From Saprospiraceae bacterium (GTDB lineage Bacteria > Bacteroidota > Bacteroidia > Chitinophagales > Saprospiraceae): a stretch of 64,000 bases of DNA. Location of the stretch: assembly GCA_020629515.1 (NCBI GenBank), contig JAHDDE010000005.1, positions 1-64,000 on the forward strand, read 5' to 3'. The notes under the pieces are model-generated. The model was not told the DNA's origin, made no database searches, and was given only the letters and a program-made list of their open reading frames with translations. Shown piece after piece: positions 1 to 64,000 of the stretch; positions within the stretch are counted from its first letter, which is position 1; the number at the start of each line of letters is the position of its first letter. The position numbers and the translations under genes are program-made.

Positions 1-54
1 ATATTGTTCTTGCCTGAATTCTAAGAAATCTCTATGCTAAAGTACACTTAAGAA

Positions 55-1356
55 CTATTTACTTATCCTTAGTGCTATAGGTAAGCTAATGGTGAAAGTG
101 GTGCCTTCGTCAAGCTCAGAAGCAACCTTAATCTCTCCTTCTAATGAGTGAACTATCTGCTGAACGATGGCCAAACCTAATCCTGTCCCTTCAAAAGTAG
201 AATCATTATGTTTACCTCTATTGTACTTTTCAAAAATTGACGAAAGGTGTTTTTTCTCTATGCCAATACCATTATCACTAATCTGAAAGCAAAGATTGTC
301 TCTGGTCGTGTTGAAGGATAGGTCTATATGCTTAGATGCCGAGGTATTGTATTTCAGACCGTTATGTAATATATTTTGAAAAATCTTTTTAAATAAAGTC
401 CTGGATCCTGTAAGTATTGGCAGTGGCGCTATACTCATTGTAGCATTAGGATATTCACTTTTCAAATCGGAGATTATTTCATCCAATAATTCATCGAGAT
501 TAATCTCTACCTTTTCTAATCTTGAATTTTCATGATTCAGAGTGAACTGTAAGGTATCATTGATTAATGTTTCCATCTTTTGTACCCCAGCCGTAACAAG
601 ACGGCTATACTGTTCTATATCTTTACGGCCCTCCTCTTTCACCTTTTTGTCTATTAGCTTCACGAAACTCCCTACCGTTTTTAGTGGAGATTTAAGATCA
701 TGAGAAACTAATCTCATAAGCTCCTTTTTCTGGTGATTTAAAGAATCATTTTGCTCTTCTAACTGTCGGTTAAGTTCATCTATCTCTGAACCAGCATTGA
801 TCAACTTATTGACTATTTCAAAAATTAATATCAGATAAAAAATAACCACGTTCACAAAAACGGAAATGTTACTAAATGGATGAAAATCTCCAAGTATAGT
901 GCCATGATTATATCTAAACCAAGCTATACCCGAAAGCAATAATCCATTGTAGATAACAAAGATGTACTTCATCCAATTCTTTTGACTATATAAAAGTCCA
1001 GAAATAGTGAAGGCACTAAAATAGAATGATAGAAAATTTACTTTATCATAGATAATCCCAAGACAGAATATGGCAAATGGGAAAATGACATTAAAGAGGA
1101 ATGAACTTAACCAAAGGTTGCCATTGAACTTAATTAGGCTGATGAAAGCTATAAATAAGATCATCGCTCCACTAATAATCGAACCATAAAAATGACCTAA
1201 ATAAATCTCCCCAATTAACGAAAATATACCGGACACTATCAACATAAATAGGACTATGTTAAGTATTCTGCCCAATGTACGATGAGCCTTAGATAACAAA
1301 TGATCGTTACCCAGATTCAATAATTGGTTTTTTAATTTAATAAAGTCGTAAAACAT
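55..1356 (-). CDS. membrane-bound sensor histidine kinase
   Basis: Two-component sensor kinase, 433 residues. Residues about 32-182 contain several hydrophobic segments (about six membrane spans) with no recognisable extracellular sensor domain. A short coiled coil (about 190-215) leads into the HisKA domain with the H-box LVSHDLKSPL and phospho-acceptor His219. The ATPase domain shows an N-box (QNILHNGLKYN, about 327-337), a G1 box (DNGIGI, 361-366) and a G2 box (GTGLGLAI, 390-397), so it should be catalytically competent. No response regulator adjoins it, so its partner is unknown. The ATG start is preceded by about 170 bases that contain no other gene. The family call is secure; the signal sensed cannot be read from sequence. 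Confidence 0.93.
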   Translation of the reverse strand: MFYDFIKLKNQLLNLGNDHLLSKAHRTLGRILNIVLFMLIVSGIFSLIGEIYLGHFYGSIISGAMILFIAFISLIKFNGNLWLSSFLFNVIFPFAIFCLGIIYDKVNFLSFYFSAFTISGLLYSQKNWMKYIFVIYNGLLLSGIAWFRYNHGTILGDFHPFSNISVFVNVVIFYLILIFEIVNKLINAGSEIDELNRQLEEQNDSLNHQKKELMRLVSHDLKSPLKTVGSFVKLIDKKVKEEGRKDIEQYSRLVTAGVQKMETLINDTLQFTLNHENSRLEKVEINLDELLDEIISDLKSEYPNATMSIAPLPILTGSRTLFKKIFQNILHNGLKYNTSASKHIDLSFNTTRDNLCFQISDNGIGIEKKHLSSIFEKYNRGKHNDSTFEGTGLGLAIVQQIVHSLEGEIKVASELDEGTTFTISLPIALRISK

Positions 1357-1527
1357 CTATACCCGAATGTTATTTTGGGGAATAACACCATATCAGTGCA
1401 AACATCATTCCCAAATTGTATTTTGTTTGTGAATTTTCCAAAATACTTTAAAAAACCCGCACTGTCCATATGAAATTTGACGCTAAATTGACCAATTCAT
1501 GTTAAGACTTCACCAAATTACTATCTA

Positions 1528-3717
1528 CTAAATGCTTAACCAATAATTAAATTTTAGCACTATGCTCCTATTTTTATTACCAAAAAAGCCCTCCACAGAA
1601 TAATTATCAGTGTATACTAAAAACAAATCTGACATTGGTGCAAATCTCCATTGCAGACGACTATTAATATTTAAGTTATTAGCCTGTGTATTATACTGAA
1701 TATAAGTAGACCAAAAAAGAGAGGTCGAAAAATTAATTTCGATTTGGCTATTGATAGCGGTGATACTGATATCTCCATAGGGTTGGGGCATATTAATATC
1801 GTTATATTCTAATCCAATGCCAAAATTGGCCCATGGTTGAATTCGATAATTGAGATTAGATAGAATAGTCAACTTAGTTCCCTCATAAAATTCTCCGTAT
1901 ACCATCCATAAGTTAGGAATAAATTTATTCCTCTGATCGCCTCTTAAATCTACATTAAACTCTGTCATATTATATGACTTAGCTGGCAATGGTACTTGGG
2001 TCAAAGCAAATGGAAAAATCAAATCCACAAAATGATTATTCAACCTAAATCTTACTTGACTACTATTCTTAAAAAAGATAAAATGTCTAATTCTGGTGTA
2101 CCATTCGGTCAAACCGTATCCATCAGTGGTCCAAACAAAATTCTCTATTCCAGACCAATGAAAATTTACATTATCACTATCTTCTGGATAGATATAGTAA
2201 TTGACCATACTTCCGATCTGGCTATATCCTAACCGCTCAATGGTGCCAGTGATAGGATTGAAATTATCTATACGAGAGTTAAATCCCATATCCGCAAAGT
2301 AATTTGCGTCAAGATGACGTCCTTCTATAAAAGCTCTAAATCGAGTACCATTATAGTATAATCCTCCATGAATCATTTGATTATCACCTTCTACTCCTGG
2401 TACGAAAGATTGTAAGAATCCGCCATTGGCTTGCCATTTCCCATCGGGAGTACTCAACTCGGTCTCGATTGCCATATTGCGGCTATATGCTCCAGATATA
2501 GACTCAGAACCATTATACAATTGGCGATTTAGAAACAGTCCTTTAATTAAGGACCTTTTACCTATGCGTTGATGTAATGCGATAGCTGAATGATTCTGTC
2601 CTAAGCTTTGTTCTGTAGTCTGACTGTGCATGTTGAGCAAGCCTATGCGTAGTCCATCTGTAACATTTCCAGTCAGCCGAGCACCATAAGTTATAGGTAC
2701 TGCCCTCCCAGATCTATCCAATCCTATTCTTCTACTATAGAAAGGTTGATCGATACCTTGTCCAAAGCGACTAAACACATCTCCATTTTCGATAAAAAAC
2801 TGCCGCTTTTCTGGAAAAAATATACTAAACCGAGTGAGGTTAGTGACCTGATCATCCACTTCCACCTGAGAAAAGTCAGGATTGACGGTTAAATCCAAAT
2901 TAAGCGAAGAACTCAGAGCAATCTTAGCATCTCCTCCAATCGCTATATCAGGATCTGTCCCGGCAGGAGTTTTATCCAATCGCACCGCTGTATAGGGGAT
3001 AATCGATATATTGGATCCCGAACCCTCTGGCACACGATCCCACTTCAGATCACCGTAATAACCCAAGTCATAGGAATCAAACTGTCGTGGAACTCTATTC
3101 CAAACATAAGTCTCGTTAGCTGTAGGGTCAAATCGAACAAAATTTACTTTCCAATTGTCTTGGCCACTTTCGAATCGTATTGTTTTAAAAGGAATGGCAA
3201 TTTCTACAGTCCATCTATCCTCATAGATCTGTGTAGCAGAAAACCACTTGTTGTCCCAAGAATCATCTGCATCACCAACAAATACAAGCGCCTCTGCTTG
3301 GGCTCCTTCTGCATTAACCCCAAATGCGAACCCATTAGTTTGCGTACCCACTGGATCAATTAGCAGGACAAATTCGTCACTTTCAACAAATCGATCTCGC
3401 TTCAAAGAATTAATAACATATTCGTTTTGATCATAACATGTAGCGAATAAATAAAGATTGTTATCATCATACAATACTTTTACGCTGGTCTGAGATGCTG
3501 CCAAACGATCATCCACGGGAGCCTGTAGCCAAAAATCCGATTGTGCTTGAACATTCGACCAAATGCTCTCATCCTGCTTACCGTCTACTTCTATATCTAC
3601 GTCAATTTTAAGTGCAGTTATTGTACGCACCTGCATATCTCCTTGTGCTATAATGGAATAGTACGGTAGGAATAATACTCCTAAAAACAGGTGGGCAATT
3701 CGAACTGATTCAAACAT
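1528..3717 (-). CDS. DUF5916 family outer-membrane protein with CBM9-like N-terminal domain
   Basis: Protein of 729 residues with an N-terminal signal peptide (ends near residue 25, SIIAQG). Residues about 30-215 resemble the carbohydrate-binding family 9 (DOMON-like) fold seen at the start of this family (DGKQDESIWSNV, then NLYLFATCYD). The rest is the DUF5916 region, rich in alternating hydrophobic/polar strands and typical of a beta barrel, with the characteristic FPEKRQFFIENGDVF segment near 305. It ends in an aromatic strand (VLKFNYWLSI). Family members are outer-membrane proteins of Bacteroidota with no firmly established function. It is monocistronic here and divergent from the tryptophanase gene. 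A TAnnTTTG-like match lies only a few bases upstream of the ATG, which would give an almost leaderless transcript. Confidence 0.88.
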   Translation of the reverse strand: MFESVRIAHLFLGVLFLPYYSIIAQGDMQVRTITALKIDVDIEVDGKQDESIWSNVQAQSDFWLQAPVDDRLAASQTSVKVLYDDNNLYLFATCYDQNEYVINSLKRDRFVESDEFVLLIDPVGTQTNGFAFGVNAEGAQAEALVFVGDADDSWDNKWFSATQIYEDRWTVEIAIPFKTIRFESGQDNWKVNFVRFDPTANETYVWNRVPRQFDSYDLGYYGDLKWDRVPEGSGSNISIIPYTAVRLDKTPAGTDPDIAIGGDAKIALSSSLNLDLTVNPDFSQVEVDDQVTNLTRFSIFFPEKRQFFIENGDVFSRFGQGIDQPFYSRRIGLDRSGRAVPITYGARLTGNVTDGLRIGLLNMHSQTTEQSLGQNHSAIALHQRIGKRSLIKGLFLNRQLYNGSESISGAYSRNMAIETELSTPDGKWQANGGFLQSFVPGVEGDNQMIHGGLYYNGTRFRAFIEGRHLDANYFADMGFNSRIDNFNPITGTIERLGYSQIGSMVNYYIYPEDSDNVNFHWSGIENFVWTTDGYGLTEWYTRIRHFIFFKNSSQVRFRLNNHFVDLIFPFALTQVPLPAKSYNMTEFNVDLRGDQRNKFIPNLWMVYGEFYEGTKLTILSNLNYRIQPWANFGIGLEYNDINMPQPYGDISITAINSQIEINFSTSLFWSTYIQYNTQANNLNINSRLQWRFAPMSDLFLVYTDNYSVEGFFGNKNRSIVLKFNYWLSI

Positions 3718-3910
3718 AAACCAAAGATAATCGAACTTCTATTGTACAGATATAAAGTCTACTAACAGCCCAAACTTAAAGACTAAAATTTTCTATTTTT
3801 ATAACATGTTTGAAAACATTCATTTGAATATAAAAAGAAGAGATACTTTTTAATTATCACAGATTGTTAAGCTCCTTTTTTACAATATTATTCACAATTT
3901 CAAACATAAT

Positions 3911-5290
3911 ATGGTGCAATTACCACACATCCCACCTTATAAAACAAAAGTTGTAGAACCTGTATATTTTAGGTCAAGACAAGAACGACAAGCGAAGATA
4001 GAAGAGGTTCATTACAATTTATTCAACTTACATAGTGATTGGGTCATAGTTGATCTCATGACAGATTCAGGCACAGGAGCTATGAGCGAATATCAGTGGT
4101 CTGAGATCATGCTCGGTGATGAGAGTTATGCAGGCTCCGAGTCCTACTTCAAACTGATCCGATCCGTGCAGGATATCATGGGCTTTGAATATGTAGCTCC
4201 CACGCATCAAGGTCGGGCAGCAGAAAATATTTTGTTTTCGACAGTAGTCAATTCAGGAGATGTAATTCCAGGAAATGCCCATTTTGACACTACTAAAGGT
4301 CATATAGAATTTAGAAAAGCCCATGCTATAGATTGTACAGTACAAAAAGCATATAACACGGAAGATACCTTCCCATTTAAAGGGAATTTGGACCAAGAAA
4401 AACTGGAAAAAGTAATTATCGAATATGGGCGCGAAAAAATACCCTTTATTAATATAACCGTGACTTGCAATACGGTCGGCGGCCAGCCAGTATCCCTCCA
4501 AAATATAAAGGATACATGCTCTTTAGCAAAGAAGTACGATATCCCCGTATACATGGACATAGCCAGGTATGCTGAAAATGCCTATTTTATAAAAACCAGA
4601 GAAAAGCTATACACTGACTGGTCTATACAAGCCATCATTACAGAAATGTTTAAAGACGTAGATGTAGTCTGGATGAGCGCTAAAAAAGATGGATTAGTTA
4701 ATATAGGTGGATTTATTGCATTAAGAGATGCCGCTTTATATGAAAAGCTTGGCCAATTCACTATTATTTATGAAGGATTCCTAACCTATGGTGGGATGAG
4801 CGGTAGAGCGATGGGAGCATTAGCAGTAGGATTAAAAGAAGGAATAGAGTATGATTATCTCCATGATCGCATCAAGCAGGTCCAATATCTTGGTTCTAAA
4901 CTTAAAGAGTATGGTATTCCTATTCAAGAACCAATAGGTGGTCATGCTCTATATATTGATGCAGCTAAGATGCTTCCACAGATTCCTATCACGCAGTATC
5001 CAGCTCAGGTATTAGGTGTAGAAGCGTATATTGAAGGTGGGGTAAGAGGAGTGGAAATAGGCACACTTTTAGCGGATAGAGATCCTAAAACTGGAAAAGA
5101 TAGAAGTGCTAAATTAGAACTATTAAGACTCGCCTTGCCAAGAAGGGTCTACTCCATGCCACACATGGATTATGTAGCAGCTACTATAGCAAGAGTCAAT
5201 GATAGAAAAGAAGAAATTAAAAAAGGATTTAAAATTAAAAGGCAAGCAGAAATCTTACGCCATTTTACTGTTGAATTAGAAAGAGCATAG
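3911..5290 (+). CDS. tnaA: tryptophanase (tryptophan indole-lyase)
   Basis: PLP-dependent beta-eliminating lyase that splits L-tryptophan into indole, pyruvate and ammonia. The 459-residue length matches the family. The PLP-lysine motif MSAKKD is at 255-260 (Schiff-base lysine probably Lys259), followed by NIGG; other family segments are THQGR (98-102), GGQPVS (190-195) and YGGMSGRAM. The close relative tyrosine phenol-lyase is disfavoured: Asp126 sits in HFDTT, where tryptophanase has Asp and tyrosine phenol-lyase Thr, and the segment GVEIG (380-384) has Ile383 where tyrosine phenol-lyase has its phenol-binding Arg. No TnaC-like leader peptide was recognised upstream. It lies 30 bases before a flavin monooxygenase on the same strand, with a hairpin between them. 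Confidence 0.93.
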   Translation: MVQLPHIPPYKTKVVEPVYFRSRQERQAKIEEVHYNLFNLHSDWVIVDLMTDSGTGAMSEYQWSEIMLGDESYAGSESYFKLIRSVQDIMGFEYVAPTHQGRAAENILFSTVVNSGDVIPGNAHFDTTKGHIEFRKAHAIDCTVQKAYNTEDTFPFKGNLDQEKLEKVIIEYGREKIPFINITVTCNTVGGQPVSLQNIKDTCSLAKKYDIPVYMDIARYAENAYFIKTREKLYTDWSIQAIITEMFKDVDVVWMSAKKDGLVNIGGFIALRDAALYEKLGQFTIIYEGFLTYGGMSGRAMGALAVGLKEGIEYDYLHDRIKQVQYLGSKLKEYGIPIQEPIGGHALYIDAAKMLPQIPITQYPAQVLGVEAYIEGGVRGVEIGTLLADRDPKTGKDRSAKLELLRLALPRRVYSMPHMDYVAATIARVNDRKEEIKKGFKIKRQAEILRHFTVELERA

Positions 5291-5306
5291 CACTTCTTAA
5301 AGTGCT
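5289..5306 (+). terminator. intercistronic hairpin between tnaA and the monooxygenase gene
   Basis: A perfect 7-bp stem (AGCACTT / AAGTGCT) with loop CTTA begins inside the tnaA stop codon and is followed by TT then A-rich sequence. It could be a weak terminator, an attenuator or an RNA-processing element that lowers expression of the downstream monooxygenase relative to tryptophanase. The T run is short, so full termination is unlikely. Confidence 0.5.
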
Positions 5307-5320
5307 TTCATAAAAAATAT

Positions 5321-6430
5321 ATGATTACGATTATCGGTGCTGGCATAGGTGGATTAACACTTGCGTTGTGTTTAGAATCCCTAAGGATGGAATACGAAAT
5401 TTTTGAATCAGCTAAAAATTTAGAGCCAATTGGAGCAGGGATATTACTTGCTTCTAATGCCATGCAGATCTACAAAAAATTGGGTATAGCAGATAAAATA
5501 CTCCATGCTGGCAGAGAGATACATGAGCTAAATCTAACTGATCAATATTTAAGAAAACTATCTACCATAGATGCCTACAAACTATCCAAAAAACACAATA
5601 GTAGTACTGTAGCTATCCATAGAGGGACATTGCAAAAAATTCTTCTGGACTCTTTGAGTAGTTCAGCTATATATACCGGAAAAAGATTAATCGATCTAAC
5701 TCAACAAAATAATACCAATACTCTGACATTCGATAATGGAGAGATAAAAGTAAAAGCCATGGTAATCGGTGCAGATGGAGTGAATTCTGTCATCAGAAAG
5801 AAGCTATTTTCGTCAGCTCAAATTATCCAGCTCAACCAATACTGTTGGAGAGGAGTATGTGACTTTAATATTCCATCAAGCATGTCCAATCAGATCAATG
5901 AGATGTGGGGTTCTGGCGCACGCATGGGGATTGTACCTATAAATCAAAAGGAGATTTACTGGTTTGCTCTTACTAATGACAATAATTCACATTGCTTTCC
6001 TAAAAAATTTGAAAGCTTTGATCCAATAGTATCAGAATTAATACGAAATACTAAATCGGAAAACATAATTTACGGGCAGATCACGGAACTACAAAACTTA
6101 AAAAAATGGTACAAAAATAACATCTGTCTTATCGGAGATGCGGCGCATGCTATGACACCAAACATGGGTCAAGGAGCTGGACAATCTATTGAAGATGCCT
6201 ATGTGTTAGCCCAGTTAATGAAAGAAGAGAACACAATGAATTCATTCCGAAAATTTCAAAAAATCAGGGAAAAACGAGTGAGAAATATTGTTAATACAAG
6301 CAGAAATATTGGATCTATGGCCCAATTAGAATCAACAATATTGAGAGGAATTAGAAATCAACTTATGCGTATGATTCCTAATTCAATCAATGAGCGACAA
6401 GCAAATGAAATATACCAGATTGAAATCTAA
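5321..6430 (+). CDS. FAD-dependent monooxygenase (group A aromatic hydroxylase type)
   Basis: Flavoprotein monooxygenase of 369 residues in the p-hydroxybenzoate/salicylate hydroxylase-like family, which uses NAD(P)H and O2 to hydroxylate an aromatic or similar substrate. Seen: the N-terminal dinucleotide motif GAGIGG (6-11), the DG motif VIGADGVNS (about 148-156) and the GD motif LIGDAAHAMTPNMGQGAG (about 270-287). There is no membrane anchor or signal peptide, so it is cytoplasmic. Its position 30 bases after tnaA suggests co-transcription and makes indole, or another tryptophan-derived compound, a plausible but unproven substrate. Annotation of such enzymes as TetX-like or kynurenine monooxygenase-like would be over-precise here. 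Its stop codon overlaps the convergent downstream gene by 4 bases. Confidence 0.88.
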   Translation: MITIIGAGIGGLTLALCLESLRMEYEIFESAKNLEPIGAGILLASNAMQIYKKLGIADKILHAGREIHELNLTDQYLRKLSTIDAYKLSKKHNSSTVAIHRGTLQKILLDSLSSSAIYTGKRLIDLTQQNNTNTLTFDNGEIKVKAMVIGADGVNSVIRKKLFSSAQIIQLNQYCWRGVCDFNIPSSMSNQINEMWGSGARMGIVPINQKEIYWFALTNDNNSHCFPKKFESFDPIVSELIRNTKSENIIYGQITELQNLKKWYKNNICLIGDAAHAMTPNMGQGAGQSIEDAYVLAQLMKEENTMNSFRKFQKIREKRVRNIVNTSRNIGSMAQLESTILRGIRNQLMRMIPNSINERQANEIYQIEI

Positions 6431-6831
6431 TATTTCCCTCCTGCCGCCTTATGTCCTAACCACGCCATAGGTAGATACGCTCCAACAAGATCTATTATAT
6501 TGAACCACATCGGACCTGGAAGTTGAACTACCATCATAATCCCACCGATGAGAAAGAAAACTCCAATAAGCATAGACAACTTGAACTTGCTGCTCTCAGC
6601 CACCTTTGTGGTGATAAATGCACCAAAAAGAGTACCCAATGCGTGCGCTAAAAAAGGAAATAAAAAATGTTTTGGCTCAAAGAGATGAATAGAGCTCTTT
6701 ATGCTCTCCATATCCGAAGGATCCACTCCTTCAGGAGGAGGAATGATCGAACCACTTATTGTGATTAAAGCCATATTAATGCCACCTCCTATTAATATTC
6801 CAAGTATTACTGCTACAATATTCCTAATCAT
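6427..6831 (-). CDS. hypothetical four-helix membrane protein
   Basis: Small integral membrane protein of 134 residues with about four hydrophobic helices (roughly 3-27, 55-75, 83-103, 110-128). A Pro-rich, acidic loop (IIPPPEGVDPSDMES) lies between helices one and two, and a conserved-looking PFLAHALGTLFGAF segment forms helix two. Such proteins recur as unnamed conserved genes in Bacteroidota; I do not recognise a function. It is convergent with the monooxygenase gene, overlapping its stop codon by four bases, and divergent from the RNA helicase gene at 6915. Confidence 0.75.
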   Translation of the reverse strand: MIRNIVAVILGILIGGGINMALITISGSIIPPPEGVDPSDMESIKSSIHLFEPKHFLFPFLAHALGTLFGAFITTKVAESSKFKLSMLIGVFFLIGGIMMVVQLPGPMWFNIIDLVGAYLPMAWLGHKAAGGKY

Positions 6832-6914
6832 ATTATATAGAATTGAATTTTAAAAAGTCATCGCTAAGTATGACCCAATAAATGGCCTTACCTTCGCAGT
6901 TGATACGATAAGTT

Positions 6915-8231
6915 ATGAATTTCAGAGAATTAAATCTTAGTAAAGCTTTAATAAATGCATTGGATGATTTAGGTTACCAAAACGCCACCAATATTCAATC
7001 TAAGTCTTTCGCCAAGATAATGTCTGGAAGAGATATTGTTGGAATCGCTCAAACCGGGACAGGCAAAACTTTCGCCTATTTACTTCCACTCCTTAGATTA
7101 TGGAAATATAGTAAAGAGCGTCACCCACAGATTCTCATAGTTGTACCGACCAGAGAACTCGTGGCTCAGGTGACCAAAGCAATAGCAGATTTAACATCTT
7201 ATATGAACGTTCAAACCGTAGGAGTCTATGGTGGAACCAACATAAGAAATCAGATCAATCAAGTTGAAGCAGGGCTCGATGTTCTTGTCGGTACTCCTGG
7301 CAGACTCCTTGACCTATGTCTAAAAGGAGCTCTCAAACTTAAAAACTGTAAAAAATTAGTAATTGATGAAGTAGACGAAATGCTCAATTTAGGCTTTAGA
7401 CATCAATTAATTAATCTATTTGACCTTCTCCCGAGCAAGCGACAGAATTTATTGTTTTCTGCCACAATGACTCAGGAAGTTGACCAAATGATTGATACAT
7501 TTTTTAATAGTCCAGAAATCATAGAAGCCGCTCCGAGCGGTACACCGCTCGATAATATAGAACAATTCGGCTATGAAATCCCCAATTTTAAAAGTAAGCT
7601 GTCCTTGCTTAAACATCTATTAGACGATGATATCAACATGGTGAAAGTTTTGGTATTTGTAAGTACCAAGAAGTTAGCTGATATATTATTCGAAGCATTA
7701 CAAGTGGGATATGGCGACACAATAGGAATCATACATTCTAATAAATCACAGAATTATAGATTTAATACAGTTAAAAATTTTGAAAGTGGCATACACAGGT
7801 TGATTATAGCCACAGATATCATAGCACGAGGAATAGATATTGATAACGTGAGTCATGTAATCAATTTTGATATGCCTGACAACCCTGAAAAGTATATGCA
7901 TCGAATTGGGCGGACTGGGAGAGCCAATATGAAAGGAATTGCGATTAGCATGATTACTCAGGAAGACGTGACATACAGAAGTTCAATTGAAAAATTGATG
8001 AAAGTGAAATTGAACATCCAAAAACTACCTGAAGAGGTAGAGCTGTCAGAAGAGTTAATCCCTTATGAGATACCAGAAATAAGGATGAAAAACCAATTAA
8101 CCAAAAAACCAACTATTGAGCTCGGAAAAGCATTTAAAGCAAAAGGTCCTACTAAGACTAATACTCCAAAAGTACTTACACGAAAAGCGAAGAGAAAAGC
8201 TAAAAGAGACAAAAAAATGAAAAAGTGGTAA
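6915..8231 (+). CDS. DEAD-box-type ATP-dependent RNA helicase (DEVD variant)
   Basis: RNA helicase of 438 residues acting in RNA remodelling (ribosome assembly, mRNA turnover). Motifs in order: Q-motif region FRELNLSKALINAL, motif I AQTGTGKT (about 46-53), Ia PTRELVAQ, Ib TPGRLLD, motif II DEVD (151-154), motif III SAT, and in the second RecA domain the region ATDIIARGIDID and motif VI HRIGRTGR. Motif II reads DEVD instead of the usual DEAD; both acidic metal/ATP residues are kept, so activity is expected. The C-terminus is a short, very basic tail (about 415-438) typical of RNA-binding extensions. A promoter-like TACCTTCG lies at 6889-6896. It is convergent with the dehydratase-like gene downstream. 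Confidence 0.93.
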   Translation: MNFRELNLSKALINALDDLGYQNATNIQSKSFAKIMSGRDIVGIAQTGTGKTFAYLLPLLRLWKYSKERHPQILIVVPTRELVAQVTKAIADLTSYMNVQTVGVYGGTNIRNQINQVEAGLDVLVGTPGRLLDLCLKGALKLKNCKKLVIDEVDEMLNLGFRHQLINLFDLLPSKRQNLLFSATMTQEVDQMIDTFFNSPEIIEAAPSGTPLDNIEQFGYEIPNFKSKLSLLKHLLDDDINMVKVLVFVSTKKLADILFEALQVGYGDTIGIIHSNKSQNYRFNTVKNFESGIHRLIIATDIIARGIDIDNVSHVINFDMPDNPEKYMHRIGRTGRANMKGIAISMITQEDVTYRSSIEKLMKVKLNIQKLPEEVELSEELIPYEIPEIRMKNQLTKKPTIELGKAFKAKGPTKTNTPKVLTRKAKRKAKRDKKMKKW

Positions 8232-8236
8232 AGTGC

Positions 8237-9751
8237 TTATTTCGGTATCGAAAACACTCTTGCAAAATATCCTGTCAGTTCGTCTAATGCGACTCTACTA
8301 TCTTCTGGTTCGATCCCTGAGAGTACTTTGGACAATCTTTTCTTATATTCTAATTGCATCGCACGACCTATTTGTATTCTCTGAGCCTGTGGACTTCCTG
8401 CCCCATGCATGCTTTCGGTAAGATATCCCACAGCATTTCTACCCAAAGTCATATTCTCTATAAGTCTCAGCATCTTAATTCTATCTTCAGTTGATACATC
8501 ATCTTTAGCCTTGAGATACTTCTTTATTAACGCACCTATTTTAGGATGATTAAGATCCTTCTCAGAAGGTAAAGTAACCATGATTCCTCCGGCAAGATCT
8601 TGAGACAATCGAGCTATTTCATAAGGCAGTTTGGTGACATGATGCTTACATACATTAGAGATCATATCATCACAAAGAAAGCACCCAGAATCCGTAGGAT
8701 AACCTTGGTAGGACGACGCTATGCCTGTTGCATATATAGTTTCATTGAGATGGGTCATTTCAACTAATTTGTCTTTGATATGAGACGCTTTGGGTACTCC
8801 ATTCATCTCTGCTATAGATGCCGCAGCACCTATCAACACATCACCAACCCCACTTTTACATACATAACTTCTTCTATGGTAAGCGGTGAATCGTTCTACA
8901 AGCATGGCAGCGAAGTCATATTCTCCATTCATAAAAATCAATTCATTAGGAATAAAAACACGATCAAATATCACCATAGCCTCCTGTCCGCCGTACAAGT
9001 TATTGCCTGTGTCTATATGACCTCCTTCCATTGCCCTTAAATCACAAGACTGTCTACCATAGATATAAGTGATACCCTCGGCATCGACTGGTACCGCACC
9101 CACTATTGCAAAGCTTTTATCGGCTTCCGAAAGTCTCATAGTAGGCATTACCAGCATCCAGTGAGAATTAATACATCCCGTTTGATGTGCCTTAGCTCCT
9201 GATATATATACACCCTGCTCATCTTTATCAACTATATGAACGAAGAGGTCTTGATCACTTTGTTCATGGGGAGCCTTGCTTCTATCTCCTTTGACGTCAG
9301 TCATCGCTCCACCAACGACATAGTTATAGGTATGCATTTCTGTCAAAAATTGCTTAAAGCGATCATGATAGTCGCTGCCATATTTTTCATCCATTTCGAA
9401 AGTCACAGAATACAATGCATTTGAAGCATCCATCCCCACACACCTTTGAAAGCAAGTTCCAGTATTCTGACCCAGTTTGCGTTGCATTTTATTTTGCAAA
9501 ACCAGATCATCTGTACTTGTACAAATTCCCAAAAATCGGCTGACTGATTCTCCAGTAAAGGGTGATATAACTGTAGCAAGTTCTGGAGCTGTTACCCCTA
9601 GATCATATGTTTCAGCTACCGCATTAATAGAAGGGCGCATGATCGGGTGATTGACAATATCTTCAACTCTTTCTCCAAAAAGATAAACCTGTAAATCTCG
9701 ACCCTTCAACGAGTCAATATAATCTTGACCAGTAACTATTTTTTCACCCAT
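8237..9751 (-). CDS. 4-hydroxybutyryl-CoA dehydratase/vinylacetyl-CoA isomerase-like protein (HpaB/AbfD family)
   Basis: Member of the HpaB/AbfD flavoprotein family, 504 residues. Unlike plain 4-hydroxyphenylacetate 3-hydroxylases, it keeps the [4Fe-4S] ligand pattern of AbfD: Cys100-x3-Cys104 (CFQRC), His292 and Cys298 in HRRSYVCK, plus Glu257 (GGQEAM) and the TESMHGAGSPQAQR segment (445-458). AbfD dehydrates 4-hydroxybutyryl-CoA to crotonyl-CoA by a ketyl-radical mechanism. From memory the Clostridium enzyme has YGGCK where this protein has YVCK, one residue shorter, so substrate or isomerase-only activity may differ. It follows a crotonase-family gene by 9 bases, supporting a CoA-thioester role. 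The family is confident; the exact substrate is inferred. Confidence 0.82.
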   Translation of the reverse strand: MGEKIVTGQDYIDSLKGRDLQVYLFGERVEDIVNHPIMRPSINAVAETYDLGVTAPELATVISPFTGESVSRFLGICTSTDDLVLQNKMQRKLGQNTGTCFQRCVGMDASNALYSVTFEMDEKYGSDYHDRFKQFLTEMHTYNYVVGGAMTDVKGDRSKAPHEQSDQDLFVHIVDKDEQGVYISGAKAHQTGCINSHWMLVMPTMRLSEADKSFAIVGAVPVDAEGITYIYGRQSCDLRAMEGGHIDTGNNLYGGQEAMVIFDRVFIPNELIFMNGEYDFAAMLVERFTAYHRRSYVCKSGVGDVLIGAAASIAEMNGVPKASHIKDKLVEMTHLNETIYATGIASSYQGYPTDSGCFLCDDMISNVCKHHVTKLPYEIARLSQDLAGGIMVTLPSEKDLNHPKIGALIKKYLKAKDDVSTEDRIKMLRLIENMTLGRNAVGYLTESMHGAGSPQAQRIQIGRAMQLEYKKRLSKVLSGIEPEDSRVALDELTGYFARVFSIPK

Positions 9752-9760
9752 GAACTTTTA

Positions 9761-10552
9761 TTATTTCCCCTTAAATAATGGTTTTCGTTTTTCTAAAAAG
9801 GCTTGAACTCCTTCTGTAAAATCATAGCTTGTCAATCCAATTTGCTGCTGCTCCGCCTCATAAATCGTATTTTGCTCTAATGTACTTATAGTTGCATGTC
9901 TCAAATCTCTTTTTGTTATCTCAACCGCTAATGGTGCTTTAAGTGCAATTTCTTTTGCCCATTTCATTGCATCATTTAATACATCACTCTCATTGACTAC
10001 TCTATTACATATATTCAGCTTTAAACATTCTTCAGCTGAAACTTTATGCCCACCAATTATAATCTCAAATGCTTTACTGTAGCCCACTAATCTATTCAAG
10101 AGCCATCCCGATCCTCCATCAGGTCCCAATCCTATATTAATAAATGGAAACCTTAGTACTGATTTATCTCCCATGACTCTAAGGTCACATGCTAATGCAA
10201 AAGCCAGAGAGACACCCGATACCGCACCGTGAATAGCTGCAATAACTGGCTTGTCCATATGAATTATTTTCTTGACTATAGACCCATAATACATAGGTAT
10301 ATACTCTACTATCTCTTCTGCCGTCTGAGAAACAAGACCTTTAAGATCTGCTCCAGCACTAAATCCAGGGCCTGCCCCAGAAATCACCACACATCTAGCG
10401 TCACTATTAAATTTCGCATTATCCAATGCCTGCAAAAAACCAGTAGTTAAATCGTGATTAACACTGTTATATCGATCAGGTCGATTAAGCAAAATATGGG
10501 CTACTCCATCTGCAATCCGAAAATCTACAGCGTTATTAGGCATTTCTTTCAT
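9761..10552 (-). CDS. crotonase-family enoyl-CoA hydratase/isomerase (PaaG-like)
   Basis: Crotonase-fold enzyme of about 263 residues that handles an acyl-CoA double bond. Seen: the CoA/oxyanion segment SGAGPGFSAGADLKG and the second oxyanion segment IHGAVSGVSLAFALACDL. The usual first catalytic Glu of hydratases is not at the AVSGV position, and the second position is Asp in GLGPDGGSG, as in PaaG-type isomerases. This points to double-bond isomerisation rather than classic hydration. I chose ATG at 10552; an in-frame TTG at 10567 would add five residues and ATG at 10543 would remove three. It is the first gene of a two-gene operon with the AbfD-like gene, 9 bases downstream. Confidence 0.87.
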   Translation of the reverse strand: MKEMPNNAVDFRIADGVAHILLNRPDRYNSVNHDLTTGFLQALDNAKFNSDARCVVISGAGPGFSAGADLKGLVSQTAEEIVEYIPMYYGSIVKKIIHMDKPVIAAIHGAVSGVSLAFALACDLRVMGDKSVLRFPFINIGLGPDGGSGWLLNRLVGYSKAFEIIIGGHKVSAEECLKLNICNRVVNESDVLNDAMKWAKEIALKAPLAVEITKRDLRHATISTLEQNTIYEAEQQQIGLTSYDFTEGVQAFLEKRKPLFKGK

Positions 10553-10752
10553 ATGTATCACATTCAATATATCAGTGAAAATAATGGGTAATTATACCAG
10601 TATAGATAAAATAATTGTCAACATACATAAATGATTACCTCGAATGCCAACACAATAGAGCAATAGAGGAGGTTGAACTTTGCTCATTTGGTTTTCTTAC
10701 CCTAATTATTGAGTTCCCTTATAAAAAGGGAAATGATTAGACAAAAATAAAA

Positions 10753-10782
10753 AGAGGGAATATCTAATTAGACATTCCCTCT
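10753..10782 (-). terminator. Rho-independent-terminator-like hairpin read on the minus strand
   Basis: The arms GAGGGAAT / ATTCCCTC (10754-10761 and 10774-10781) are extended by TCTA/TAGA. Read on the minus strand the single odd pair is a G-U wobble and the hairpin is followed by CTTTTTATTTTTG, a good T tract. Read on the plus strand the same pair is an A-C mismatch and no T tract follows. It therefore looks like a minus-strand terminator, yet no minus-strand gene is visible just upstream of it (10790-11248). Confidence 0.55.
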
Positions 10783-10834
10783 CACCAATTGATTACTATA
10801 TTTTTAAAGACTTTAAAGTCTATTTGTTTTAGAA

Positions 10835-10871
10835 AAAGACTTGAAGAATCATAAAGATTTTTCAAGTCTTT
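10835..10871 (+). repeat. long inverted repeat (16-bp stem)
   Basis: The arms are 10835-10850 and 10856-10871, with a five-base loop ATAAA. All positions pair except one, which is a G-U wobble if transcribed on the plus strand and a C-A mismatch if transcribed on the minus strand. The palindrome AGACTTTAAAGTCT at 10808-10821 shares the AAGACTT core, so the two form a tandem of related hairpins. It may be part of a structured RNA or a protein-binding site. Confidence 0.55.
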
Positions 10872-11248
10872 AAGTGGTTCTTGATTTCCACTAAGGTTAA
10901 ATTCAAACTTCAATTACAATCGTTACAATCTTAAGACGAATACAAAAAACGGCAACCACATAGAAATTGTAGATGATCAGTAGATTTTTGCGATTACTGC
11001 TAAGTAGCCGACATTATATCTTAAGAAATGGATAAATTTCATGACAGTGCATATCGATATTATCCCAAATGATGCAGATATATTAAAAATATCATTAATG
11101 TGTGCGGCATTTTTTAGTAATATTATATTTATTGGTTAATAAATCCTCTACAAAGTCTTGATTCAAATTGTAGAGTAATTGTCTACAAGCGACCAAAAAA
11201 AATTAGTGATATTTGTATAACCTTTAGATTTACATTGAACACCCTAAC

Positions 11249-11713
11249 ATGAAAAACAACTTTAATTCAAAAAAGATACTTCTGATAGAGGATAACATCG
11301 GTGATGTTAAACTGATTGAGGAAGCCATCAAAGCAAATTCACTGAACGTAAGCCTCACAGTACTTGACGACGGAGAAAAAGCCAAAGACTATTACGAACA
11401 AAAAGTAGCTGATGGTTACACTGATTTACCAGATTTAATTATATGTGATCTTAACTTACCCCGTTTTAAAGGGGATGAAATCATCAAGCTTTACAAGAAA
11501 GATGAGCGAATGAGGGTCATTCCATTGATAGTGCTGACTACGTCAAACTTAGACTTAGATATTAATTCTTGCTATCAATATGGAGCGAATGCTTATCTAA
11601 TAAAACCATTGGACGTTTTAGAATTTTTTGACATGATTTTACATGTTCATAAATTCTGGTTTCAGCTCGCAGAGATGCCTATCCACAAAGTAACGGAAAG
11701 CGCTTCTGTTTAA
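11249..11713 (+). CDS. single-domain response regulator (Rcp1-like receiver)
   Basis: Stand-alone CheY-fold receiver of 154 residues without an output domain. Seen: acidic pair Glu14-Asp15, phospho-acceptor Asp67 in IICDLNLPRFKG, switch Thr97/98 in VLTTSN and Lys119 in YLIKPLD. The extended loop and PLDVLEFFDMI ending match the Rcp1-type receivers often paired with phytochrome-like or PAS histidine kinases. Its partner is not adjacent; the PAS kinase at 20530-23013 is a possible candidate by inference only. It is convergent with the response regulator gene ending at 11756. Confidence 0.92.
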   Translation: MKNNFNSKKILLIEDNIGDVKLIEEAIKANSLNVSLTVLDDGEKAKDYYEQKVADGYTDLPDLIICDLNLPRFKGDEIIKLYKKDERMRVIPLIVLTTSNLDLDINSCYQYGANAYLIKPLDVLEFFDMILHVHKFWFQLAEMPIHKVTESASV

Positions 11714-11755
11714 ATCTAAATATCGATTATTATTTTTTTGATCTTAGTGTTGTGA

Positions 11756-12718
11756 TTACACACTAAGGATATATTCTCTTAACGATACATCGGCATCAAG
11801 CTTTAATTTCTTTTTTAACCTATATCTCGTCATTTGTATACTTTTCATTTCTACCCCCAGTATTCCCGCTAATTCGAAGTTATCGATGTTCATTTTAATA
11901 TAAGCGCAGTGCTTTAGATCTAATGCGGTTAATTTTGGATTAAGCTTTACTAATTGACTAAAGAAATCTGGATGGGTGGACTCGAATACCTTTTTGAATT
12001 CACCCCAATTATCTTCCTCATGACTTATCTCACTCAGACTTTTCTCAAGTTTTCTTAAGTTTCTTATAACCGCACTATCTGGATTTTCAGACTTAAGTAT
12101 ATTTATATTTTTGACAATTTCCTTTACGATACCTTCAACATTTTTACCCACCTTAGAAGACTCTACTTCCATAGTTATGAGCTTTCTTTTCTTATCGTCT
12201 AGCTCTCTTTCTAATTCTAATCTTTTAAGTTCCGCAAGTTCTGCTTTGATTTTTATGGAAGCTTGTAACTCTTGTTTTTGAATTGTAATTATTTCATTCA
12301 ATTCTTCCAACTGGTCTTTTTGCTTTTGTAGAGACAATTGGGCTCGAGACAATTTAAGTGCGCTATCCACTCTTGCCACTAATTCTACTCCTTTAACTGG
12401 TTTTTGAAGGAAATCTACACTACCATAATCAAAGGCTTGCTCAAGAACTGATTCATCCTCTAAACCAGTAATTATAATAACCGGCAAGTTATCATAATCC
12501 GGATGACCTTTAATTAATTTTAAAGCCTCCAATCCACCGACTATTGGCATCTGCCAATCCAACAAAATAAGATCTACTTGATTAGAAGATAAAAAGGGAA
12601 TTATCTTTTCTCCATCATCGAGTTCATGAAATTCAAAACGATCATAACCGAGTAATTCCATATATAGTATACGATCTACTCTTCTATCATCAACCGTAAG
12701 GATTTTAGACTTTGGCAT
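11756..12718 (-). CDS. response regulator with receiver, coiled coil and LuxR-like HTH
   Basis: Response regulator of 320 residues from the chosen ATG at 12718; a TTG 54 bases further upstream (12772) is in frame but precedes a poor receiver start. Residues 4-120 form the receiver, with Asp10-Asp11, phospho-acceptor Asp54 in LLDWQMP, Thr near 78 and Lys in FLQKPVKG. Residues about 120-190 are a highly charged coiled coil (KQKDQLEELNEIITIQKQEL). The C-terminal ~60 residues (LTALDLKHCAYIKMN, then LAGILGVEMKSIQMTRYRLK) fit a LuxR/GerE-like helix-turn-helix of the kind fused to coiled coils in Bacteroidota. It follows the alanine dehydrogenase gene on the same strand. Confidence 0.88.
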   Translation of the reverse strand: MPKSKILTVDDRRVDRILYMELLGYDRFEFHELDDGEKIIPFLSSNQVDLILLDWQMPIVGGLEALKLIKGHPDYDNLPVIIITGLEDESVLEQAFDYGSVDFLQKPVKGVELVARVDSALKLSRAQLSLQKQKDQLEELNEIITIQKQELQASIKIKAELAELKRLELERELDDKKRKLITMEVESSKVGKNVEGIVKEIVKNINILKSENPDSAVIRNLRKLEKSLSEISHEEDNWGEFKKVFESTHPDFFSQLVKLNPKLTALDLKHCAYIKMNIDNFELAGILGVEMKSIQMTRYRLKKKLKLDADVSLREYILSV

Positions 12719-12792
12719 ACTCTCTTCACATTTCAGCGAATAGTAAAAATATAAAAAATCCAGTCTATTCAACCCATATATTAGAATTTTTC

Positions 12793-13896
12793 CTAATGCA
12801 ACGGCTCATAGTCTAAATCGAAGGCATCAGCGATGGCCTCATATACGACTTTACCCTTTACTATATTTAATCCCAACCTTAGAGCGGGGTCATCACCACA
12901 GGCTTGTTCCCAGCCTTTATCTGCGAGCTGGATGGCATATTTTAATGTAGCGTTGGTCAATGCAAAGGTTGAAGTCCTTGGTACTGCTCCTGGCATATTG
13001 GCGACACAATAGTGCAAAACATCATCTATGACATAAGTTGGATTCTCATGGGTCGTTGGCTTACAAGTCTCGATACATCCACCTTGATCAACTGCGACAT
13101 CCACTACTACTGTACCTGGCTCCATCTGCTTTAGCATCTCTTTAGATATAATCTTAGGTGCTTTAGCACCTGGTATTAGTACGGCACCAACTATTAGATC
13201 TGCTGATTTAATGAGCCTATTGATATTATGCTGATCAGAATAAAGAGTATTGACATTAGCGGGTAAAATTTCGGACAAATATCTAAGCCTATCCAGATTA
13301 ATATCTAATATGGTAACATTGGCCCCTAATCCTGCAGCCATCTTAGCAGCCTGAGTGCCTACAATTCCCCCTCCGATTATAATGACATTGGCCGGTTCCA
13401 CACCTGGCACACCACCTAATAAAACACCCTTACCGCCCATAGGTTTTTCTAAGTATTTAGCGCCTTCCTGTATTGACATTCTACCCGCCACTTCAGACAT
13501 AGGTACTAATAATGGTAAACTACCATCAGTCAATTGAACTGTCTCATATGACAAACAAACGGCTCCACTCTTCAACATAGCTTTGGTCAGTGGTTCGTAA
13601 GATGCAAAATGAAAATAAGTAAAGAGAAGCTGATCCTTTTTGATCAACCCGTATTCTTTTTCAATTGGTTCTTTAACCTTGATAATCATTTCGGCGATAT
13701 CATATGTTGATTCGATTGTAGGGCTAATCTTACATCCCACTTCAACATAATCATTATCAAGAAAACCACTTCCTATCCCAGCTCCTTTTTGGATATGAAG
13801 TTCATGACCACGTGATGTTAATGCTAATGCCCCCGCAGGAGTAAGGCCCACACGATTTTCATTGTTTTTTATCTCTTTTGGTACTCCGATGATCAT
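12793..13896 (-). CDS. ald: alanine dehydrogenase
   Basis: NAD-dependent L-alanine dehydrogenase (L-alanine to pyruvate and ammonia, reversible), 367 residues. The N-terminal signature MIIGVPKEIKNNENRVGLTP carries the substrate Arg15. Catalytic Lys75 (IIKVKEP) and His96 (YFHFASYE) are at the positions known in characterised enzymes, and the Rossmann motif GGGIVGTQAA lies near 174-183. It is a soluble cytoplasmic enzyme, usually hexameric. It lies 100 bases downstream of menD and 74 bases upstream of the response regulator start; whether it is co-transcribed with menD is unclear. A TAnnTTTG-like -7 element (CAAAAATA on the plus strand, 13919-13926) precedes it. Confidence 0.95.
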   Translation of the reverse strand: MIIGVPKEIKNNENRVGLTPAGALALTSRGHELHIQKGAGIGSGFLDNDYVEVGCKISPTIESTYDIAEMIIKVKEPIEKEYGLIKKDQLLFTYFHFASYEPLTKAMLKSGAVCLSYETVQLTDGSLPLLVPMSEVAGRMSIQEGAKYLEKPMGGKGVLLGGVPGVEPANVIIIGGGIVGTQAAKMAAGLGANVTILDINLDRLRYLSEILPANVNTLYSDQHNINRLIKSADLIVGAVLIPGAKAPKIISKEMLKQMEPGTVVVDVAVDQGGCIETCKPTTHENPTYVIDDVLHYCVANMPGAVPRTSTFALTNATLKYAIQLADKGWEQACGDDPALRLGLNIVKGKVVYEAIADAFDLDYEPLH

Positions 13897-13996
13897 AGAT
13901 ACAATTTACTTTATTATTCAAAAATACCTAATTAAGCTATTGAATGTGTTAATATAACTCAATAATCAATAATTAAAAGTCATAATAAAATAGTAT

Positions 13997-15688
13997 TTAT
14001 TTGATAGCCAAATATCTAAAGTATTCTTTGAGTACTCGATCATTTTCAAATCGTGGCGTAAATGCTTCCAATATGGCCATTTCATTTTCTTGATTTAAAA
14101 AATCCTCCAGACAAGCCTCTAATTCATCTCCATTTGCTACTCTCAGATAAGTCAAATTATGTTGATCAGCAAAAGCTTGAGCATTGGTGACATGATAAGC
14201 CTCAAAATGCTTTTCAAGTTGTGCCGTAGTTGATGGACCAGGAATAACTCTAAAAATGTTGCCGCCTGAATTATTAAGTATGACTATCTTAAAATTAGCT
14301 GGTTTATGATGATGCCAAAAAGCATTAGAGTCATAAAAAAAGGCTACGTCGCCCGAAAGGAGTATATTTCTATTCTTAGAATGTAAAGCAAATCCTAAAG
14401 CCGTACTGGTGCAACCATCTATTCCGCTTACTCCTCGATTACAATGATAGTTCACATTTTTCTTAGCATCAAAAAGTTGTGCATATCTTACAGAAGTGCT
14501 GTTGGCCAAATGGAGTTCATCCCCACTTTTTAATTTCTCAGATAATTTAGAAGCTACATATAAGTCTGACCAAGGTACATTTTTCATAAATGCTTTGTGA
14601 GCCTTCATTCTGTTTGAAAATCTGAGCAACCATTCAGACTTGAAGTCATTAAATTCCTCGCGAACAGATTCTACTCCCATTAGCTCCACAAATCGAGATA
14701 AATCTAATGGAATATTTAGAGTCAAGGACTGATAGGTATCCATATATCTATCATTATGGTCAACATGCCAATGTTCTTGGATATTCATAGCTCTAAATAA
14801 GAACCTGATTTTTTTTGACACTAAAGAGTATCCACAAGAAATGAGTAATGTGGGAGTCATGTCGTCCAGATTATCTTCGTGTATCAACTCATCGATTGTT
14901 CTATCAATACAACAAATTATATTTTCTCCAGCAACATTTGATGTAGCTTCGGTGAGTACAACAATATTTTTTTGGGTAGACAAAAGCTGTATTGATTTTC
15001 TCCATTTTTCATCAGCTCTTCTTTGTCCACACAGTACGATAATCTTTTGGTGGTTTTCAAAATCTTCTTTTAAAGCGTCTATATCTTCTGGGCGAAGTGA
15101 ATTGTGGGCTTTAAGGGATTTGACTATTTTAGGATGCTTGCTTACTTCGTTTTTCTGATCATATAGAGGCTCATGAAGGGGAATGTTAATATGTACAGGG
15201 CCTATATCATGAACCATAGCAGTATCTATGGCTTGATTAACAATTCTGTCATTATACCATAAATGATCATCTTGGTCTGCTTCTTGTAGGAGTTCAAAAG
15301 ACCCATTAATGAAATTGGCATAGACATTTTTTTGTCTCAACGTTTGACCTGCTCTTTGATCAATCCACTCAATTGGCCGATCTGCCGACAGGACAATCAA
15401 AGGAACCTTTTGATAATAAGCCTCACTAAGTGCAGGGCTATAATTTAACAGTGCGCTACCTGACGTACAGCAAAGTATCGTGGCTGTTTTAGAATAGAGA
15501 GATAAGCCTAAGGCAAAAAATCCAGCAGTTCTTTCATCTGGGATATTATAAGTAGTAAAATATGGATCATTATCAAAACTTATAATCAGGGGAGCATTTC
15601 TCGATCCTGGACTAAAAACGATATTCTTGATACCCTTGGCCTTACATATTAAAACCAAACGAGCTACAGATTCCTTACTTGAGATCAT
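13997..15688 (-). CDS. menD: MenD, SEPHCHC synthase
   Basis: ThDP-dependent 2-succinyl-5-enolpyruvyl-6-hydroxy-3-cyclohexene-1-carboxylate synthase of the menaquinone pathway, condensing isochorismate with 2-oxoglutarate. About 563 residues from the chosen ATG at 15688 (MISSKES), which overlaps the menF stop region by 14 bases and suggests translational coupling; a TTG at 15712 is in frame but less likely. Family segments: FSPGSRNAPL near 24-33, TSGSALLNYSPALSEA, DQRAGQTLRQ, and the ThDP/Mg region GVSGIDGCTSTALGFA followed by SGDVAFFYD and NNSGGNIFR. All expected domains are present. Confidence 0.95.
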   Translation of the reverse strand: MISSKESVARLVLICKAKGIKNIVFSPGSRNAPLIISFDNDPYFTTYNIPDERTAGFFALGLSLYSKTATILCCTSGSALLNYSPALSEAYYQKVPLIVLSADRPIEWIDQRAGQTLRQKNVYANFINGSFELLQEADQDDHLWYNDRIVNQAIDTAMVHDIGPVHINIPLHEPLYDQKNEVSKHPKIVKSLKAHNSLRPEDIDALKEDFENHQKIIVLCGQRRADEKWRKSIQLLSTQKNIVVLTEATSNVAGENIICCIDRTIDELIHEDNLDDMTPTLLISCGYSLVSKKIRFLFRAMNIQEHWHVDHNDRYMDTYQSLTLNIPLDLSRFVELMGVESVREEFNDFKSEWLLRFSNRMKAHKAFMKNVPWSDLYVASKLSEKLKSGDELHLANSTSVRYAQLFDAKKNVNYHCNRGVSGIDGCTSTALGFALHSKNRNILLSGDVAFFYDSNAFWHHHKPANFKIVILNNSGGNIFRVIPGPSTTAQLEKHFEAYHVTNAQAFADQHNLTYLRVANGDELEACLEDFLNQENEMAILEAFTPRFENDRVLKEYFRYLAIK

Positions 15689-16718
15689 ATTTATGCAATG
15701 AACTTTGTTCAATTATATTCAAAAGTGTATTAGCCTTTGACTCTGTTTCTACCCATTCAGAAAGTGGATCCGACTCTGCAGTTATCCCTCCACCTATGAA
15801 TAATGCAAAACCATTTTTAAAAACCTTCATACTTCTCAGGTTGATGTAAAATCCGTCATCATCATCTATAGCTACAGGACCTAAATAGCCGCAATAATCT
15901 TCTCTTTTATGTGGTTCTAACTGAATGATGTATTTGATGGCCTCATCTTGTGGTGTACCACTTATAGCCGGACCAGGGTGTAAAATTCTTCCAAGTTCAT
16001 CTAAAGATCTATTACCCAAATCAATATTGTACTGAGTGCAGATATGAAGCAACTTACCTGCCCTCATAGTTCGATCTGCTACTTCAATATAATCAATGCC
16101 CAATGCGTCCAATTTTAATTTTATGAAATCTTTGAGGAATGCTTGTTCTTTTACCTCTTTTTCTCCCCACTTCACTCGTTCCAATGGTATTCCATGGTCC
16201 AACTGAGTACCTGCCAATGCCATAGTTGTAACTTGAGTATTAGAAAGTCTCTTAATCAAAACTTCTGGAGTCGCACCTATCCAACACCCTCTACCCGGCA
16301 CATGGTAACAAAAAACGAAAACCTCTGGATAGTCAATAACGAGATTACTGAATACTTCCCAGACATCCACATTTTCTTTGTCGATGCATTTTTTTCTCGA
16401 ATAGACTACTTTCTGAAGGCTTCCTAATTCAATAGTTCTAACAATTTTCTCAACCTGTTGCAGATATTTACTTCGAGGTATATTATCATAATTAATTCCC
16501 TCTATCGGATTGAAAGAAAAGGGTTGGTTAGAAATAATATTTTCTGCTAAAATCGAGGTGCTCGATTTACCCGTTCTAATAAATGATTCGATAAAAAACT
16601 GCGGGGTATCTGGTACAAATCCAGATGTAAAACCCCTATTGTTCTGAAATATCAATTTAAAATCTAACGACCCAGGTCTGCTGTAAGCTACAAAAGAATC
16701 ATTTGGTTCAAAATTCAT
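15675..16718 (-). CDS. menF: isochorismate synthase
   Basis: Chorismate-binding enzyme of 347 residues converting chorismate to isochorismate, the first committed step of menaquinone synthesis. The C-terminal two-thirds carries the family signatures: KVVYSRKKC (near 124), GATPEVLIKR, the segment EKEVKEQAFLKDFIK, HPGPAISGTP and the Mg-binding region REDYCGYLGP, ending with IGGGITAESDP. It is shorter at the N-terminus than E. coli MenF, as is common in Bacteroidota. It lies 50 bases downstream of menE and overlaps menD. Confidence 0.94.
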   Translation of the reverse strand: MNFEPNDSFVAYSRPGSLDFKLIFQNNRGFTSGFVPDTPQFFIESFIRTGKSSTSILAENIISNQPFSFNPIEGINYDNIPRSKYLQQVEKIVRTIELGSLQKVVYSRKKCIDKENVDVWEVFSNLVIDYPEVFVFCYHVPGRGCWIGATPEVLIKRLSNTQVTTMALAGTQLDHGIPLERVKWGEKEVKEQAFLKDFIKLKLDALGIDYIEVADRTMRAGKLLHICTQYNIDLGNRSLDELGRILHPGPAISGTPQDEAIKYIIQLEPHKREDYCGYLGPVAIDDDDGFYINLRSMKVFKNGFALFIGGGITAESDPLSEWVETESKANTLLNIIEQSSLHKYDLK

Positions 16719-16768
16719 ATTTCCACTTGAATCATAACTATAATAGTAAAATTAAAACGTCTTTAGTA

Positions 16769-17809
16769 CTAGTTAGGTTTATCAAAAACTTTTAATTCAT
16801 ACTGATTTAAGTCTCTTATTAATTTTCCTGTCTTGGTAAGTTTCATTTTTCTCACAACCATTAATTCTTTAGGCCGATGATTTTTTTCTCCTACATGCTG
16901 GATGTCCCTCCAGATCTTAATCAGGACTTCTTTATTATCCGGGCATTCTATAATTAAGACTACCTTTTGTCCCAATTTTGGATCAGGAATAGCTCCTATG
17001 AAAAAAGGAAATAAGACTACTGATCGTAGAGCTTGCTCTAACTCATATGGATTCACTTTAAGCCCACCAGTATTAATAATATCATCAGTACGACCAAGCC
17101 ATATAAAGGTGGAAGGATCAATCAGTTGAACCAAATCATTAGTGATTATAGGGCTCAATGGTAGATGATCTGCAGATATAACTAAAGTTTTACGATCACT
17201 CTCCATCAATCGTACTTCTGGGAGACTATGAAAGTATTGTGATTGGGACAAACCATTTAACGGCTTTATAGCAATATGAGTAATCGTCTCGGTCATGCCA
17301 TAACTATGATATATCTCACAATTAGTGTTTAGACTTTTAATTTTAGATTGTAATTCACTACTAATTGGAGCCCCGCCAATCAATATTTTTTTTATTAGCT
17401 TAAGACGATCTTCATGTTGTTCTAATCCTCGAGAGAATTGTAATGGAGTCATGGATATAAAATCATATTCCTCCGTAATAAATTTCATGGGATTGACAGT
17501 AGGTGGGCTCACATGTAATTCTCCATGTGCTATATTGCTCCTTACATACATCATCTTGCCTGCAATAAACTGTATGGGCAAACATAATAGTGATTTATAA
17601 CCCTCTTCTAACTGAAATCTTTCGAGTGTCAACTTGGCACTTTTTATCATACTTTCTTTAGTATGCTTAATTAGCTTAGGCGCACCTGTGGAACCCGAAG
17701 TTTTCGTTTCAAATACGAGCTCAAGTTCCCACATATTTTTAAACTTCCGAACCTCTTGAATCCAATCTTCTTGATCTCCTTGGGCATGAATAAATTTTAT
17801 ACTCATCAT
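16769..17809 (-). CDS. menE: o-succinylbenzoate-CoA ligase (short form)
   Basis: Adenylate-forming ligase that activates o-succinylbenzoate with CoA. At 346 residues it is clearly shorter than E. coli MenE (about 450) but of the short form common in Bacteroidota. Seen: AMP-binding P-loop TSGSTGAPKLIKHT (37-50), HSYGMTETITHIA (A5 region), WLGRTDDIINTGGLKVNP (A8 region) and KLTKTGKLIRD with the C-terminal catalytic Lys (A10). It starts 4 bases after the menC stop, so the two genes are tightly coupled. Without that context other acyl-CoA ligases would be possible; context makes MenE very likely. Confidence 0.9.
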   Translation of the reverse strand: MMSIKFIHAQGDQEDWIQEVRKFKNMWELELVFETKTSGSTGAPKLIKHTKESMIKSAKLTLERFQLEEGYKSLLCLPIQFIAGKMMYVRSNIAHGELHVSPPTVNPMKFITEEYDFISMTPLQFSRGLEQHEDRLKLIKKILIGGAPISSELQSKIKSLNTNCEIYHSYGMTETITHIAIKPLNGLSQSQYFHSLPEVRLMESDRKTLVISADHLPLSPIITNDLVQLIDPSTFIWLGRTDDIINTGGLKVNPYELEQALRSVVLFPFFIGAIPDPKLGQKVVLIIECPDNKEVLIKIWRDIQHVGEKNHRPKELMVVRKMKLTKTGKLIRDLNQYELKVFDKPN

Positions 17810-17813
17810 GGCA

Positions 17814-18833
17814 CTAATGGCTAATCTGATTTAAATCCCACTTTACTTCTTTATCATAATACAAACGACCATTATTAATCGTCAACGGTGATTCGAAATT
17901 ATTGGTATAAAGTTGTCCCGTGCCTAAGCCTTGTGGCATAGGATTGTTCTTAGTAGACACCCATTGTGCTATAGCATTCAATCCAATATTAGATTCTAAA
18001 GCAGAAGTTGCCCACCATGCTATATTCATTTGTTCAGCTAATCTTATCCAATTTTCACTTACTTCAAATCCTCCAATCAAAGAGGGCTTTAATATGATAT
18101 ATTGAGGTTTAATTGTCCTAAGCAAATCTTTTCTTTGGTCTGGTTCTGATATACCAATCAACTCTTCATCAAGTGCAATATCAATAGGTGAATAGGCACA
18201 TAAATTAGCCATCTCGTCCCACTGTCGAGGCTGAATGGGTTGTTCGATAGAATGCACCTCGAAAGACGAAAGGATCTTCAATTTCTCTAAAGCCTGATCA
18301 ACCTTAAAGGCGCCATTTGCATCAACCCTAAGTTCTATATCCTTAGCAGAAAAATGCTTTCTAACATATGCCAAAAGTTCGATTTCTTCATCAAAGTCTA
18401 TTGCACCAATTTTTAATTTGATGCAATCAAATCCTGTCTCAATCTTTTGGACTATCTGATCAAACATGAATTTTTTATCACCCATCCATACTAATCCATT
18501 AATTGGAATTCCAACCTCGCCATTGCTAAAGGAGGAGTCAAATAACTTAAATGAATCTATACTCTCTGACGATAAAGCCAAAATTTCTTGTGCAAAGGCT
18601 ACTGCTGGCAAAGTACGTATTAAGACATCTTTATCAATAGATTGATCGATTAGATAATTCTCAATTGCATTTTTGTGATCAATGCTTAATCCATCGATAA
18701 TTGATATCTCCCCAAACGCCTTATCATTTTCACTATAAATAATCCAAGAATCCTTAGTTCTGATAATCCCACGTGAAGTACCACTTGGTTGTTTAAAATG
18801 TAGTTGATGGTACTTGTATCTATAATTCTTCAT
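17814..18833 (-). CDS. menC: o-succinylbenzoate synthase
   Basis: Enolase-superfamily dehydratase that converts SHCHC to o-succinylbenzoate. The 339 residues include the catalytic KxK (CIKLKIG, about 138-144), metal ligands in RVDANG, SIEQPI and ALDEE, and the second catalytic Lys in ILKPSLIGG. Its N-terminal capping domain begins at residue 1 (YRYKYHQLHFKQPSGTSRG). It is the first gene of the menC-menE-menF-menD run on the minus strand; 216 bases without a gene precede it and should hold the promoter. Dipeptide epimerases share the fold, but the neighbours decide for MenC. Confidence 0.92.
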   Translation of the reverse strand: MKNYRYKYHQLHFKQPSGTSRGIIRTKDSWIIYSENDKAFGEISIIDGLSIDHKNAIENYLIDQSIDKDVLIRTLPAVAFAQEILALSSESIDSFKLFDSSFSNGEVGIPINGLVWMGDKKFMFDQIVQKIETGFDCIKLKIGAIDFDEEIELLAYVRKHFSAKDIELRVDANGAFKVDQALEKLKILSSFEVHSIEQPIQPRQWDEMANLCAYSPIDIALDEELIGISEPDQRKDLLRTIKPQYIILKPSLIGGFEVSENWIRLAEQMNIAWWATSALESNIGLNAIAQWVSTKNNPMPQGLGTGQLYTNNFESPLTINNGRLYYDKEVKWDLNQISH

Positions 18834-19049
18834 CCAATGAAGTCATTTAAGTATACAATGATAATTTAATTGAGAATCATTGATTCCCAAATATTTTAGC
18901 TTTTTTCATAACTGCCGTCATAAACTCAAAAAGAGCTCCAACCTAAAAACATTAGTACTTAAGATATACTTAAGTCCGACTTACAATTGACTTTAAATGC
19001 TATAAATAGAATAAAGACCTAAAACCCTTTAGCTATTTTGATAAATATG

Positions 19050-20354
19050 CTAAGCATCAACTCCCATTTTTAACCAATCAAATGAGTTCACTTTTCTAAA
19101 ACCTCTATAAATGTCTTGCATTGATCTTCCTTCGTCATGCAAAGCTTGTGGAAAATGATAGGCTAACTTCTCTATGAATCCTTTTATTTCTTCTGTTGAT
19201 AAATGATTATTGATGGTAAATCTTAATCCAGTACAGTTTTCTGGTACTGCAGGATATACCGCCATATTCACCATATATCCCTCTTGTTGTATCAAACGAT
19301 TCAATAAATTATACCCTGTTCGTGGAAGTCCCAAGCCAATAAAAAATATAGGGCTGATATCCTCAGAAACAATGGGGAGCCTATATTCTTTTAGCTTATA
19401 AAGGCAGTACTCTACTTTTTGCTCAAAACTCTCTTGAATAATTTTGATTCCGTCGCTCAGGTGAACCTCCGCGCTACCAATTATGGCTCCAATAGAACCA
19501 TTTTGCAATGGCCCAGAAAACATTAGATGCCCCCCATACATCCTAACATTATGCTGTAATTCATGATTGGGAAATAATATTACTCCTCCTCCAGCTGCAA
19601 AGCTTTTATTAAGAGAAGTTGCAATAATCATTCTCTCATGTTGATCTATTTGAGATAGTAAGAAGCCTTTTCCATTCTCACCCGTCCAACTCATACCATG
19701 CGCATCGTCAGCATAGACATGGAGATTTTCATATTTATCGAGTAGGCCCTTTACTTCATTCACTGGCGCTAAATCTCCATACATAGAATATACCCCATCC
19801 ATGACATACCATATCTTCTCATACCTCTTAGATTGATCTAATATTCTTGATTCTAATTCCTCAAGATCATTATGTCTAAGTACTTGAATATCCGTCCCAT
19901 GAGACTGAAGCACGTTATATACGTATTGCATACTATAGTGAGCTTGATGATCAGTGATCACCAAATCGTTAGGCCCTATCAGAACTGGCATAACAATCAA
20001 ATGCCCCATAGAAGTTGAAGGGGTAATTATGAGATTCTCATTTTCAAATATGATTGATAATAGCTCTTCAGCCTTTTGATAAAGTCCACAGCTCAAGTAA
20101 CTTCTGCTGCTGGAAAATTGCGTACCATAATTATCGATGGCTCTCTTGGCTGAAGCCTTAACGTGCGGATGTAATTCTAATCCTAAGTAAGAACAACTTC
20201 CTAAATTGATGTGTTTTTTACCTTTGATGGTGACACTCTTACCATTAAACGATTGATCTTCAGTGTATAAAAATGCGATCTCCTTTTCTAAAGCCTTTTC
20301 AGAAATCTTAACTACCCTATCCACAGTGGATTGGAATCCTGTTTTTGTTTGCAT
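19050..20354 (-). CDS. alpha-oxoamine synthase family acyltransferase (PLP)
   Basis: PLP enzyme of 434 residues in the alpha-oxoamine synthase group (8-amino-7-oxononanoate synthase, serine palmitoyltransferase and relatives), which condense an amino acid with an acyl thioester. Seen: LGSCSYLGL near 52-60, GTQFSSSRSYLSCG, the PLP-phenol contact YADDAHGMSW (usual form DEAHS) and the Schiff-base Lys250 in SLNKSFAAGGG. In Bacteroidota such enzymes serve biotin, sphingolipid or sulfonolipid (cysteate acyltransferase) synthesis. No neighbour decides among these, so the acceptor amino acid is left open. It is a single gene between menC and a histidine kinase gene. Confidence 0.85.
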   Translation of the reverse strand: MQTKTGFQSTVDRVVKISEKALEKEIAFLYTEDQSFNGKSVTIKGKKHINLGSCSYLGLELHPHVKASAKRAIDNYGTQFSSSRSYLSCGLYQKAEELLSIIFENENLIITPSTSMGHLIVMPVLIGPNDLVITDHQAHYSMQYVYNVLQSHGTDIQVLRHNDLEELESRILDQSKRYEKIWYVMDGVYSMYGDLAPVNEVKGLLDKYENLHVYADDAHGMSWTGENGKGFLLSQIDQHERMIIATSLNKSFAAGGGVILFPNHELQHNVRMYGGHLMFSGPLQNGSIGAIIGSAEVHLSDGIKIIQESFEQKVEYCLYKLKEYRLPIVSEDISPIFFIGLGLPRTGYNLLNRLIQQEGYMVNMAVYPAVPENCTGLRFTINNHLSTEEIKGFIEKLAYHFPQALHDEGRSMQDIYRGFRKVNSFDWLKMGVDA

Positions 20355-20529
20355 TGCCCCTTTTTTAAATACCTTTGAATCCTACTAATATATTCAATAT
20401 TTTGTAGCAAAAGGGGTTTTTTATTAGATGGCTTTAATTTATTAGAAACTTTAACGTAGATCCAATTTGCTACTAAGTACTCAATATACTTGCTCAACAA
20501 ATTGAGTGAAATTATCATACCAAAAATAG

Positions 20530-23013
20530 TTAAGGTAAATCTTTTTTGATGGTGAAATAAAATGTGGACCCATCAGATAGTTCAGACTCAACATATATTT
20601 CACCTGCATGGGCATTAATTATTTTGGAACAAATAGCTAAACCAATACCAGAACCCTCATATTCATCTTGCGAGTGTAATCTTCCAAATAGTTGAAAAAT
20701 CTTCTTTTTGTTTGCAGGGCTTATTCCTATGCCATTATCCTTTATGTAGAACTTCCAGTAATCTCCTAAGTCCTTACACCCTATGATTACTCTGCATGAG
20801 TCATCTTCTTTCCTAAACTTCATGGCATTTCTAATGAGATTAGAAAACACTTGTGATAATTTGACACCGTCCCCTTTTATTTTGAGAGGCAAGTCTACTA
20901 ACTTGATTTCTGTACCTGTGGAAGCAATGTCTACTTTTAAATCTTTAAGTACATTTTTAACTAACTTTTCTGCACTAAATTCAGAGAATCTAATGTTCTT
21001 AGTATCCACCTTTGAAAATTGAAGAATGTCCTCAACCATCTTACCTAAATGGTTGCTACTAGATAATATTATATCCAAAAACTCCTTTCCAGATGCAGAA
21101 AGCGCCTCTCGTTCTCTTCGATTCATTAATTGTGCAAAACTATGAATAGTCCTTAAGGGTGATTTCAAATCATGTGACGCTATAGCGGCGAAATTGGATA
21201 GACTTACATTTGATTCGATATAGTTATTAAGCTCTTTATTCTTCCTCTTTATCTCTCTTTCTTGTTTTTTGCTTTTTGTTATATCAGAATAGATTCTAAC
21301 TAAAAATATTTTGCTCCCTACTTCCACCAGTTGATAGGTGCAGTTGATCAACTTTTCTTTTCCATTGACATGTAATGTATCTTGAAATTTTACAGCTCTT
21401 TTGTGTATGATTTCTTTTAATAATCTCTCAAAAGAGCTGGTACGCCATTCTACCCCATTTTGGTCAGATGACTTGATGATAGTGCTATATTCTTCATAGT
21501 TGAGATAAGTCAGCTTGTCATTTTCGACAATCTTAAACATATTCTCGTTTCTCATAACCAATCTACCTTTTAACTTCTTAGGATTACGATCTGTGATTTC
21601 AATAATGTCAACACCGTCGAAAGATTTAGAGAAAAAAGCCTGTGAAATAAGTCCACTTTCCAAGACTTTTTCTTGTGAATCCATCAATTCTGTAATATCA
21701 TTATACAAAAAGTGGACACCATTTATTTTATTGTCAGCAGAAAGAAGATGTCTGATGGTTCCCTCGAGATGTTTGATAGATCCATCTCTAAGCCTTAATA
21801 TAAAATGTGGAAGTCTGACTACATGTTTGTTAGCAAGTATGTGTGCTAATTCAGGTATTTTTTCTAAAAAATCATTTTCCATGAAAGTTTCCAAGTGAGA
21901 ACTAATAGAACTACCTATTAAAAAATTCACACTTTCACCAATAATGCTCGCCGCCGATTTAGATGCAAACTTAATTGTACCATTCAGGTCAGTATGAATG
22001 ATCCCTGCCGAAGACGATTCGATAAGACTTCGATATAATGCTTCAGATTCCACTTTAGCTCTATACGCATTTAGTCGCTCACTGATATCATGGAGGCTTA
22101 TCGCTACCAAGTTATTCTTAATATCAAAAGGTATTATTGTACATTGGACATCTATCTCTTTAGTCCTTTTGAAAGACTCAGTAGTGAGAAGTAAATCAAC
22201 TGACGCTGGCTCATCAGTATCTATTACTAATTGAATAAAATATTCTAATTTTTGATAATCTCTTTCTGAAAAGAGCGTATGGACCAATTTATGATTCCAA
22301 GTGCGGTGATTGACCATTGCTTTGAACGACGGATTTGATTCTTTGATTTCTCCAGAAGTAAAATCGCAAATGAATAACCCTTCTACGGTATTCTCAAAGA
22401 TCTTTTCGAATCGTGCTTGATTCTCCTTGAGGGAGCTCTGAGCATTTATAAGCTTGGGGATATAATATGAAGGAGCATTGAGAAGATTTTGAATATTGGC
22501 GGCTGTAAAGACAATCGAAACGAATAATAGTAGAAAAGATACTATTTGATATTCTCCGGAAATTTCCAAGTTGTTAGCAGCTACAAAGTCGAAAGAAAGA
22601 CATGTCAAAGCTGCCACAGAAAAAGTGATGAGTTGAGCTTGTTTCCTTTTTGGATCGTCTATATAGTTGAAAGTATCTACTATCAGAGGTATAAAAAGTA
22701 AACCCTCTAAAGTTAGCTGGGGGAACAAGATTCCGAAAATTAGAATAATTACAGTAGGAGATATAAAATAAATGTCACAAGAAATTTCGAATTTTTTCTT
22801 GTCCAATAGCTTCAATCCAAAGAAATAACTGATAGAAAATAAAGCTAATAGTAAAGGAAGAGCAATTTTAGCATCTGAGAATAACAGAATTCCGATACTT
22901 AGTAGCATTATCATCAAAGAAGAACCAAGAAAGTCCTTTCTAAGTTTCACTATTTTTGCCTCCTTGATAATACCAAAAGTGAAATTCTCCTTTTGATTTA
23001 AATTAATTTCCAT
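20530..23013 (-). CDS. multi-PAS sensor histidine kinase with membrane N-terminus
   Basis: Sensor kinase of 827 residues. Residues about 28-180 hold several membrane helices. PAS-like domains follow: one near 205-315 (FEKIFENTVEGLFICD), one near 325-445 (LIESSSAGIIHTDLNG) and a third less clear one near 450-575. Coiled-coil residues 577-600 lead to the HisKA domain with H-box IASHDLKSPLRT and phospho-acceptor His614. The ATPase domain has VFSNLIRNAMKFR (N-box), DNGIGI (G1) and GSGIGLAI (G2). The cytoplasmic sensor domains suggest sensing of an internal or membrane-soluble signal. The nearest partner candidates are the response regulators at 11249 and 11756, by inference. Confidence 0.93.
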   Translation of the reverse strand: MEINLNQKENFTFGIIKEAKIVKLRKDFLGSSLMIMLLSIGILLFSDAKIALPLLLALFSISYFFGLKLLDKKKFEISCDIYFISPTVIILIFGILFPQLTLEGLLFIPLIVDTFNYIDDPKRKQAQLITFSVAALTCLSFDFVAANNLEISGEYQIVSFLLLFVSIVFTAANIQNLLNAPSYYIPKLINAQSSLKENQARFEKIFENTVEGLFICDFTSGEIKESNPSFKAMVNHRTWNHKLVHTLFSERDYQKLEYFIQLVIDTDEPASVDLLLTTESFKRTKEIDVQCTIIPFDIKNNLVAISLHDISERLNAYRAKVESEALYRSLIESSSAGIIHTDLNGTIKFASKSAASIIGESVNFLIGSSISSHLETFMENDFLEKIPELAHILANKHVVRLPHFILRLRDGSIKHLEGTIRHLLSADNKINGVHFLYNDITELMDSQEKVLESGLISQAFFSKSFDGVDIIEITDRNPKKLKGRLVMRNENMFKIVENDKLTYLNYEEYSTIIKSSDQNGVEWRTSSFERLLKEIIHKRAVKFQDTLHVNGKEKLINCTYQLVEVGSKIFLVRIYSDITKSKKQEREIKRKNKELNNYIESNVSLSNFAAIASHDLKSPLRTIHSFAQLMNRREREALSASGKEFLDIILSSSNHLGKMVEDILQFSKVDTKNIRFSEFSAEKLVKNVLKDLKVDIASTGTEIKLVDLPLKIKGDGVKLSQVFSNLIRNAMKFRKEDDSCRVIIGCKDLGDYWKFYIKDNGIGISPANKKKIFQLFGRLHSQDEYEGSGIGLAICSKIINAHAGEIYVESELSDGSTFYFTIKKDLP

Positions 23014-23230
23014 TAACTATGGCTCTGATTAAATTAGCAATCTTGTTTCTAATTGAATCTCACTAAATGTCGATATTTTGGTGTTGTGGGAGGTCGTTCT
23101 TTGTATATATAAGTCAATGGATCAGACTATATCCCCCTACAAATCCCATACAATAATGTTGAAGTTATTTTTGATGATACATAAGCTGCACTTTATAGCG
23201 CTGTTACACATAACTAAATAAGTTAATAAG

Positions 23231-24640
23231 ATGAAGGAAGACCACTTTGATATATCTTTATTTCGATCAAAAGGATATCAAATTATAGATGATTTAGCTA
23301 ATTACTTAGAATCCAGTTATAAGAAATATCGACCTGTACTTTCATTAGTGTCGCCTGAGGAAGAATATAAATTCTGGGAAAATTATTCTATCACAGACCT
23401 CAAATCTTTTAATACTGATTTGATCGAAAGATCAATATCTCTTCACCATCCCAATTATATAGGACATCAAGTCTCTGCTCCGCTCCCAGAAATCGCTTTA
23501 TTAGGTCTGACTTCTGAATTACTCAATAATGGGATGGGCATCTATGAGATGGGAGCTGCAGGTACTGCAATCGAACAAAATGTTATTCGTCAATTTTGCA
23601 ATTCAATAGGATACGACAGCAATAGCAGTGGATTTTTAACCTCTGGGGGAACTCTTGCCAACTTGACTGCTTTATTAGCAGCTAGGTCATATTGTCTTGC
23701 CAAACACCCAGAAAGTTCTATCGAAAACTTGTACATATTGGTATCAGAACAAGCGCATTTCTGCATCGAGAGGGCAGGAATTACAATGGGATTGCCTCAA
23801 ACTAATATTGTTAAAATTGCCGTAGATGACCAATACCGGATTGACACTTTAGAACTACATAAAAGAGCTAATGCCATCATACAATCAGGAGGCTTGATCA
23901 TGAGTGTGGTAGCTTGTGCATGTAGTACCGCAACGGGGTCTTATGACGATATTGTCGTTCTATCAAAAATATCAAAAGAGTTGGATAGTTGGCTTCATGT
24001 AGATGGAGCTCATGGAGGTGCGGCAATATTTTCAGAAAAACTAAAATCTAATCTACTTCAATCAGTCGAACAAGCAGATTCTATCATAATAGATGCACAT
24101 AAGATGATGCTTACTCCAGCATTATGCACAGCAGTATTATTTAAAAAAAGTGAAAACAGCTATATAAGTTTTAAGCAAAAAGCAGATTATCTATTCGATC
24201 AGATAAGTCAAGACCCAAATAATCTGGCAAAACGCACTTATGAGACAACTAAATATATGATGGGAATCAAAGTCTATTATTTATTTAAAAAATTGGGGGT
24301 AAAATATATCGGGGATTATATCGAAAGACAAACTGACCTAACCCTCCAATTATTTGACCTGATCAACGATTCTCCTAACTTCGAAGTGGCGCATCGACCT
24401 ATGAGCAATATACTCTGCTTTAGATATTGGATCAAAGATGCCACTGATGAAAAGTTAAATAGAATCAACCAAACTATCCGTAACACCATAATAGACTCTG
24501 GAAAATTCTATATAGTTAGCACATGGCTCAACGATATATATTACCTCAGAGTAACTATCATGAATGTTCTAACCACCATAAAGGACGTTAAATCAATGAT
24601 CCATGAAATCGAAGAAATAGCGATTAGAACAAGTTGCTAA
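23231..24640 (+). CDS. group II PLP-dependent decarboxylase
   Basis: Decarboxylase of 469 residues in the glutamate/aromatic-amino-acid/2,4-diaminobutyrate decarboxylase family. Seen: HPNYIGHQVSAPLP (about 74-87), SGFLTSGGTLANLTAL (135-150), a PLP-contacting His in EQAHFCIERAG, LHVDGAHGGAA (254-264) and Schiff-base Lys291 in DAHKMM. The substrate cannot be read with confidence; L-2,4-diaminobutyrate, aspartate or an aromatic amino acid are all possible. The last 17 bases overlap the convergent kinase-like gene at 24624. The 217 bases upstream are shared with the divergent histidine kinase. Confidence 0.86.
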   Translation: MKEDHFDISLFRSKGYQIIDDLANYLESSYKKYRPVLSLVSPEEEYKFWENYSITDLKSFNTDLIERSISLHHPNYIGHQVSAPLPEIALLGLTSELLNNGMGIYEMGAAGTAIEQNVIRQFCNSIGYDSNSSGFLTSGGTLANLTALLAARSYCLAKHPESSIENLYILVSEQAHFCIERAGITMGLPQTNIVKIAVDDQYRIDTLELHKRANAIIQSGGLIMSVVACACSTATGSYDDIVVLSKISKELDSWLHVDGAHGGAAIFSEKLKSNLLQSVEQADSIIIDAHKMMLTPALCTAVLFKKSENSYISFKQKADYLFDQISQDPNNLAKRTYETTKYMMGIKVYYLFKKLGVKYIGDYIERQTDLTLQLFDLINDSPNFEVAHRPMSNILCFRYWIKDATDEKLNRINQTIRNTIIDSGKFYIVSTWLNDIYYLRVTIMNVLTTIKDVKSMIHEIEEIAIRTSC

Positions 24641-25697
24641 TTCGATTTTTTTCAATGGCTCGAAGCGCTTTAAAACAGAAGCCTTCTGCTGCCTTTCCGA
24701 GTAGAGCAAATCGTTTATCCTGAGTCAAGCCATGATGATATCTGTAGTAGATTTGTTGAATTATAACAGCAATCTTAAACAAACCGTATACGTAGTGATA
24801 AATAATATTGCTCAAGTCTTTCCCCGACTTATCAGCATACATCTCGATAAGTGATTCTCTATTAGGATTGCCAGCCTGATATGTAGGAAGAGAAATCAAC
24901 TCACCAAAAACAGCCACATCCTCTTCTTCTGCCCAATAAGCCAAGCTCGTAGCGAAATCCATCAAAGGATCACCGATTGTAGCCATCTCCCAATCCAGTA
25001 TTGCAATAAGTTTACTCCAGTTTCCTGTTTCAAACATCACGTTATCATACTTATAATCATTATGTATCAGTCCGTGTCCGCTCTCATCAGGTATGCTATT
25101 ATTGAGCCATTTCATTACCTTTTCTATTACTTTAACTTCACTAGTCTGAGCTTTTTTGTACCGTCTTGTCCATCCCTCAACCTGGCGCTTATTATACCCT
25201 TCGGGTTTACCTAAATTTTCTAATCCAGCTTCGACATAATTTACTTGATGAAGCTCTACCATGGTATCCAGCCATGTTCGGGCGATCACCTCATAGTGTT
25301 GTGCATTATTATCCCCAGCTAATCCTGTTGATCGGAGGATCATCCCATTGACACGCTCCATTAGGTAGAATTCTGCCCCAATGATACTCTCATCCTTACA
25401 ATGGTCATAGACATCAGCAACCTTGTCAAAATGGGGCTTCAAGAGCTTCTGCACATTATACTCTCTACCCATATCGTGACCACCCTTAATTTTCGCACCA
25501 TATGGTGGACGACGGAGTATGATGTCCTGACCTCCTATATTTATATTGTAAGTTAAATTAGAATATCCGCCTGGAAACTGTGTAACTACAAAGTCCCCTG
25601 TCCAAGTGGGGTTAAGTTGAGCCAGATAAGGAGCCAAGCGACTCATATCCAGTTCTTCTCCTTTTCTTACTTCTTTAGGGCGATCTATGTTATCCAC
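24624..25697 (-). CDS. APH-fold phosphotransferase (ACAD10/11 N-domain-like)
   Basis: Aminoglycoside-phosphotransferase-fold protein of 357 residues from a GTG start. It has the Brenner-like catalytic loop LIHNDYKYDNVMF (His-x-Asp, about 212-224) and the metal motif LDWEMATIGDPLMDFA (about 237-252), plus the substrate-side segment LRRPPYGAK typical of the ACAD10/ACAD11 kinase-like domain, which phosphorylates 4-hydroxyacyl-CoA species in animals. It follows an SDR gene (15 bases) and an SMP-30-like gene in one operon, as such proteins often accompany short-chain dehydrogenases and acyl-CoA metabolism. It is unlikely to be an antibiotic-resistance gene. Confidence 0.85.
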   Translation of the reverse strand: MDNIDRPKEVRKGEELDMSRLAPYLAQLNPTWTGDFVVTQFPGGYSNLTYNINIGGQDIILRRPPYGAKIKGGHDMGREYNVQKLLKPHFDKVADVYDHCKDESIIGAEFYLMERVNGMILRSTGLAGDNNAQHYEVIARTWLDTMVELHQVNYVEAGLENLGKPEGYNKRQVEGWTRRYKKAQTSEVKVIEKVMKWLNNSIPDESGHGLIHNDYKYDNVMFETGNWSKLIAILDWEMATIGDPLMDFATSLAYWAEEEDVAVFGELISLPTYQAGNPNRESLIEMYADKSGKDLSNIIYHYVYGLFKIAVIIQQIYYRYHHGLTQDKRFALLGKAAEGFCFKALRAIEKNRISNLF

Positions 25698-25712
25698 AAC
25701 TTATTAAATTTT

Positions 25713-26450
25713 CTATCTTGAATATCCCCCGTCTATAGGTAGGCAAACTCCACTAACAAATCTCGATTCTTCAGAAGCCAAGTACAAATATCCGTGAGCT
25801 ATGTCGATTGGCTCAGCTAAAAAGCCAACAGGAATAGTCATTAACGCCATCTGCTTAATATTATCAGGTATCGCATCAGTCATTGGTGTTTTTGTATATC
25901 CTGGTGCAATAGCGTTGGCGGTAATACCAAATTTACCCAATTCTGTAGCCCAAGTTTTTGTCATACCTATAACTCCAGCCTTAGTGGCGGCATAGTTAGT
26001 TTGACCATAATTTCCCCTCAATCCAGTGGTAGAGGCGGCTGATACTATCCGACCATATCCATTTTCTTTCATGATTTTGCTTACAGCCCTTGTAGCGTAA
26101 AAGACACCTGATAGATTGACAGAGATGACAGCATCCCATTCTTCATCTGACATCTTAACTAAAGTCTTATCACGTGTTATCCCAGCATTATTAATCAAGA
26201 TATCCACCTTACCATATCTCTTAGCAATATCCGCTACCGAGGCTTCTACGGCTTCCTTGTCAGTGATGGAAATTTTGACAAATTCAGCAGTCCCACCGCT
26301 GCTATTGATTTTCTCGGCAACAGTTGCTCCTTCATCTAATAGATCCCAGATTATAACTTTTGCACCTTCTTGAGCAAATAATTCAGCTGTGGCTTGTCCA
26401 ATTCCTCTCGAACCACCTGTCACAATAGCTATTCTATCTTTTAGTCTCAT
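25713..26450 (-). CDS. short-chain dehydrogenase/reductase, FabG-like
   Basis: Classical SDR of 245 residues, complete and cytoplasmic. Seen: the cofactor motif TGGSRGIGQA (11-20), NNAG near 87-90, the catalytic Ser in SAASTTGLRG and YxxxK in YAATKAG (about 152-158), and the C-terminal GVCLPIDGGYSR. It most resembles 3-oxoacyl-ACP/acetoacetyl-CoA reductases. Given its operon with an APH-fold kinase and an SMP-30-like protein (9-base and 15-base gaps), it probably acts in a secondary acyl-CoA or alcohol pathway rather than in housekeeping fatty acid synthesis. Confidence 0.92.
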   Translation of the reverse strand: MRLKDRIAIVTGGSRGIGQATAELFAQEGAKVIIWDLLDEGATVAEKINSSGGTAEFVKISITDKEAVEASVADIAKRYGKVDILINNAGITRDKTLVKMSDEEWDAVISVNLSGVFYATRAVSKIMKENGYGRIVSAASTTGLRGNYGQTNYAATKAGVIGMTKTWATELGKFGITANAIAPGYTKTPMTDAIPDNIKQMALMTIPVGFLAEPIDIAHGYLYLASEESRFVSGVCLPIDGGYSR

Positions 26451-26459
26451 CGTTTGTAT

Positions 26460-27539
26460 TTATCTTTTGTAATTAAAAATTTTATTCAACTCTAAACGCC
26501 CTATACCATCATCGCTAAGTGTACCGAAATAAAGGGCCCCATTATATTCTTCTACTGAAGTAATCTCCTTGAGGTTAGGTTCTGAATCCTGCAAATTGTA
26601 TTTGACCTTACCATACTCATCCAAGCCTATGATGAATGAATAATGCTCTGGCACAGCGGCCAAAACGCTGGATGGCAACTTCATGATTAAATCGCGAAGC
26701 CAAGGTTTGGGCATCATAGCATCCAATTCTGCTGATCTTGGATTGACTAATGTCAACCAATAAATACCATCACTTCCTCTGCTGACACCATCAGGATATC
26801 CAGGCAAATTAGTCATCAAGGTTTCTTCTGTATCCTTATTAGGTCCTCTCAACCAGTATTTTCGCATCGAGTGAGACCCAGTCTCATTAATTAACACGAA
26901 TGAGCTATCTGGAGATGTCGCCACACCATTCGCAAATTGTAAACCATTCAGTAAAGTTTTAGTCTGTTCTGTGAATGGATTATAAACCAAAAGTCGACCA
27001 TACCCTCCATGCTCCATTATATCCTTCATAGTTTCATGAAATCCATATTTATATGAAGCATCACTGAAATATATCATTCCGTCAGGACCCACATCCACAT
27101 CATCCACAAACTTAAAATCTATATCTTCTGAACTGGTAGATAATGTGGTTAGCTTCATCAATGTATCTAACATCAACAAGCCTTTATCAGCATCTGCAAT
27201 TATTAGATTACCCCATTGGTCAAAATCCAATCCTAAAGGCCTCCCATTAGTATGAGCTATCACATAGCTAGTGTCCTTCTCGAGTGCCACAATCTCTCCA
27301 GTCACCTGACTACCATAAATTGTACCTTCTTTATCTATCGCTACATCTTCACACGAATTGCAAAGGCCAGTGTATATCTTTTCTAATCCTTCCAAATCAT
27401 TATTCTTAGCGTAGACTCCGACATATCCGGGAGCTGATTCTGGAGTAAAAGCGATTGCATTAATCGGACTCGGCCAGAGCACAAACACAATAGATATTAT
27501 TAGTAATAATCCTATAATGATTAGAATGGATTTCTTCAT
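26460..27539 (-). CDS. SMP-30/strictosidine synthase-like six-bladed propeller protein
   Basis: Protein of 359 residues with one N-terminal hydrophobic segment (about 4-23) that acts as a signal anchor, leaving the rest outside the cytoplasm. The body has repeated propeller blades (GPDGMIYFSDASYKYG near 154-169, FANGVATSPDSSFVLINETG, LPGYPDGVSRGSDGIYWLT) matching strictosidine synthase-like/APMAP proteins, which are usually calcium-dependent lactonases or esterases. It starts the three-gene run SMP-30, SDR, APH and is 61 bases downstream of the ABC permease gene, so it could be part of one longer transcript. Confidence 0.86.
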   Translation of the reverse strand: MKKSILIIIGLLLIISIVFVLWPSPINAIAFTPESAPGYVGVYAKNNDLEGLEKIYTGLCNSCEDVAIDKEGTIYGSQVTGEIVALEKDTSYVIAHTNGRPLGLDFDQWGNLIIADADKGLLMLDTLMKLTTLSTSSEDIDFKFVDDVDVGPDGMIYFSDASYKYGFHETMKDIMEHGGYGRLLVYNPFTEQTKTLLNGLQFANGVATSPDSSFVLINETGSHSMRKYWLRGPNKDTEETLMTNLPGYPDGVSRGSDGIYWLTLVNPRSAELDAMMPKPWLRDLIMKLPSSVLAAVPEHYSFIIGLDEYGKVKYNLQDSEPNLKEITSVEEYNGALYFGTLSDDGIGRLELNKIFNYKR

Positions 27540-27600
27540 ACCGCATAAAGTTACGAGTTATTAAAATTGACTCAACAGCTTTATTGGCATCATGACAGAC

Positions 27601-30132
27601 TTATGCTATTTCCTTTCGAAGTACCTCCAACGGCGCTTTGTTTAGAACATCTCGGCTATTAAGTAGTCCTATCAACACGGTTAGGCCTACTACGACTATA
27701 AAGATTATCAATATAGGTAACCATCTGATATCAAATTCTAACTCCAATTGCTGAGTCGCTAAGAGATAACTCCCCAACAGAGCAAGAAGAATACCTGTAA
27801 GAGCGGATAAAGAACCCAGAAGAAAATATTCAACAAAATTAATTTTGAGAATTTGATCTCTCATTGCACCGATAGTTCTTAATAAAACACTTTCTCTTAT
27901 GCGTTGATACTTACTCAAGAATAAAGAACTTATTAGCACAATCAATCCCGTCAAAATGCTAAAGCCCGCCATGAACTGGATAATATAGCTTACTTTCTTC
28001 AATATGTCATTAAGCGTGACTAAGATCATTCCCAGATCGATCACAGAGACATTAGGGAACGCTTTTACCACAGCACTGCGATATTTAGCAGTAGTTTCGG
28101 TATCAGGACTTTTAGTAACTAAAACTTGAAATTGTGGCGCGTTCTCCAGTACTCCATTAGGAAAAAGAATAAAAAAGCGAGTTTGCATACTTCTAAAATC
28201 AATCTTACGTATGCTCCCTACATAAGTCGTGATCATAGCACCTTGGACATTCCATATCAATTCGTCTCCTATCTCTACATCAAGAGAACGAGCATAATTA
28301 TCTGCCAATGAGACAAAAATACTATCTCCTTTTGCTACACTTCCTGTAAAGGTCCCTTTGACTAACTCTTCGTCGGCATTTAGCGTATCTCTGAAACTTA
28401 CTCTTGCCTCTCTATTGATAGCCCATCGACTTGCCGTCCGCGAAGTATCGGCAAACCATTCTTCCTTTGTCTTTCCTTGCCATGCGGCGAGTTTCATAGT
28501 AACAATAGGCACTTGCTGTATTATCGGAAGATCAAACTCTTTGGTTAAATCTTTTAGCTCATCTTTTTGGCTTTTTTCGATACCAAATAATATCATATTG
28601 GGCTGATTGCCCGCATCCATGGAGCCGACATTTTGCAATAGCAATCCTTGAATTATAAATAAAGTTGTCAAAATAGCTGTGCCCAACCCTATCGAGACGA
28701 TCAGTGTCTGAGTTTGGTTGTTAGGACGATACAGATTAGATAATCCTTGACGGAAAACAAAAGACCACGATCTCGGAAAAAACTTCCTAACTCCCCATGT
28801 AATCAATCGAGATACCGCAAATAATACGATGAATGCTACTAATAATCCGACAGAAAATGCCACCGCTTCACGCCAACTCTCGGTCATCTGAAGTAAGAAT
28901 AAGAATATGCTCATGGCTATAGCTAAATAGACCCCATATTTAATGTAATCACGACCTGTCTCGCTGTCATTGGCATTAGCTCGGAGAGTTCTCAACGGGC
29001 TAATATTTCGTATGCTAACTAATGGCACCAATGCAAATAACATGGTAATTAGGATACCTATGGATGTACCTTCTAAAATAGCCCTCCATGATATATCCAT
29101 GTCAACTTCATATGGTAAGAAGTCTTTCAAAATAATCGGAAGTAACATTTGTACCGCACTCCCTAAGAGAGCACCTATGACAACACTGATCAAACCCAAT
29201 CCTAAAATCTGAATGAAATAAATCAAAAAGGCATCAGATCCTTTCATACCTAAACATCGGAATATTGCTATAGAACTTATTTTGCTTTTGAGATAGATCA
29301 TAACACTACTCGCAACTCCGATACATCCCAATATTAGCGATACCAAGGCCACCAAGTTGAGGAAGTAGTTCAGCGAGGAGAATGCCTCTTGCAGGTTCTC
29401 TTTTTGGTCTTCAATTGTTTGTATTCTCAAGCTTTCATTTCTAAAGCTTTCTCTTTTATTCTTCTTCCATTCATCCGGATCAAAGCCTTCAGACACTTTG
29501 AAGTATTGAGCATAATCCACCATGCTACCTGGTTGAATCAATTGGCTCTCCTCTAATAATTCGGGTGTTATATATACAGTTGGGGCAAAACTCGATCCTG
29601 CACTAATACTCCCAAATGAGCTCTTAAGTCGTCCCCCGATTGGCATGTCAACCCCTCCAATTCTAATGCTGTCCCCAACCATAAGATTGTATTGGAGCAT
29701 CATGCCATGATCTATTAATATGAATTGTCCTTTTCTATGACTACGGTAGGCATTTTTTGGTTCTGTTAACAGCGAGCCATAAAATGGAAAATCCCCATCA
29801 ACGGCTTTGATTGATACGAACTGACTTTCATCAGTTTTCGGAAGATAGGACATAGTAAAAAGCTCAATCTCTGATGCCTTTACTCCAGGAATGCTATCTA
29901 ATGATTTTTGTAAATTCTCTGGCACCTTACTGTTGCCAGTTATAACAATATCGGCCCCTAATAATGATTTTGATTGCTCATCTATATCCTTGACCAAGTT
30001 ATAGTTGAATGAGTTAATCGCCACAAGAGCTGCTATACCTAACACTATGGCACTCATAAATAAAGCCAGCTTGCCACGATCTCTGCGACTGTCTCTATAG
30101 GCTGTTAATAGTAGGTATTTTAATTTTTGCAC
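27601..30132 (-). CDS. ABC transporter permease, YbbP/FtsX-like
   Basis: Large FtsX-superfamily permease of 843 residues from a GTG start (the N-terminus KLKYLLLTAYRDSRRDRGKL is typical). It has one membrane helix near 25-45, a periplasmic MacB-like domain, a first FtsX core near 255-375, two further helices (about 397-440), a second periplasmic domain and a final FtsX core near 720-830. This doubled layout matches YbbP. With the ATPase just upstream it likely forms a mechanotransmission or lipid/lipoprotein-related complex rather than a solute importer. The substrate is unknown. Confidence 0.9.
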   Translation of the reverse strand: MQKLKYLLLTAYRDSRRDRGKLALFMSAIVLGIAALVAINSFNYNLVKDIDEQSKSLLGADIVITGNSKVPENLQKSLDSIPGVKASEIELFTMSYLPKTDESQFVSIKAVDGDFPFYGSLLTEPKNAYRSHRKGQFILIDHGMMLQYNLMVGDSIRIGGVDMPIGGRLKSSFGSISAGSSFAPTVYITPELLEESQLIQPGSMVDYAQYFKVSEGFDPDEWKKNKRESFRNESLRIQTIEDQKENLQEAFSSLNYFLNLVALVSLILGCIGVASSVMIYLKSKISSIAIFRCLGMKGSDAFLIYFIQILGLGLISVVIGALLGSAVQMLLPIILKDFLPYEVDMDISWRAILEGTSIGILITMLFALVPLVSIRNISPLRTLRANANDSETGRDYIKYGVYLAIAMSIFLFLLQMTESWREAVAFSVGLLVAFIVLFAVSRLITWGVRKFFPRSWSFVFRQGLSNLYRPNNQTQTLIVSIGLGTAILTTLFIIQGLLLQNVGSMDAGNQPNMILFGIEKSQKDELKDLTKEFDLPIIQQVPIVTMKLAAWQGKTKEEWFADTSRTASRWAINREARVSFRDTLNADEELVKGTFTGSVAKGDSIFVSLADNYARSLDVEIGDELIWNVQGAMITTYVGSIRKIDFRSMQTRFFILFPNGVLENAPQFQVLVTKSPDTETTAKYRSAVVKAFPNVSVIDLGMILVTLNDILKKVSYIIQFMAGFSILTGLIVLISSLFLSKYQRIRESVLLRTIGAMRDQILKINFVEYFLLGSLSALTGILLALLGSYLLATQQLELEFDIRWLPILIIFIVVVGLTVLIGLLNSRDVLNKAPLEVLRKEIA

Positions 30133-30150
30133 TATACTTACTATTTTATC

Positions 30151-30834
30151 TTAATTAAGCTGATCACTTATGATCCGACCTCCTTTGAGTTGGATCACTC
30201 TTTGTGTTTTCTCGGCCAACTCCAGATCATGTGTAACAATAATTAAGGTTGTCCCTTTTTCTTTATTCAACTCAAAAAGCAAGCCCTCAACCATTTCTCC
30301 TGTTTCCTCATCAAGGTTTCCTGTTGGCTCATCTGCAAATAATACTTTAGGAGAATTGCTGAATGCCCGTGCCAGAGACACTCTCTGCTGTTCGCCACCT
30401 GAAAGTTGCGATGGATAATGGGTCAAACGATCCCCAAGCCCAACCCTACTCAGAAGGTCCCTTGCTATGTCTCGAGCCCCTTTGGACTTACCCTGAAGTT
30501 CGAGAGGTATCATCACATTTTCAATGGCGGTAAGAGTAGGTAACAATTGAAAATTCTGAAATATGAATCCTACATTTCTATTTCTCACTTCGGCTTTTTG
30601 ATTTTCACTCATAGCGCTTATCCCTTCTCCTGTCAACATTACAGTACCATCAGATGGCGCATCCAATCCTGCACATAGCCCGAGTAATGTAGTTTTCCCG
30701 CTCCCAGAAGGGCCAACGATCGATACAATTTCGCCTGCTTTGATTGAGAAGTTTATATCGTCTAAAACGATTAGATCTTTATTGATGCCTTTATAGATTT
30801 TAGTCAAATTATTGACCTCCAGAATTTTATCCAT
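30151..30834 (-). CDS. ABC transporter ATP-binding protein, YbbA/LolD-like
   Basis: ABC ATPase of 227 residues: Walker A GPSGSGKTT (about 39-47), Q-loop FQNFQLLP, signature LSGGEQQRV, Walker B VLFADEPTGNLD and switch His in VTHDLELA. It belongs to the MacB/LolD/YbbA group. It lies 18 bases before the permease gene on the minus strand and is divergent from the TesA-like esterase at 30898, the same arrangement as ybbA, ybbP and tesA in E. coli, which strengthens the YbbA assignment over LolD. Confidence 0.93.
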   Translation of the reverse strand: MDKILEVNNLTKIYKGINKDLIVLDDINFSIKAGEIVSIVGPSGSGKTTLLGLCAGLDAPSDGTVMLTGEGISAMSENQKAEVRNRNVGFIFQNFQLLPTLTAIENVMIPLELQGKSKGARDIARDLLSRVGLGDRLTHYPSQLSGGEQQRVSLARAFSNSPKVLFADEPTGNLDEETGEMVEGLLFELNKEKGTTLIIVTHDLELAEKTQRVIQLKGGRIISDQLN

Positions 30835-30897
30835 ACTACTTTAGAAAAGTTTACAACTTAGTGAAAAGACTTACGTTAATTATTCAAACTACTAATC

Positions 30898-31635
30898 ATG
30901 GAAAAGACAGCTCTTCACAAAGTATTCAATCGATGCTTATTAGTCTGCACTATCTTAATTAGTGTTATCATGAGTTCATGTAAAGATAAACCTACAACAG
31001 TTCAAGAAGTTGTACAAGAATCGACTAAAATTGATAAACAATCGACTGACGTGAAGACGCCTGAGAAAAAAACTAAGAAAAGTATTCTATTCTTTGGCGA
31101 CAGCCTTACAGCAGGATATGGACTTTCTGAAGAAGAATCCTTTCCTTCTCTCATCCAAAAAAGACTCGATTCTCTTAATCTGCCATATACGGTTATTAAT
31201 GCGGGATTAAGCGGCGAAACGACTTCGGGAGGAGTAGAAAGGATAGACTGGGTACTACAACAAGATGTAGACATATTTGTCCTTGAACTTGGTGCCAATG
31301 ATATGCTCAGAGGTTTGGACATTGGTATGACAAAAAAGAATCTGGAAACTATAATTGAGCGAGTCCGCGCTAAGAATAATGATATCGAGATTATCATCGC
31401 TGGCATGCAAGCTCCGCCCAATATGGGTCAAGAATATCAAAATGAATTTTTTAAAATATTCAAAGATTTATCAGAGGATAATGGTTTTGGCCTAATACCT
31501 TTTCTTTTGGACGGGGTAGCAGGTATCCCTAATTTAAACCTGCCCGATGGCAAACACCCCAACGCAAAAGGCCAAAAAATAGTAGTTGAAAATGTTTGGG
31601 CAACTTTGGAGTCATATGTTTTAGCGAGCTCTTAA
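30898..31635 (+). CDS. TesA-like GDSL arylesterase/lysophospholipase, lipoprotein
   Basis: SGNH hydrolase of 245 residues. An N-terminal hydrophobic stretch ends in a lipobox (IMSSC, lipidated Cys28), so it is a lipoprotein rather than a freely periplasmic enzyme as E. coli TesA is. A low-complexity linker (about 29-58) precedes the catalytic domain: block I FFGDSLTAGYGL with nucleophile Ser, block II Gly in NAGLSGETTSGG, block III GANDMLRG and block V DGKHPNAKG with the catalytic Asp-His. It probably acts on thioesters, aryl esters or lysophospholipids. It is divergently adjacent to the YbbA/YbbP genes. Confidence 0.92.
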   Translation: MEKTALHKVFNRCLLVCTILISVIMSSCKDKPTTVQEVVQESTKIDKQSTDVKTPEKKTKKSILFFGDSLTAGYGLSEEESFPSLIQKRLDSLNLPYTVINAGLSGETTSGGVERIDWVLQQDVDIFVLELGANDMLRGLDIGMTKKNLETIIERVRAKNNDIEIIIAGMQAPPNMGQEYQNEFFKIFKDLSEDNGFGLIPFLLDGVAGIPNLNLPDGKHPNAKGQKIVVENVWATLESYVLASS

Positions 31636-31703
31636 CACCCATTGCTGATATATTTCAGACTAATTAGAATAATCACTAATTTGTGAGGAGTAAATTATGC
31701 TAT

Positions 31704-33059
31704 ATGAAATACCTCGCACCTTTACTTTTACTATCATTTACTTGTCTGGGCCAGAATATAATTCCACCATCACAAGACAATAGATTGTACGAGATAATAG
31801 ACTCTTGCTCTGCAGAACGAATAAAAAAAGACATCACCAAGTTAGTATCTTTTGGCACTCGACACACGCTGTCGGACACACTATCAGACACTCGTGGAAT
31901 AGGAGCAGCAAGACGTTGGATTAAGTCAGAATTTGAGAAAATAAGTAGTGCCTGCAACAATTGTCTTGAAGTCAATTATCAAAGTGGAATTGTAGAAAAA
32001 GGAGAAAGTCGAAGAATACCTGAATCCACCAAAATAGTTAATGTGGTAGCCATCAAGCGTGGTACAACTTATCCAGATCGATACATCATCATGTCAGGTG
32101 ATATTGATAGCAGGATCTCTGACCCACTCAATGGTGTAGATGATTCTCCTGGTGCCAATGACAATGCCTCTGGTATGGCAGGAGTTTTGGAAGCAGCACG
32201 AGTACTGTCAAAATATGAATTTGCCAATAGTATCGCATTTGTGGGCTTATCAGGAGAAGAACAAGGCTTATTTGGAGGAAAGATTATGGCCGCACAAGCG
32301 ATAAAAGATAGTACAGAAATCATTGGAATCCTCAATAATGACATGATAGGAAATATCCAAGGTATAGACGGTGTAATAGACAATCAATCATTCAGGATCT
32401 TTTCTGAATCAGCTCCTCCAGGTGAGAATGAGCAAAAAAGAATCTGGAAAAGATTTTATGGAGGTGAAGTTGATGGTATTTCAAGACAATTAGCAAGATA
32501 TGTGTATAGCCTAACTAAACAATATATGCCTCAGATGAATCCTATCATGATTTATCGTTTAGATAGATTTGGTAGAGGTGGACATCACAGGCCTTTTAAT
32601 GATGCTGGTTTTGCTGGGATTAGGATCATGGAGGCTCATGAAAATTATGACCAACAACACCAAGACATCCGAGTAGAGGATGGTATCTCTTACGGTGATC
32701 GAATCGAACACGTCAACTTTGATTACGCAGCGAGACTTACTGCGGTCAACGCGATTTCTTTGGCCAGTATAGCATGGGCACCAAAGGAGGTCCAAGGATT
32801 AATGATTGGTGGTGCCGTCCGCCCCTCTACACGATTAAAATGGGATCCTTCTGAAGATGAGTACATCTCAGGATATAAAGTGTACTGGAGAGAAACGACT
32901 TCTCCCTATTGGCAATATTCTCGATACGTCGGAAACATTAATGACTTTACACTTAAGAATGTGGTTATTGATAATTATTTATTTGGAGTGAGCGCTGTAA
33001 GTAAAGATGGTCATGAGAGCATCATTCACTTCCCCACCACCTTAATACCTCGACGATAA
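31704..33059 (+). CDS. M28 family peptidase with C-terminal FN3-like domain
   Basis: Secreted zinc-peptidase-like protein of about 451 residues from ATG 31704 (MKYLAPLLLLSFTCLGQ signal peptide); a GTG at 31683 is also in frame. M28 hallmarks: PGANDNASGMAGV (bridging Asp), GEEQGLFGG (catalytic Glu-Glu), NNDMIGN, and the late His in EAHENYDQ. The first ligand motif normally reads His-x-Asp, but here it is Asp-Ile-Asp (MSGDIDSR), so metal binding may be altered. The last ~90 residues (TRLKWDPSEDEYISGYKVYW) look like a fibronectin type III domain. Its stop overlaps the ATG of the next gene (TAATG). Confidence 0.88.
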   Translation: MKYLAPLLLLSFTCLGQNIIPPSQDNRLYEIIDSCSAERIKKDITKLVSFGTRHTLSDTLSDTRGIGAARRWIKSEFEKISSACNNCLEVNYQSGIVEKGESRRIPESTKIVNVVAIKRGTTYPDRYIIMSGDIDSRISDPLNGVDDSPGANDNASGMAGVLEAARVLSKYEFANSIAFVGLSGEEQGLFGGKIMAAQAIKDSTEIIGILNNDMIGNIQGIDGVIDNQSFRIFSESAPPGENEQKRIWKRFYGGEVDGISRQLARYVYSLTKQYMPQMNPIMIYRLDRFGRGGHHRPFNDAGFAGIRIMEAHENYDQQHQDIRVEDGISYGDRIEHVNFDYAARLTAVNAISLASIAWAPKEVQGLMIGGAVRPSTRLKWDPSEDEYISGYKVYWRETTSPYWQYSRYVGNINDFTLKNVVIDNYLFGVSAVSKDGHESIIHFPTTLIPRR

Positions 33060-34042
33060 TGCAATACAGGAGATTAGGCAAAACAGGGATAGATATATCC
33101 GAAATCAGTTTAGGAACTTGGCAGGTAGGCGGAACATGGGGCTCACAATTTGACCCGAAAGGTGCTGAAGACATACTTAATACTGCAATTGATAATGGCA
33201 TTAATTTCATAGATACGGCAGATGTATATGAATCAGGGCTTAGCGAAAAAGCTGTGGGCAAGATCATCAGATCCCGAAAAGAAAATATATATATCGCCAC
33301 TAAATGCGGTCGACAGATCAATCCTCATACGAATGAAGGATACACTCCAAAAGTCTTAAGAAAATATGTAGAAGATAGCCTTGTCAATACGGGTTTAGAC
33401 CGTTTAGATCTTATTCAACTGCATTGCCCTCCGACAGAAGTATATTATAGACCTGAAATATTCGGAGAATTTGAAAAGTTAAAACAAGAAGGGAAGATCG
33501 CTCATCTAGGCGTCAGTGTCGAAAAAGTCGAAGAAGGCATAAAGGCAATTGAATATGACAACGTATGTTCAGTACAAATCATATTCAACATTTTCAGACA
33601 GCGCCCCAATGAATTATTTCTTCAAAGAGCCCAAGAAAAGGATGTAGGTGTAATTGCGAGAGTACCCCTGGCGAGCGGGCTCCTAACTGGTCAATACACA
33701 ATTGATAAAACATTTGAAAAAGGCGACCACAGATTCTTTAATAGAAATGGAGAAGCATTCGACAAAGGAGAAACATTTTCAGGAATACCTTATAGCGAAG
33801 GGGTAAAAATGTCTAAATCATTAAAGAGTCATTTTGAACCCATCGCCCTTCACCATATTGCTTTACAATGGATATTGCATCACGGTGAGATAACCACTGT
33901 CATTCCAGGTGCTTCCAAAAAAGAACAAGTTCTTGATAATCTGAAGGCATTGGCAATGAAGCATTTACATCAAGATCAAATCGATTTTCTCCAACACTAC
34001 TATATAACGCATATCAAACCTCTTGTGCATCATCTGTGGTAA
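33059..34042 (+). CDS. aldo/keto reductase
   Basis: NADPH-dependent aldo/keto reductase of 327 residues (TIM barrel, cytoplasmic). Seen: N-terminal YRRLGKTGIDISEISLGTW, catalytic Asp/Tyr in IDTADVYESG, Lys in IATKCGR and His in LIQLHCP; the cofactor end region TTVIPGASKKEQVLDNL is typical of the YghZ/Tas-like branch. The start codon overlaps the preceding peptidase stop by one base, indicating translational coupling. It is convergent, with stop codons abutting, with the SET-domain gene. Confidence 0.93.
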   Translation: MQYRRLGKTGIDISEISLGTWQVGGTWGSQFDPKGAEDILNTAIDNGINFIDTADVYESGLSEKAVGKIIRSRKENIYIATKCGRQINPHTNEGYTPKVLRKYVEDSLVNTGLDRLDLIQLHCPPTEVYYRPEIFGEFEKLKQEGKIAHLGVSVEKVEEGIKAIEYDNVCSVQIIFNIFRQRPNELFLQRAQEKDVGVIARVPLASGLLTGQYTIDKTFEKGDHRFFNRNGEAFDKGETFSGIPYSEGVKMSKSLKSHFEPIALHHIALQWILHHGEITTVIPGASKKEQVLDNLKALAMKHLHQDQIDFLQHYYITHIKPLVHHLW

Positions 34043-34432
34043 TCATACAGGCTTAAACCAAAGTTGATCTTCTGTCCTAATTCCATCACCTGTATAATCT
34101 ATTAATAACTCATCTCCTATATTAACTTTTTGCGAACATTCTATTTTGATAGTACTGTCTGTATAATCAAATATGACAATTGCATTAGGTTCACTGGAGT
34201 GATTATATATACTACCATAACCCAAAGCAACACAACCTTGGTAACCATCTTCTTCCCAAAGAAAATAATAGTCAAACAATACAGATTTATCAATGTGCTC
34301 CAGCTGTCCTTGAGGAAATTTAATGATTGGACAAATTTCGATAAGATCTCCCTTATTTAATTCTATGGTTGTATAAACCCCTCTTCCCTTGACAGAATCC
34401 TCCATTATAATGAGTCCGGGCACTTGTAACAT
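34043..34432 (-). CDS. small SET-domain protein
   Basis: SET-fold protein of about 129 residues from ATG 34432; an in-frame TTG at 34453 would add seven. Seen: GRGVYTTIELNKGDLIE (SET-N), the SAM/active-site segment IYNHSSEPNA (NHS-type motif) and the C-terminal IGDELLIDYTG. It has no pre-SET, post-SET or other domain. Bacterial SET proteins of this size are putative protein-lysine methyltransferases with unknown targets. Its stop abuts that of the aldo/keto reductase gene. Confidence 0.85.
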   Translation of the reverse strand: MLQVPGLIIMEDSVKGRGVYTTIELNKGDLIEICPIIKFPQGQLEHIDKSVLFDYYFLWEEDGYQGCVALGYGSIYNHSSEPNAIVIFDYTDSTIKIECSQKVNIGDELLIDYTGDGIRTEDQLWFKPV

Positions 34433-34533
34433 AGCTGATCTTATAGCCAACAAGTTATAGAAATATTAATAAACCATTACTTATCAACTCTTTAGATGAT
34501 TATTTTAATTTTAGAGACGATAAAATATCATCT

Positions 34534-34893
34534 ATGGAGATCATCACTAATATATCAGTGGGAATTGTTGCATTGCTGCACATTTATTTTTTGTATTTAG
34601 AGATGTTCGCTTGGACAACTCGTGCCCCTAAAGTCTTTAAGGGCTTTAGTAAAGACCATTTTGAAAAAACCAAATCAATGGCTGCCAATCAAGGCCTTTA
34701 TAATGGATTTTTGGCAGCTGGATTAATATGGGGCTTCTTCATAGTTGACTATCCTTGGAAACTATACGTATGGGTCTTTTTTCTTTCTTGTGTTTTAATC
34801 GCTGGTATATATGGAGCTTATTCAGTGAATAAAAGAATCTTTTATGTACAAGGAATACCAGCCCTAATTGCCTTAGTCTTAGTTCATTTTTAA
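34534..34893 (+). CDS. DUF1304 family membrane protein
   Basis: Integral membrane protein of 119 residues with four predicted helices (about 4-25, 50-72, 76-95, 99-117). The pattern HIYFLYLEMFAW near 17-28 followed by AANQGLYNGFLAAGLIWG is the DUF1304 signature. The family's function is unknown. It is followed by the secreted hypothetical gene at 34905 on the same strand, with only a short gap, so the two may be co-transcribed. Confidence 0.9.
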   Translation: MEIITNISVGIVALLHIYFLYLEMFAWTTRAPKVFKGFSKDHFEKTKSMAANQGLYNGFLAAGLIWGFFIVDYPWKLYVWVFFLSCVLIAGIYGAYSVNKRIFYVQGIPALIALVLVHF

Positions 34894-34904
34894 GGTTGAA
34901 GGCT

Positions 34905-35750
34905 ATGAGAATATTATTAGTAATAGGATCTTTGCTCATGGCTTATAACCTATGTGCTCAAAAATTAGGAAGTGAAGTAATTGTCACAGATTCGACAGGA
35001 AATCAGGTTATAGGCATTCTAAAAACTATCACTACTGATAAATACATAATTAAGAATAATCTAATAGGAGAGGTAAAATTTGCGATTGACGAAGTTCATA
35101 TTTCAAAATATAAAAATCCTTATTCATATAGCACTTCGTCTAAATATTCTTTTGACCCTCCTTTACCAAGTATCAATTATTTATCAGAGACGGGATTTGG
35201 ATTGCGTAAAGGAGAAGTATATTATCAAAATGTATTACTATTTGGACAAAAATTTGGATTCGGTTTAAGCGACAACTTTAGTATTAATGGAGGTTTTGAG
35301 TTGGCTTCCCCGATATTTGATGGATCTGCACCTGCAGTACTCATTGCTCCTAAGTTTACATTTAACGATGTTATGTCAAGTATACAATTTGGTGTTGGGG
35401 CTAATTTTGTGTTTTTATCAAATATCAGTTCCACGTCCTACGTCGGATCTATTTACGGAATAGCCACATTTGGAGATGTCAACAGCAATGTTACTGTCGG
35501 ATTAGGTTGGGGTTATGACGAATTCGAAATTGGAGATGAACCTGTTCTTCAACTCTCGGGTTTTTTAAGATTGAATAATCAATTAGGACTCGTACTTGAT
35601 AGCATTTCTACTGGTATCTTTGACTCTTTTGGTACCGGTGCCAGCCTTATGCTTAGAATGATGAATAGGGGTTTCTTATTGGATGTGGGGATATTAACTG
35701 ATACCTCAGGAGGCTATGCGCCTATGGCAAATCTGGCATTTAGATTTTAA
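34905..35750 (+). CDS. hypothetical secreted/outer-membrane protein
   Basis: Unrecognised protein of about 281 residues from ATG 34905; a TTG at 34896 is in frame. It has a signal peptide (MRILLVIGSLLMAYNLCAQ). Residues about 20-60 have a small-domain pattern (VIVTDSTGNQVIGILKTITTDKYIIKN) as seen in short beta sandwiches. The rest is glycine-rich with alternating strands (GFGLRKGEVYYQN, SIQFGVGANFVF, GLGWGYDEFEIG) and a final aromatic residue (MANLAFRF), which fits an outer-membrane beta barrel. No function is assigned. Confidence 0.75.
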   Translation: MRILLVIGSLLMAYNLCAQKLGSEVIVTDSTGNQVIGILKTITTDKYIIKNNLIGEVKFAIDEVHISKYKNPYSYSTSSKYSFDPPLPSINYLSETGFGLRKGEVYYQNVLLFGQKFGFGLSDNFSINGGFELASPIFDGSAPAVLIAPKFTFNDVMSSIQFGVGANFVFLSNISSTSYVGSIYGIATFGDVNSNVTVGLGWGYDEFEIGDEPVLQLSGFLRLNNQLGLVLDSISTGIFDSFGTGASLMLRMMNRGFLLDVGILTDTSGGYAPMANLAFRF

Positions 35751-35761
35751 GCAAAGTCAAA

Positions 35762-35793
35762 TTGACTTTTTCTTGAAAGGTTTCTTAGCTTTG
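35762..35793 (+). promoter_or_regulatory. Bacteroidota-type promoter for the Lrp gene
   Basis: A TTG (35762-35764) is separated by 21 bases from TAGCTTTG (35786-35793), an exact match to the TAnnTTTG -7 consensus of Bacteroidota primary sigma factors. The predicted transcription start is about 10-17 bases before the ATG at 35817, giving a very short leader. Confidence 0.65.
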
Positions 35794-35816
35794 TACCTCA
35801 TCATCAAATAGGTATC

Positions 35817-36293
35817 ATGACAGCAAAAATTTCTTTAGACAACTATGACAAACAGATTCTCAAAGAATTAGAAGAAGATGGAAAGAAGCCATTCTCACAA
35901 ATTGCCATAGACTTAGACATATCCAATACCATGGTACACCAGCGTATCACTCGTCTCAAAAAAGAAGGTATATTAAAACGCCACAGTATAGAACTCGATG
36001 AAAAAAAACTGGGATTTGAATGGGGAGCATTTACTGGGATCACTTTACATCCTAATGGCAATACATATGAAGTCATAGAAGACCTAAAGAAAATACCCGA
36101 AGTAACAGAGTGTTATCATATATCTGGCAAGTATGCTCTTTACATCAGAGTTGTAGCCCAAGATAACGAGCATATGAGAGACATCCTCTATACTAAAATA
36201 GAAAATATAGCTGGAGTGCAAGATACTGAAAGCCTTGTTGACTTTGGCTGTGCATTCAAACGTAATGCCCCATTCTTTGAAGTAAACAGATAA
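35817..36293 (+). CDS. Lrp/AsnC family transcriptional regulator
   Basis: Feast/famine regulator of 158 residues. The N-terminal winged helix-turn-helix covers about 6-62 (DKQILKELEEDGKKPFSQIAIDLDISNTMVHQRITRLKKE in sequence, with LDISNTMVHQRI as recognition region). The C-terminal RAM effector domain (about 70-150) includes the GKYALYIRVVA strand that frames the amino-acid-binding site. It likely senses an amino acid and controls amino-acid metabolism; targets are not shown. It is preceded by a good promoter and is convergent with the M20 peptidase gene (3-base gap). Confidence 0.93.
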   Translation: MTAKISLDNYDKQILKELEEDGKKPFSQIAIDLDISNTMVHQRITRLKKEGILKRHSIELDEKKLGFEWGAFTGITLHPNGNTYEVIEDLKKIPEVTECYHISGKYALYIRVVAQDNEHMRDILYTKIENIAGVQDTESLVDFGCAFKRNAPFFEVNR

Positions 36294-36296
36294 ACT

Positions 36297-37796
36297 CTAA
36301 TTTATCGGTGTAGACAAGATATAATACATTGTCTTAATACCGTCTATATAATTGCCTAATCTCAAATTCTCATTTGGGCTGTGTTGATTATTATCTTTAT
36401 TAGCAAAAGGAATAACCACGGCAGGAGCTTCCAAAATTCTCACGAAGGGAGAAATTGGGATAGATCCGCCCATTGTTCTTTCTCTTATGGGAGCTGAACC
36501 AAATGCCCGAGTTAAGGCTTTATTAAGCCATACCCCCACTTCAGAATCAAATTCTGTTCTAAATGCCTGATATGATATCTTCGAATTAAACCTACATAGC
36601 TTTTTATATGATAATCGTTCGCGCTGTGTAGGCTTATCATAGATGATGTGATACCCTTGATCTACAATATGTGCCTTAAGTAATTGAATTAATTTATTGG
36701 GATTACTTTCTTTGACTAATCTGATATCTATCTCCGCTGTAGCTTGAGACGGAACGATCGTCCTAGCCTCAGAGCCTACCCATCCAGATGCCATACCTCT
36801 GATATTAAGCGAAGGATATTGCAATGCCTTCTGATAGCTATCTGCTACCGAATCAGGTTGACTGATACCCAATTTTGCATTAATAATAGCCTCATTATCT
36901 GGTACAGCATCAAGAATTTGTTCTGTCTTTTTATCAAATGATATACCGTCATAGTATCCATCTATTAGCACTCTCCCATCATCATCTTTCATAGAGGCTA
37001 AGAGCTGCGACATTCTCAAAGCTGGATTAGGTGCATAATTGCCGTAATGACCACTATGTTGGGCGAATACGGGTCCATACGTTGTCAAGGTGACTGCAGC
37101 GATACCTCTGGCTCCAAAGGCGATCGTAGGTCTATTACTGATATGTCGAGGTCCATCATAAATCACAAGCATATCTGCTGACAACTCATCCTTATGATCC
37201 TCCACCACTTCTGGAAGGCTTGGAGAACTTTTTTCCTCTTCGAAATCTATGAGGACTTTAAGATTATAAGGCAAACCAATTCCTTCTTGGTCAATCATGT
37301 CTAATCCCTCCAAAAACATAATAATATTGCATTTGCTATCAGAGCTCGATCTTGCAAAAATTCTCCATTCAGGATCAATATTGTCTTTTATATGATCCCA
37401 AGTAATATTTACCCAACCTTCACCCTCAACCTGTTTTTTTAGTACTGGAACAAATGGATCACCCTGAAACCAAAATTGCGGATCTACAGATTGTCCGTCG
37501 GCATGAAAATAAAACAGCACAGTAGGCTTATTGGACATTTTTGACTTGGCTTCGGCAAAAAGCACAGGTCGTGTAGGGGTATCCCAAATAGTGGTAGTAA
37601 AATTTCGCTCTTTTAATTTATGATCCACCCAACTCACATTCTTAACTATATCTTCTATATAGTTAGCATCATTAGGAATGCTCAAGAACTCAATAAAGTC
37701 AGGCATACTATGTACAGCTTGATCCATAAACTTGTCCTGAGAATGGAGCGCAACTAATGATAAACAAAGGCTTGCAGACAATAAAATTCTATACAT
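36297..37796 (-). CDS. secreted M20 family metallopeptidase
   Basis: Dipeptidase/aminoacylase-like enzyme of 499 residues with a signal peptide (about 1-19, LVALHSQ). M20 metal and catalytic residues: His-x-Asp in YFHADGQSVDP (about 97-107), Asp in RSSSDSKCNI, Glu-Glu in DFEEEKSSPS and the late His in NKDNNQHSPNENLRLG; the lid/dimerisation domain is present (IRGMASGWVGSEARTIVPS). It should cleave peptides or amides outside the cytoplasm. It is divergent from the isomerase fusion gene, with a 120-base gap. Confidence 0.92.
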   Translation of the reverse strand: MYRILLSASLCLSLVALHSQDKFMDQAVHSMPDFIEFLSIPNDANYIEDIVKNVSWVDHKLKERNFTTTIWDTPTRPVLFAEAKSKMSNKPTVLFYFHADGQSVDPQFWFQGDPFVPVLKKQVEGEGWVNITWDHIKDNIDPEWRIFARSSSDSKCNIIMFLEGLDMIDQEGIGLPYNLKVLIDFEEEKSSPSLPEVVEDHKDELSADMLVIYDGPRHISNRPTIAFGARGIAAVTLTTYGPVFAQHSGHYGNYAPNPALRMSQLLASMKDDDGRVLIDGYYDGISFDKKTEQILDAVPDNEAIINAKLGISQPDSVADSYQKALQYPSLNIRGMASGWVGSEARTIVPSQATAEIDIRLVKESNPNKLIQLLKAHIVDQGYHIIYDKPTQRERLSYKKLCRFNSKISYQAFRTEFDSEVGVWLNKALTRAFGSAPIRERTMGGSIPISPFVRILEAPAVVIPFANKDNNQHSPNENLRLGNYIDGIKTMYYILSTPIN

Positions 37797-37916
37797 AAGT
37801 GAAATCGTTTCAATAAAGAAACAAAATAATAAGGTTGAGTCTTACCTTTGCGTGTCATTATTATAATTCTGGGTAAGGTTCTCATCATCCTTGCCTTGTA
37901 CATAAGAAAAAGGTGT

Positions 37917-40709
37917 ATGGCATTATTAAAAAACGATCCTACGCAGACCAAATCATGGAAAGCATTGATTGACCACTTTGAGGAAATTAAGGAAAAGACT
38001 ATTCTCTCCTATTTTCAATCCGACGCAAATCGTTTTGATCATTTCTCAATCTCTTACAAGGATATCTTGGTGGACTATTCCAAAAACAGATTGGACTCCA
38101 CAACGCTCAACTTATTGATCGATCTTGCGGAAGAATTAAATCTGGCAGCAGGAATTAATTCGATGTTCGATGGGAAAAAGATAAACACTACAGAAAATCG
38201 GGCAGTGTTACATACCGCTCTCAGAAATAGGTCAGATAGATCCATCTTAGTGGATGGAGAAAATGTGATGCCGAAGGTAAATGAAGTACTTGCCAAAATG
38301 GAGTCATTCTGCAATCGATTTCATGATCAAAAGTGGCTTGGCTATACTCAAAAGCCCATACATCATATTATCAATATCGGTATCGGAGGGTCTGATCTCG
38401 GACCCGTAATGGTCACAGAAGCGTTAAAGCCATATTGGAAAGAAGGAGTTACGATTGATTTTGTATCAAACGTGGATGGTACACATATCGCTGAAGCCCT
38501 TAAAACTGCGAACGCCGAACATACCCTGTTCATTATAGCAAGTAAGACTTTCACTACCCAAGAGACTATGAGAAATGCTCATACAGCACGACAATGGTTA
38601 TTGGAAAGTGGTGCAGAAGAAAAAGATATAGCTAAACATTTTATCGCTTTAAGTACAAACGAAAGAGGAGTTAGAGACTTCGGTATAGACCCCAACAATA
38701 TGTTTACTTTTTGGAACTGGGTTGGTGGCCGATATAGCCTATCATCAGCTATTGGTATGTCAATAGCTCTTACTATTGGCTATGATAACTTTAGTGAGTT
38801 ATTAGATGGGTTGCATGACATGGATGAACATTTTAGGACTACCTCATTTGATCAAAACATTCCAGTCCTACTGGCAATGATAGGAATATGGTATAACAAT
38901 TTTTATCAAGCAGAGAGTGAAGCTATACTACCCTATGATCAATATTTACATCGATTTGCTGCCTATTTTCAACAAGGGAATATGGAATCGAACGGTAAAT
39001 TAGTAGATCGTAAAGGAAATAATGTTGGCTATCAGACAGGTCCAATAATCTGGGGAGAACCTGGAACCAATGGTCAGCATGCTTTTTATCAGTTGATACA
39101 TCAAGGAACCAAACTAATCCCTTGCGACTTCATAGCACCTGCTCTCAGTCACAATCCTATCCACAATCATCATACACTACTTATGTCTAACTATTTTGCT
39201 CAGACAGAAGCCCTGATGAAAGGTAAAGACAAGGAAAGTGTGATAGCAGAATTCGAAACCAAAGGAATCTCAAAAAAGGAATATCAAGACATAGTACCTT
39301 TCAAAGTATTTGAAGGTAATAAACCAAGTAATAGCATACTGGTTCAAAAGATTACTCCTTTTACCCTAGGTCAGCTTATATCAATGTATGAGCATAAAAT
39401 ATTCGTGCAAGGTTACATATGGAATATCTATAGTTTTGATCAGTGGGGTGTGGAACTGGGAAAACAACTGGCTAAAAAAATTCTTCCAGAATTAGAAAAT
39501 GAAGATAAAATTAGTACTCACGACTCTTCTACCAATGGGTTAATCAATAAGTATAAAGCTATGCGACAAAAGGACCCTCTAATAGGTATATATCCCTTGA
39601 AAGGTAGTGTACAAAACTATGCATGGGGAGGAACAGAGTTTATTCCATCTTTACTGGGCATCCACAATGGAGAGCAGGAGCCATATGCAGAATATTGGGT
39701 AGGTGTACACCCCAGAGGCAGGTCTCGCATAAAAGTCGATAAACGATGGGAACATCTGGATGATTATAAATCTTTACCCTTTTTGCTTAAGATTTTGGAT
39801 GTCAATAAAATGCTCTCGATCCAATCACATCCTAATAAAAAACAAGCAGAAATAGGTTTTGCAAAGGAGAATGCCGAAGGGATACCAATTGATGCAAAAC
39901 ACCGAATTTTTAAAGATGATAATCACAAGCCTGAACTTATGATGGCCCTAAGTGATTTTTGGTTATTGCATGGATTCAAATCTATGGAAGCTATCAAGGA
40001 GACTATTAAGGAAACAAGGGAATTCACCTCGTTATTAAGTAAAGTAGAATTAGGATTAGAAGGGTTTTATACTTATTTGCTCAATATGGACCAAGGAGAA
40101 GTTACAGCTACCTTATCTTCATTAAAAATTAGATTAACAGAAGAAGATCCTAAAGACAAGAATCACCCTGACTATTGGGCTAAAAAAGCTTTTGAGGATT
40201 ATGGATTTGACAAGGGAATTTTCTCTATTTATTTCTACAATTTGGTTTATCTAAGCCCTGGCCAAGGCATTTATCAAGAGGCTGGGATCCCTCATGCTTA
40301 CCTCGAAGGCCAAAATGTTGAAATAATGGCCAACAGCGACAATGTATTTAGAGCTGGATTGACACCTAAGCACATGGATATTCCCGCTTTGCTTAAGCAT
40401 TTAGTCTTTGAAAGTGTCTCACCAAAAATTATTGAACCTAAATCTATAACAGATCAAGAAATCGTCTACTATAGCCCAGCTACAGAATTCGAATTGCACT
40501 TGATCAACTTAACATACCAAGAAGAATACTACTTAACTACTCAAAGTGATGAATGTTATATGGTGATTAAAGGCCAAGGAAAAGTCACAGGTGATAATGA
40601 ATCAATTCATCTTGATAAAGGAGAATGCTTTTTCGCCACTCAAAATTCTACTTTTTCAATCAAAGGTCTTGAAGAGACTAAAATTGTAAGAGCTATAAGA
40701 CCGAAATAA
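37917..40709 (+). CDS. fusion of phosphoglucose isomerase and class I phosphomannose isomerase
   Basis: One uninterrupted 930-residue reading frame from ATG 37917; an in-frame TTG at 37848 is less likely. Residues 1-551 are a full-length phosphoglucose isomerase: [25 protein letters not shown], Glu381 (GEPGT), His395 (LIHQGT), Lys516 (GVELGKQ), ending in the usual [14 protein letters not shown]. Residues about 556-930 are a complete ManA-type phosphomannose isomerase starting at SVQNYAWGG, with zinc ligands Gln636 and His638 (QSHPNKK), Glu673 (KPELMMAL) and His793 (GIPHAY). Spacing of these ligands matches E. coli ManA. The two domains catalyse glucose-6-P to fructose-6-P and fructose-6-P to mannose-6-P in sequence. 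The linker is only a few residues long. This differs from the archaeal single-domain PGI/PMI. Confidence 0.93.
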
Positions 40710-40779
40710 AAGTCTTTACCTCATTGAAAATAACTAATATCAACATAAGCGTTTCGATCGATAGCGGCGTTAAGTAGAT

Positions 40780-41499
40780 ATGAAAATTATCTTAGCCTTA
40801 GTTATCTTCTGCTCTTCATTACAAGTTGTTAAAGCTTGTTCTTGTGCTCCTGCCATGACTTTTTGCGAAGGAATAGCCTCCTTTGATGGAGAGATCTTTG
40901 CAGATCTCATTGTACGGGCCAAGGTCTCCGACTCAGATGATATGACCAAGCATTTAGAAATCAGAGAAGTACTCTATGGAGCTATAGACGTTTTAGATAT
41001 TCAACTTCATTATGATATGTGTACCTTGGGTTTCAACGATTTAAAAGGTAATAGTGATTACATATTAGCTTTATCAAATTATGATGATAAATATCACTTA
41101 GTAGGTTGTGCAGTAAGTTTTTTAAAAATAGAAGGTGAGAAAGTTGTAGGAGCCGTGGCACCTGGAGTTGTTTCTATCGACTATCATGATCTATTTGATG
41201 CAATCAATTGTAGCGATATCGCTGATCAAATAGGTGCTAAAGGCGATATAAATATTGCATCTAATCTGGTTAGTGGCCAAATCCAAATTCAAAATAAAAG
41301 CGAAAGAAGAACATATAATAATGTCAATGTTGCCCTGTTTAATACTGGGGGATCTTTAACTCATTCTATCCAGCACATTGCTGAATTCTCACCAGGAGAA
41401 AAACTAACACTTACCGTTGATGGCTTATCAAGTGGATTGTACATCCTCATAGTATTTGATGAGTTCTCCAAAAAATCTCATCGGATATTTAAATTATAG
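40780..41499 (+). CDS. secreted protein with TIMP/NTR-like N-terminus and T9SS-type C-terminus
   Basis: Protein of 239 residues with a signal peptide ending at about KA|C, so the mature protein begins CSCAPAMTFCEG. A Cys-x-Cys at the very start of the mature chain, followed by further cysteines (about residues 28, 87 and 113), is typical of the NTR/TIMP fold. The domain runs to about 155. The last ~75 residues (GQIQIQNKSE, then GLSSGLYILIVFDE and a basic final strand) resemble a type A T9SS sorting domain, although the match is weak. It is therefore probably cell-surface or secreted. The molecular role is unknown; bacterial NTR domains are not established protease inhibitors. Confidence 0.75.
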   Translation: MKIILALVIFCSSLQVVKACSCAPAMTFCEGIASFDGEIFADLIVRAKVSDSDDMTKHLEIREVLYGAIDVLDIQLHYDMCTLGFNDLKGNSDYILALSNYDDKYHLVGCAVSFLKIEGEKVVGAVAPGVVSIDYHDLFDAINCSDIADQIGAKGDINIASNLVSGQIQIQNKSERRTYNNVNVALFNTGGSLTHSIQHIAEFSPGEKLTLTVDGLSSGLYILIVFDEFSKKSHRIFKL

Positions 41500-41579
41500 T
41501 CAGGACTGATAGCTAGTTCTAATTACAAAAAATGTGGAAGTGTGTGTATCTTGAGCCAACCTGAGATATCAGAATAAAT

Positions 41580-43064
41580 ATGACTCTAATTGCCTCCACA
41601 AAATTTAAGAATAAGGTAGGACTGATTTTAGGCCCTGCCCTTTTTTTGTTGACCCTACTATTCGTAAGACCAGAAGGGTTAGAATGGGCAGGCATTGCCG
41701 TATTGGCTTCAACACTTTGGATTGCCACATGGTGGATAACCGAAGCTATTCCTATAGAGGTCACCTCATTTTTACCGATTATATTATTCCCATTAACCGG
41801 GGCACTTGATCTAAGTAATACAACAGCATCCTATGGTCACAAATATATATTTCTGTATTTGGGAGGTTTTATCATAGCGATAGCTATAGAGAGATGGAAT
41901 CTCCATAAACGAATCGCTCTAAACATAATAAACATAATCGGGACCAACGTCAATCTGATGATATTGGGTTTTATGGTTGCCACAGCGTTTATGTCAATGT
42001 GGATTTCCAATACGGCCACCTCTGTGATGATGCTGCCTATCGGAATGGCAATTGTAGCACAGCTAAAAGATAACCCATCGACGATAGAAGACGAAAATAT
42101 GATCTTTGGTAAAGCTCTAATGCTCGCGATAGCCTATAGTGCATCTATTGGTGGTGTGGCAACATTGATTGGAACCCCTCCTAATTTAGTGCTGGCAGGA
42201 GTAGTGGAAGAAGTGTATGGTATCGAGATCACATTTACTCAATGGTTTATTTTTGGGTTGCCAATTTCGATTATTCTATTATTCATCTGTTGGCAATATC
42301 TCACCAAAATTGCTTTTAGTTTCAAGCAAAAAGAATTCCCAGGAGGTAAAAGAGAAATTGAAAAATTACTTTCAGGATTAGGCAAAATGAGCTATGAAGA
42401 AAAAGCTATTTTGGTTATTTTCATATGTACAGCTGTAGCATGGATATCAAGGTCTTTTTTACTTCAGAAGGTACTACCCAATATAGATGATGCTATCATT
42501 GCCATGATAGCAGGCATAGTCATTTTTATTATCCCCACCAAAAACAGAGAGCGTAAACTATTAACTTGGAATGAAGCTATCAAACTTCCATGGGGGATAC
42601 TATTTCTATTTGGAGGAGGTATGGCCTTAGCTTCAGGATTTAAATCAAGCGGATTGGCATTATGGATAGGTAATCAGATGACCTTATTGCAAGGTATTTC
42701 TATTATAGTCTTAGTACTCATACTTATCGCTACGGTAAATTTCTTGACTGAGATCACATCTAACTTGGCTACAACAGCTATGCTACTTCCAATTCTTGCC
42801 CCGATGGCGCTAAATATAGGTGTGCACCCTTATCTTCTATTGGTCGCTGCCACAGTGGCCGCTTCTTGTGCCTTCATGTTGCCAGTAGCAACACCTCCCA
42901 ACGCTGTGGTCTTTGGATCAGGATATCTGAGAATTCCAGATATGGTAAAAACTGGATTTTGGTTGAACTTGATATCAATATTCCTCCTAACATTATTTGT
43001 TTACTTCATATTACCATTAGTATGGAATATTGATATCACACAATTCCCAGAGCCGTTTAAATAG
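41580..43064 (+). CDS. DASS/SLC13 family sodium-coupled anion transporter
   Basis: Membrane transporter of 494 residues with about 11-13 hydrophobic segments. The two symmetry-related signature loops are visible: SNTATSVMMLP (about 140-150) with GTPPNLVLAG (about 199), and TSNLATTAMLLPILAP (about 404) with ATPPNAVVFGSG (about 449). These bind Na+ and dicarboxylate in VcINDY-like transporters. Likely substrates are C4-dicarboxylates, citrate or sulfate; the sequence does not decide. It is a single gene, convergent with the thioredoxin-like gene. Confidence 0.93.
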   Translation: MTLIASTKFKNKVGLILGPALFLLTLLFVRPEGLEWAGIAVLASTLWIATWWITEAIPIEVTSFLPIILFPLTGALDLSNTTASYGHKYIFLYLGGFIIAIAIERWNLHKRIALNIINIIGTNVNLMILGFMVATAFMSMWISNTATSVMMLPIGMAIVAQLKDNPSTIEDENMIFGKALMLAIAYSASIGGVATLIGTPPNLVLAGVVEEVYGIEITFTQWFIFGLPISIILLFICWQYLTKIAFSFKQKEFPGGKREIEKLLSGLGKMSYEEKAILVIFICTAVAWISRSFLLQKVLPNIDDAIIAMIAGIVIFIIPTKNRERKLLTWNEAIKLPWGILFLFGGGMALASGFKSSGLALWIGNQMTLLQGISIIVLVLILIATVNFLTEITSNLATTAMLLPILAPMALNIGVHPYLLLVAATVAASCAFMLPVATPPNAVVFGSGYLRIPDMVKTGFWLNLISIFLLTLFVYFILPLVWNIDITQFPEPFK

Positions 43065-43070
43065 ACTAAA

Positions 43071-43943
43071 TTATTTGAATTCGGCTAATATGTGTTGTAC
43101 TCGCTCGTCATCTGGATTGAGTTGTATTACCTTCTGATAATGTTGTTTGGATGATTCTAAATCACCTTGTTCATAATAATACTCCGCAAGACTATCATGA
43201 CAATTGGGAGTAAAAGGGAAAAGTGCTGCATTGATGGAAAATACAAAATGTGCTTTATCATGCTCTCCTGCTGACTTCAAGACATAACCGTATGTATTCA
43301 ACTCACCTGGTCCTCTTACTTCTCTATATACTGCTCTCACCACATCGTTGAAGCTTTTATTATAATCATTATCTGGACAATTATTAAAAAAATGATTGAT
43401 GTAACTAACTGCGGCATATCTCGGCTGAGAAGGCAGCCCTGCATTAATCTGAGCGAGATCAATCTCCAGACTATTTATAGGTTGTTCAACGATTCTTCCT
43501 ATCTCCTTTTCGTCTCGATAGAAGACAAAAGTCGGTACTCGATGAATATTCATCCCCTTTTCTTCACCAGATGGTCCTTGTTTATATAGTGAAGATTCAT
43601 GATGTAATGCCACCAACTCAATATTATCTTTCGCCAGTCCTAAAGTATCCCATAACTCTATAAATTTAGGAACCCAATTCTTGCTATCTCCACACCATGT
43701 ACCTAAAAAGATTTGCACTTTTAAATCTTCAAGTCCTTTAACTTGATCAAATGGTTGCAAATCAAAATCGTAATTATCTACAGACACATTATACCATTCC
43801 TGATAGTTCTTGGTGAGCAACTTTTCGGGCGAAAACACTCCCCATAAATGTATATTTTCACCTTTTTCATCAACATAATACTTTTGTCCAAAACCAGTAA
43901 TACAACTGCCTATCAACCCAATAATTAAAATCACTTTATTCAT
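43071..43943 (-). CDS. secreted thioredoxin-fold protein with TPR tail, single-Cys active site
   Basis: Protein of 290 residues with a signal peptide (IGSCITGFGQ). Residues about 60-170 form a thioredoxin-like domain: LGTWCGDSKNWVP (near 80-92) in place of CxxC, so only one active-site Cys remains, and the cis-Pro region RVPTFVFY near 134. Residues 235-288 contain TPR-like helices (CHDSLAEYYYEQGDLESSKQ). It probably works in the periplasm. With one Cys it may be a reductant-dependent oxidoreductase or a non-catalytic relative. Confidence 0.78.
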   Translation of the reverse strand: MNKVILIIGLIGSCITGFGQKYYVDEKGENIHLWGVFSPEKLLTKNYQEWYNVSVDNYDFDLQPFDQVKGLEDLKVQIFLGTWCGDSKNWVPKFIELWDTLGLAKDNIELVALHHESSLYKQGPSGEEKGMNIHRVPTFVFYRDEKEIGRIVEQPINSLEIDLAQINAGLPSQPRYAAVSYINHFFNNCPDNDYNKSFNDVVRAVYREVRGPGELNTYGYVLKSAGEHDKAHFVFSINAALFPFTPNCHDSLAEYYYEQGDLESSKQHYQKVIQLNPDDERVQHILAEFK

Positions 43944-44067
43944 TAATTCTATTTTTTAGGCAAGTTAGTGGCACTCTCATGATGATTTTGTTAACCGATA
44001 TCAAACGATTTGTAAAGAGCTTGTTAATTACTATGTTTACTGTACGAGAGTAAAAAAATATATACAC

Positions 44068-44469
44068 ATGGAGATATTAAATGATGTCACTTCAATAGCA
44101 CAGTTAAGTATAAGTCTCTTTTTGTCTATTGTATTTTTACAATCTGGTTTCGACAAAATTTTTAACTATGCCGACAATTTAAACTGGATAAAGGATCATT
44201 TTCGTAAAACATTCTTATCACCTATAGTGACTCCAATGTTTATCGCATTAACCCTTGTTGAGGTGCTGACAGGATGCTTCGCTGCAGTTGGAATATTTTG
44301 TATTTTATTATTTGAAGACTACAGTTGTACTTACACCGGGCTGCTTTTATCTCTATTGAGTTATATTATGTTGATCTTTGGTCAGAGGATAGCACAAGAT
44401 TATGATGGTGCTAAAACAATAGCCATATACTTTGGGGTAAGTCTTCTGGGGTTATTATTTTTTGTCTAA
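44068..44469 (+). CDS. DoxX family membrane protein
   Basis: Small four-helix membrane protein of 133 residues with the DoxX/DoxD pattern: helix one containing SIVFLQSGFDKI (conserved Phe and Lys), helix two LTLVEVLTGCFAAVG, and helices three and four. DoxX relatives are linked to quinone-dependent or redox membrane processes, but most are unassigned. It is monocistronic, with hairpins downstream. Confidence 0.85.
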   Translation: MEILNDVTSIAQLSISLFLSIVFLQSGFDKIFNYADNLNWIKDHFRKTFLSPIVTPMFIALTLVEVLTGCFAAVGIFCILLFEDYSCTYTGLLLSLLSYIMLIFGQRIAQDYDGAKTIAIYFGVSLLGLLFFV

Positions 44470-44516
44470 TAGAAAGGTCCCTAAAAGGTATTAAAAAAGG
44501 GACTTCTAAGGGTATT

Positions 44517-44535
44517 AAAGAGTCGATACTCTTTT
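44517..44535. terminator. hairpin terminator between convergent genes
   Basis: A perfect 7-bp stem AAAGAGT / ACTCTTT with tetraloop CGAT followed by T's lies between the convergent DoxX and M28 genes. A second, weaker hairpin (GTCCCT/AGGGAC, 44477-44503) precedes it. The A/T-rich flanks would let the element work in both directions. The rest of the 160-base gap shows nothing else. Confidence 0.5.
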
Positions 44536-44629
44536 CATTCGTTGCCTAAATTTAGGAAATAACCATACCAATTTTAACAAATTGCCTTTACAATTTGACT
44601 ACACGCTTAACCATCCGCCATATCAATGA

Positions 44630-46117
44630 TCAATAACCATACAGTTCTTTCCCAGTTTCAAAATATTTATCACCTTCCTTCCAAAATGGAGCCTTATTTC
44701 CATTTCCTATTTTTATAGCAGATAGGATAAAGGATTTAACGTATTTCTCGATATAGTCCAAATCTAATGATTGAACTTCATCGCTTGGCTGGTGATAATA
44801 CTTAAATATTTCTTCGTCAAATGCCCTAAATCCTAAACTAAATGTAGGTGCTGGAATTCCCATTTTTGCAAAATTTACATTATCCGAGCGATCAAAAAGT
44901 CCTTGTTCTCCGGCAGGATCCTCAATAGCCTCTAATCCAAAAACCTCACAGGCCTCCATAATTGATGACTCGGCCTCCGTTCTTGTAAGACCAATCACAC
45001 TGACTATACTTGTGTCATTATAACCTCCATTATCAATATTGAAACAGTATTTAATCTTTTCAAGAGCAACTGGGGAGTGATTTACAAACCAACTCGATCC
45101 TAACAATCCTTTTTCTTCAGCTGTAAAAAGCACAAATAATGCACTTCGTTTAGTTGGATACTTAGCAATATACTCAGCCAACGCCAAGATAGCTGTAGTC
45201 CCCACTGCATTATCTCGAGCACCATTATATATTGAGTCTCCATGCATATCCGCTCGACCGATTCCGACGTGATCATAATGTGCAGAATACACGATATACT
45301 CATTTTTAAGTGCTGCATCCGTCCCTTCTACCCATCCCAATACATTTGAGGAAGGAAGAGGGCTTTTTTTCAACCCATCCATCTCTAACCTTATTGGATG
45401 TTTCCCTGACGTCAAGTGTGCTATGGCTATACTATCATTAGTGCTTATCCAAATATGCGGAAACTGCTCTTGTCTTTTGTCTTCTATAGGTGCAGAACTT
45501 ACCCTTTTTTGAGACCCCATCCTTTTCAGAAATTTCCATGGAACCAAAGGATTTTGATATATTTCTATCATCCCCATCGCTCCGGCCTCAATAGCTCTTT
45601 CCCTTTTACTTTTAGCTTCAGTAAGCGCAGCACCCACATCCTGCGATAATCCATCACCTACGTTAGTTATAGCAAAATTGAATCTCACATCTGTACTGTC
45701 AAAGTCTTGAGCACCACCAAAATTGAGGTATTTGCCAGGCATAGTGGACTGCTGTGTTTGACCATTGAGTACAAAAAAATCATCTGGCATTACCAGCTGT
45801 TGGTTACCTATATATAACATGCCAGAATCAGGAGGTACAACTTCATTAAATGGGATAGTCATAAGATAATCACCATAACCTTCCATTGTATCTACTCCGG
45901 ATCGCATAAATTGTGCTCCTATATATGCAGCAGCAGCCTCCAAGCCTGCTGAACCAGTGTTTCTTCCTCTTAATGCATCAGACGCTAAAAAACTTAAATG
46001 TGATTGAATACTCGTTTGTGAAATAAGATCATTTATTTGATCCTTTTCTTGACCAAAAACAGCCAAATGAGCAGTGATCCCTAAAAACAAGACTATATAT
46101 ATTCTTAACCTATCCAT
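44630..46117 (-). CDS. secreted M28 family aminopeptidase with PA domain
   Basis: Zinc peptidase of 495 residues with a signal peptide (about 1-22). A protease-associated insert lies around 115-225. The M28 core has canonical ligands: SAHYDHVG (His-x-Asp, about 278), NGARDNAVGTTA (bridging Asp), FTAEEKGLLGS (Glu-Glu), NIDNGG and YYHQPSDEV (late His). It therefore contrasts with the M28 protein at 31704, whose first His is missing. Likely an aminopeptidase acting on extracellular peptides. A CAAAACTA (minus-strand TAGTTTTG) -7-like element is at 46123-46130, leaving almost no leader. Confidence 0.92.
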   Translation of the reverse strand: MDRLRIYIVLFLGITAHLAVFGQEKDQINDLISQTSIQSHLSFLASDALRGRNTGSAGLEAAAAYIGAQFMRSGVDTMEGYGDYLMTIPFNEVVPPDSGMLYIGNQQLVMPDDFFVLNGQTQQSTMPGKYLNFGGAQDFDSTDVRFNFAITNVGDGLSQDVGAALTEAKSKRERAIEAGAMGMIEIYQNPLVPWKFLKRMGSQKRVSSAPIEDKRQEQFPHIWISTNDSIAIAHLTSGKHPIRLEMDGLKKSPLPSSNVLGWVEGTDAALKNEYIVYSAHYDHVGIGRADMHGDSIYNGARDNAVGTTAILALAEYIAKYPTKRSALFVLFTAEEKGLLGSSWFVNHSPVALEKIKYCFNIDNGGYNDTSIVSVIGLTRTEAESSIMEACEVFGLEAIEDPAGEQGLFDRSDNVNFAKMGIPAPTFSLGFRAFDEEIFKYYHQPSDEVQSLDLDYIEKYVKSFILSAIKIGNGNKAPFWKEGDKYFETGKELYGY

Positions 46118-46246
46118 ATCGACAAAACTAATATATTACTAAGACAAGTGTGATATGAAAATGATCATCCAGAAATCTGATGGAATAATAGGTCAAGAAA
46201 CTAAATCCAGTGTCTTAATGTTATTAAAGCATAATTTGTGGAAGGA

Positions 46247-46420
46247 ATGAAAGAAAGAATATATGCCGGCGGCGAGAAAGAGCATATGAAATATCTCAAA
46301 AGAAATTTGCTCAATGATCTGAGTTCAATAGACCAAGATCATAGATCATCAAGTATTAAAAAGTATCTCCAGCTCATAGTGGACATATTACCTAAGTCTG
46401 AGCGATTAAATCTGTATTAA
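46247..46420 (+). CDS. small hypothetical protein
   Basis: Possible gene of 57 residues from ATG 46247 (GTG at 46238 also in frame, with a purine-rich GGAAGGA before the ATG). It is charged, mostly helical, with no signal peptide or cysteine. It fills an otherwise empty gap between the M28 gene and the TPR gene on the coding strand of the latter. I recognise no family; coding status is uncertain. Confidence 0.4.
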   Translation: MKERIYAGGEKEHMKYLKRNLLNDLSSIDQDHRSSSIKKYLQLIVDILPKSERLNLY

Positions 46421-46523
46421 TAAGAACCATTTTATAATTAAATAGAAGGGGGGCAAGCAACATCAATTTAATTGACTAAGGATATGTACTTGATACAAAA
46501 GTCAAATTCAATTATCTTGACGT

Positions 46524-47063
46524 ATGATCTTGAATGAGCAGATTAAACCTATTCTTCAGACTTTATTAGTAGCAGGCGTTTTGGTCGTACTCTTAAGTCA
46601 ATTCATAATTGGCAACGCAGCCTTTGACCAAAAACAAAAGGAGATTACGCTTGACGCCGGTAATTCATGGCTAGAAGAAAGGCAAGAAAGAAATCTCGCC
46701 TCGATGAATCAAAATTATAGCCAGTTCATGACCTTGGGTCAGTCTTATCTACAAGAAGAATATGTTGATATCGCCCTTCATCATTTTTTTAATGCCAAAA
46801 CACTATTCCCAGAAAGAATGGGCCCTCGCAAAAATCTCTGTTACTCCTACTTAATTAAATGCCAAGAAGATGGTCGTTGGTGCAATCATGCTAAAAGAGA
46901 AATCTATTATGCAATGAGATATGTTGATGACTCCGATGAAGCCACAAAAACATATATACAAGAGTTAGCGCAGATGGTTGATATGGACTCTTTACTTCAG
47001 ATGGAGGAAGGCGACATGCTCTCTTCCATTTATCTCTCAGAAAACACCTCCCCAGCTCAATAA
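46524..47063 (+). CDS. hypothetical membrane-anchored TPR-like protein
   Basis: Protein of 179 residues with one N-terminal membrane helix (about 12-31) and a soluble part facing outwards. Residues about 70-150 have a TPR-like helix pattern (YLQEEYVDIALHHFFNAKTLFP). There are three cysteines (about residues 112, 119 and 126) in the CYSYLIKCQEDGRWC stretch, which could form a disulfide. It is 90 bases upstream of the MscS gene on the same strand. Function unknown. Confidence 0.75.
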   Translation: MILNEQIKPILQTLLVAGVLVVLLSQFIIGNAAFDQKQKEITLDAGNSWLEERQERNLASMNQNYSQFMTLGQSYLQEEYVDIALHHFFNAKTLFPERMGPRKNLCYSYLIKCQEDGRWCNHAKREIYYAMRYVDDSDEATKTYIQELAQMVDMDSLLQMEEGDMLSSIYLSENTSPAQ

Positions 47064-47153
47064 TCGTAAGCTTTTATAAAGAGCATATTAGTGACCAATC
47101 GTTTCTTCGACGTCTGAAGTAGAGAAATTAACAAATATTTAAATTTAACGATT

Positions 47154-48020
47154 ATGCAAAGCTCAAATGTCGCTGAGACAGCCGCTACTGGCGTGCAAGA
47201 AACCGCAAGCTATGGTTTCAACATAGTAGAAAAAATACCCGAATACATAGATGCAGCAATAGGATACGCTCCAAAAATTATTGGTGCAATTTTGATTCTT
47301 ATTATTGGATTCTGGATTGTCAAGAAAATAGTTGGCATACTTGGTAAGACAATGAATAAGAGCGGTGTTGATGCTGATTTACAGCCTTTCCTTAAATCAC
47401 TGGTTAGTGTATTGCTTAAGGTTTTAGTGGTACTAACAGCTGCTGGAGCAGTAGGAATAGAAATTACCGCATTCGCTGCATTGTTAGCAGGTGCAGGTTT
47501 AGCAGTTGGAGCGGCTATGTCTGGAACGTTGGGTCATTTTGCTTCTGGTGTGATGGTATTATTATTCAAACCATATAGAGTTGGAGATTTAGTAGACATA
47601 CAAGGAACTGTCGGACATGTGCAAGAAATTCAAGTATTCAATACAATCATCAATACTCTTGATAACAAGAAAGTTATCATGCCGAATGGTATCGCTACAA
47701 GTGGTATAATGACAAACTTAACAGCGAATGGTAAATTGAGAGTAGATCTTAACGTAGCTATGCCATATGAAGAAGATTTTGATAAGGTGAAGGGAATAAT
47801 AAAAGGTGCATTAGATAAAGTGAGCGAAAGACTTCCTGATGAGCCAACTATAGAAATCGAAAAATTTGCTGAAAATAATGTGCTATTAGCTGTTCGTCCA
47901 TATGCGACAGATGCCACATATTGGGATGTATACTTCAATTCTTATAAAGAAATAAAGAAAGCATTTGGAGAAGCAGGCATCGAAGTGGCTTATCCAGTGA
48001 GAAGAAACAAGAATATTTAA
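47154..48020 (+). CDS. small-conductance mechanosensitive channel, MscS type
   Basis: MscS-family channel of 288 residues that releases solutes on hypo-osmotic shock. Three membrane helices (about 40-62, 80-102, 106-135); the pore helix TM3 and hinge are recognisable in GAGLAVGAAMSGTLGHFASG, followed by the beta-domain start FKPYRVGDLVDIQGTVG (about 138-155). The C-terminal alpha/beta domain ends in VAYPVRRNK. It has the minimal E. coli MscS layout without extra domains. A strong terminator follows at 48050. Confidence 0.94.
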   Translation: MQSSNVAETAATGVQETASYGFNIVEKIPEYIDAAIGYAPKIIGAILILIIGFWIVKKIVGILGKTMNKSGVDADLQPFLKSLVSVLLKVLVVLTAAGAVGIEITAFAALLAGAGLAVGAAMSGTLGHFASGVMVLLFKPYRVGDLVDIQGTVGHVQEIQVFNTIINTLDNKKVIMPNGIATSGIMTNLTANGKLRVDLNVAMPYEEDFDKVKGIIKGALDKVSERLPDEPTIEIEKFAENNVLLAVRPYATDATYWDVYFNSYKEIKKAFGEAGIEVAYPVRRNKNI

Positions 48021-48049
48021 TAGAATATTTCTTAAGCGAAAACAACTTA

Positions 48050-48079
48050 AGGTCATCTCGAGAGAGATGGCCTTTTTTC
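48050..48079 (+). terminator. Rho-independent terminator after the MscS gene
   Basis: The stem AAGGTCATCTC / GAGATGGCCTT with loop GAGA has 10 Watson-Crick pairs and one U-G wobble, and is followed by a run of T's on the plus strand. The A-rich left flank may also serve the convergent SDR gene that ends at 48087. Confidence 0.85.
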
Positions 48080-48086
48080 GTTCTAT

Positions 48087-48932
48087 TTATTTCAATCCAA
48101 ACATCTTTTTGATCACACCATCTAACATTCTGTCACTCATCAGCATCGGGAGTTTCCAATTTTTAATCTTTTCATTTAAAAAAGCATACCTCGTTTTAGG
48201 TGAGGGCGACTCAAGAATCCGCACAATACTATTAGCCAGCTGATCAGGAGATAGACCTTTTTCGCCTCCTTTTTTAGCTCCTTTAGCGAAGCGCTCAAGA
48301 ATCTTCCCATATGGTGTATCCATATATTTCTTCATATTTATACCCTTGTTCCAAATTGGTGTTTTAACCGCTCCAGGCCCTACAATTATAACATCAATAC
48401 CATATATGAGTAGTTCTCTACGAAGGCTATGAGAAAAACCTTCTAATGCATGCTTAGTGGCGACATACGAACCAACAAAAGGCTGTGCTAAACGTCCAGC
48501 AACAGAAGAGATATTAATAATCCGCCCTTTGGGTAGACTATGATCAGGCACAGCGCCAAGCAAAGGTAGACAAGCTTTGGTCACCTGAATTGCTCCAAAA
48601 ACATTCACATCAAATTGGAGTTTTATTTCATCCATTGATTGAAATTGGATTGGCCCAGCTATAGCAATTCCCGCATTATTGATCAATGCATGCAACCCTT
48701 GATCTTGTATTTTTTCAGTTACTCTTTTGACTCCTATCAAGACTGATTCATTATCAGTGACATCAAAGAGAAGTGGTTCAAAATTATCGCCGAACTCCGT
48801 TTTGAGTTTAAGAGCATCTTCTTCCTTTCGTACGCTCCCAAAAACCCGATAATCTTTATTTATCAAAGCTCTAACAGTAGCATAACCTATACCAGTTGAA
48901 ACTCCAGTGATTAAAACATTTTTTTTAGCCAT
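48087..48932 (-). CDS. short-chain dehydrogenase/reductase
   Basis: Classical SDR of 281 residues: cofactor motif TGVSTGIGYA (10-19), NNAGIA near 88-93, catalytic Ser in ISSVAGRLAQP and YxxxK in YVATKHALEGF. The C-terminal extension (about 210-281) is of the type seen in 17-beta-hydroxysteroid-dehydrogenase-like or retinol-dehydrogenase-like members that use lipophilic substrates. Cytoplasmic. The substrate is unknown, and no operon partner is present. Confidence 0.9.
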   Translation of the reverse strand: MAKKNVLITGVSTGIGYATVRALINKDYRVFGSVRKEEDALKLKTEFGDNFEPLLFDVTDNESVLIGVKRVTEKIQDQGLHALINNAGIAIAGPIQFQSMDEIKLQFDVNVFGAIQVTKACLPLLGAVPDHSLPKGRIINISSVAGRLAQPFVGSYVATKHALEGFSHSLRRELLIYGIDVIIVGPGAVKTPIWNKGINMKKYMDTPYGKILERFAKGAKKGGEKGLSPDQLANSIVRILESPSPKTRYAFLNEKIKNWKLPMLMSDRMLDGVIKKMFGLK

Positions 48933-49177
48933 AGCCCAATCATTACTACACCTAATATAATCAAATTAGAAGTAGGATTTTACCCTCCCTAAATAACTCA
49001 ATCCTTTTACTTTATCACATGAGATATATAAGTATAAAATCAGTAAGTATTCTCTACCAAAAATTAAAGCTATAATACCCCTTTAGTAGAAACCCTAATT
49101 CTTGAAAAAACTGATCTTTTTCTAACAATATAAATTGGTTATTAAAGTTTAATACATCCACAAAAACCGAAACCCTT

Positions 49178-49567
49178 ATGAACATAGTTAAGCAACTATT
49201 AAGACCTCGTATTGTCCAAAGAGTTCAAGTCGATCAGATCGATTTCGACAAACTTTTAGAAAGAGGCGTATTAATCATAGATGTCAGTAGTCCAAAGGAT
49301 TATAGACTATCACCCATTCCTGATTCACTCAATATTAGATTTTCTAAGCTTAGTAAATATTCAAAAGAACTTTCTAAGGCTTCAAGACCAATTCTCATCG
49401 TCAGTTATGATGGTAAAAATGGGAATAAAGCTTCTCAATATTTAAAAAATATAGGTATCGAATGTTACCACGGTGGTAAAGTCGAACATATAAAAATGAA
49501 ACTTCACAAACACTTTGAGGAAGAAAAAGAAGCGATTATGCTTCCACGAATTTTAGGAGCTTATTGA
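49178..49567 (+). CDS. rhodanese-like domain protein lacking the active-site Cys
   Basis: Single rhodanese-fold domain of 129 residues: VLIIDVSSPKDYRLSPIPDSLNI (32-54) is the standard DVRxxxEF-type entry with the SPIPDSLNI turn. In the active loop the expected Cys is missing: LIVSYDGKNGNKAS (73-86) has Tyr where VYCxxGxRS has Cys. It is therefore probably non-catalytic and may bind phosphorylated, sulfane or protein ligands. The 3' end overlaps the convergent gene at 49536 by 32 bases. Confidence 0.8.
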   Translation: MNIVKQLLRPRIVQRVQVDQIDFDKLLERGVLIIDVSSPKDYRLSPIPDSLNIRFSKLSKYSKELSKASRPILIVSYDGKNGNKASQYLKNIGIECYHGGKVEHIKMKLHKHFEEEKEAIMLPRILGAY

Positions 49568-49874
49568 GAAATTTGGAGAATGCCTTTTTATGACGACAAT
49601 AATTGCCATTAACATGATATAAAATATCCAAACTCATTTTAAGATCATCGATATCATCTTCTTTTAATATATCAATGTTATCAGAAATAAATTCATCGCT
49701 TTCTGATCGATTATTATGTTTGTAACATTGTAACATTTGGTTCATAGCCTCTGAACCAAACTTGTTTTGTATATATTCGGCTTCTTCTGCTGTAAAATTG
49801 TTATCTACATGAGCCGCATATATATGAATAAATGTCAAATAGAGCGTCTTGTTAACTCCTTTAAATTTTCTCAT
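49536..49874 (-). CDS. hypothetical small helical protein
   Basis: Protein of about 112 residues from ATG 49874; a TTG at 49895 is in frame. It is predicted mostly helical, charged and cytoplasmic. The pattern EEAEYIQNKFG, then DEFISDNIDILKEDDIDDL resembles acidic helix pairs such as in TerB-like folds, but the match is too weak to assign. It overlaps the rhodanese-like gene tail to tail by 32 bases, so the two mRNAs share antisense sequence. Confidence 0.65.
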   Translation of the reverse strand: MRKFKGVNKTLYLTFIHIYAAHVDNNFTAEEAEYIQNKFGSEAMNQMLQCYKHNNRSESDEFISDNIDILKEDDIDDLKMSLDILYHVNGNYCRHKKAFSKFLNKLLKFVEA

Positions 49875-50030
49875 GTCGTCTAAGGTGTAATTCAATCGTT
49901 GCTGAAAATTAATAAAATGTTATTTAATTGAAAAATGACACTTTAATAGCAAGGGATTAAACTAAGTCAGAATTATGTTCGTTTATATATTTTTCATAAT
50001 CCCAATTGCAGAAAATAAACTTACCATCAA

Positions 50031-50504
50031 ATGATGCCAAACGACCTATTAGCTGAACTTAGTACTCAGATTGATCAACTATCACAGAATCTAAGTGCCC
50101 AGCATCAAAATATATCTTGGAAGATAGATTTCAATCATTTTGATAGCGAGAATAAGCCTTCTGAAATGAATGTTACATTCTCAGACAGAGACAAAAAAGT
50201 TTTAGACTTACAGTTCACTTTCACCAACAATAATGTGATACAAGTCGATGGAGGATTAGTGCATGACCAGCACGATAGGACCCTTATAGAGAGTGTCAAA
50301 TCTAAGGTCCAATTCGAAATATTGAAAAATTGTCTCAGCTCATCTAAAAACTTAATGTTCTATTCTTATTATAGAATAAAGTCAATTAGTCCTATTCAAT
50401 TTGAGGATTTCAAAAAAGCATCTAAAATGATTAATTCCTTAATGTCAGATATAGAAATCTTCTTTAAATATGTGCTTTTGCAACCTAATGCAAAATTAAT
50501 ATAA
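50031..50504 (+). CDS. hypothetical protein, first of a look-alike pair
   Basis: Unrecognised cytoplasmic protein of 157 residues (the ATGATG start leaves a choice of two). It has an N-terminal helix (about 3-25), a central beta-rich part (NISWKIDFNHFD, EMNVTFSDRDKKVLDLQFTF) and a C-terminal helical part ending in a hydrophobic helix (SLMSDIEIFFKYVLL). The next gene encodes a protein of similar size and order of secondary structure, suggesting ancient duplication. No motif suggests a function. Confidence 0.68.
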   Translation: MMPNDLLAELSTQIDQLSQNLSAQHQNISWKIDFNHFDSENKPSEMNVTFSDRDKKVLDLQFTFTNNNVIQVDGGLVHDQHDRTLIESVKSKVQFEILKNCLSSSKNLMFYSYYRIKSISPIQFEDFKKASKMINSLMSDIEIFFKYVLLQPNAKLI

Positions 50505-50566
50505 GCTTCAATTGAACCAAGGTTGCGATTTTTTGTTTAACTATTACACTTCATATCTTAAACAAA

Positions 50567-51106
50567 ATGATTATGATTGGGCGACTTTCACTTCAGAGTA
50601 TAGATTTCATTAAGAATGGTAATAACCTACCAAATGCGAATTTATACCATAATGCATTAAAATCTTATCAGGCTGAACTTACGAGCGTAATAGGAGCAGT
50701 GTGCGAAGAACTAAAATCATTAGATCCTAAATCTGACTGGTCACAAGGCTCGAATGACGCTGAAATTATGGAAGACGAAGAGGAAAATCAAACCATAATC
50801 ACTTTATCAAATAATGCCAACTGTTCTATAGACTATATTTTTGACAAAGAACATTCTTGTAGTTTAGTATTTCGAGTTAGTAATATGTCCTATGATGGCG
50901 AATTGCTTGAAGAATTTGGATCAACTCCAGCATTTAAGAGATATTTTCAGATTCTTGAAAAAGGTAATCAATTAAGTATCAAAACAAAAATTGGTAAAAG
51001 GCAATTGACTTCCAGGCATTTATGCGATTATCTATTACACTTGAGCAAACAGTTTATTCCTTTTTTCAATTCTATAGAAACAAAAGCACTGCTTAAAGCT
51101 GCCTAA
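50567..51106 (+). CDS. hypothetical protein, second of a look-alike pair
   Basis: Unrecognised cytoplasmic protein of 179 residues. It shares its layout with the protein encoded at 50031: N-terminal helix, central strands (TIITLSNNANCSIDYIFD, CSLVFRVSNMSYDGELLEEF) and a C-terminal helical end (YLLHLSKQFIPFFNSIE). The middle has an acidic stretch (AEIMEDEEEN). The gap between the two genes is 62 bases, consistent with an operon. No function can be assigned. Confidence 0.68.
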   Translation: MIMIGRLSLQSIDFIKNGNNLPNANLYHNALKSYQAELTSVIGAVCEELKSLDPKSDWSQGSNDAEIMEDEEENQTIITLSNNANCSIDYIFDKEHSCSLVFRVSNMSYDGELLEEFGSTPAFKRYFQILEKGNQLSIKTKIGKRQLTSRHLCDYLLHLSKQFIPFFNSIETKALLKAA

Positions 51107-51115
51107 TTAACGAAA

Positions 51116-51784
51116 TTAAAAGAATCTGTAGCCAACGCTCAACCCGACTCCATCCAATGCAGGATTTCTCTCTCGCCCTTTTATATCGGCATTTGAGATG
51201 TGTATATTTTTAATACCAACTACTATCCAAGCAATAGAGGGTAGCTTTATGGCGAGGCTTAAGCCATAAAAGGTGGTAAAATTAAATTTAGTACCCCCGA
51301 AAGGAAAAGCATCCACAAAATAGTTGGGACCTACACCATTGTCAAATTGTAATTTCCAGTTCTCCCTATCGACTATATGCCATAAAAACACCAGTTGGGT
51401 ACCCACACCCACTGTAGAAATTTCTGTATCACTTACTTTATACATACTCATGTCGCCGCCGATACTCAATACCTTCCTGATTCTCTTATCCCACCTGAAT
51501 CTACCTATCAGTACATCGGATTTTGGCGGTCGATTATACTCATAAATCACATCTACATAACTCGAAAAATTGACCCCTCGAAAAAGTTTTTTTTCCTGCG
51601 GAGTTAACTGAGATAATCGCATCGATAAGCCAAGGCCTATACCGTTATAGAGTAGTAGTTTGTTATCCCCAAAATCAAAATAATTAAGATCCAATGGATC
51701 ATGCCAATCCCAAGAGTACTGAGCAAAAGAATTAAGGCCAGGTACAGTTAGGGCAAGCAAAAGAACAAGTGTTCGCAACTTCAT
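51116..51784 (-). CDS. PagL-like outer-membrane lipid A 3-O-deacylase (acyloxyacyl hydrolase)
   Basis: Outer-membrane beta-barrel protein of 222 residues with a signal peptide (PGLNSFAQ). Near the C-terminus it has the PagL active-site signature HISNA (195-199), giving His195 and Ser197, and Glu205 ten residues after the His, the same spacing as the His-Ser-Glu triad of Pseudomonas PagL. The last strand ends with an aromatic (GYRFF), as expected for barrel insertion. PagL removes the 3-O acyl chain of lipid A, changing outer-membrane charge and immune recognition. The rest of the barrel is divergent, which is usual in this family. Confidence 0.78.
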   Translation of the reverse strand: MKLRTLVLLLALTVPGLNSFAQYSWDWHDPLDLNYFDFGDNKLLLYNGIGLGLSMRLSQLTPQEKKLFRGVNFSSYVDVIYEYNRPPKSDVLIGRFRWDKRIRKVLSIGGDMSMYKVSDTEISTVGVGTQLVFLWHIVDRENWKLQFDNGVGPNYFVDAFPFGGTKFNFTTFYGLSLAIKLPSIAWIVVGIKNIHISNADIKGRERNPALDGVGLSVGYRFF

Positions 51785-51863
51785 AATAAGAAACGAAAAT
51801 AACGCATATGTATATTTTCAATATGAAATCTTACATTAGTGTTAAATAAAACTCTAATTAATT

Positions 51864-52262
51864 ATGTTCCAGTCATTACTTAATAATCAACTTAGGAACA
51901 CCGATTTGGGCTTATTGATATTAAGATTAATAGGCGGCGGTTTTATGCTATCTCATGGCATACCCAAGCTTATGAAAATGGTCAATGGTGATTTTGGTTT
52001 TGCAGATCCACTCGGTTTAGGAATGACTTTGAGTCTAATTTTAACCGTTTTTGCAGAATTTATATGCGCCATTATGGTTACGATAGGCTTTAAAGCTCGT
52101 TTAGCGTCTATTCCTCTCATGTTCACTATGGTAGTTGCGGCGTTTATTGTACATGGTGGAGACCCTTGGGGAAAGAAAGAATTTCCACTTTTATACTTTG
52201 GGATTTATGCCGCTATTCTTCTTATGGGTGCTGGGAGGTATAGTCTTGACAAAGACAGCTAA
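51864..52262 (+). CDS. DoxX family membrane protein
   Basis: Four-helix membrane protein of 132 residues with the DoxX pattern: LLILRLIGGGFMLSHGIPKLMKM (helix one with conserved Gly-Ile-Pro-Lys), AEFICAIMVTIGFKARLAS (helix two), then PLMFTMVVAAFIVHGGDPWGKKEFPLLY and the last helix. It is unrelated in detail to the DoxX protein at 44068. Function unknown, perhaps redox-linked. The LolA-like gene follows on the same strand. Confidence 0.9.
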   Translation: MFQSLLNNQLRNTDLGLLILRLIGGGFMLSHGIPKLMKMVNGDFGFADPLGLGMTLSLILTVFAEFICAIMVTIGFKARLASIPLMFTMVVAAFIVHGGDPWGKKEFPLLYFGIYAAILLMGAGRYSLDKDS

Positions 52263-52357
52263 TTTAAACCTGAAGCATCCATTAAAATTTAACAGATTCT
52301 TATCAACAAAAACATCGAGTCAATACGTCCTTGTTATACAACAACGTTTATGCAGTC

Positions 52358-52999
52358 ATGAAGAGAAGTCAATTGTTTATTATTCTTTCTTTATTTTTTA
52401 CAGTTACGCTATTTGGGCAAAATAAAGAAGCTAAAAATATGCTCGATCAAATAAGCAAAAGATATGAGGCTTATACTTCCATTGACATGAGATTTGACTT
52501 AACAATAGCCTATCCTGAACGACCTGTTCAACGACAGACTGCACGGATAGTTCAAAAAGGGAATCAGTTCGTTTTCTTTTCTGAAAGTCAAGATATTTAT
52601 GGTGATGGTAGAGATGTGTGGTTGCATCTTAAGGACAGAGATGAAGTGCAACTAAATAACTATGATGATGAAGATGATCTTGGTCTTATGACCCCTAGAG
52701 ACCTATTGAAACAATATCAGTCAGACCAATTTGATTATGATTTAGTCAATAAAACTGATCAACACCTTTTTATCGAATTCAAGCCTTTAAGTCGAGAAAG
52801 TGAATATTCAAAATATAGAGTTCAAATCAGTAAAAGAAACAATGATTTTGAAAAAGTCGAGGCTTTCGGAAAGGACGGAAGTAAAATAACCGTGGTTTTA
52901 GCAGAAATGGACACCAACCAGTCTTATGAAAACAATTTTTTCAAATTTGATACAGCTAAAAATCCAGAGGTATACATCGAGGATCTTAGAATAGATTAG
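52358..52999 (+). CDS. LolA-like outer-membrane lipoprotein carrier protein
   Basis: Periplasmic protein of about 213 residues from ATG 52358 (MKRSQLF; a TTG at 52331 is in frame but would precede the signal peptide badly). The signal peptide ends near FGQ. The body follows the LolA half-barrel: LDQISKRYEAYTSIDMRFDL, then GNQFVFFSESQDIYGDGRDVWLHLKDRDEV and the MTPRDLLKQY segment. It could ferry lipoproteins or other hydrophobic ligands across the periplasm. Bacteroidota carry several LolA-like paralogues, so housekeeping LolA is not certain. Confidence 0.82.
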   Translation: MKRSQLFIILSLFFTVTLFGQNKEAKNMLDQISKRYEAYTSIDMRFDLTIAYPERPVQRQTARIVQKGNQFVFFSESQDIYGDGRDVWLHLKDRDEVQLNNYDDEDDLGLMTPRDLLKQYQSDQFDYDLVNKTDQHLFIEFKPLSRESEYSKYRVQISKRNNDFEKVEAFGKDGSKITVVLAEMDTNQSYENNFFKFDTAKNPEVYIEDLRID

Positions 53000-53038
53000 A
53001 TTTCATTATTCTTTTAAATAATTGTTTAAATTGCCTAC

Positions 53039-53575
53039 ATGGCAATATTAAGGAGAATTTGGACCATATCTTATGACCTCTTTGAAGTCTTTATTGTATT
53101 CATAGCACTCATTATATTCTTTCTTATTTTTAGAATAGATCAGGACTTTCTAATTACCATATCCTATATTATTCCTATTTGGATAATAGTAGTCTTTTTA
53201 ATTCACCTCAATCAGTTTACGATAATCGAAATTCAAAGATCAGAATTAAGATTTATCAGCTTAAAACACAAATTCACCCTACCAATTCCTCTTAAATTAA
53301 AAACTTGGTGGCAATATGACATACCAAAAAGTAAAGGTATCTATCTCACTATTGATAGTGAAAAAAGAGGAGCGAAAGCTACCATGGAAATTATAGCAGA
53401 AATACAAACCCCTCAAGGACCGATCTATTTATTTGATCCTCTGAAATATTCTTCTCGATTTCCATCAAATCATAATTATTGTCACCTCAACAAAACCTCA
53501 AATGGAAGACCAGTCTTTTATGTAAACAACATGGACAAAATCTTATCGAAATTGGACAATTTCATTACTAAGTAG
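53039..53575 (+). CDS. hypothetical two-helix membrane protein
   Basis: Protein of 178 residues with two N-terminal membrane helices (about 14-32 and 38-58) followed by a cytoplasmic part of about 115 residues that is strand-rich (LRFISLKHKFTLPIPLKLKTWWQYDI). The helix-strand order recalls bacterial PH-like/DUF membrane proteins, but no specific match is recognised. It lies in the same direction between the LolA-like and DinB genes with 39-43-base gaps. Confidence 0.7.
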   Translation: MAILRRIWTISYDLFEVFIVFIALIIFFLIFRIDQDFLITISYIIPIWIIVVFLIHLNQFTIIEIQRSELRFISLKHKFTLPIPLKLKTWWQYDIPKSKGIYLTIDSEKRGAKATMEIIAEIQTPQGPIYLFDPLKYSSRFPSNHNYCHLNKTSNGRPVFYVNNMDKILSKLDNFITK

Positions 53576-53617
53576 TAACAAATAATCTTTCAACTAAATC
53601 ATCCTTTAATCACACAC

Positions 53618-54154
53618 ATGAATTTCGATTTAGACAAATCTATTGAAATCTTAAACCGAACCCCTGAAGTTTATAGTATTCTATTTAGTCATTCTCAATA
53701 TGATTGGCATAAGATAAATGAAGGCCCAAATACATGGTCAGCCTATAATATTATAGGTCATCTTATACATGGAGAAGAGACAGATTGGATCCCAAGAGCA
53801 AGAATTATATTAAGTAATGTTCCAAACAAAACATTCATACCTTTTGACAGATTCGCTCAAGATAGATTATATAATCATCAGTCCATTGATCAATTACTTA
53901 TACAGTTTAGGATACTCAGGCTAAAAAACATTGAAACACTAAGATCGTGGAAACTTTCAGATGAAGATCTCGACAAAACTGGAATTCACCCAGACCTTGG
54001 CCTTGTCAGTTTGAGGCAACTTATAGCGACATGGACTACTCATGATATGGCTCATCTCCATCAGATCTCACGTACATTAGTCAAACATTATACGAAGGAC
54101 GTTGGGCCATGGCAAAAATATTCTCGTATAATGCAAGAGGCAAATAAGAAATAA
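53618..54154 (+). CDS. DinB-fold protein
   Basis: Four-helix DinB/YfiT-like protein of 178 residues. The metal-ligand pattern is visible: His in IIGHLIHGEE (about 46-55) and the pair in THDMAHLHQI (about 146-155), giving a likely three-His metal site. DinB-like proteins include thiol-dependent transferases (bacillithiol or mycothiol type), but substrate is unknown here. It is followed by a strong hairpin at 54158. Confidence 0.85.
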   Translation: MNFDLDKSIEILNRTPEVYSILFSHSQYDWHKINEGPNTWSAYNIIGHLIHGEETDWIPRARIILSNVPNKTFIPFDRFAQDRLYNHQSIDQLLIQFRILRLKNIETLRSWKLSDEDLDKTGIHPDLGLVSLRQLIATWTTHDMAHLHQISRTLVKHYTKDVGPWQKYSRIMQEANKK

Positions 54155-54182
54155 AAAGGCTACAAGAAGCATTCTTGTAGCC
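54155..54182 (-). terminator. terminator of the HYR giant gene (minus strand)
   Basis: A perfect 11-bp stem (GGCTACAAGAA / TTCTTGTAGCC, 54158-54168 and 54172-54182) with a three-base loop. On the minus strand it is followed by TTTTTAT, about 50 bases after the giant gene's stop. On the plus strand no T run follows, so it serves the minus strand best, although it may also slow transcription from the DinB gene. Confidence 0.8.
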
Positions 54183-54232
54183 TATCTAATACCACTAATA
54201 ATATGACACTTTGAGTGCCACATATTTCTTTA

Positions 54233-57200
54233 TCATCTTTCGATAATCATTTTTTCTAAATAAGTTTCTCCCATTTGGTCAGTCATCTTAATCAAATAAA
54301 GACCAGCTGGAAGATCTGAGATATTCTGAGTTCTTGAGGTATCACGTATCTCCTTCACTACCTTGCCGTCCATGCTCAATAACTGAACATTAGCTAAAGC
54401 TAATCCTTTACTGTCAATCTTAAAAGAATGACTTGCAGGATTGGGGCTAATTATTGGTTCTGGAACATTATTTTTTTCTAATGCCCCCCAATCATCGCCT
54501 TTAGAATCAAGCACAATAGGCGATATATCAATAGATCTTGTCTTTCCAACATAACCATTAGATGTCCCTGGGACAATATTTAGACAATAATCTTCTACTT
54601 CTCCATATTGCAATACTTCGCAGGCACTGCTCGGATATCCGCTAAGACTCATGACAACTCTCATTCTTACTTTACCCAATACAGCATCATCAAGTATAGG
54701 TAGATCCCCAGTGATCGTGCTCGCACTTTTGGCAGTACCTATATGCTCTCGATAATCCTCAAAATCTCCATCACCATTATAATCTATAAAGATGTGATAA
54801 TAGCAATAATATCTGTAACTGTTAAAACCTGGTGTAAATCTCACTGAGACAGTCTCCCCTCTTACTACATCTACACAATAGGCTTCAAAATTACCATATC
54901 CGCCGTTATTACCCGTTTGAAAAAGCTTATTAGTAATTAACCCTTCATTGATGTAAGCATAATTACTATTAGTTGAATACGATTCACAATATGCTCCCGA
55001 ACCAGTATTAGTCGAGGTCACCGTTACATCAAAACTACATACATCAGTATTGCCACAGGCATCACTTCCCCTGTAAGTTATAGTGGTGGTACCCACTGGA
55101 AAATGGGCTCCGCTTGGCAATCCTTCAATCAAAGTATAATGATAACCTGCGGGTATCTCCATGATATATTCTCGTTTTACAGATCCATGATTATCATTCC
55201 AATGTCCAGTAGGTGCCATCTCCACGTAGTGCTGCGTTCCACTATGGTTATTAGGTTGCCCCTCATCCCAATTGAAAAAACCAATCTGTTGACCATTTAC
55301 AGCAGCAAAATCTCCTTCTGTAAGGTGATCGCTAATGCCTATAAAAGCTGTTTGTGTGATAAGCTGATTCGCCAAGAATGAATTTTCTTCAGGACTATTA
55401 ATTACGGCTAAATAACCTCCATTTCTACGACACTCCTTGTTAGCATCATGCCAAGAAAGATCTTCTCTGCTACAATAATAGTATGAACCATTAAAGTATC
55501 CCATATAAAGATATCCATCTATCTGAGTGCCCGTAGAGGTATTGTGTTCTGCCATACAACATGAATTAAATTCTGGTTCATCATATATCACTGTAGCGAA
55601 ATCTCCTCCTGTCTGAGCATTAACGTCATCGGGACAAGAGAAAGTAATAGTCTGCTCAACCACAATATCAAAACTACAAGACTGAACATTGCCACATGCA
55701 TCTACTACTTCATAACTAACCGTAGTCGGCTCATTGATCATAGCCATATCATCTGGTCCTGCTGTTTGTGTGATCGTATAGCAAGGTACTTCCATTACAA
55801 ATTCTAAGGGCTTATTGTTGTATTGATCATTCCAAAGCCCATTTCTCAGTAATTCAACATAATCTTGATATCCTCTATAATTATTAGGTTGTTGCGGGTA
55901 CCAATTAGTATAACTTAGATCAGATCCATCAACCCACTTAAAGTTACCCTCAACACTACGATCGCTCAAACCAATGTATGCCGCATTAGTCTGCAATAAT
56001 CCAGCAATGAAGCTGTTTTCTTCCGGAGAATTTATAATTGCCAAGTAGCCTCCATTGCTTTCAGAAATTAACTTAGCTGATTCCCAAGTAGCCTTGTCTC
56101 TTGAACAATAATATTGATTACCATTATATGCACCCATGTATATGAATCCAGGAATTTCTCCTCCATTACATAGCTCACAGTCCGTATTTACCTCTGGTAA
56201 AGGAATATAATCAATGGCCTCTTCTTCATCACACAGCATAACTATATCATCTGGGCAATTAATCAATAAGGTTGATCCAACATTTTCTGTTTCTACAGTC
56301 ACCACAAATGAGCAAGTAGTACTATTGCCGCAACCATCCGTAGCTGTGATAACCACGGTAGTAGTACCGATAGGAAATGTACTGCCTTTAGCTACACTAC
56401 TGGTTAAATTATATCCACAATTGTCCGATACCACTGGATCACTCCATGTATAGACTGGATTATCACTCGACAAGGTAACATCTGATGGGCAAGAAGAAAT
56501 TGCAGGCGCTTCTTCATCCTTTAATTCTATGATCTGAATACATGTTCTCACCAATGAAGGATTATCAATATTAGTGGCTCTCCAAGTTCTCTCAATTTTA
56601 ATCTGTCCATTACATGGTCCATTAGAGATTGTCCTGTCTGTATAAGTCAGATCTGGTGTCCCGCAAACATTACTTACAAAATATGTAGATGGCCGACCTG
56701 TCACTGAAGGATCTATTGAGCCTCCAATACAACCAACATAATTAGCTCCACAAGCTATCGTAGGTATTTCTGTACAAGTCGCTTGGTTAACCGTCACTAC
56801 GAAAGAACAAGAAGTACTATTACCACAGTCATCAGTAGCGGTAACCACGACTGTAGTATTTCCAATAGGAAAAGTACTACCCTTAGCCACAGAATTGCTT
56901 ATAGTATAACCACAATCGTCTGATACTATTGGATCGTTCCAAGTATAAGCGGCATTCGTATTTGTCAAAGTAATATCCGATGGACATGATGTTATCACTG
57001 GTGCTTGCGTATCTCCCAATACAATGTTCTGAATACATGAAACAAATTTGGTCGGGTCTGAAATACTCGTTGCCATCCATATCCTCTGAATAGTTCTTGA
57101 ATTATTACAAGTACCTGTAGCAACTGTGATATCTTCATAAGTAACAGATGCTGGCTCGCAAGTGCCACTGATAAAGGAGGCTGTTGCCTGGCCAGTGACC

Positions 57201-58921
57201 GCTGGATCGATGGAACTACCCACACAAGCTGAATAATCATTAGGACAGTTCAATATTGGTGTTTCAGTACAGCCCACTAAGTTTACAGTGATAGTGAATG
57301 TGCAAGATGTACTATTACCACAAAAATCAAGAGCTGTATAAGTTACAGTATGAACACCAGGTCGAAATACGCTTCCACTTGACATGTTAGAAGTAACAGA
57401 AGCTACTCCACAATCATCAGTTGCCGTTGGAGCATCCCATAGCACTACTATCCCACTTGTAGAGATCGTATTTTGCACAATATCATCTGGGCATTCAGAA
57501 AGAATAGGTGCTGTATCGTCTCTAAGTGTGATGATCTGATCACATGTCGAGTTAAGATTAGGATCAGTCGCATGAGATGCTGTCCAAACTCTACGTATCG
57601 TTCTTGCTCCAGTACATTGACCAATAGATTGAACAACATCGGTATACGAAATATTCGGCGTGCCACATTGATCATTATTGAAGAAGGCTGAAGGTCTTCC
57701 AGTGATAGATGGATCAATAGAACTACCTACACATAATGTTACATCTTGAGGACAAGAAATTATTGGATTCTCATTGCAGCAAGACTCAATGACGGTTACA
57801 TTAAATGAAGCTGATGAACTATTCTGACATCTGTCCAAAGCTGTATAAGTAACTGTAGTGGTTCCAGGGCTAAATCTTGATCCATTGGCTATACTTGGCA
57901 TAAAAAATGTCACTGCACAATTATCTACTGCCTTCGGCATCTCCCAAGTTACTATAGCGTCACAGCCATCATTAGAGGTAACTGTAATATCACCAGGTAA
58001 ATTTTCTATGACTGGTGGTTCAACATCTTCCATTCTTATTCTTTGGGTACATGTCGCTCTAAGGTCGCTATGATTTGGATGCGTCGCTGTCCATATTCTA
58101 TCGATTATTAGCGCCCCTTCACATCCTGGAGCAGCTCCAATTGTGATATCCTCATAAGTCACCACAGGGGTCCCACATCCAGCATCTGAAAAACTCGCTG
58201 TAGCCATACCTGTCCTCAACGGATCAATCGTATAGCCTATACATGTACTATAAGTAGGAGGACATGAAATAACTGGTAATTCGGTACAGCAAGTTTCATT
58301 AACTGTGATAGTAAATGAACATTGCGAGGTACGTCCACAAGCATCTATAGCTGTATAAGTCACGGTAGTTATGCCACTTGGGAACGTGCTTCCTGAAGCA
58401 TAATTACTTGTGAATGATATAATTGTACAATCATCTGTAGCTACAGGAGCAGTCCAACTGACCACCGCTGAGCAAGATTGGTCTGAGTTGACCACTATGT
58501 CAGAAGGACAATTAGATATAATTGGAGTATCAGTGTCTTCTAATAAGATAATTTGTGTACACTCTGCAAATAACCATGGATTAGAATTATTTGGATAATC
58601 TGCACGCCAAAGCCTTTTTATCAATATTCCTCCATTACAATCATCATTACTCTCAATCTTATCTGTATAAGATATTACTGGAATATCGCATCCTGCTTCT
58701 CCAGCAACCGCAGTAGCCCAGCCTATATCATCTGGAGAACTAGAGTCTCCTTCACAACCAAAGTAGTTTTGTGGACAAGTGATGACAGGAGACCTATTGC
58801 AATCAAAATCAAAGTAGGACTCATTAATCGAGTAAAGTTGGGTTGAACTCAATGAAAGCAGTAAGACTAAAGTCAACATACTATTAGTGACCTTGTCTAT
58901 ACAAAGTAGAGCATTTCGCAT
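54233..58921 (-). CDS. giant T9SS surface protein with HYR repeats, lectin-like and GEVED domains
   Basis: Secreted protein of 1562 residues. A signal peptide (about 14-31) is followed by five ~170-residue repeats (about 43-890), each with a Cys-bounded segment (CPxxYxxC, then GTPxxTY, CTQxI) and an HYR-type Ig-like domain ending in TTVTYTAxDxCGNSxxCSFxVTV. Two C-type-lectin-like domains follow (about 920-1044 and 1130-1257), each with YCSRexxSWxxA, GGYLAVINSPEENSF, a Trp-x-x-(D/Q)-Gln-Pro-Asn-Asn segment and WND, the residues that hold calcium and sugar in true lectins. HYR-type domains follow each. A GEVED domain (about 1314-1450; YNGDGDFEDYREHI) precedes a type A T9SS sorting domain (about 1487-1562; SPNPASHSFKI, LPAGLYLIKM). 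Probably an adhesin or glycan-binding surface protein. Confidence 0.92.
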   Translation of the reverse strand: MRNALLCIDKVTNSMLTLVLLLSLSSTQLYSINESYFDFDCNRSPVITCPQNYFGCEGDSSSPDDIGWATAVAGEAGCDIPVISYTDKIESNDDCNGGILIKRLWRADYPNNSNPWLFAECTQIILLEDTDTPIISNCPSDIVVNSDQSCSAVVSWTAPVATDDCTIISFTSNYASGSTFPSGITTVTYTAIDACGRTSQCSFTITVNETCCTELPVISCPPTYSTCIGYTIDPLRTGMATASFSDAGCGTPVVTYEDITIGAAPGCEGALIIDRIWTATHPNHSDLRATCTQRIRMEDVEPPVIENLPGDITVTSNDGCDAIVTWEMPKAVDNCAVTFFMPSIANGSRFSPGTTTVTYTALDRCQNSSSASFNVTVIESCCNENPIISCPQDVTLCVGSSIDPSITGRPSAFFNNDQCGTPNISYTDVVQSIGQCTGARTIRRVWTASHATDPNLNSTCDQIITLRDDTAPILSECPDDIVQNTISTSGIVVLWDAPTATDDCGVASVTSNMSSGSVFRPGVHTVTYTALDFCGNSTSCTFTITVNLVGCTETPILNCPNDYSACVGSSIDPAVTGQATASFISGTCEPASVTYEDITVATGTCNNSRTIQRIWMATSISDPTKFVSCIQNIVLGDTQAPVITSCPSDITLTNTNAAYTWNDPIVSDDCGYTISNSVAKGSTFPIGNTTVVVTATDDCGNSTSCSFVVTVNQATCTEIPTIACGANYVGCIGGSIDPSVTGRPSTYFVSNVCGTPDLTYTDRTISNGPCNGQIKIERTWRATNIDNPSLVRTCIQIIELKDEEAPAISSCPSDVTLSSDNPVYTWSDPVVSDNCGYNLTSSVAKGSTFPIGTTTVVITATDGCGNSTTCSFVVTVETENVGSTLLINCPDDIVMLCDEEEAIDYIPLPEVNTDCELCNGGEIPGFIYMGAYNGNQYYCSRDKATWESAKLISESNGGYLAIINSPEENSFIAGLLQTNAAYIGLSDRSVEGNFKWVDGSDLSYTNWYPQQPNNYRGYQDYVELLRNGLWNDQYNNKPLEFVMEVPCYTITQTAGPDDMAMINEPTTVSYEVVDACGNVQSCSFDIVVEQTITFSCPDDVNAQTGGDFATVIYDEPEFNSCCMAEHNTSTGTQIDGYLYMGYFNGSYYYCSREDLSWHDANKECRRNGGYLAVINSPEENSFLANQLITQTAFIGISDHLTEGDFAAVNGQQIGFFNWDEGQPNNHSGTQHYVEMAPTGHWNDNHGSVKREYIMEIPAGYHYTLIEGLPSGAHFPVGTTTITYRGSDACGNTDVCSFDVTVTSTNTGSGAYCESYSTNSNYAYINEGLITNKLFQTGNNGGYGNFEAYCVDVVRGETVSVRFTPGFNSYRYYCYYHIFIDYNGDGDFEDYREHIGTAKSASTITGDLPILDDAVLGKVRMRVVMSLSGYPSSACEVLQYGEVEDYCLNIVPGTSNGYVGKTRSIDISPIVLDSKGDDWGALEKNNVPEPIISPNPASHSFKIDSKGLALANVQLLSMDGKVVKEIRDTSRTQNISDLPAGLYLIKMTDQMGETYLEKMIIER
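56250..58800 (-). repeat. five tandem ~510-base repeats inside the giant gene
   Basis: Units begin near 58795, 58285, 57775, 57270 and 56780 on the minus strand, each coding for a Cys-rich segment plus an HYR domain. Spacing is constant at about 505-510 bases, and the protein pattern is conserved while the DNA has diverged, which argues for old duplications rather than recent unequal crossover. Confidence 0.8.
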
Positions 58922-59211
58922 AATGAAATGATTTTATTAATAAATAGTTTGGACAACTATCTATATCAGATGGTAGTTAGGTAAGTATAGGTTCAGTAGG
59001 TATTGTCAGGTCAATGTATGTCGCATGACAGTTTATCCATAACGAGTGTAAAGTTAATGACACTTTTCTATTCTTCTGTTATCATGCTGTTAAAGTCATG
59101 TTACCAAAAAATATAGGTAATTAACAGAAAAAAATCTGTCGATTCTTCATTAATTCCGGGCAATTTTAAGGGCTTAAATTCTGTTTAAAAAAGGACTTCT
59201 CTCAATTCGCT

Positions 59212-59234
59212 AAGACAGTTATGATAACAGTCTT
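59212..59234. promoter_or_regulatory. inverted repeat, candidate operator
   Basis: The 23-base element AAGAC-A-GTTAT / ATAAC-A-GTCTT is symmetrical except for one A-A position and a single central base. It lies 15 bases upstream of the TTG of the predicted plus-strand promoter, a fitting location for an activator or repressor dimer. Confidence 0.45.
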
Positions 59235-59249
59235 TCAAGATATACTGTG

Positions 59250-59277
59250 TTGATTAGAGAGACATTTTATATGTTTA
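59250..59277 (+). promoter_or_regulatory. promoter-like element for the plus-strand giant gene
   Basis: TTG (59250-59252) is spaced 17 bases from TATGTTTA (59270-59277), which matches the TAnnTTTG consensus except for the last base. The predicted start of transcription is about 20 bases before the ATG at 59304. Confidence 0.45.
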
Positions 59278-59303
59278 AGATATAGAACCACATAGAGCAA
59301 TCC

Positions 59304-62300
59304 ATGCATAAATTGTTTAAACTGATTTGGGGACTTTTCTTGTTTTGTTCAACTGTTATGGTACATGGGCAAGATCTTTATTGGATAGGTAATGGGGGAA
59401 ACTGGAATGATGCCAATAATTGGTCTACGTCAAGTGGAGGGCCGAGTGATGGTGCTGTTCCTACTGCAAATAATGACGTATACTTTGATGATAATTCTGG
59501 TGACTGTATCATTGCTCAAAATGCTATTTGTCGTAACCTGGAATATAACACATTAAGTAGTCTCACTATTTCTTCAGCACTTTCAGTTACAAACACCTTT
59601 ACTCACATGTCTGGGACAATCAGCAATGAGAGTACTATAAGCACAGGTATATATAGTTCCAACTTTGTCAACAACAGGACTTTGGATAGTTCAACAGGCA
59701 CTATAAGAATAAATGCAGATGCTTCTATGGTAGGAGCATTCTCTATCAACTCTACAAACTTCACGCTTGTCGGATTGGATAGTTTAATATTTGAGAGTGA
59801 CGGTCTTAATCAATTGCAGACTACTGGCGAACTCAACTTAAATTATGTTGAATTTATAACCGACGGTGAGATCTATGGTAATCATAGTTTAGAAATCTTA
59901 AGGTTAGGAAATAGTCGAACCTTATTCATTCAAAGTGGAAGTAAGCAAACCATTAATACAGACTTAATAACTGATGACCCCTGTGTGGGCTATGCTACTA
60001 TTTCTGGTTTTCTTGAATTTAATACTCCTGCGGTTTTAGATATTGCTATTCCCGGCAACTATAGACCCAGAGGGTTTCTGTTTCGTAGAATAGAATTCAT
60101 AGTATTAGTACAAGGGGTAAATTTCCCTCTCGATTTAAGATTTTCCATAAATGGAGGTGAAAATATCAACTTTGATGCAAGTAACCCTGATGTGAGAGAT
60201 CTATATTGGGTGGGAGGAACTGGAGATTGGTATGACCCTGCCAACTGGTCACTGGAAAGTGGTGGACCTGGCGGAGAGTGTGTTCCCACCTCCATTGACA
60301 ATGTTTTTTTTGATGAAAATTCATTTGATAGTAATATGGATATTGTCAGTAGTACTTCAGCTACTTTTTGTAATAATATCACTTATACTGCATCCGAAAG
60401 TGGGACTACATTCATAATGCCAGAAATGTTTATTTCTAATGATTTCACTCTACTGAGAAGTATTACCTGGAGAGTAGGATCCACTAACTTTAGTGGTAAT
60501 AGGGAGGGTGGCGCAAGTCGTATGCAGCTTATCACTTCAAGTGGTACTGTATTCCAAAATATCAATGTTTTTAGCGAACGAAATATCGAATTGCAAGATG
60601 ACCTCAATGTAGAATTAGATATCACTATCAATGGATTTGATCCAAGTGTAAGTTTCATCACTAATGGTCACAATATAAACACCGGTCGATTTTTTGCGAT
60701 TAATAATGATATGCGGTTAGATCTAACTGATTCATACATTACTATCAATGGTATTTTGGAAGAAGCTGACCAACCAGTCAGGTTAATTAATTCCTCACTA
60801 AGCTCGACTAATAATACCATATGGGAGTTCACTGCTGAGAGTACAGGATTTGAGGTTAGCGGCGGAGATTTAGGTACTATCTTATTCTCTAATCCACTAG
60901 GACAAGCATTTGCATTTTCTACAGACATTGCCACTATCCAAAAACTAACTTTCAATGGAAATGGTCAGATATTTCAGGATGAATATATAATAGACAGTTT
61001 GATCTTTTCGGCAGGAGGAGTATACATGATCCAAACTACAGAAGAAATCACTGTTAATCAATATTTTGAGTCTGTAGGTGATATTTGCCGTCCGATTACA
61101 TTTGCAAGCCTAGTGGGAGGTATACAGGAAAATCTATTTATTCCAGCGAGTGCTGAATTAAGTATGAGTTATACCGAAATTTCAGATATCAGTGCATCAG
61201 GTGGCAATCCATTTGATGCTGGTGAGGGAAGTGTTGACCTGGGAGGTAATAGTGGGTGGTCATTTCGCGACCCTGATGCCCAAGAAATCAATAAATTCTT
61301 AGGACCAGATACCATAGTGTGCAATAGTATCCCTGAAGTAATCTTTAATCTGAATTTTGAAGAAGATGATGTAGATAGTGTCATATGGAATCGAAATGAA
61401 TTGCAGCAAAGTGGCCCTTATACCTTTACCGTAGCCACTCTGGATAAACGACCTGCTATAATCACAACCCTGACAGCGGAAGTTTTTTTCAGCAACGGGT
61501 GTAGTCAAAAGGATACTGTAATGATAGGGGTTAACGAAGCCTTTGATTTTTCCTTAGGTGAAGATCGTACACTTTGCAATGGGGAATTAGGGCAGCTTAC
61601 TGTACCTATAGATGACGCCACCTACAATTGGTCTAATGGAGAATCAGGAGCCTCTATATTGATATTTGAACCGGGAACATATAATGTCAAAGTAGATAGC
61701 GGTGCTTGTAGCTTTGAAGATGAAATAATTATCCAATCGTTTGATCTCACGTCTCTAACTCTCGGACGTGATACAGTGTTATGTGATGCCAACACGCTGA
61801 CTTTAAACGGGCCAGCTGATTTTGACGGAGGAATAGTTTGGTCTGATGGTTCTACATCCCAAAGCATAGAAATACAACAATCAGGTATTTATTTTGCTGA
61901 TTTCAGTCAAGATATATGTGTATTTAGAGATAGTATTGACATCACTTTTGATAGTGCATTTGATATCAACTTAGGCAATGACACTACTTTGTGTAATGGT
62001 GCTTCGATCACATTGAATACCAATCGAGACGCTGGTATATTTACATGGTCTACTGGGTCTACAGCACCTTTGATTACTGTAGATGACGATGGAATCTATA
62101 GTGTGGATGTACAGATAGGTTCATGCATAGCATCTGATTCTATCGAAATTTCAACGGTGCAAATCAAAGAATTTGATTTGGGGTCGGATACAACTTTTTG
62201 TTTAGGAGAATCTTATGAAATATCGATTCCAGATGGTTATCAAGGCGATTTTGCCTGGTCGACTGGCGAATCCACAACAGAGATTACAATATCAGAAGAG

Positions 62301-64000
62301 GATATATACATTTTAGAATTACGAGAAGACATCTGTCGTCTGGCGGATACTGTTTTGGTCACATTTGATACTCCAAGACAGTTTGATTTAGGGCCTGATA
62401 CCACTTTATGTGATGGAGAAACGCTGCTATTGCAACTCGAAGGTTTGCCTGACGATATTGCCTATGTGGTTAATTGGAGTCCCACAATGAGCACAGAAGA
62501 GTCTTTCTTAGTTTCTGAAACGGGAGTATATGAAGTCCAAGTTGGAATTGAGTCCTGTGTGACAGCTGACACTATAGAGGTAAACTTTAATTCTATAGAA
62601 TCATTCAGCCTTGGTAATGATACCACACTTTGTGAGGGCAGTAGGGTCCTATTAAACGCTCCTGCTAATAGCACTCCGCTCTGGTCAGATCAAAGTTCTG
62701 CAACAACTCTTGAGGTAAGCAGCCCCGACCTGTATTGGTTAGAACTTAGCAATGGACGATGTACAAAAAGAGATAGTATCGAGGTGGCTATAGATGAATT
62801 GTATCTAATCGATTTAGGTACAGATACGACTCTTTGTGAAGGAAGTACCCTAAACTTAACATTAGATAACCTTCCTTCTAACCCAGATCTAATCGTCGAA
62901 TGGAATGTCGATAATCCAGAAGTTGAAAGGATCACCATTTCTCAAGGGGGTACCTATATTGCCGAAGTTGTCAATGGTTCCTGTATAGATCAGGATACAA
63001 TCAATGTTCAATATGTCTTTATTGAAGACTTTTCGATCGGCTCAGATACATCAATTTGTGCAGAAGAAACTTTGATTTTAAATGTCCCAGAGGGATTATC
63101 CAATGGTTTTATTTGGTCCGATAACAGTACTTCGACCTCCCTTGAGGTTAGCGGAACTGATGGTTCTACAGAAAACTACAGCCTAACCATTATGGAAGGT
63201 ACATGTTCTAAGTCAGATACTATAACGGTAGCATTTGATGCTGCGCTCGACTTTAATTTTATCTCTTCTGATACCACTCTATGCAGTGGTGAATCAATAA
63301 ACCTGTCTTCAGGTATCGCTAACGCTGATATATATCTGTGGAACACTGGAGATGAATTAGCTGAGATCACAGTTGCAACTCCTGGTCAATATATACTCAA
63401 TGTAGAGAGAGGCACTTGTTCTGCTACCGACACAATTAATATCGCTATTATAGATGTAGATAATTTTTCAATAGGTAATGATAGTACATTATGCCAAGGA
63501 GATACTTTAACCCTTAGTTCTAATTTGACTGGAAACGTCAACTATATCTGGCAAGATGGATCTACAGAATCAACTTATACCTTGGATGCTCCAGATATCT
63601 ATTCTGTCACTGCAAGTATAGATCGATGCGAAGCCACAGCAAGTGTCATAATCGATTATCAACAAGCTCCAATATTAGAATTAGGTAATGATACTACTAT
63701 TTGTGAACCCAATTCGGTCCTCTTATCACCGGATATCGCAAATGCCAGTTATCTATGGTCCGATGAAAGCGCCTCTCCTACATTAGAAGTATTAAATAGC
63801 GGAGGGTATTCTGTTCTTGTTGATGATGGAGTATGTAGAGTCATGGATAGCATCAACATAACAGTACAGTCCTTACCGGACTTATCGATAGCTACAGAGG
63901 ATGATATCTCTATCTGCCAGGGCGACTCGGTGGTATTATCCTCCATGAGCGAGAATGTCTCTTATATATGGCAAGATCTGACAACAGAATCTCAATTTAT
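59304..64000 (+). CDS. giant secreted repeat protein, 3' end beyond the window
   Basis: Open reading frame of at least 1565 codons from ATG 59304, with no stop up to the window end. A signal peptide ends near MVHGQ (residue 23). Two N-terminal modules start with LYWIGNGGNWNDANNWS (24-40) and LYWVGGTGDWYDPANWS (about 300), 275 residues apart, followed by strand-rich sequence to about 660. From about 666 onwards a tandem array of ~75-residue repeats begins, each starting with a variant of LGNDTTLCxG and containing WS(T/D)GxS, a Gly-x-Tyr and a Cys before the next unit. Such proteins usually end in a T9SS gliding-motility-associated C-terminal domain; that end is not visible. Role: probable adhesin or gliding-related surface protein. 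Confidence 0.9.
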   Translation, partial: MHKLFKLIWGLFLFCSTVMVHGQDLYWIGNGGNWNDANNWSTSSGGPSDGAVPTANNDVYFDDNSGDCIIAQNAICRNLEYNTLSSLTISSALSVTNTFTHMSGTISNESTISTGIYSSNFVNNRTLDSSTGTIRINADASMVGAFSINSTNFTLVGLDSLIFESDGLNQLQTTGELNLNYVEFITDGEIYGNHSLEILRLGNSRTLFIQSGSKQTINTDLITDDPCVGYATISGFLEFNTPAVLDIAIPGNYRPRGFLFRRIEFIVLVQGVNFPLDLRFSINGGENINFDASNPDVRDLYWVGGTGDWYDPANWSLESGGPGGECVPTSIDNVFFDENSFDSNMDIVSSTSATFCNNITYTASESGTTFIMPEMFISNDFTLLRSITWRVGSTNFSGNREGGASRMQLITSSGTVFQNINVFSERNIELQDDLNVELDITINGFDPSVSFITNGHNINTGRFFAINNDMRLDLTDSYITINGILEEADQPVRLINSSLSSTNNTIWEFTAESTGFEVSGGDLGTILFSNPLGQAFAFSTDIATIQKLTFNGNGQIFQDEYIIDSLIFSAGGVYMIQTTEEITVNQYFESVGDICRPITFASLVGGIQENLFIPASAELSMSYTEISDISASGGNPFDAGEGSVDLGGNSGWSFRDPDAQEINKFLGPDTIVCNSIPEVIFNLNFEEDDVDSVIWNRNELQQSGPYTFTVATLDKRPAIITTLTAEVFFSNGCSQKDTVMIGVNEAFDFSLGEDRTLCNGELGQLTVPIDDATYNWSNGESGASILIFEPGTYNVKVDSGACSFEDEIIIQSFDLTSLTLGRDTVLCDANTLTLNGPADFDGGIVWSDGSTSQSIEIQQSGIYFADFSQDICVFRDSIDITFDSAFDINLGNDTTLCNGASITLNTNRDAGIFTWSTGSTAPLITVDDDGIYSVDVQIGSCIASDSIEISTVQIKEFDLGSDTTFCLGESYEISIPDGYQGDFAWSTGESTTEITISEEDIYILELREDICRLADTVLVTFDTPRQFDLGPDTTLCDGETLLLQLEGLPDDIAYVVNWSPTMSTEESFLVSETGVYEVQVGIESCVTADTIEVNFNSIESFSLGNDTTLCEGSRVLLNAPANSTPLWSDQSSATTLEVSSPDLYWLELSNGRCTKRDSIEVAIDELYLIDLGTDTTLCEGSTLNLTLDNLPSNPDLIVEWNVDNPEVERITISQGGTYIAEVVNGSCIDQDTINVQYVFIEDFSIGSDTSICAEETLILNVPEGLSNGFIWSDNSTSTSLEVSGTDGSTENYSLTIMEGTCSKSDTITVAFDAALDFNFISSDTTLCSGESINLSSGIANADIYLWNTGDELAEITVATPGQYILNVERGTCSATDTINIAIIDVDNFSIGNDSTLCQGDTLTLSSNLTGNVNYIWQDGSTESTYTLDAPDIYSVTASIDRCEATASVIIDYQQAPILELGNDTTICEPNSVLLSPDIANASYLWSDESASPTLEVLNSGGYSVLVDDGVCRVMDSINITVQSLPDLSIATEDDISICQGDSVVLSSMSENVSYIWQDLTTESQF
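61299..64000 (+). repeat. tandem array of ~225-base repeats coding for DTxLCxG units
   Basis: At least 12 units, and a partial thirteenth at the window end, are read in one frame. The first unit (61299) is degenerate, lacking the usual Cys-x-Gly. Later ones vary around the pattern L-G-x-D-T-T-L-C-x-G, then W-S-x-G-x-S, then a G-x-Y turn and a final Cys. Each unit has two cysteines, which could form one disulfide per repeat. The repeats differ in sequence, suggesting old expansion. Confidence 0.8.

Follow-up and report, generated by a model that had tools for sequence, protein, structure and literature searches.

The gap between two diverging genes of a Saprospiraceae genome probably encodes, on balance, a short minus-strand RNA of the non-coding type, which would begin within the gap and be stopped before the downstream ECH-HpaB genes; this reading is drawn from the sequence and from its comparison between species. 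Two hairpins carry the argument. T2, a minus-strand terminator with no gene in sight for it to end, is real by structure, its pairing being kept in one of two congeners, and T1, which is kept in the other congener, is best read as a minus-strand terminator too. The window is the whole stretch of DNA that was analysed, 64 kb in length, and is part of contig C49 of the 3.9-Mb genome G000. Feature coordinates are collected in Table 1.

Table 1. Features of the gap and its flanking genes, in window coordinates
Feature	Position	Strand	Remark
ECH, enoyl-CoA hydratase/isomerase family gene	9761..10567	-	leads the downstream pair of minus-strand genes
Third hairpin, between T2 and the ECH gene	10702..10740		no U-tract on either side by eye; stretch 10690-10745, z -3.2
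U-tract after T2, TTTATTTTTG	10742..10751	-
T2, intrinsic terminator hairpin, 14 pairs, loop 4	10752..10783 (stem 10753-10782)	-	kept by structure in G002, L068:7709-7742
12-mer GTAATCAATTGG	10785..10796	-	same in G002; in both genomes it precedes the T2 stem by 1 base
Block conserved with G001 (GTAACGATTGTA ... AGAACCA-TTA-AGACTTGAA + T1)	10824..10935	-	probable body of the putative RNA
T1, 16-bp stem read as minus-strand terminator, TTTTTC tail	10835..10871	-	G001 orthologue L085:1532-1557
Candidate -7 box TAAGATTG, one mismatch to TAnnTTTG, TTG 19 bases upstream	10926..10933	-	weak; chance not excluded
Divergent control region, short blocks shared with G002 (TGTCGGCTA, TCTACAA)	10936..11030		9/4000 shuffles, stretch chosen after looking
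Single-domain response regulator	11249..11713	+	divergent neighbour of the gap

Results

The gap (10568-11248) spans 681 bases and is flanked by the diverging ECH and receiver-domain genes, with an HpaB-type gene coming after ECH, both on the minus strand. Two congeners were compared, G001 (58% complete, locus on a 4858-base contig) and G002 (locus on a 1,258,030-base contig); from 80 named loci, these two congener records were used for the gap comparisons and the other 78 were left out. Gene order in G001 is as in the window, with a gap of 483 bases, and G002 differs in having a sensor kinase gene of 4.4 kb (domains PAS, HisKA and HATPase_c; L068:7924-12357) placed between the gap and the regulator. 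All three congeners keep the divergent arrangement, whether the kinase gene is there (G002) or not.

The sensor kinase gene is missing from the matching place in the window and in G001, and the best match of the G002 kinase in genome G000 (C80:33713-34546) is 53% identical and covers the kinase end only. A kinase-gene remnant in the gap was considered and rejected, since tblastn of the G002 kinase gave best E values of 0.79 (G001 gap) and 1.9 (window gap). ECH stands beside the HpaB-type gene in three of three congeners (8237-10567 in the window). Eleven other genomes of the family have an HpaB match; an ECH match is present in eight of them, always on another contig, and three have none at the cut-off, so the ECH-HpaB-type gene pair may be genus-specific. 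No match was returned by a viral scan using the ECH alignment, nor by a first scan of genome contigs using the regulator protein. The far end of the window holds two very long divergent ORFs, 54233-58921 (1562 aa) and 59304-63998 (1565 aa, running off the window).

Within 10500-11300, T2 was the sole terminator-like site found, against a shuffle mean of 0.2. It folds at -20.0 to -20.7 kcal/mol on the minus strand (z -5.8, with 0/200 shuffles as good) and at -15.1 kcal/mol on the plus strand (z -4.2). The sequence-only reading had assigned this hairpin to the minus strand and found no gene for it to serve, and both points hold: -20.7 compares with -15.1, the U-tract is on the minus strand, and the closest minus-strand gene upstream, 11756-12772, is about 970 bases off with the plus-strand regulator gene in between. 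The 12-mer recurs in G002 on the same strand upstream of the same gene, one base ahead of a hairpin, and all 11 anchored pairs of T2 hold between the window and G002 (five unchanged, two with one-sided and four with two-sided changes). When the 3' arm was slid by 1 to 3 bases as a control, 3-5 of the 11 pairs were left. Read on the plus strand, the wobble pairs of the two hairpins would become mismatches, and only on minus do the hairpins lead into U-tracts. Apart from the 12-mer, the region upstream of T2 showed no conservation with G002 (578/4000 shuffles).

Other exact copies of GTAATCAATTGG number one in G000, between open frames, and one in G002, inside a frame; as a backward control of the 12-mer also gives two in G000, these extra copies are taken as chance. 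The other G000 copy (L167:1501-1512, contig C16) lies directly behind another palindromic hairpin by eye and was likewise judged chance. A 16-base pattern that includes GAG matched in 4 of 60 genomes, and the matches in the two outside the genus (G015, G034) fall inside open frames. Part of the T2 3' side (TGTCTAAT...TTCCCT..TTTTTAT) is repeated just downstream on the minus strand, within 10705-10780. The repeat resembles a partial tandem duplication and may have made the third hairpin; it was seen by eye, and the repeat search reported no direct repeats.

T1 in the window folds better on the plus strand (-18.5, shuffle z -3.9) than on the minus strand (-15.3, z -3.3), its minus-strand mismatch being a wobble on plus, and to that extent the earlier view that this wobble favours plus was right. 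A plus-strand RNA from this stem is not supported, however: the window has no T-tract on the plus side, and the orthologous stem of G001 gives -9.2 on minus vs -4.0 on plus and carries G-U pairing on the minus strand only. G001 reads AGACTTGAA-GGAGC-TTTTAAGTCT and then TTTTTTATTG on the minus strand, a better U-tract than that of the window, with the conserved blocks GTAACGATTGTA and AGAACCA-TTA upstream. For T1 and about 65 bases upstream, roughly 110 bases aligned with G001, 0/4000 shuffles scored as high, the stretch having been picked after looking. T1 was found in two of the three congeners (not G002) and T2 in two of the three (not G001), so neither terminator occurs in every one of them; conservation of the stems in close relatives is borne out for T2 in G002 and T1 in G001, with each missing from the other congener.

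The whole window was scanned on both strands for terminators of -9 kcal/mol or better, against a gene map of 50 of the 56 ORFs (six overlapping larger ones omitted; ORFs of at least 100 aa only). This returned 66 terminator-like hairpins, of which 55 are inside genes, five come after a same-strand gene and six were sorted as orphans. Two of the six fall within ORF 59304-63998, which is absent from the gene map, and are therefore really in a gene. That leaves four hits of the 66 that lie outside genes and do not follow a gene of their own strand. All of these fall in the gap, two per strand, the plus-strand pair being weak (-9.2 and -9.3). T2 ranks second, and only three hits lie beyond -16 kcal/mol: T2 and two after same-strand genes, the latter at ranks 1 and 3 (-21.2 and -18.1), 16 and 45 bases behind their genes. 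T1, at -13.5 on the minus strand in the scan, does not stand out from the hits inside genes, two of which are stronger (-15.1 and -13.7). Elsewhere in the gap, stretch 10890-11010 gave a marginal hairpin (z -2.1, 7/200 shuffles), and stretches 11120-11200 (z -1.0) and 11000-11130 (z 0.3) fold no better than chance. The earlier count of four or more hairpins is apt as a description of the 681-base gap, of which about three exceed chance by shuffles.

TAnnTTTG is given as the main -7 box of the phylum in the portions available of two reports (PMC7366714, PMC9723704). Where the window has TAAGATTG, G002 has TATGTATG, both departing from TAnnTTTG at one position, and G001 has no TAnnTTTG-like box there. 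With at most one mismatch, nine such boxes occur on the minus strand of 780 bases, two of them with TTG at the distance; nine boxes in 780 bases, and none at the place in G001, make the promoter candidate weak. Three-frame translations compared by eye gave no minus-strand ORF shared across the three genomes. A minus-strand small protein, the 43-aa ORF 10782-10913, was rejected, as its frame is not kept by eye, and the 'VINW' that it shares with G002 comes from in-frame translation of the conserved 12-mer.

Whole-gap local alignments are weakly above shuffles for window-G002 (17/4000) and window-G001 (78/4000), and the G001 and G002 gaps, compared with each other, are not above shuffles (243/300). 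A DNA search of 10560-11260 in 40 relatives found neither congener's gap at E 0.001; two of the 40 (G013, G033) had short 41-bit matches (E ~9e-4), to 11078-11119 and 10804-10835, and the second own-genome match was the palindrome itself. At an E cut-off of 0.1, a model of T1 (R1) had matches in 24 of the 100 family genomes, with 103.8 bits in its own genome and at most 19 bits in the other 23, which are all outside the genus and were taken as noise. A model of T2 (R2) matched in 4 of 100 (80.4 bits in G000, 84.2 in G002, 29.5 in G064 and 27.9 in G079). Nothing convincing was found by R1 or R2 in 98 other family genomes (weak matches in 23 and 2, regarded as noise), in samples of 100 that exclude G001 and in large searches that ran stricter filters. 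MAFFT failed to line up the arms, leaving R1 with no base pair and R2 with only three, so the models act mainly as sequence profiles.

The covariance-model check against Rfam that had been suggested found nothing in the window that reached a gathering score. At lax thresholds, 19 matches up to E 5 were obtained over the two strands, all of them well short of gathering; they include GibS (RF04182, minus, 26.3 of 115 bits, E 0.2) and BTnc231 (RF04180, minus, 22.5 of 80.4 bits, E 0.03), both below gathering, and JA02 (plus, 28 of 49 bits).

Discussion

The most likely explanation that the comparisons suggest is an unlisted small RNA, ordinary in kind and ended by the gap's terminators. Its transcription would start inside the divergent control region, at a site inferred to lie near 10920, and would head away from the response regulator. 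Stopping at T1 would yield an RNA of about 90 nt and reading through to T2 one of about 175 nt, with the ECH-HpaB genes not reached. The suggestion of one or two small RNAs is best retained as a single RNA of the minus strand that has one 3' end or two, which fits better than a pair of RNAs on opposite strands. Such an RNA might have a regulatory role, or it might be a divergent transcript that is terminated. A more elaborate version is doubtful: a small RNA specific to the genus, with a choice of two 3' ends, lying between the regulator/kinase unit and the acyl-CoA gene pair, kept with or without the kinase gene, would link both divergent units by base pairing via the unchanged GTAATCAATTGG, exposed in the longer form. 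Any target of the putative transcript is conjectural.

It is possible, with a lower probability than that of the small minus-strand RNA, that the terminators merely keep spurious or divergent transcripts of the regulator/kinase promoter region out of the ECH-HpaB genes and that the RNA is functionless. The retention of the divergent arrangement in all three congeners, kinase gene present or not, is consistent with such an insulator, as are the turnover of the T2 stem sequence while its pairing stayed and the occurrence of T1 in G001 where G002 has T2; bidirectional promoters are also described as ubiquitous in prokaryotes in the accessible text of two reports (PMC12825309, PMC10268837). However, the T1 block is conserved beyond its stem and the 12-mer is unchanged between the window and G002, which is more than a bare insulator needs.

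Two further readings tie the hairpins to a neighbouring gene. T2 or T1 lies upstream of the ECH start on the ECH strand, at 184 (window), 86 (G002) and 117 bases (G001), as a conditional terminator (attenuator or riboswitch) in an ECH 5' leader would, but this role is improbable. The longest complement to a terminator's 5' arm was 3, 4, 4 and 5 nt, against shuffle means of 4.2-4.8 and maxima of 6-9 (three genomes, contiguous Watson-Crick matches only, single-base shuffles); with no upstream complement to the arm beyond shuffles, no antiterminator is seen. The Rfam result likewise argues against a leader, as do candidate ECH promoters placed, by eye only, downstream of the terminators. Very unlikely is a long minus-strand RNA from gene 11756-12772, antisense to the response regulator, with its 3' end in the gap, of the type of noncontiguous operons, a class described in the part available of one report (PMC7154746). 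Window 11714-11755 has no minus-strand terminator-like hit, the hairpin there has no U-tract, and the distance to T1 is about 0.9 kb, all of which would allow it. Yet G002 keeps T2 although the corresponding upstream gene is more than 5 kb away, behind the 4.4-kb kinase gene, so read-through from a distant minus-strand gene hardly explains T2, and G002 has a strong hairpin at the convergent end of the regulator gene. Read-through, attenuator and coding roles being poorly supported, the remaining reading is a transcript begun in the gap.

Structure that is kept from one species to another can lend backing to an orphan terminator first spotted by eye, in raw sequence, and the present one points to an unlisted RNA in relatives of Saprospirales; if it is only an insulator, it would be ordinary genome housekeeping. 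The literature search turned up no small-RNA study on Saprospiraceae, which is no proof of absence from print. As expected of a terminator-ended intergenic small RNA, the element has a Rho-independent terminator at its 3' end and, as judged by eye, no conserved ORF. In the available portion of the report on Bacteroides thetaiotaomicron (PMC7366714), the small RNAs GibS (145 nt) and BTnc231 have a start site and an intrinsic terminator. The gap element differs from them in scoring far below Rfam gathering, in showing no sequence homology to them and in a start site that is putative, whereas it resembles them in phylum, AT-rich intergenic site, Rho-independent 3' end and size range. Rfp1-89 of Flavobacterium psychrophilum belong to another family of the phylum and were found by expression, where the gap RNA is proposed by sequence only; as far as the accessible text goes (PMC9723704), the independent transcribed regions of that species have a median of 176, and Rfp1-89, like the putative gap RNA, are short, typically without coding potential and independent of annotated features.
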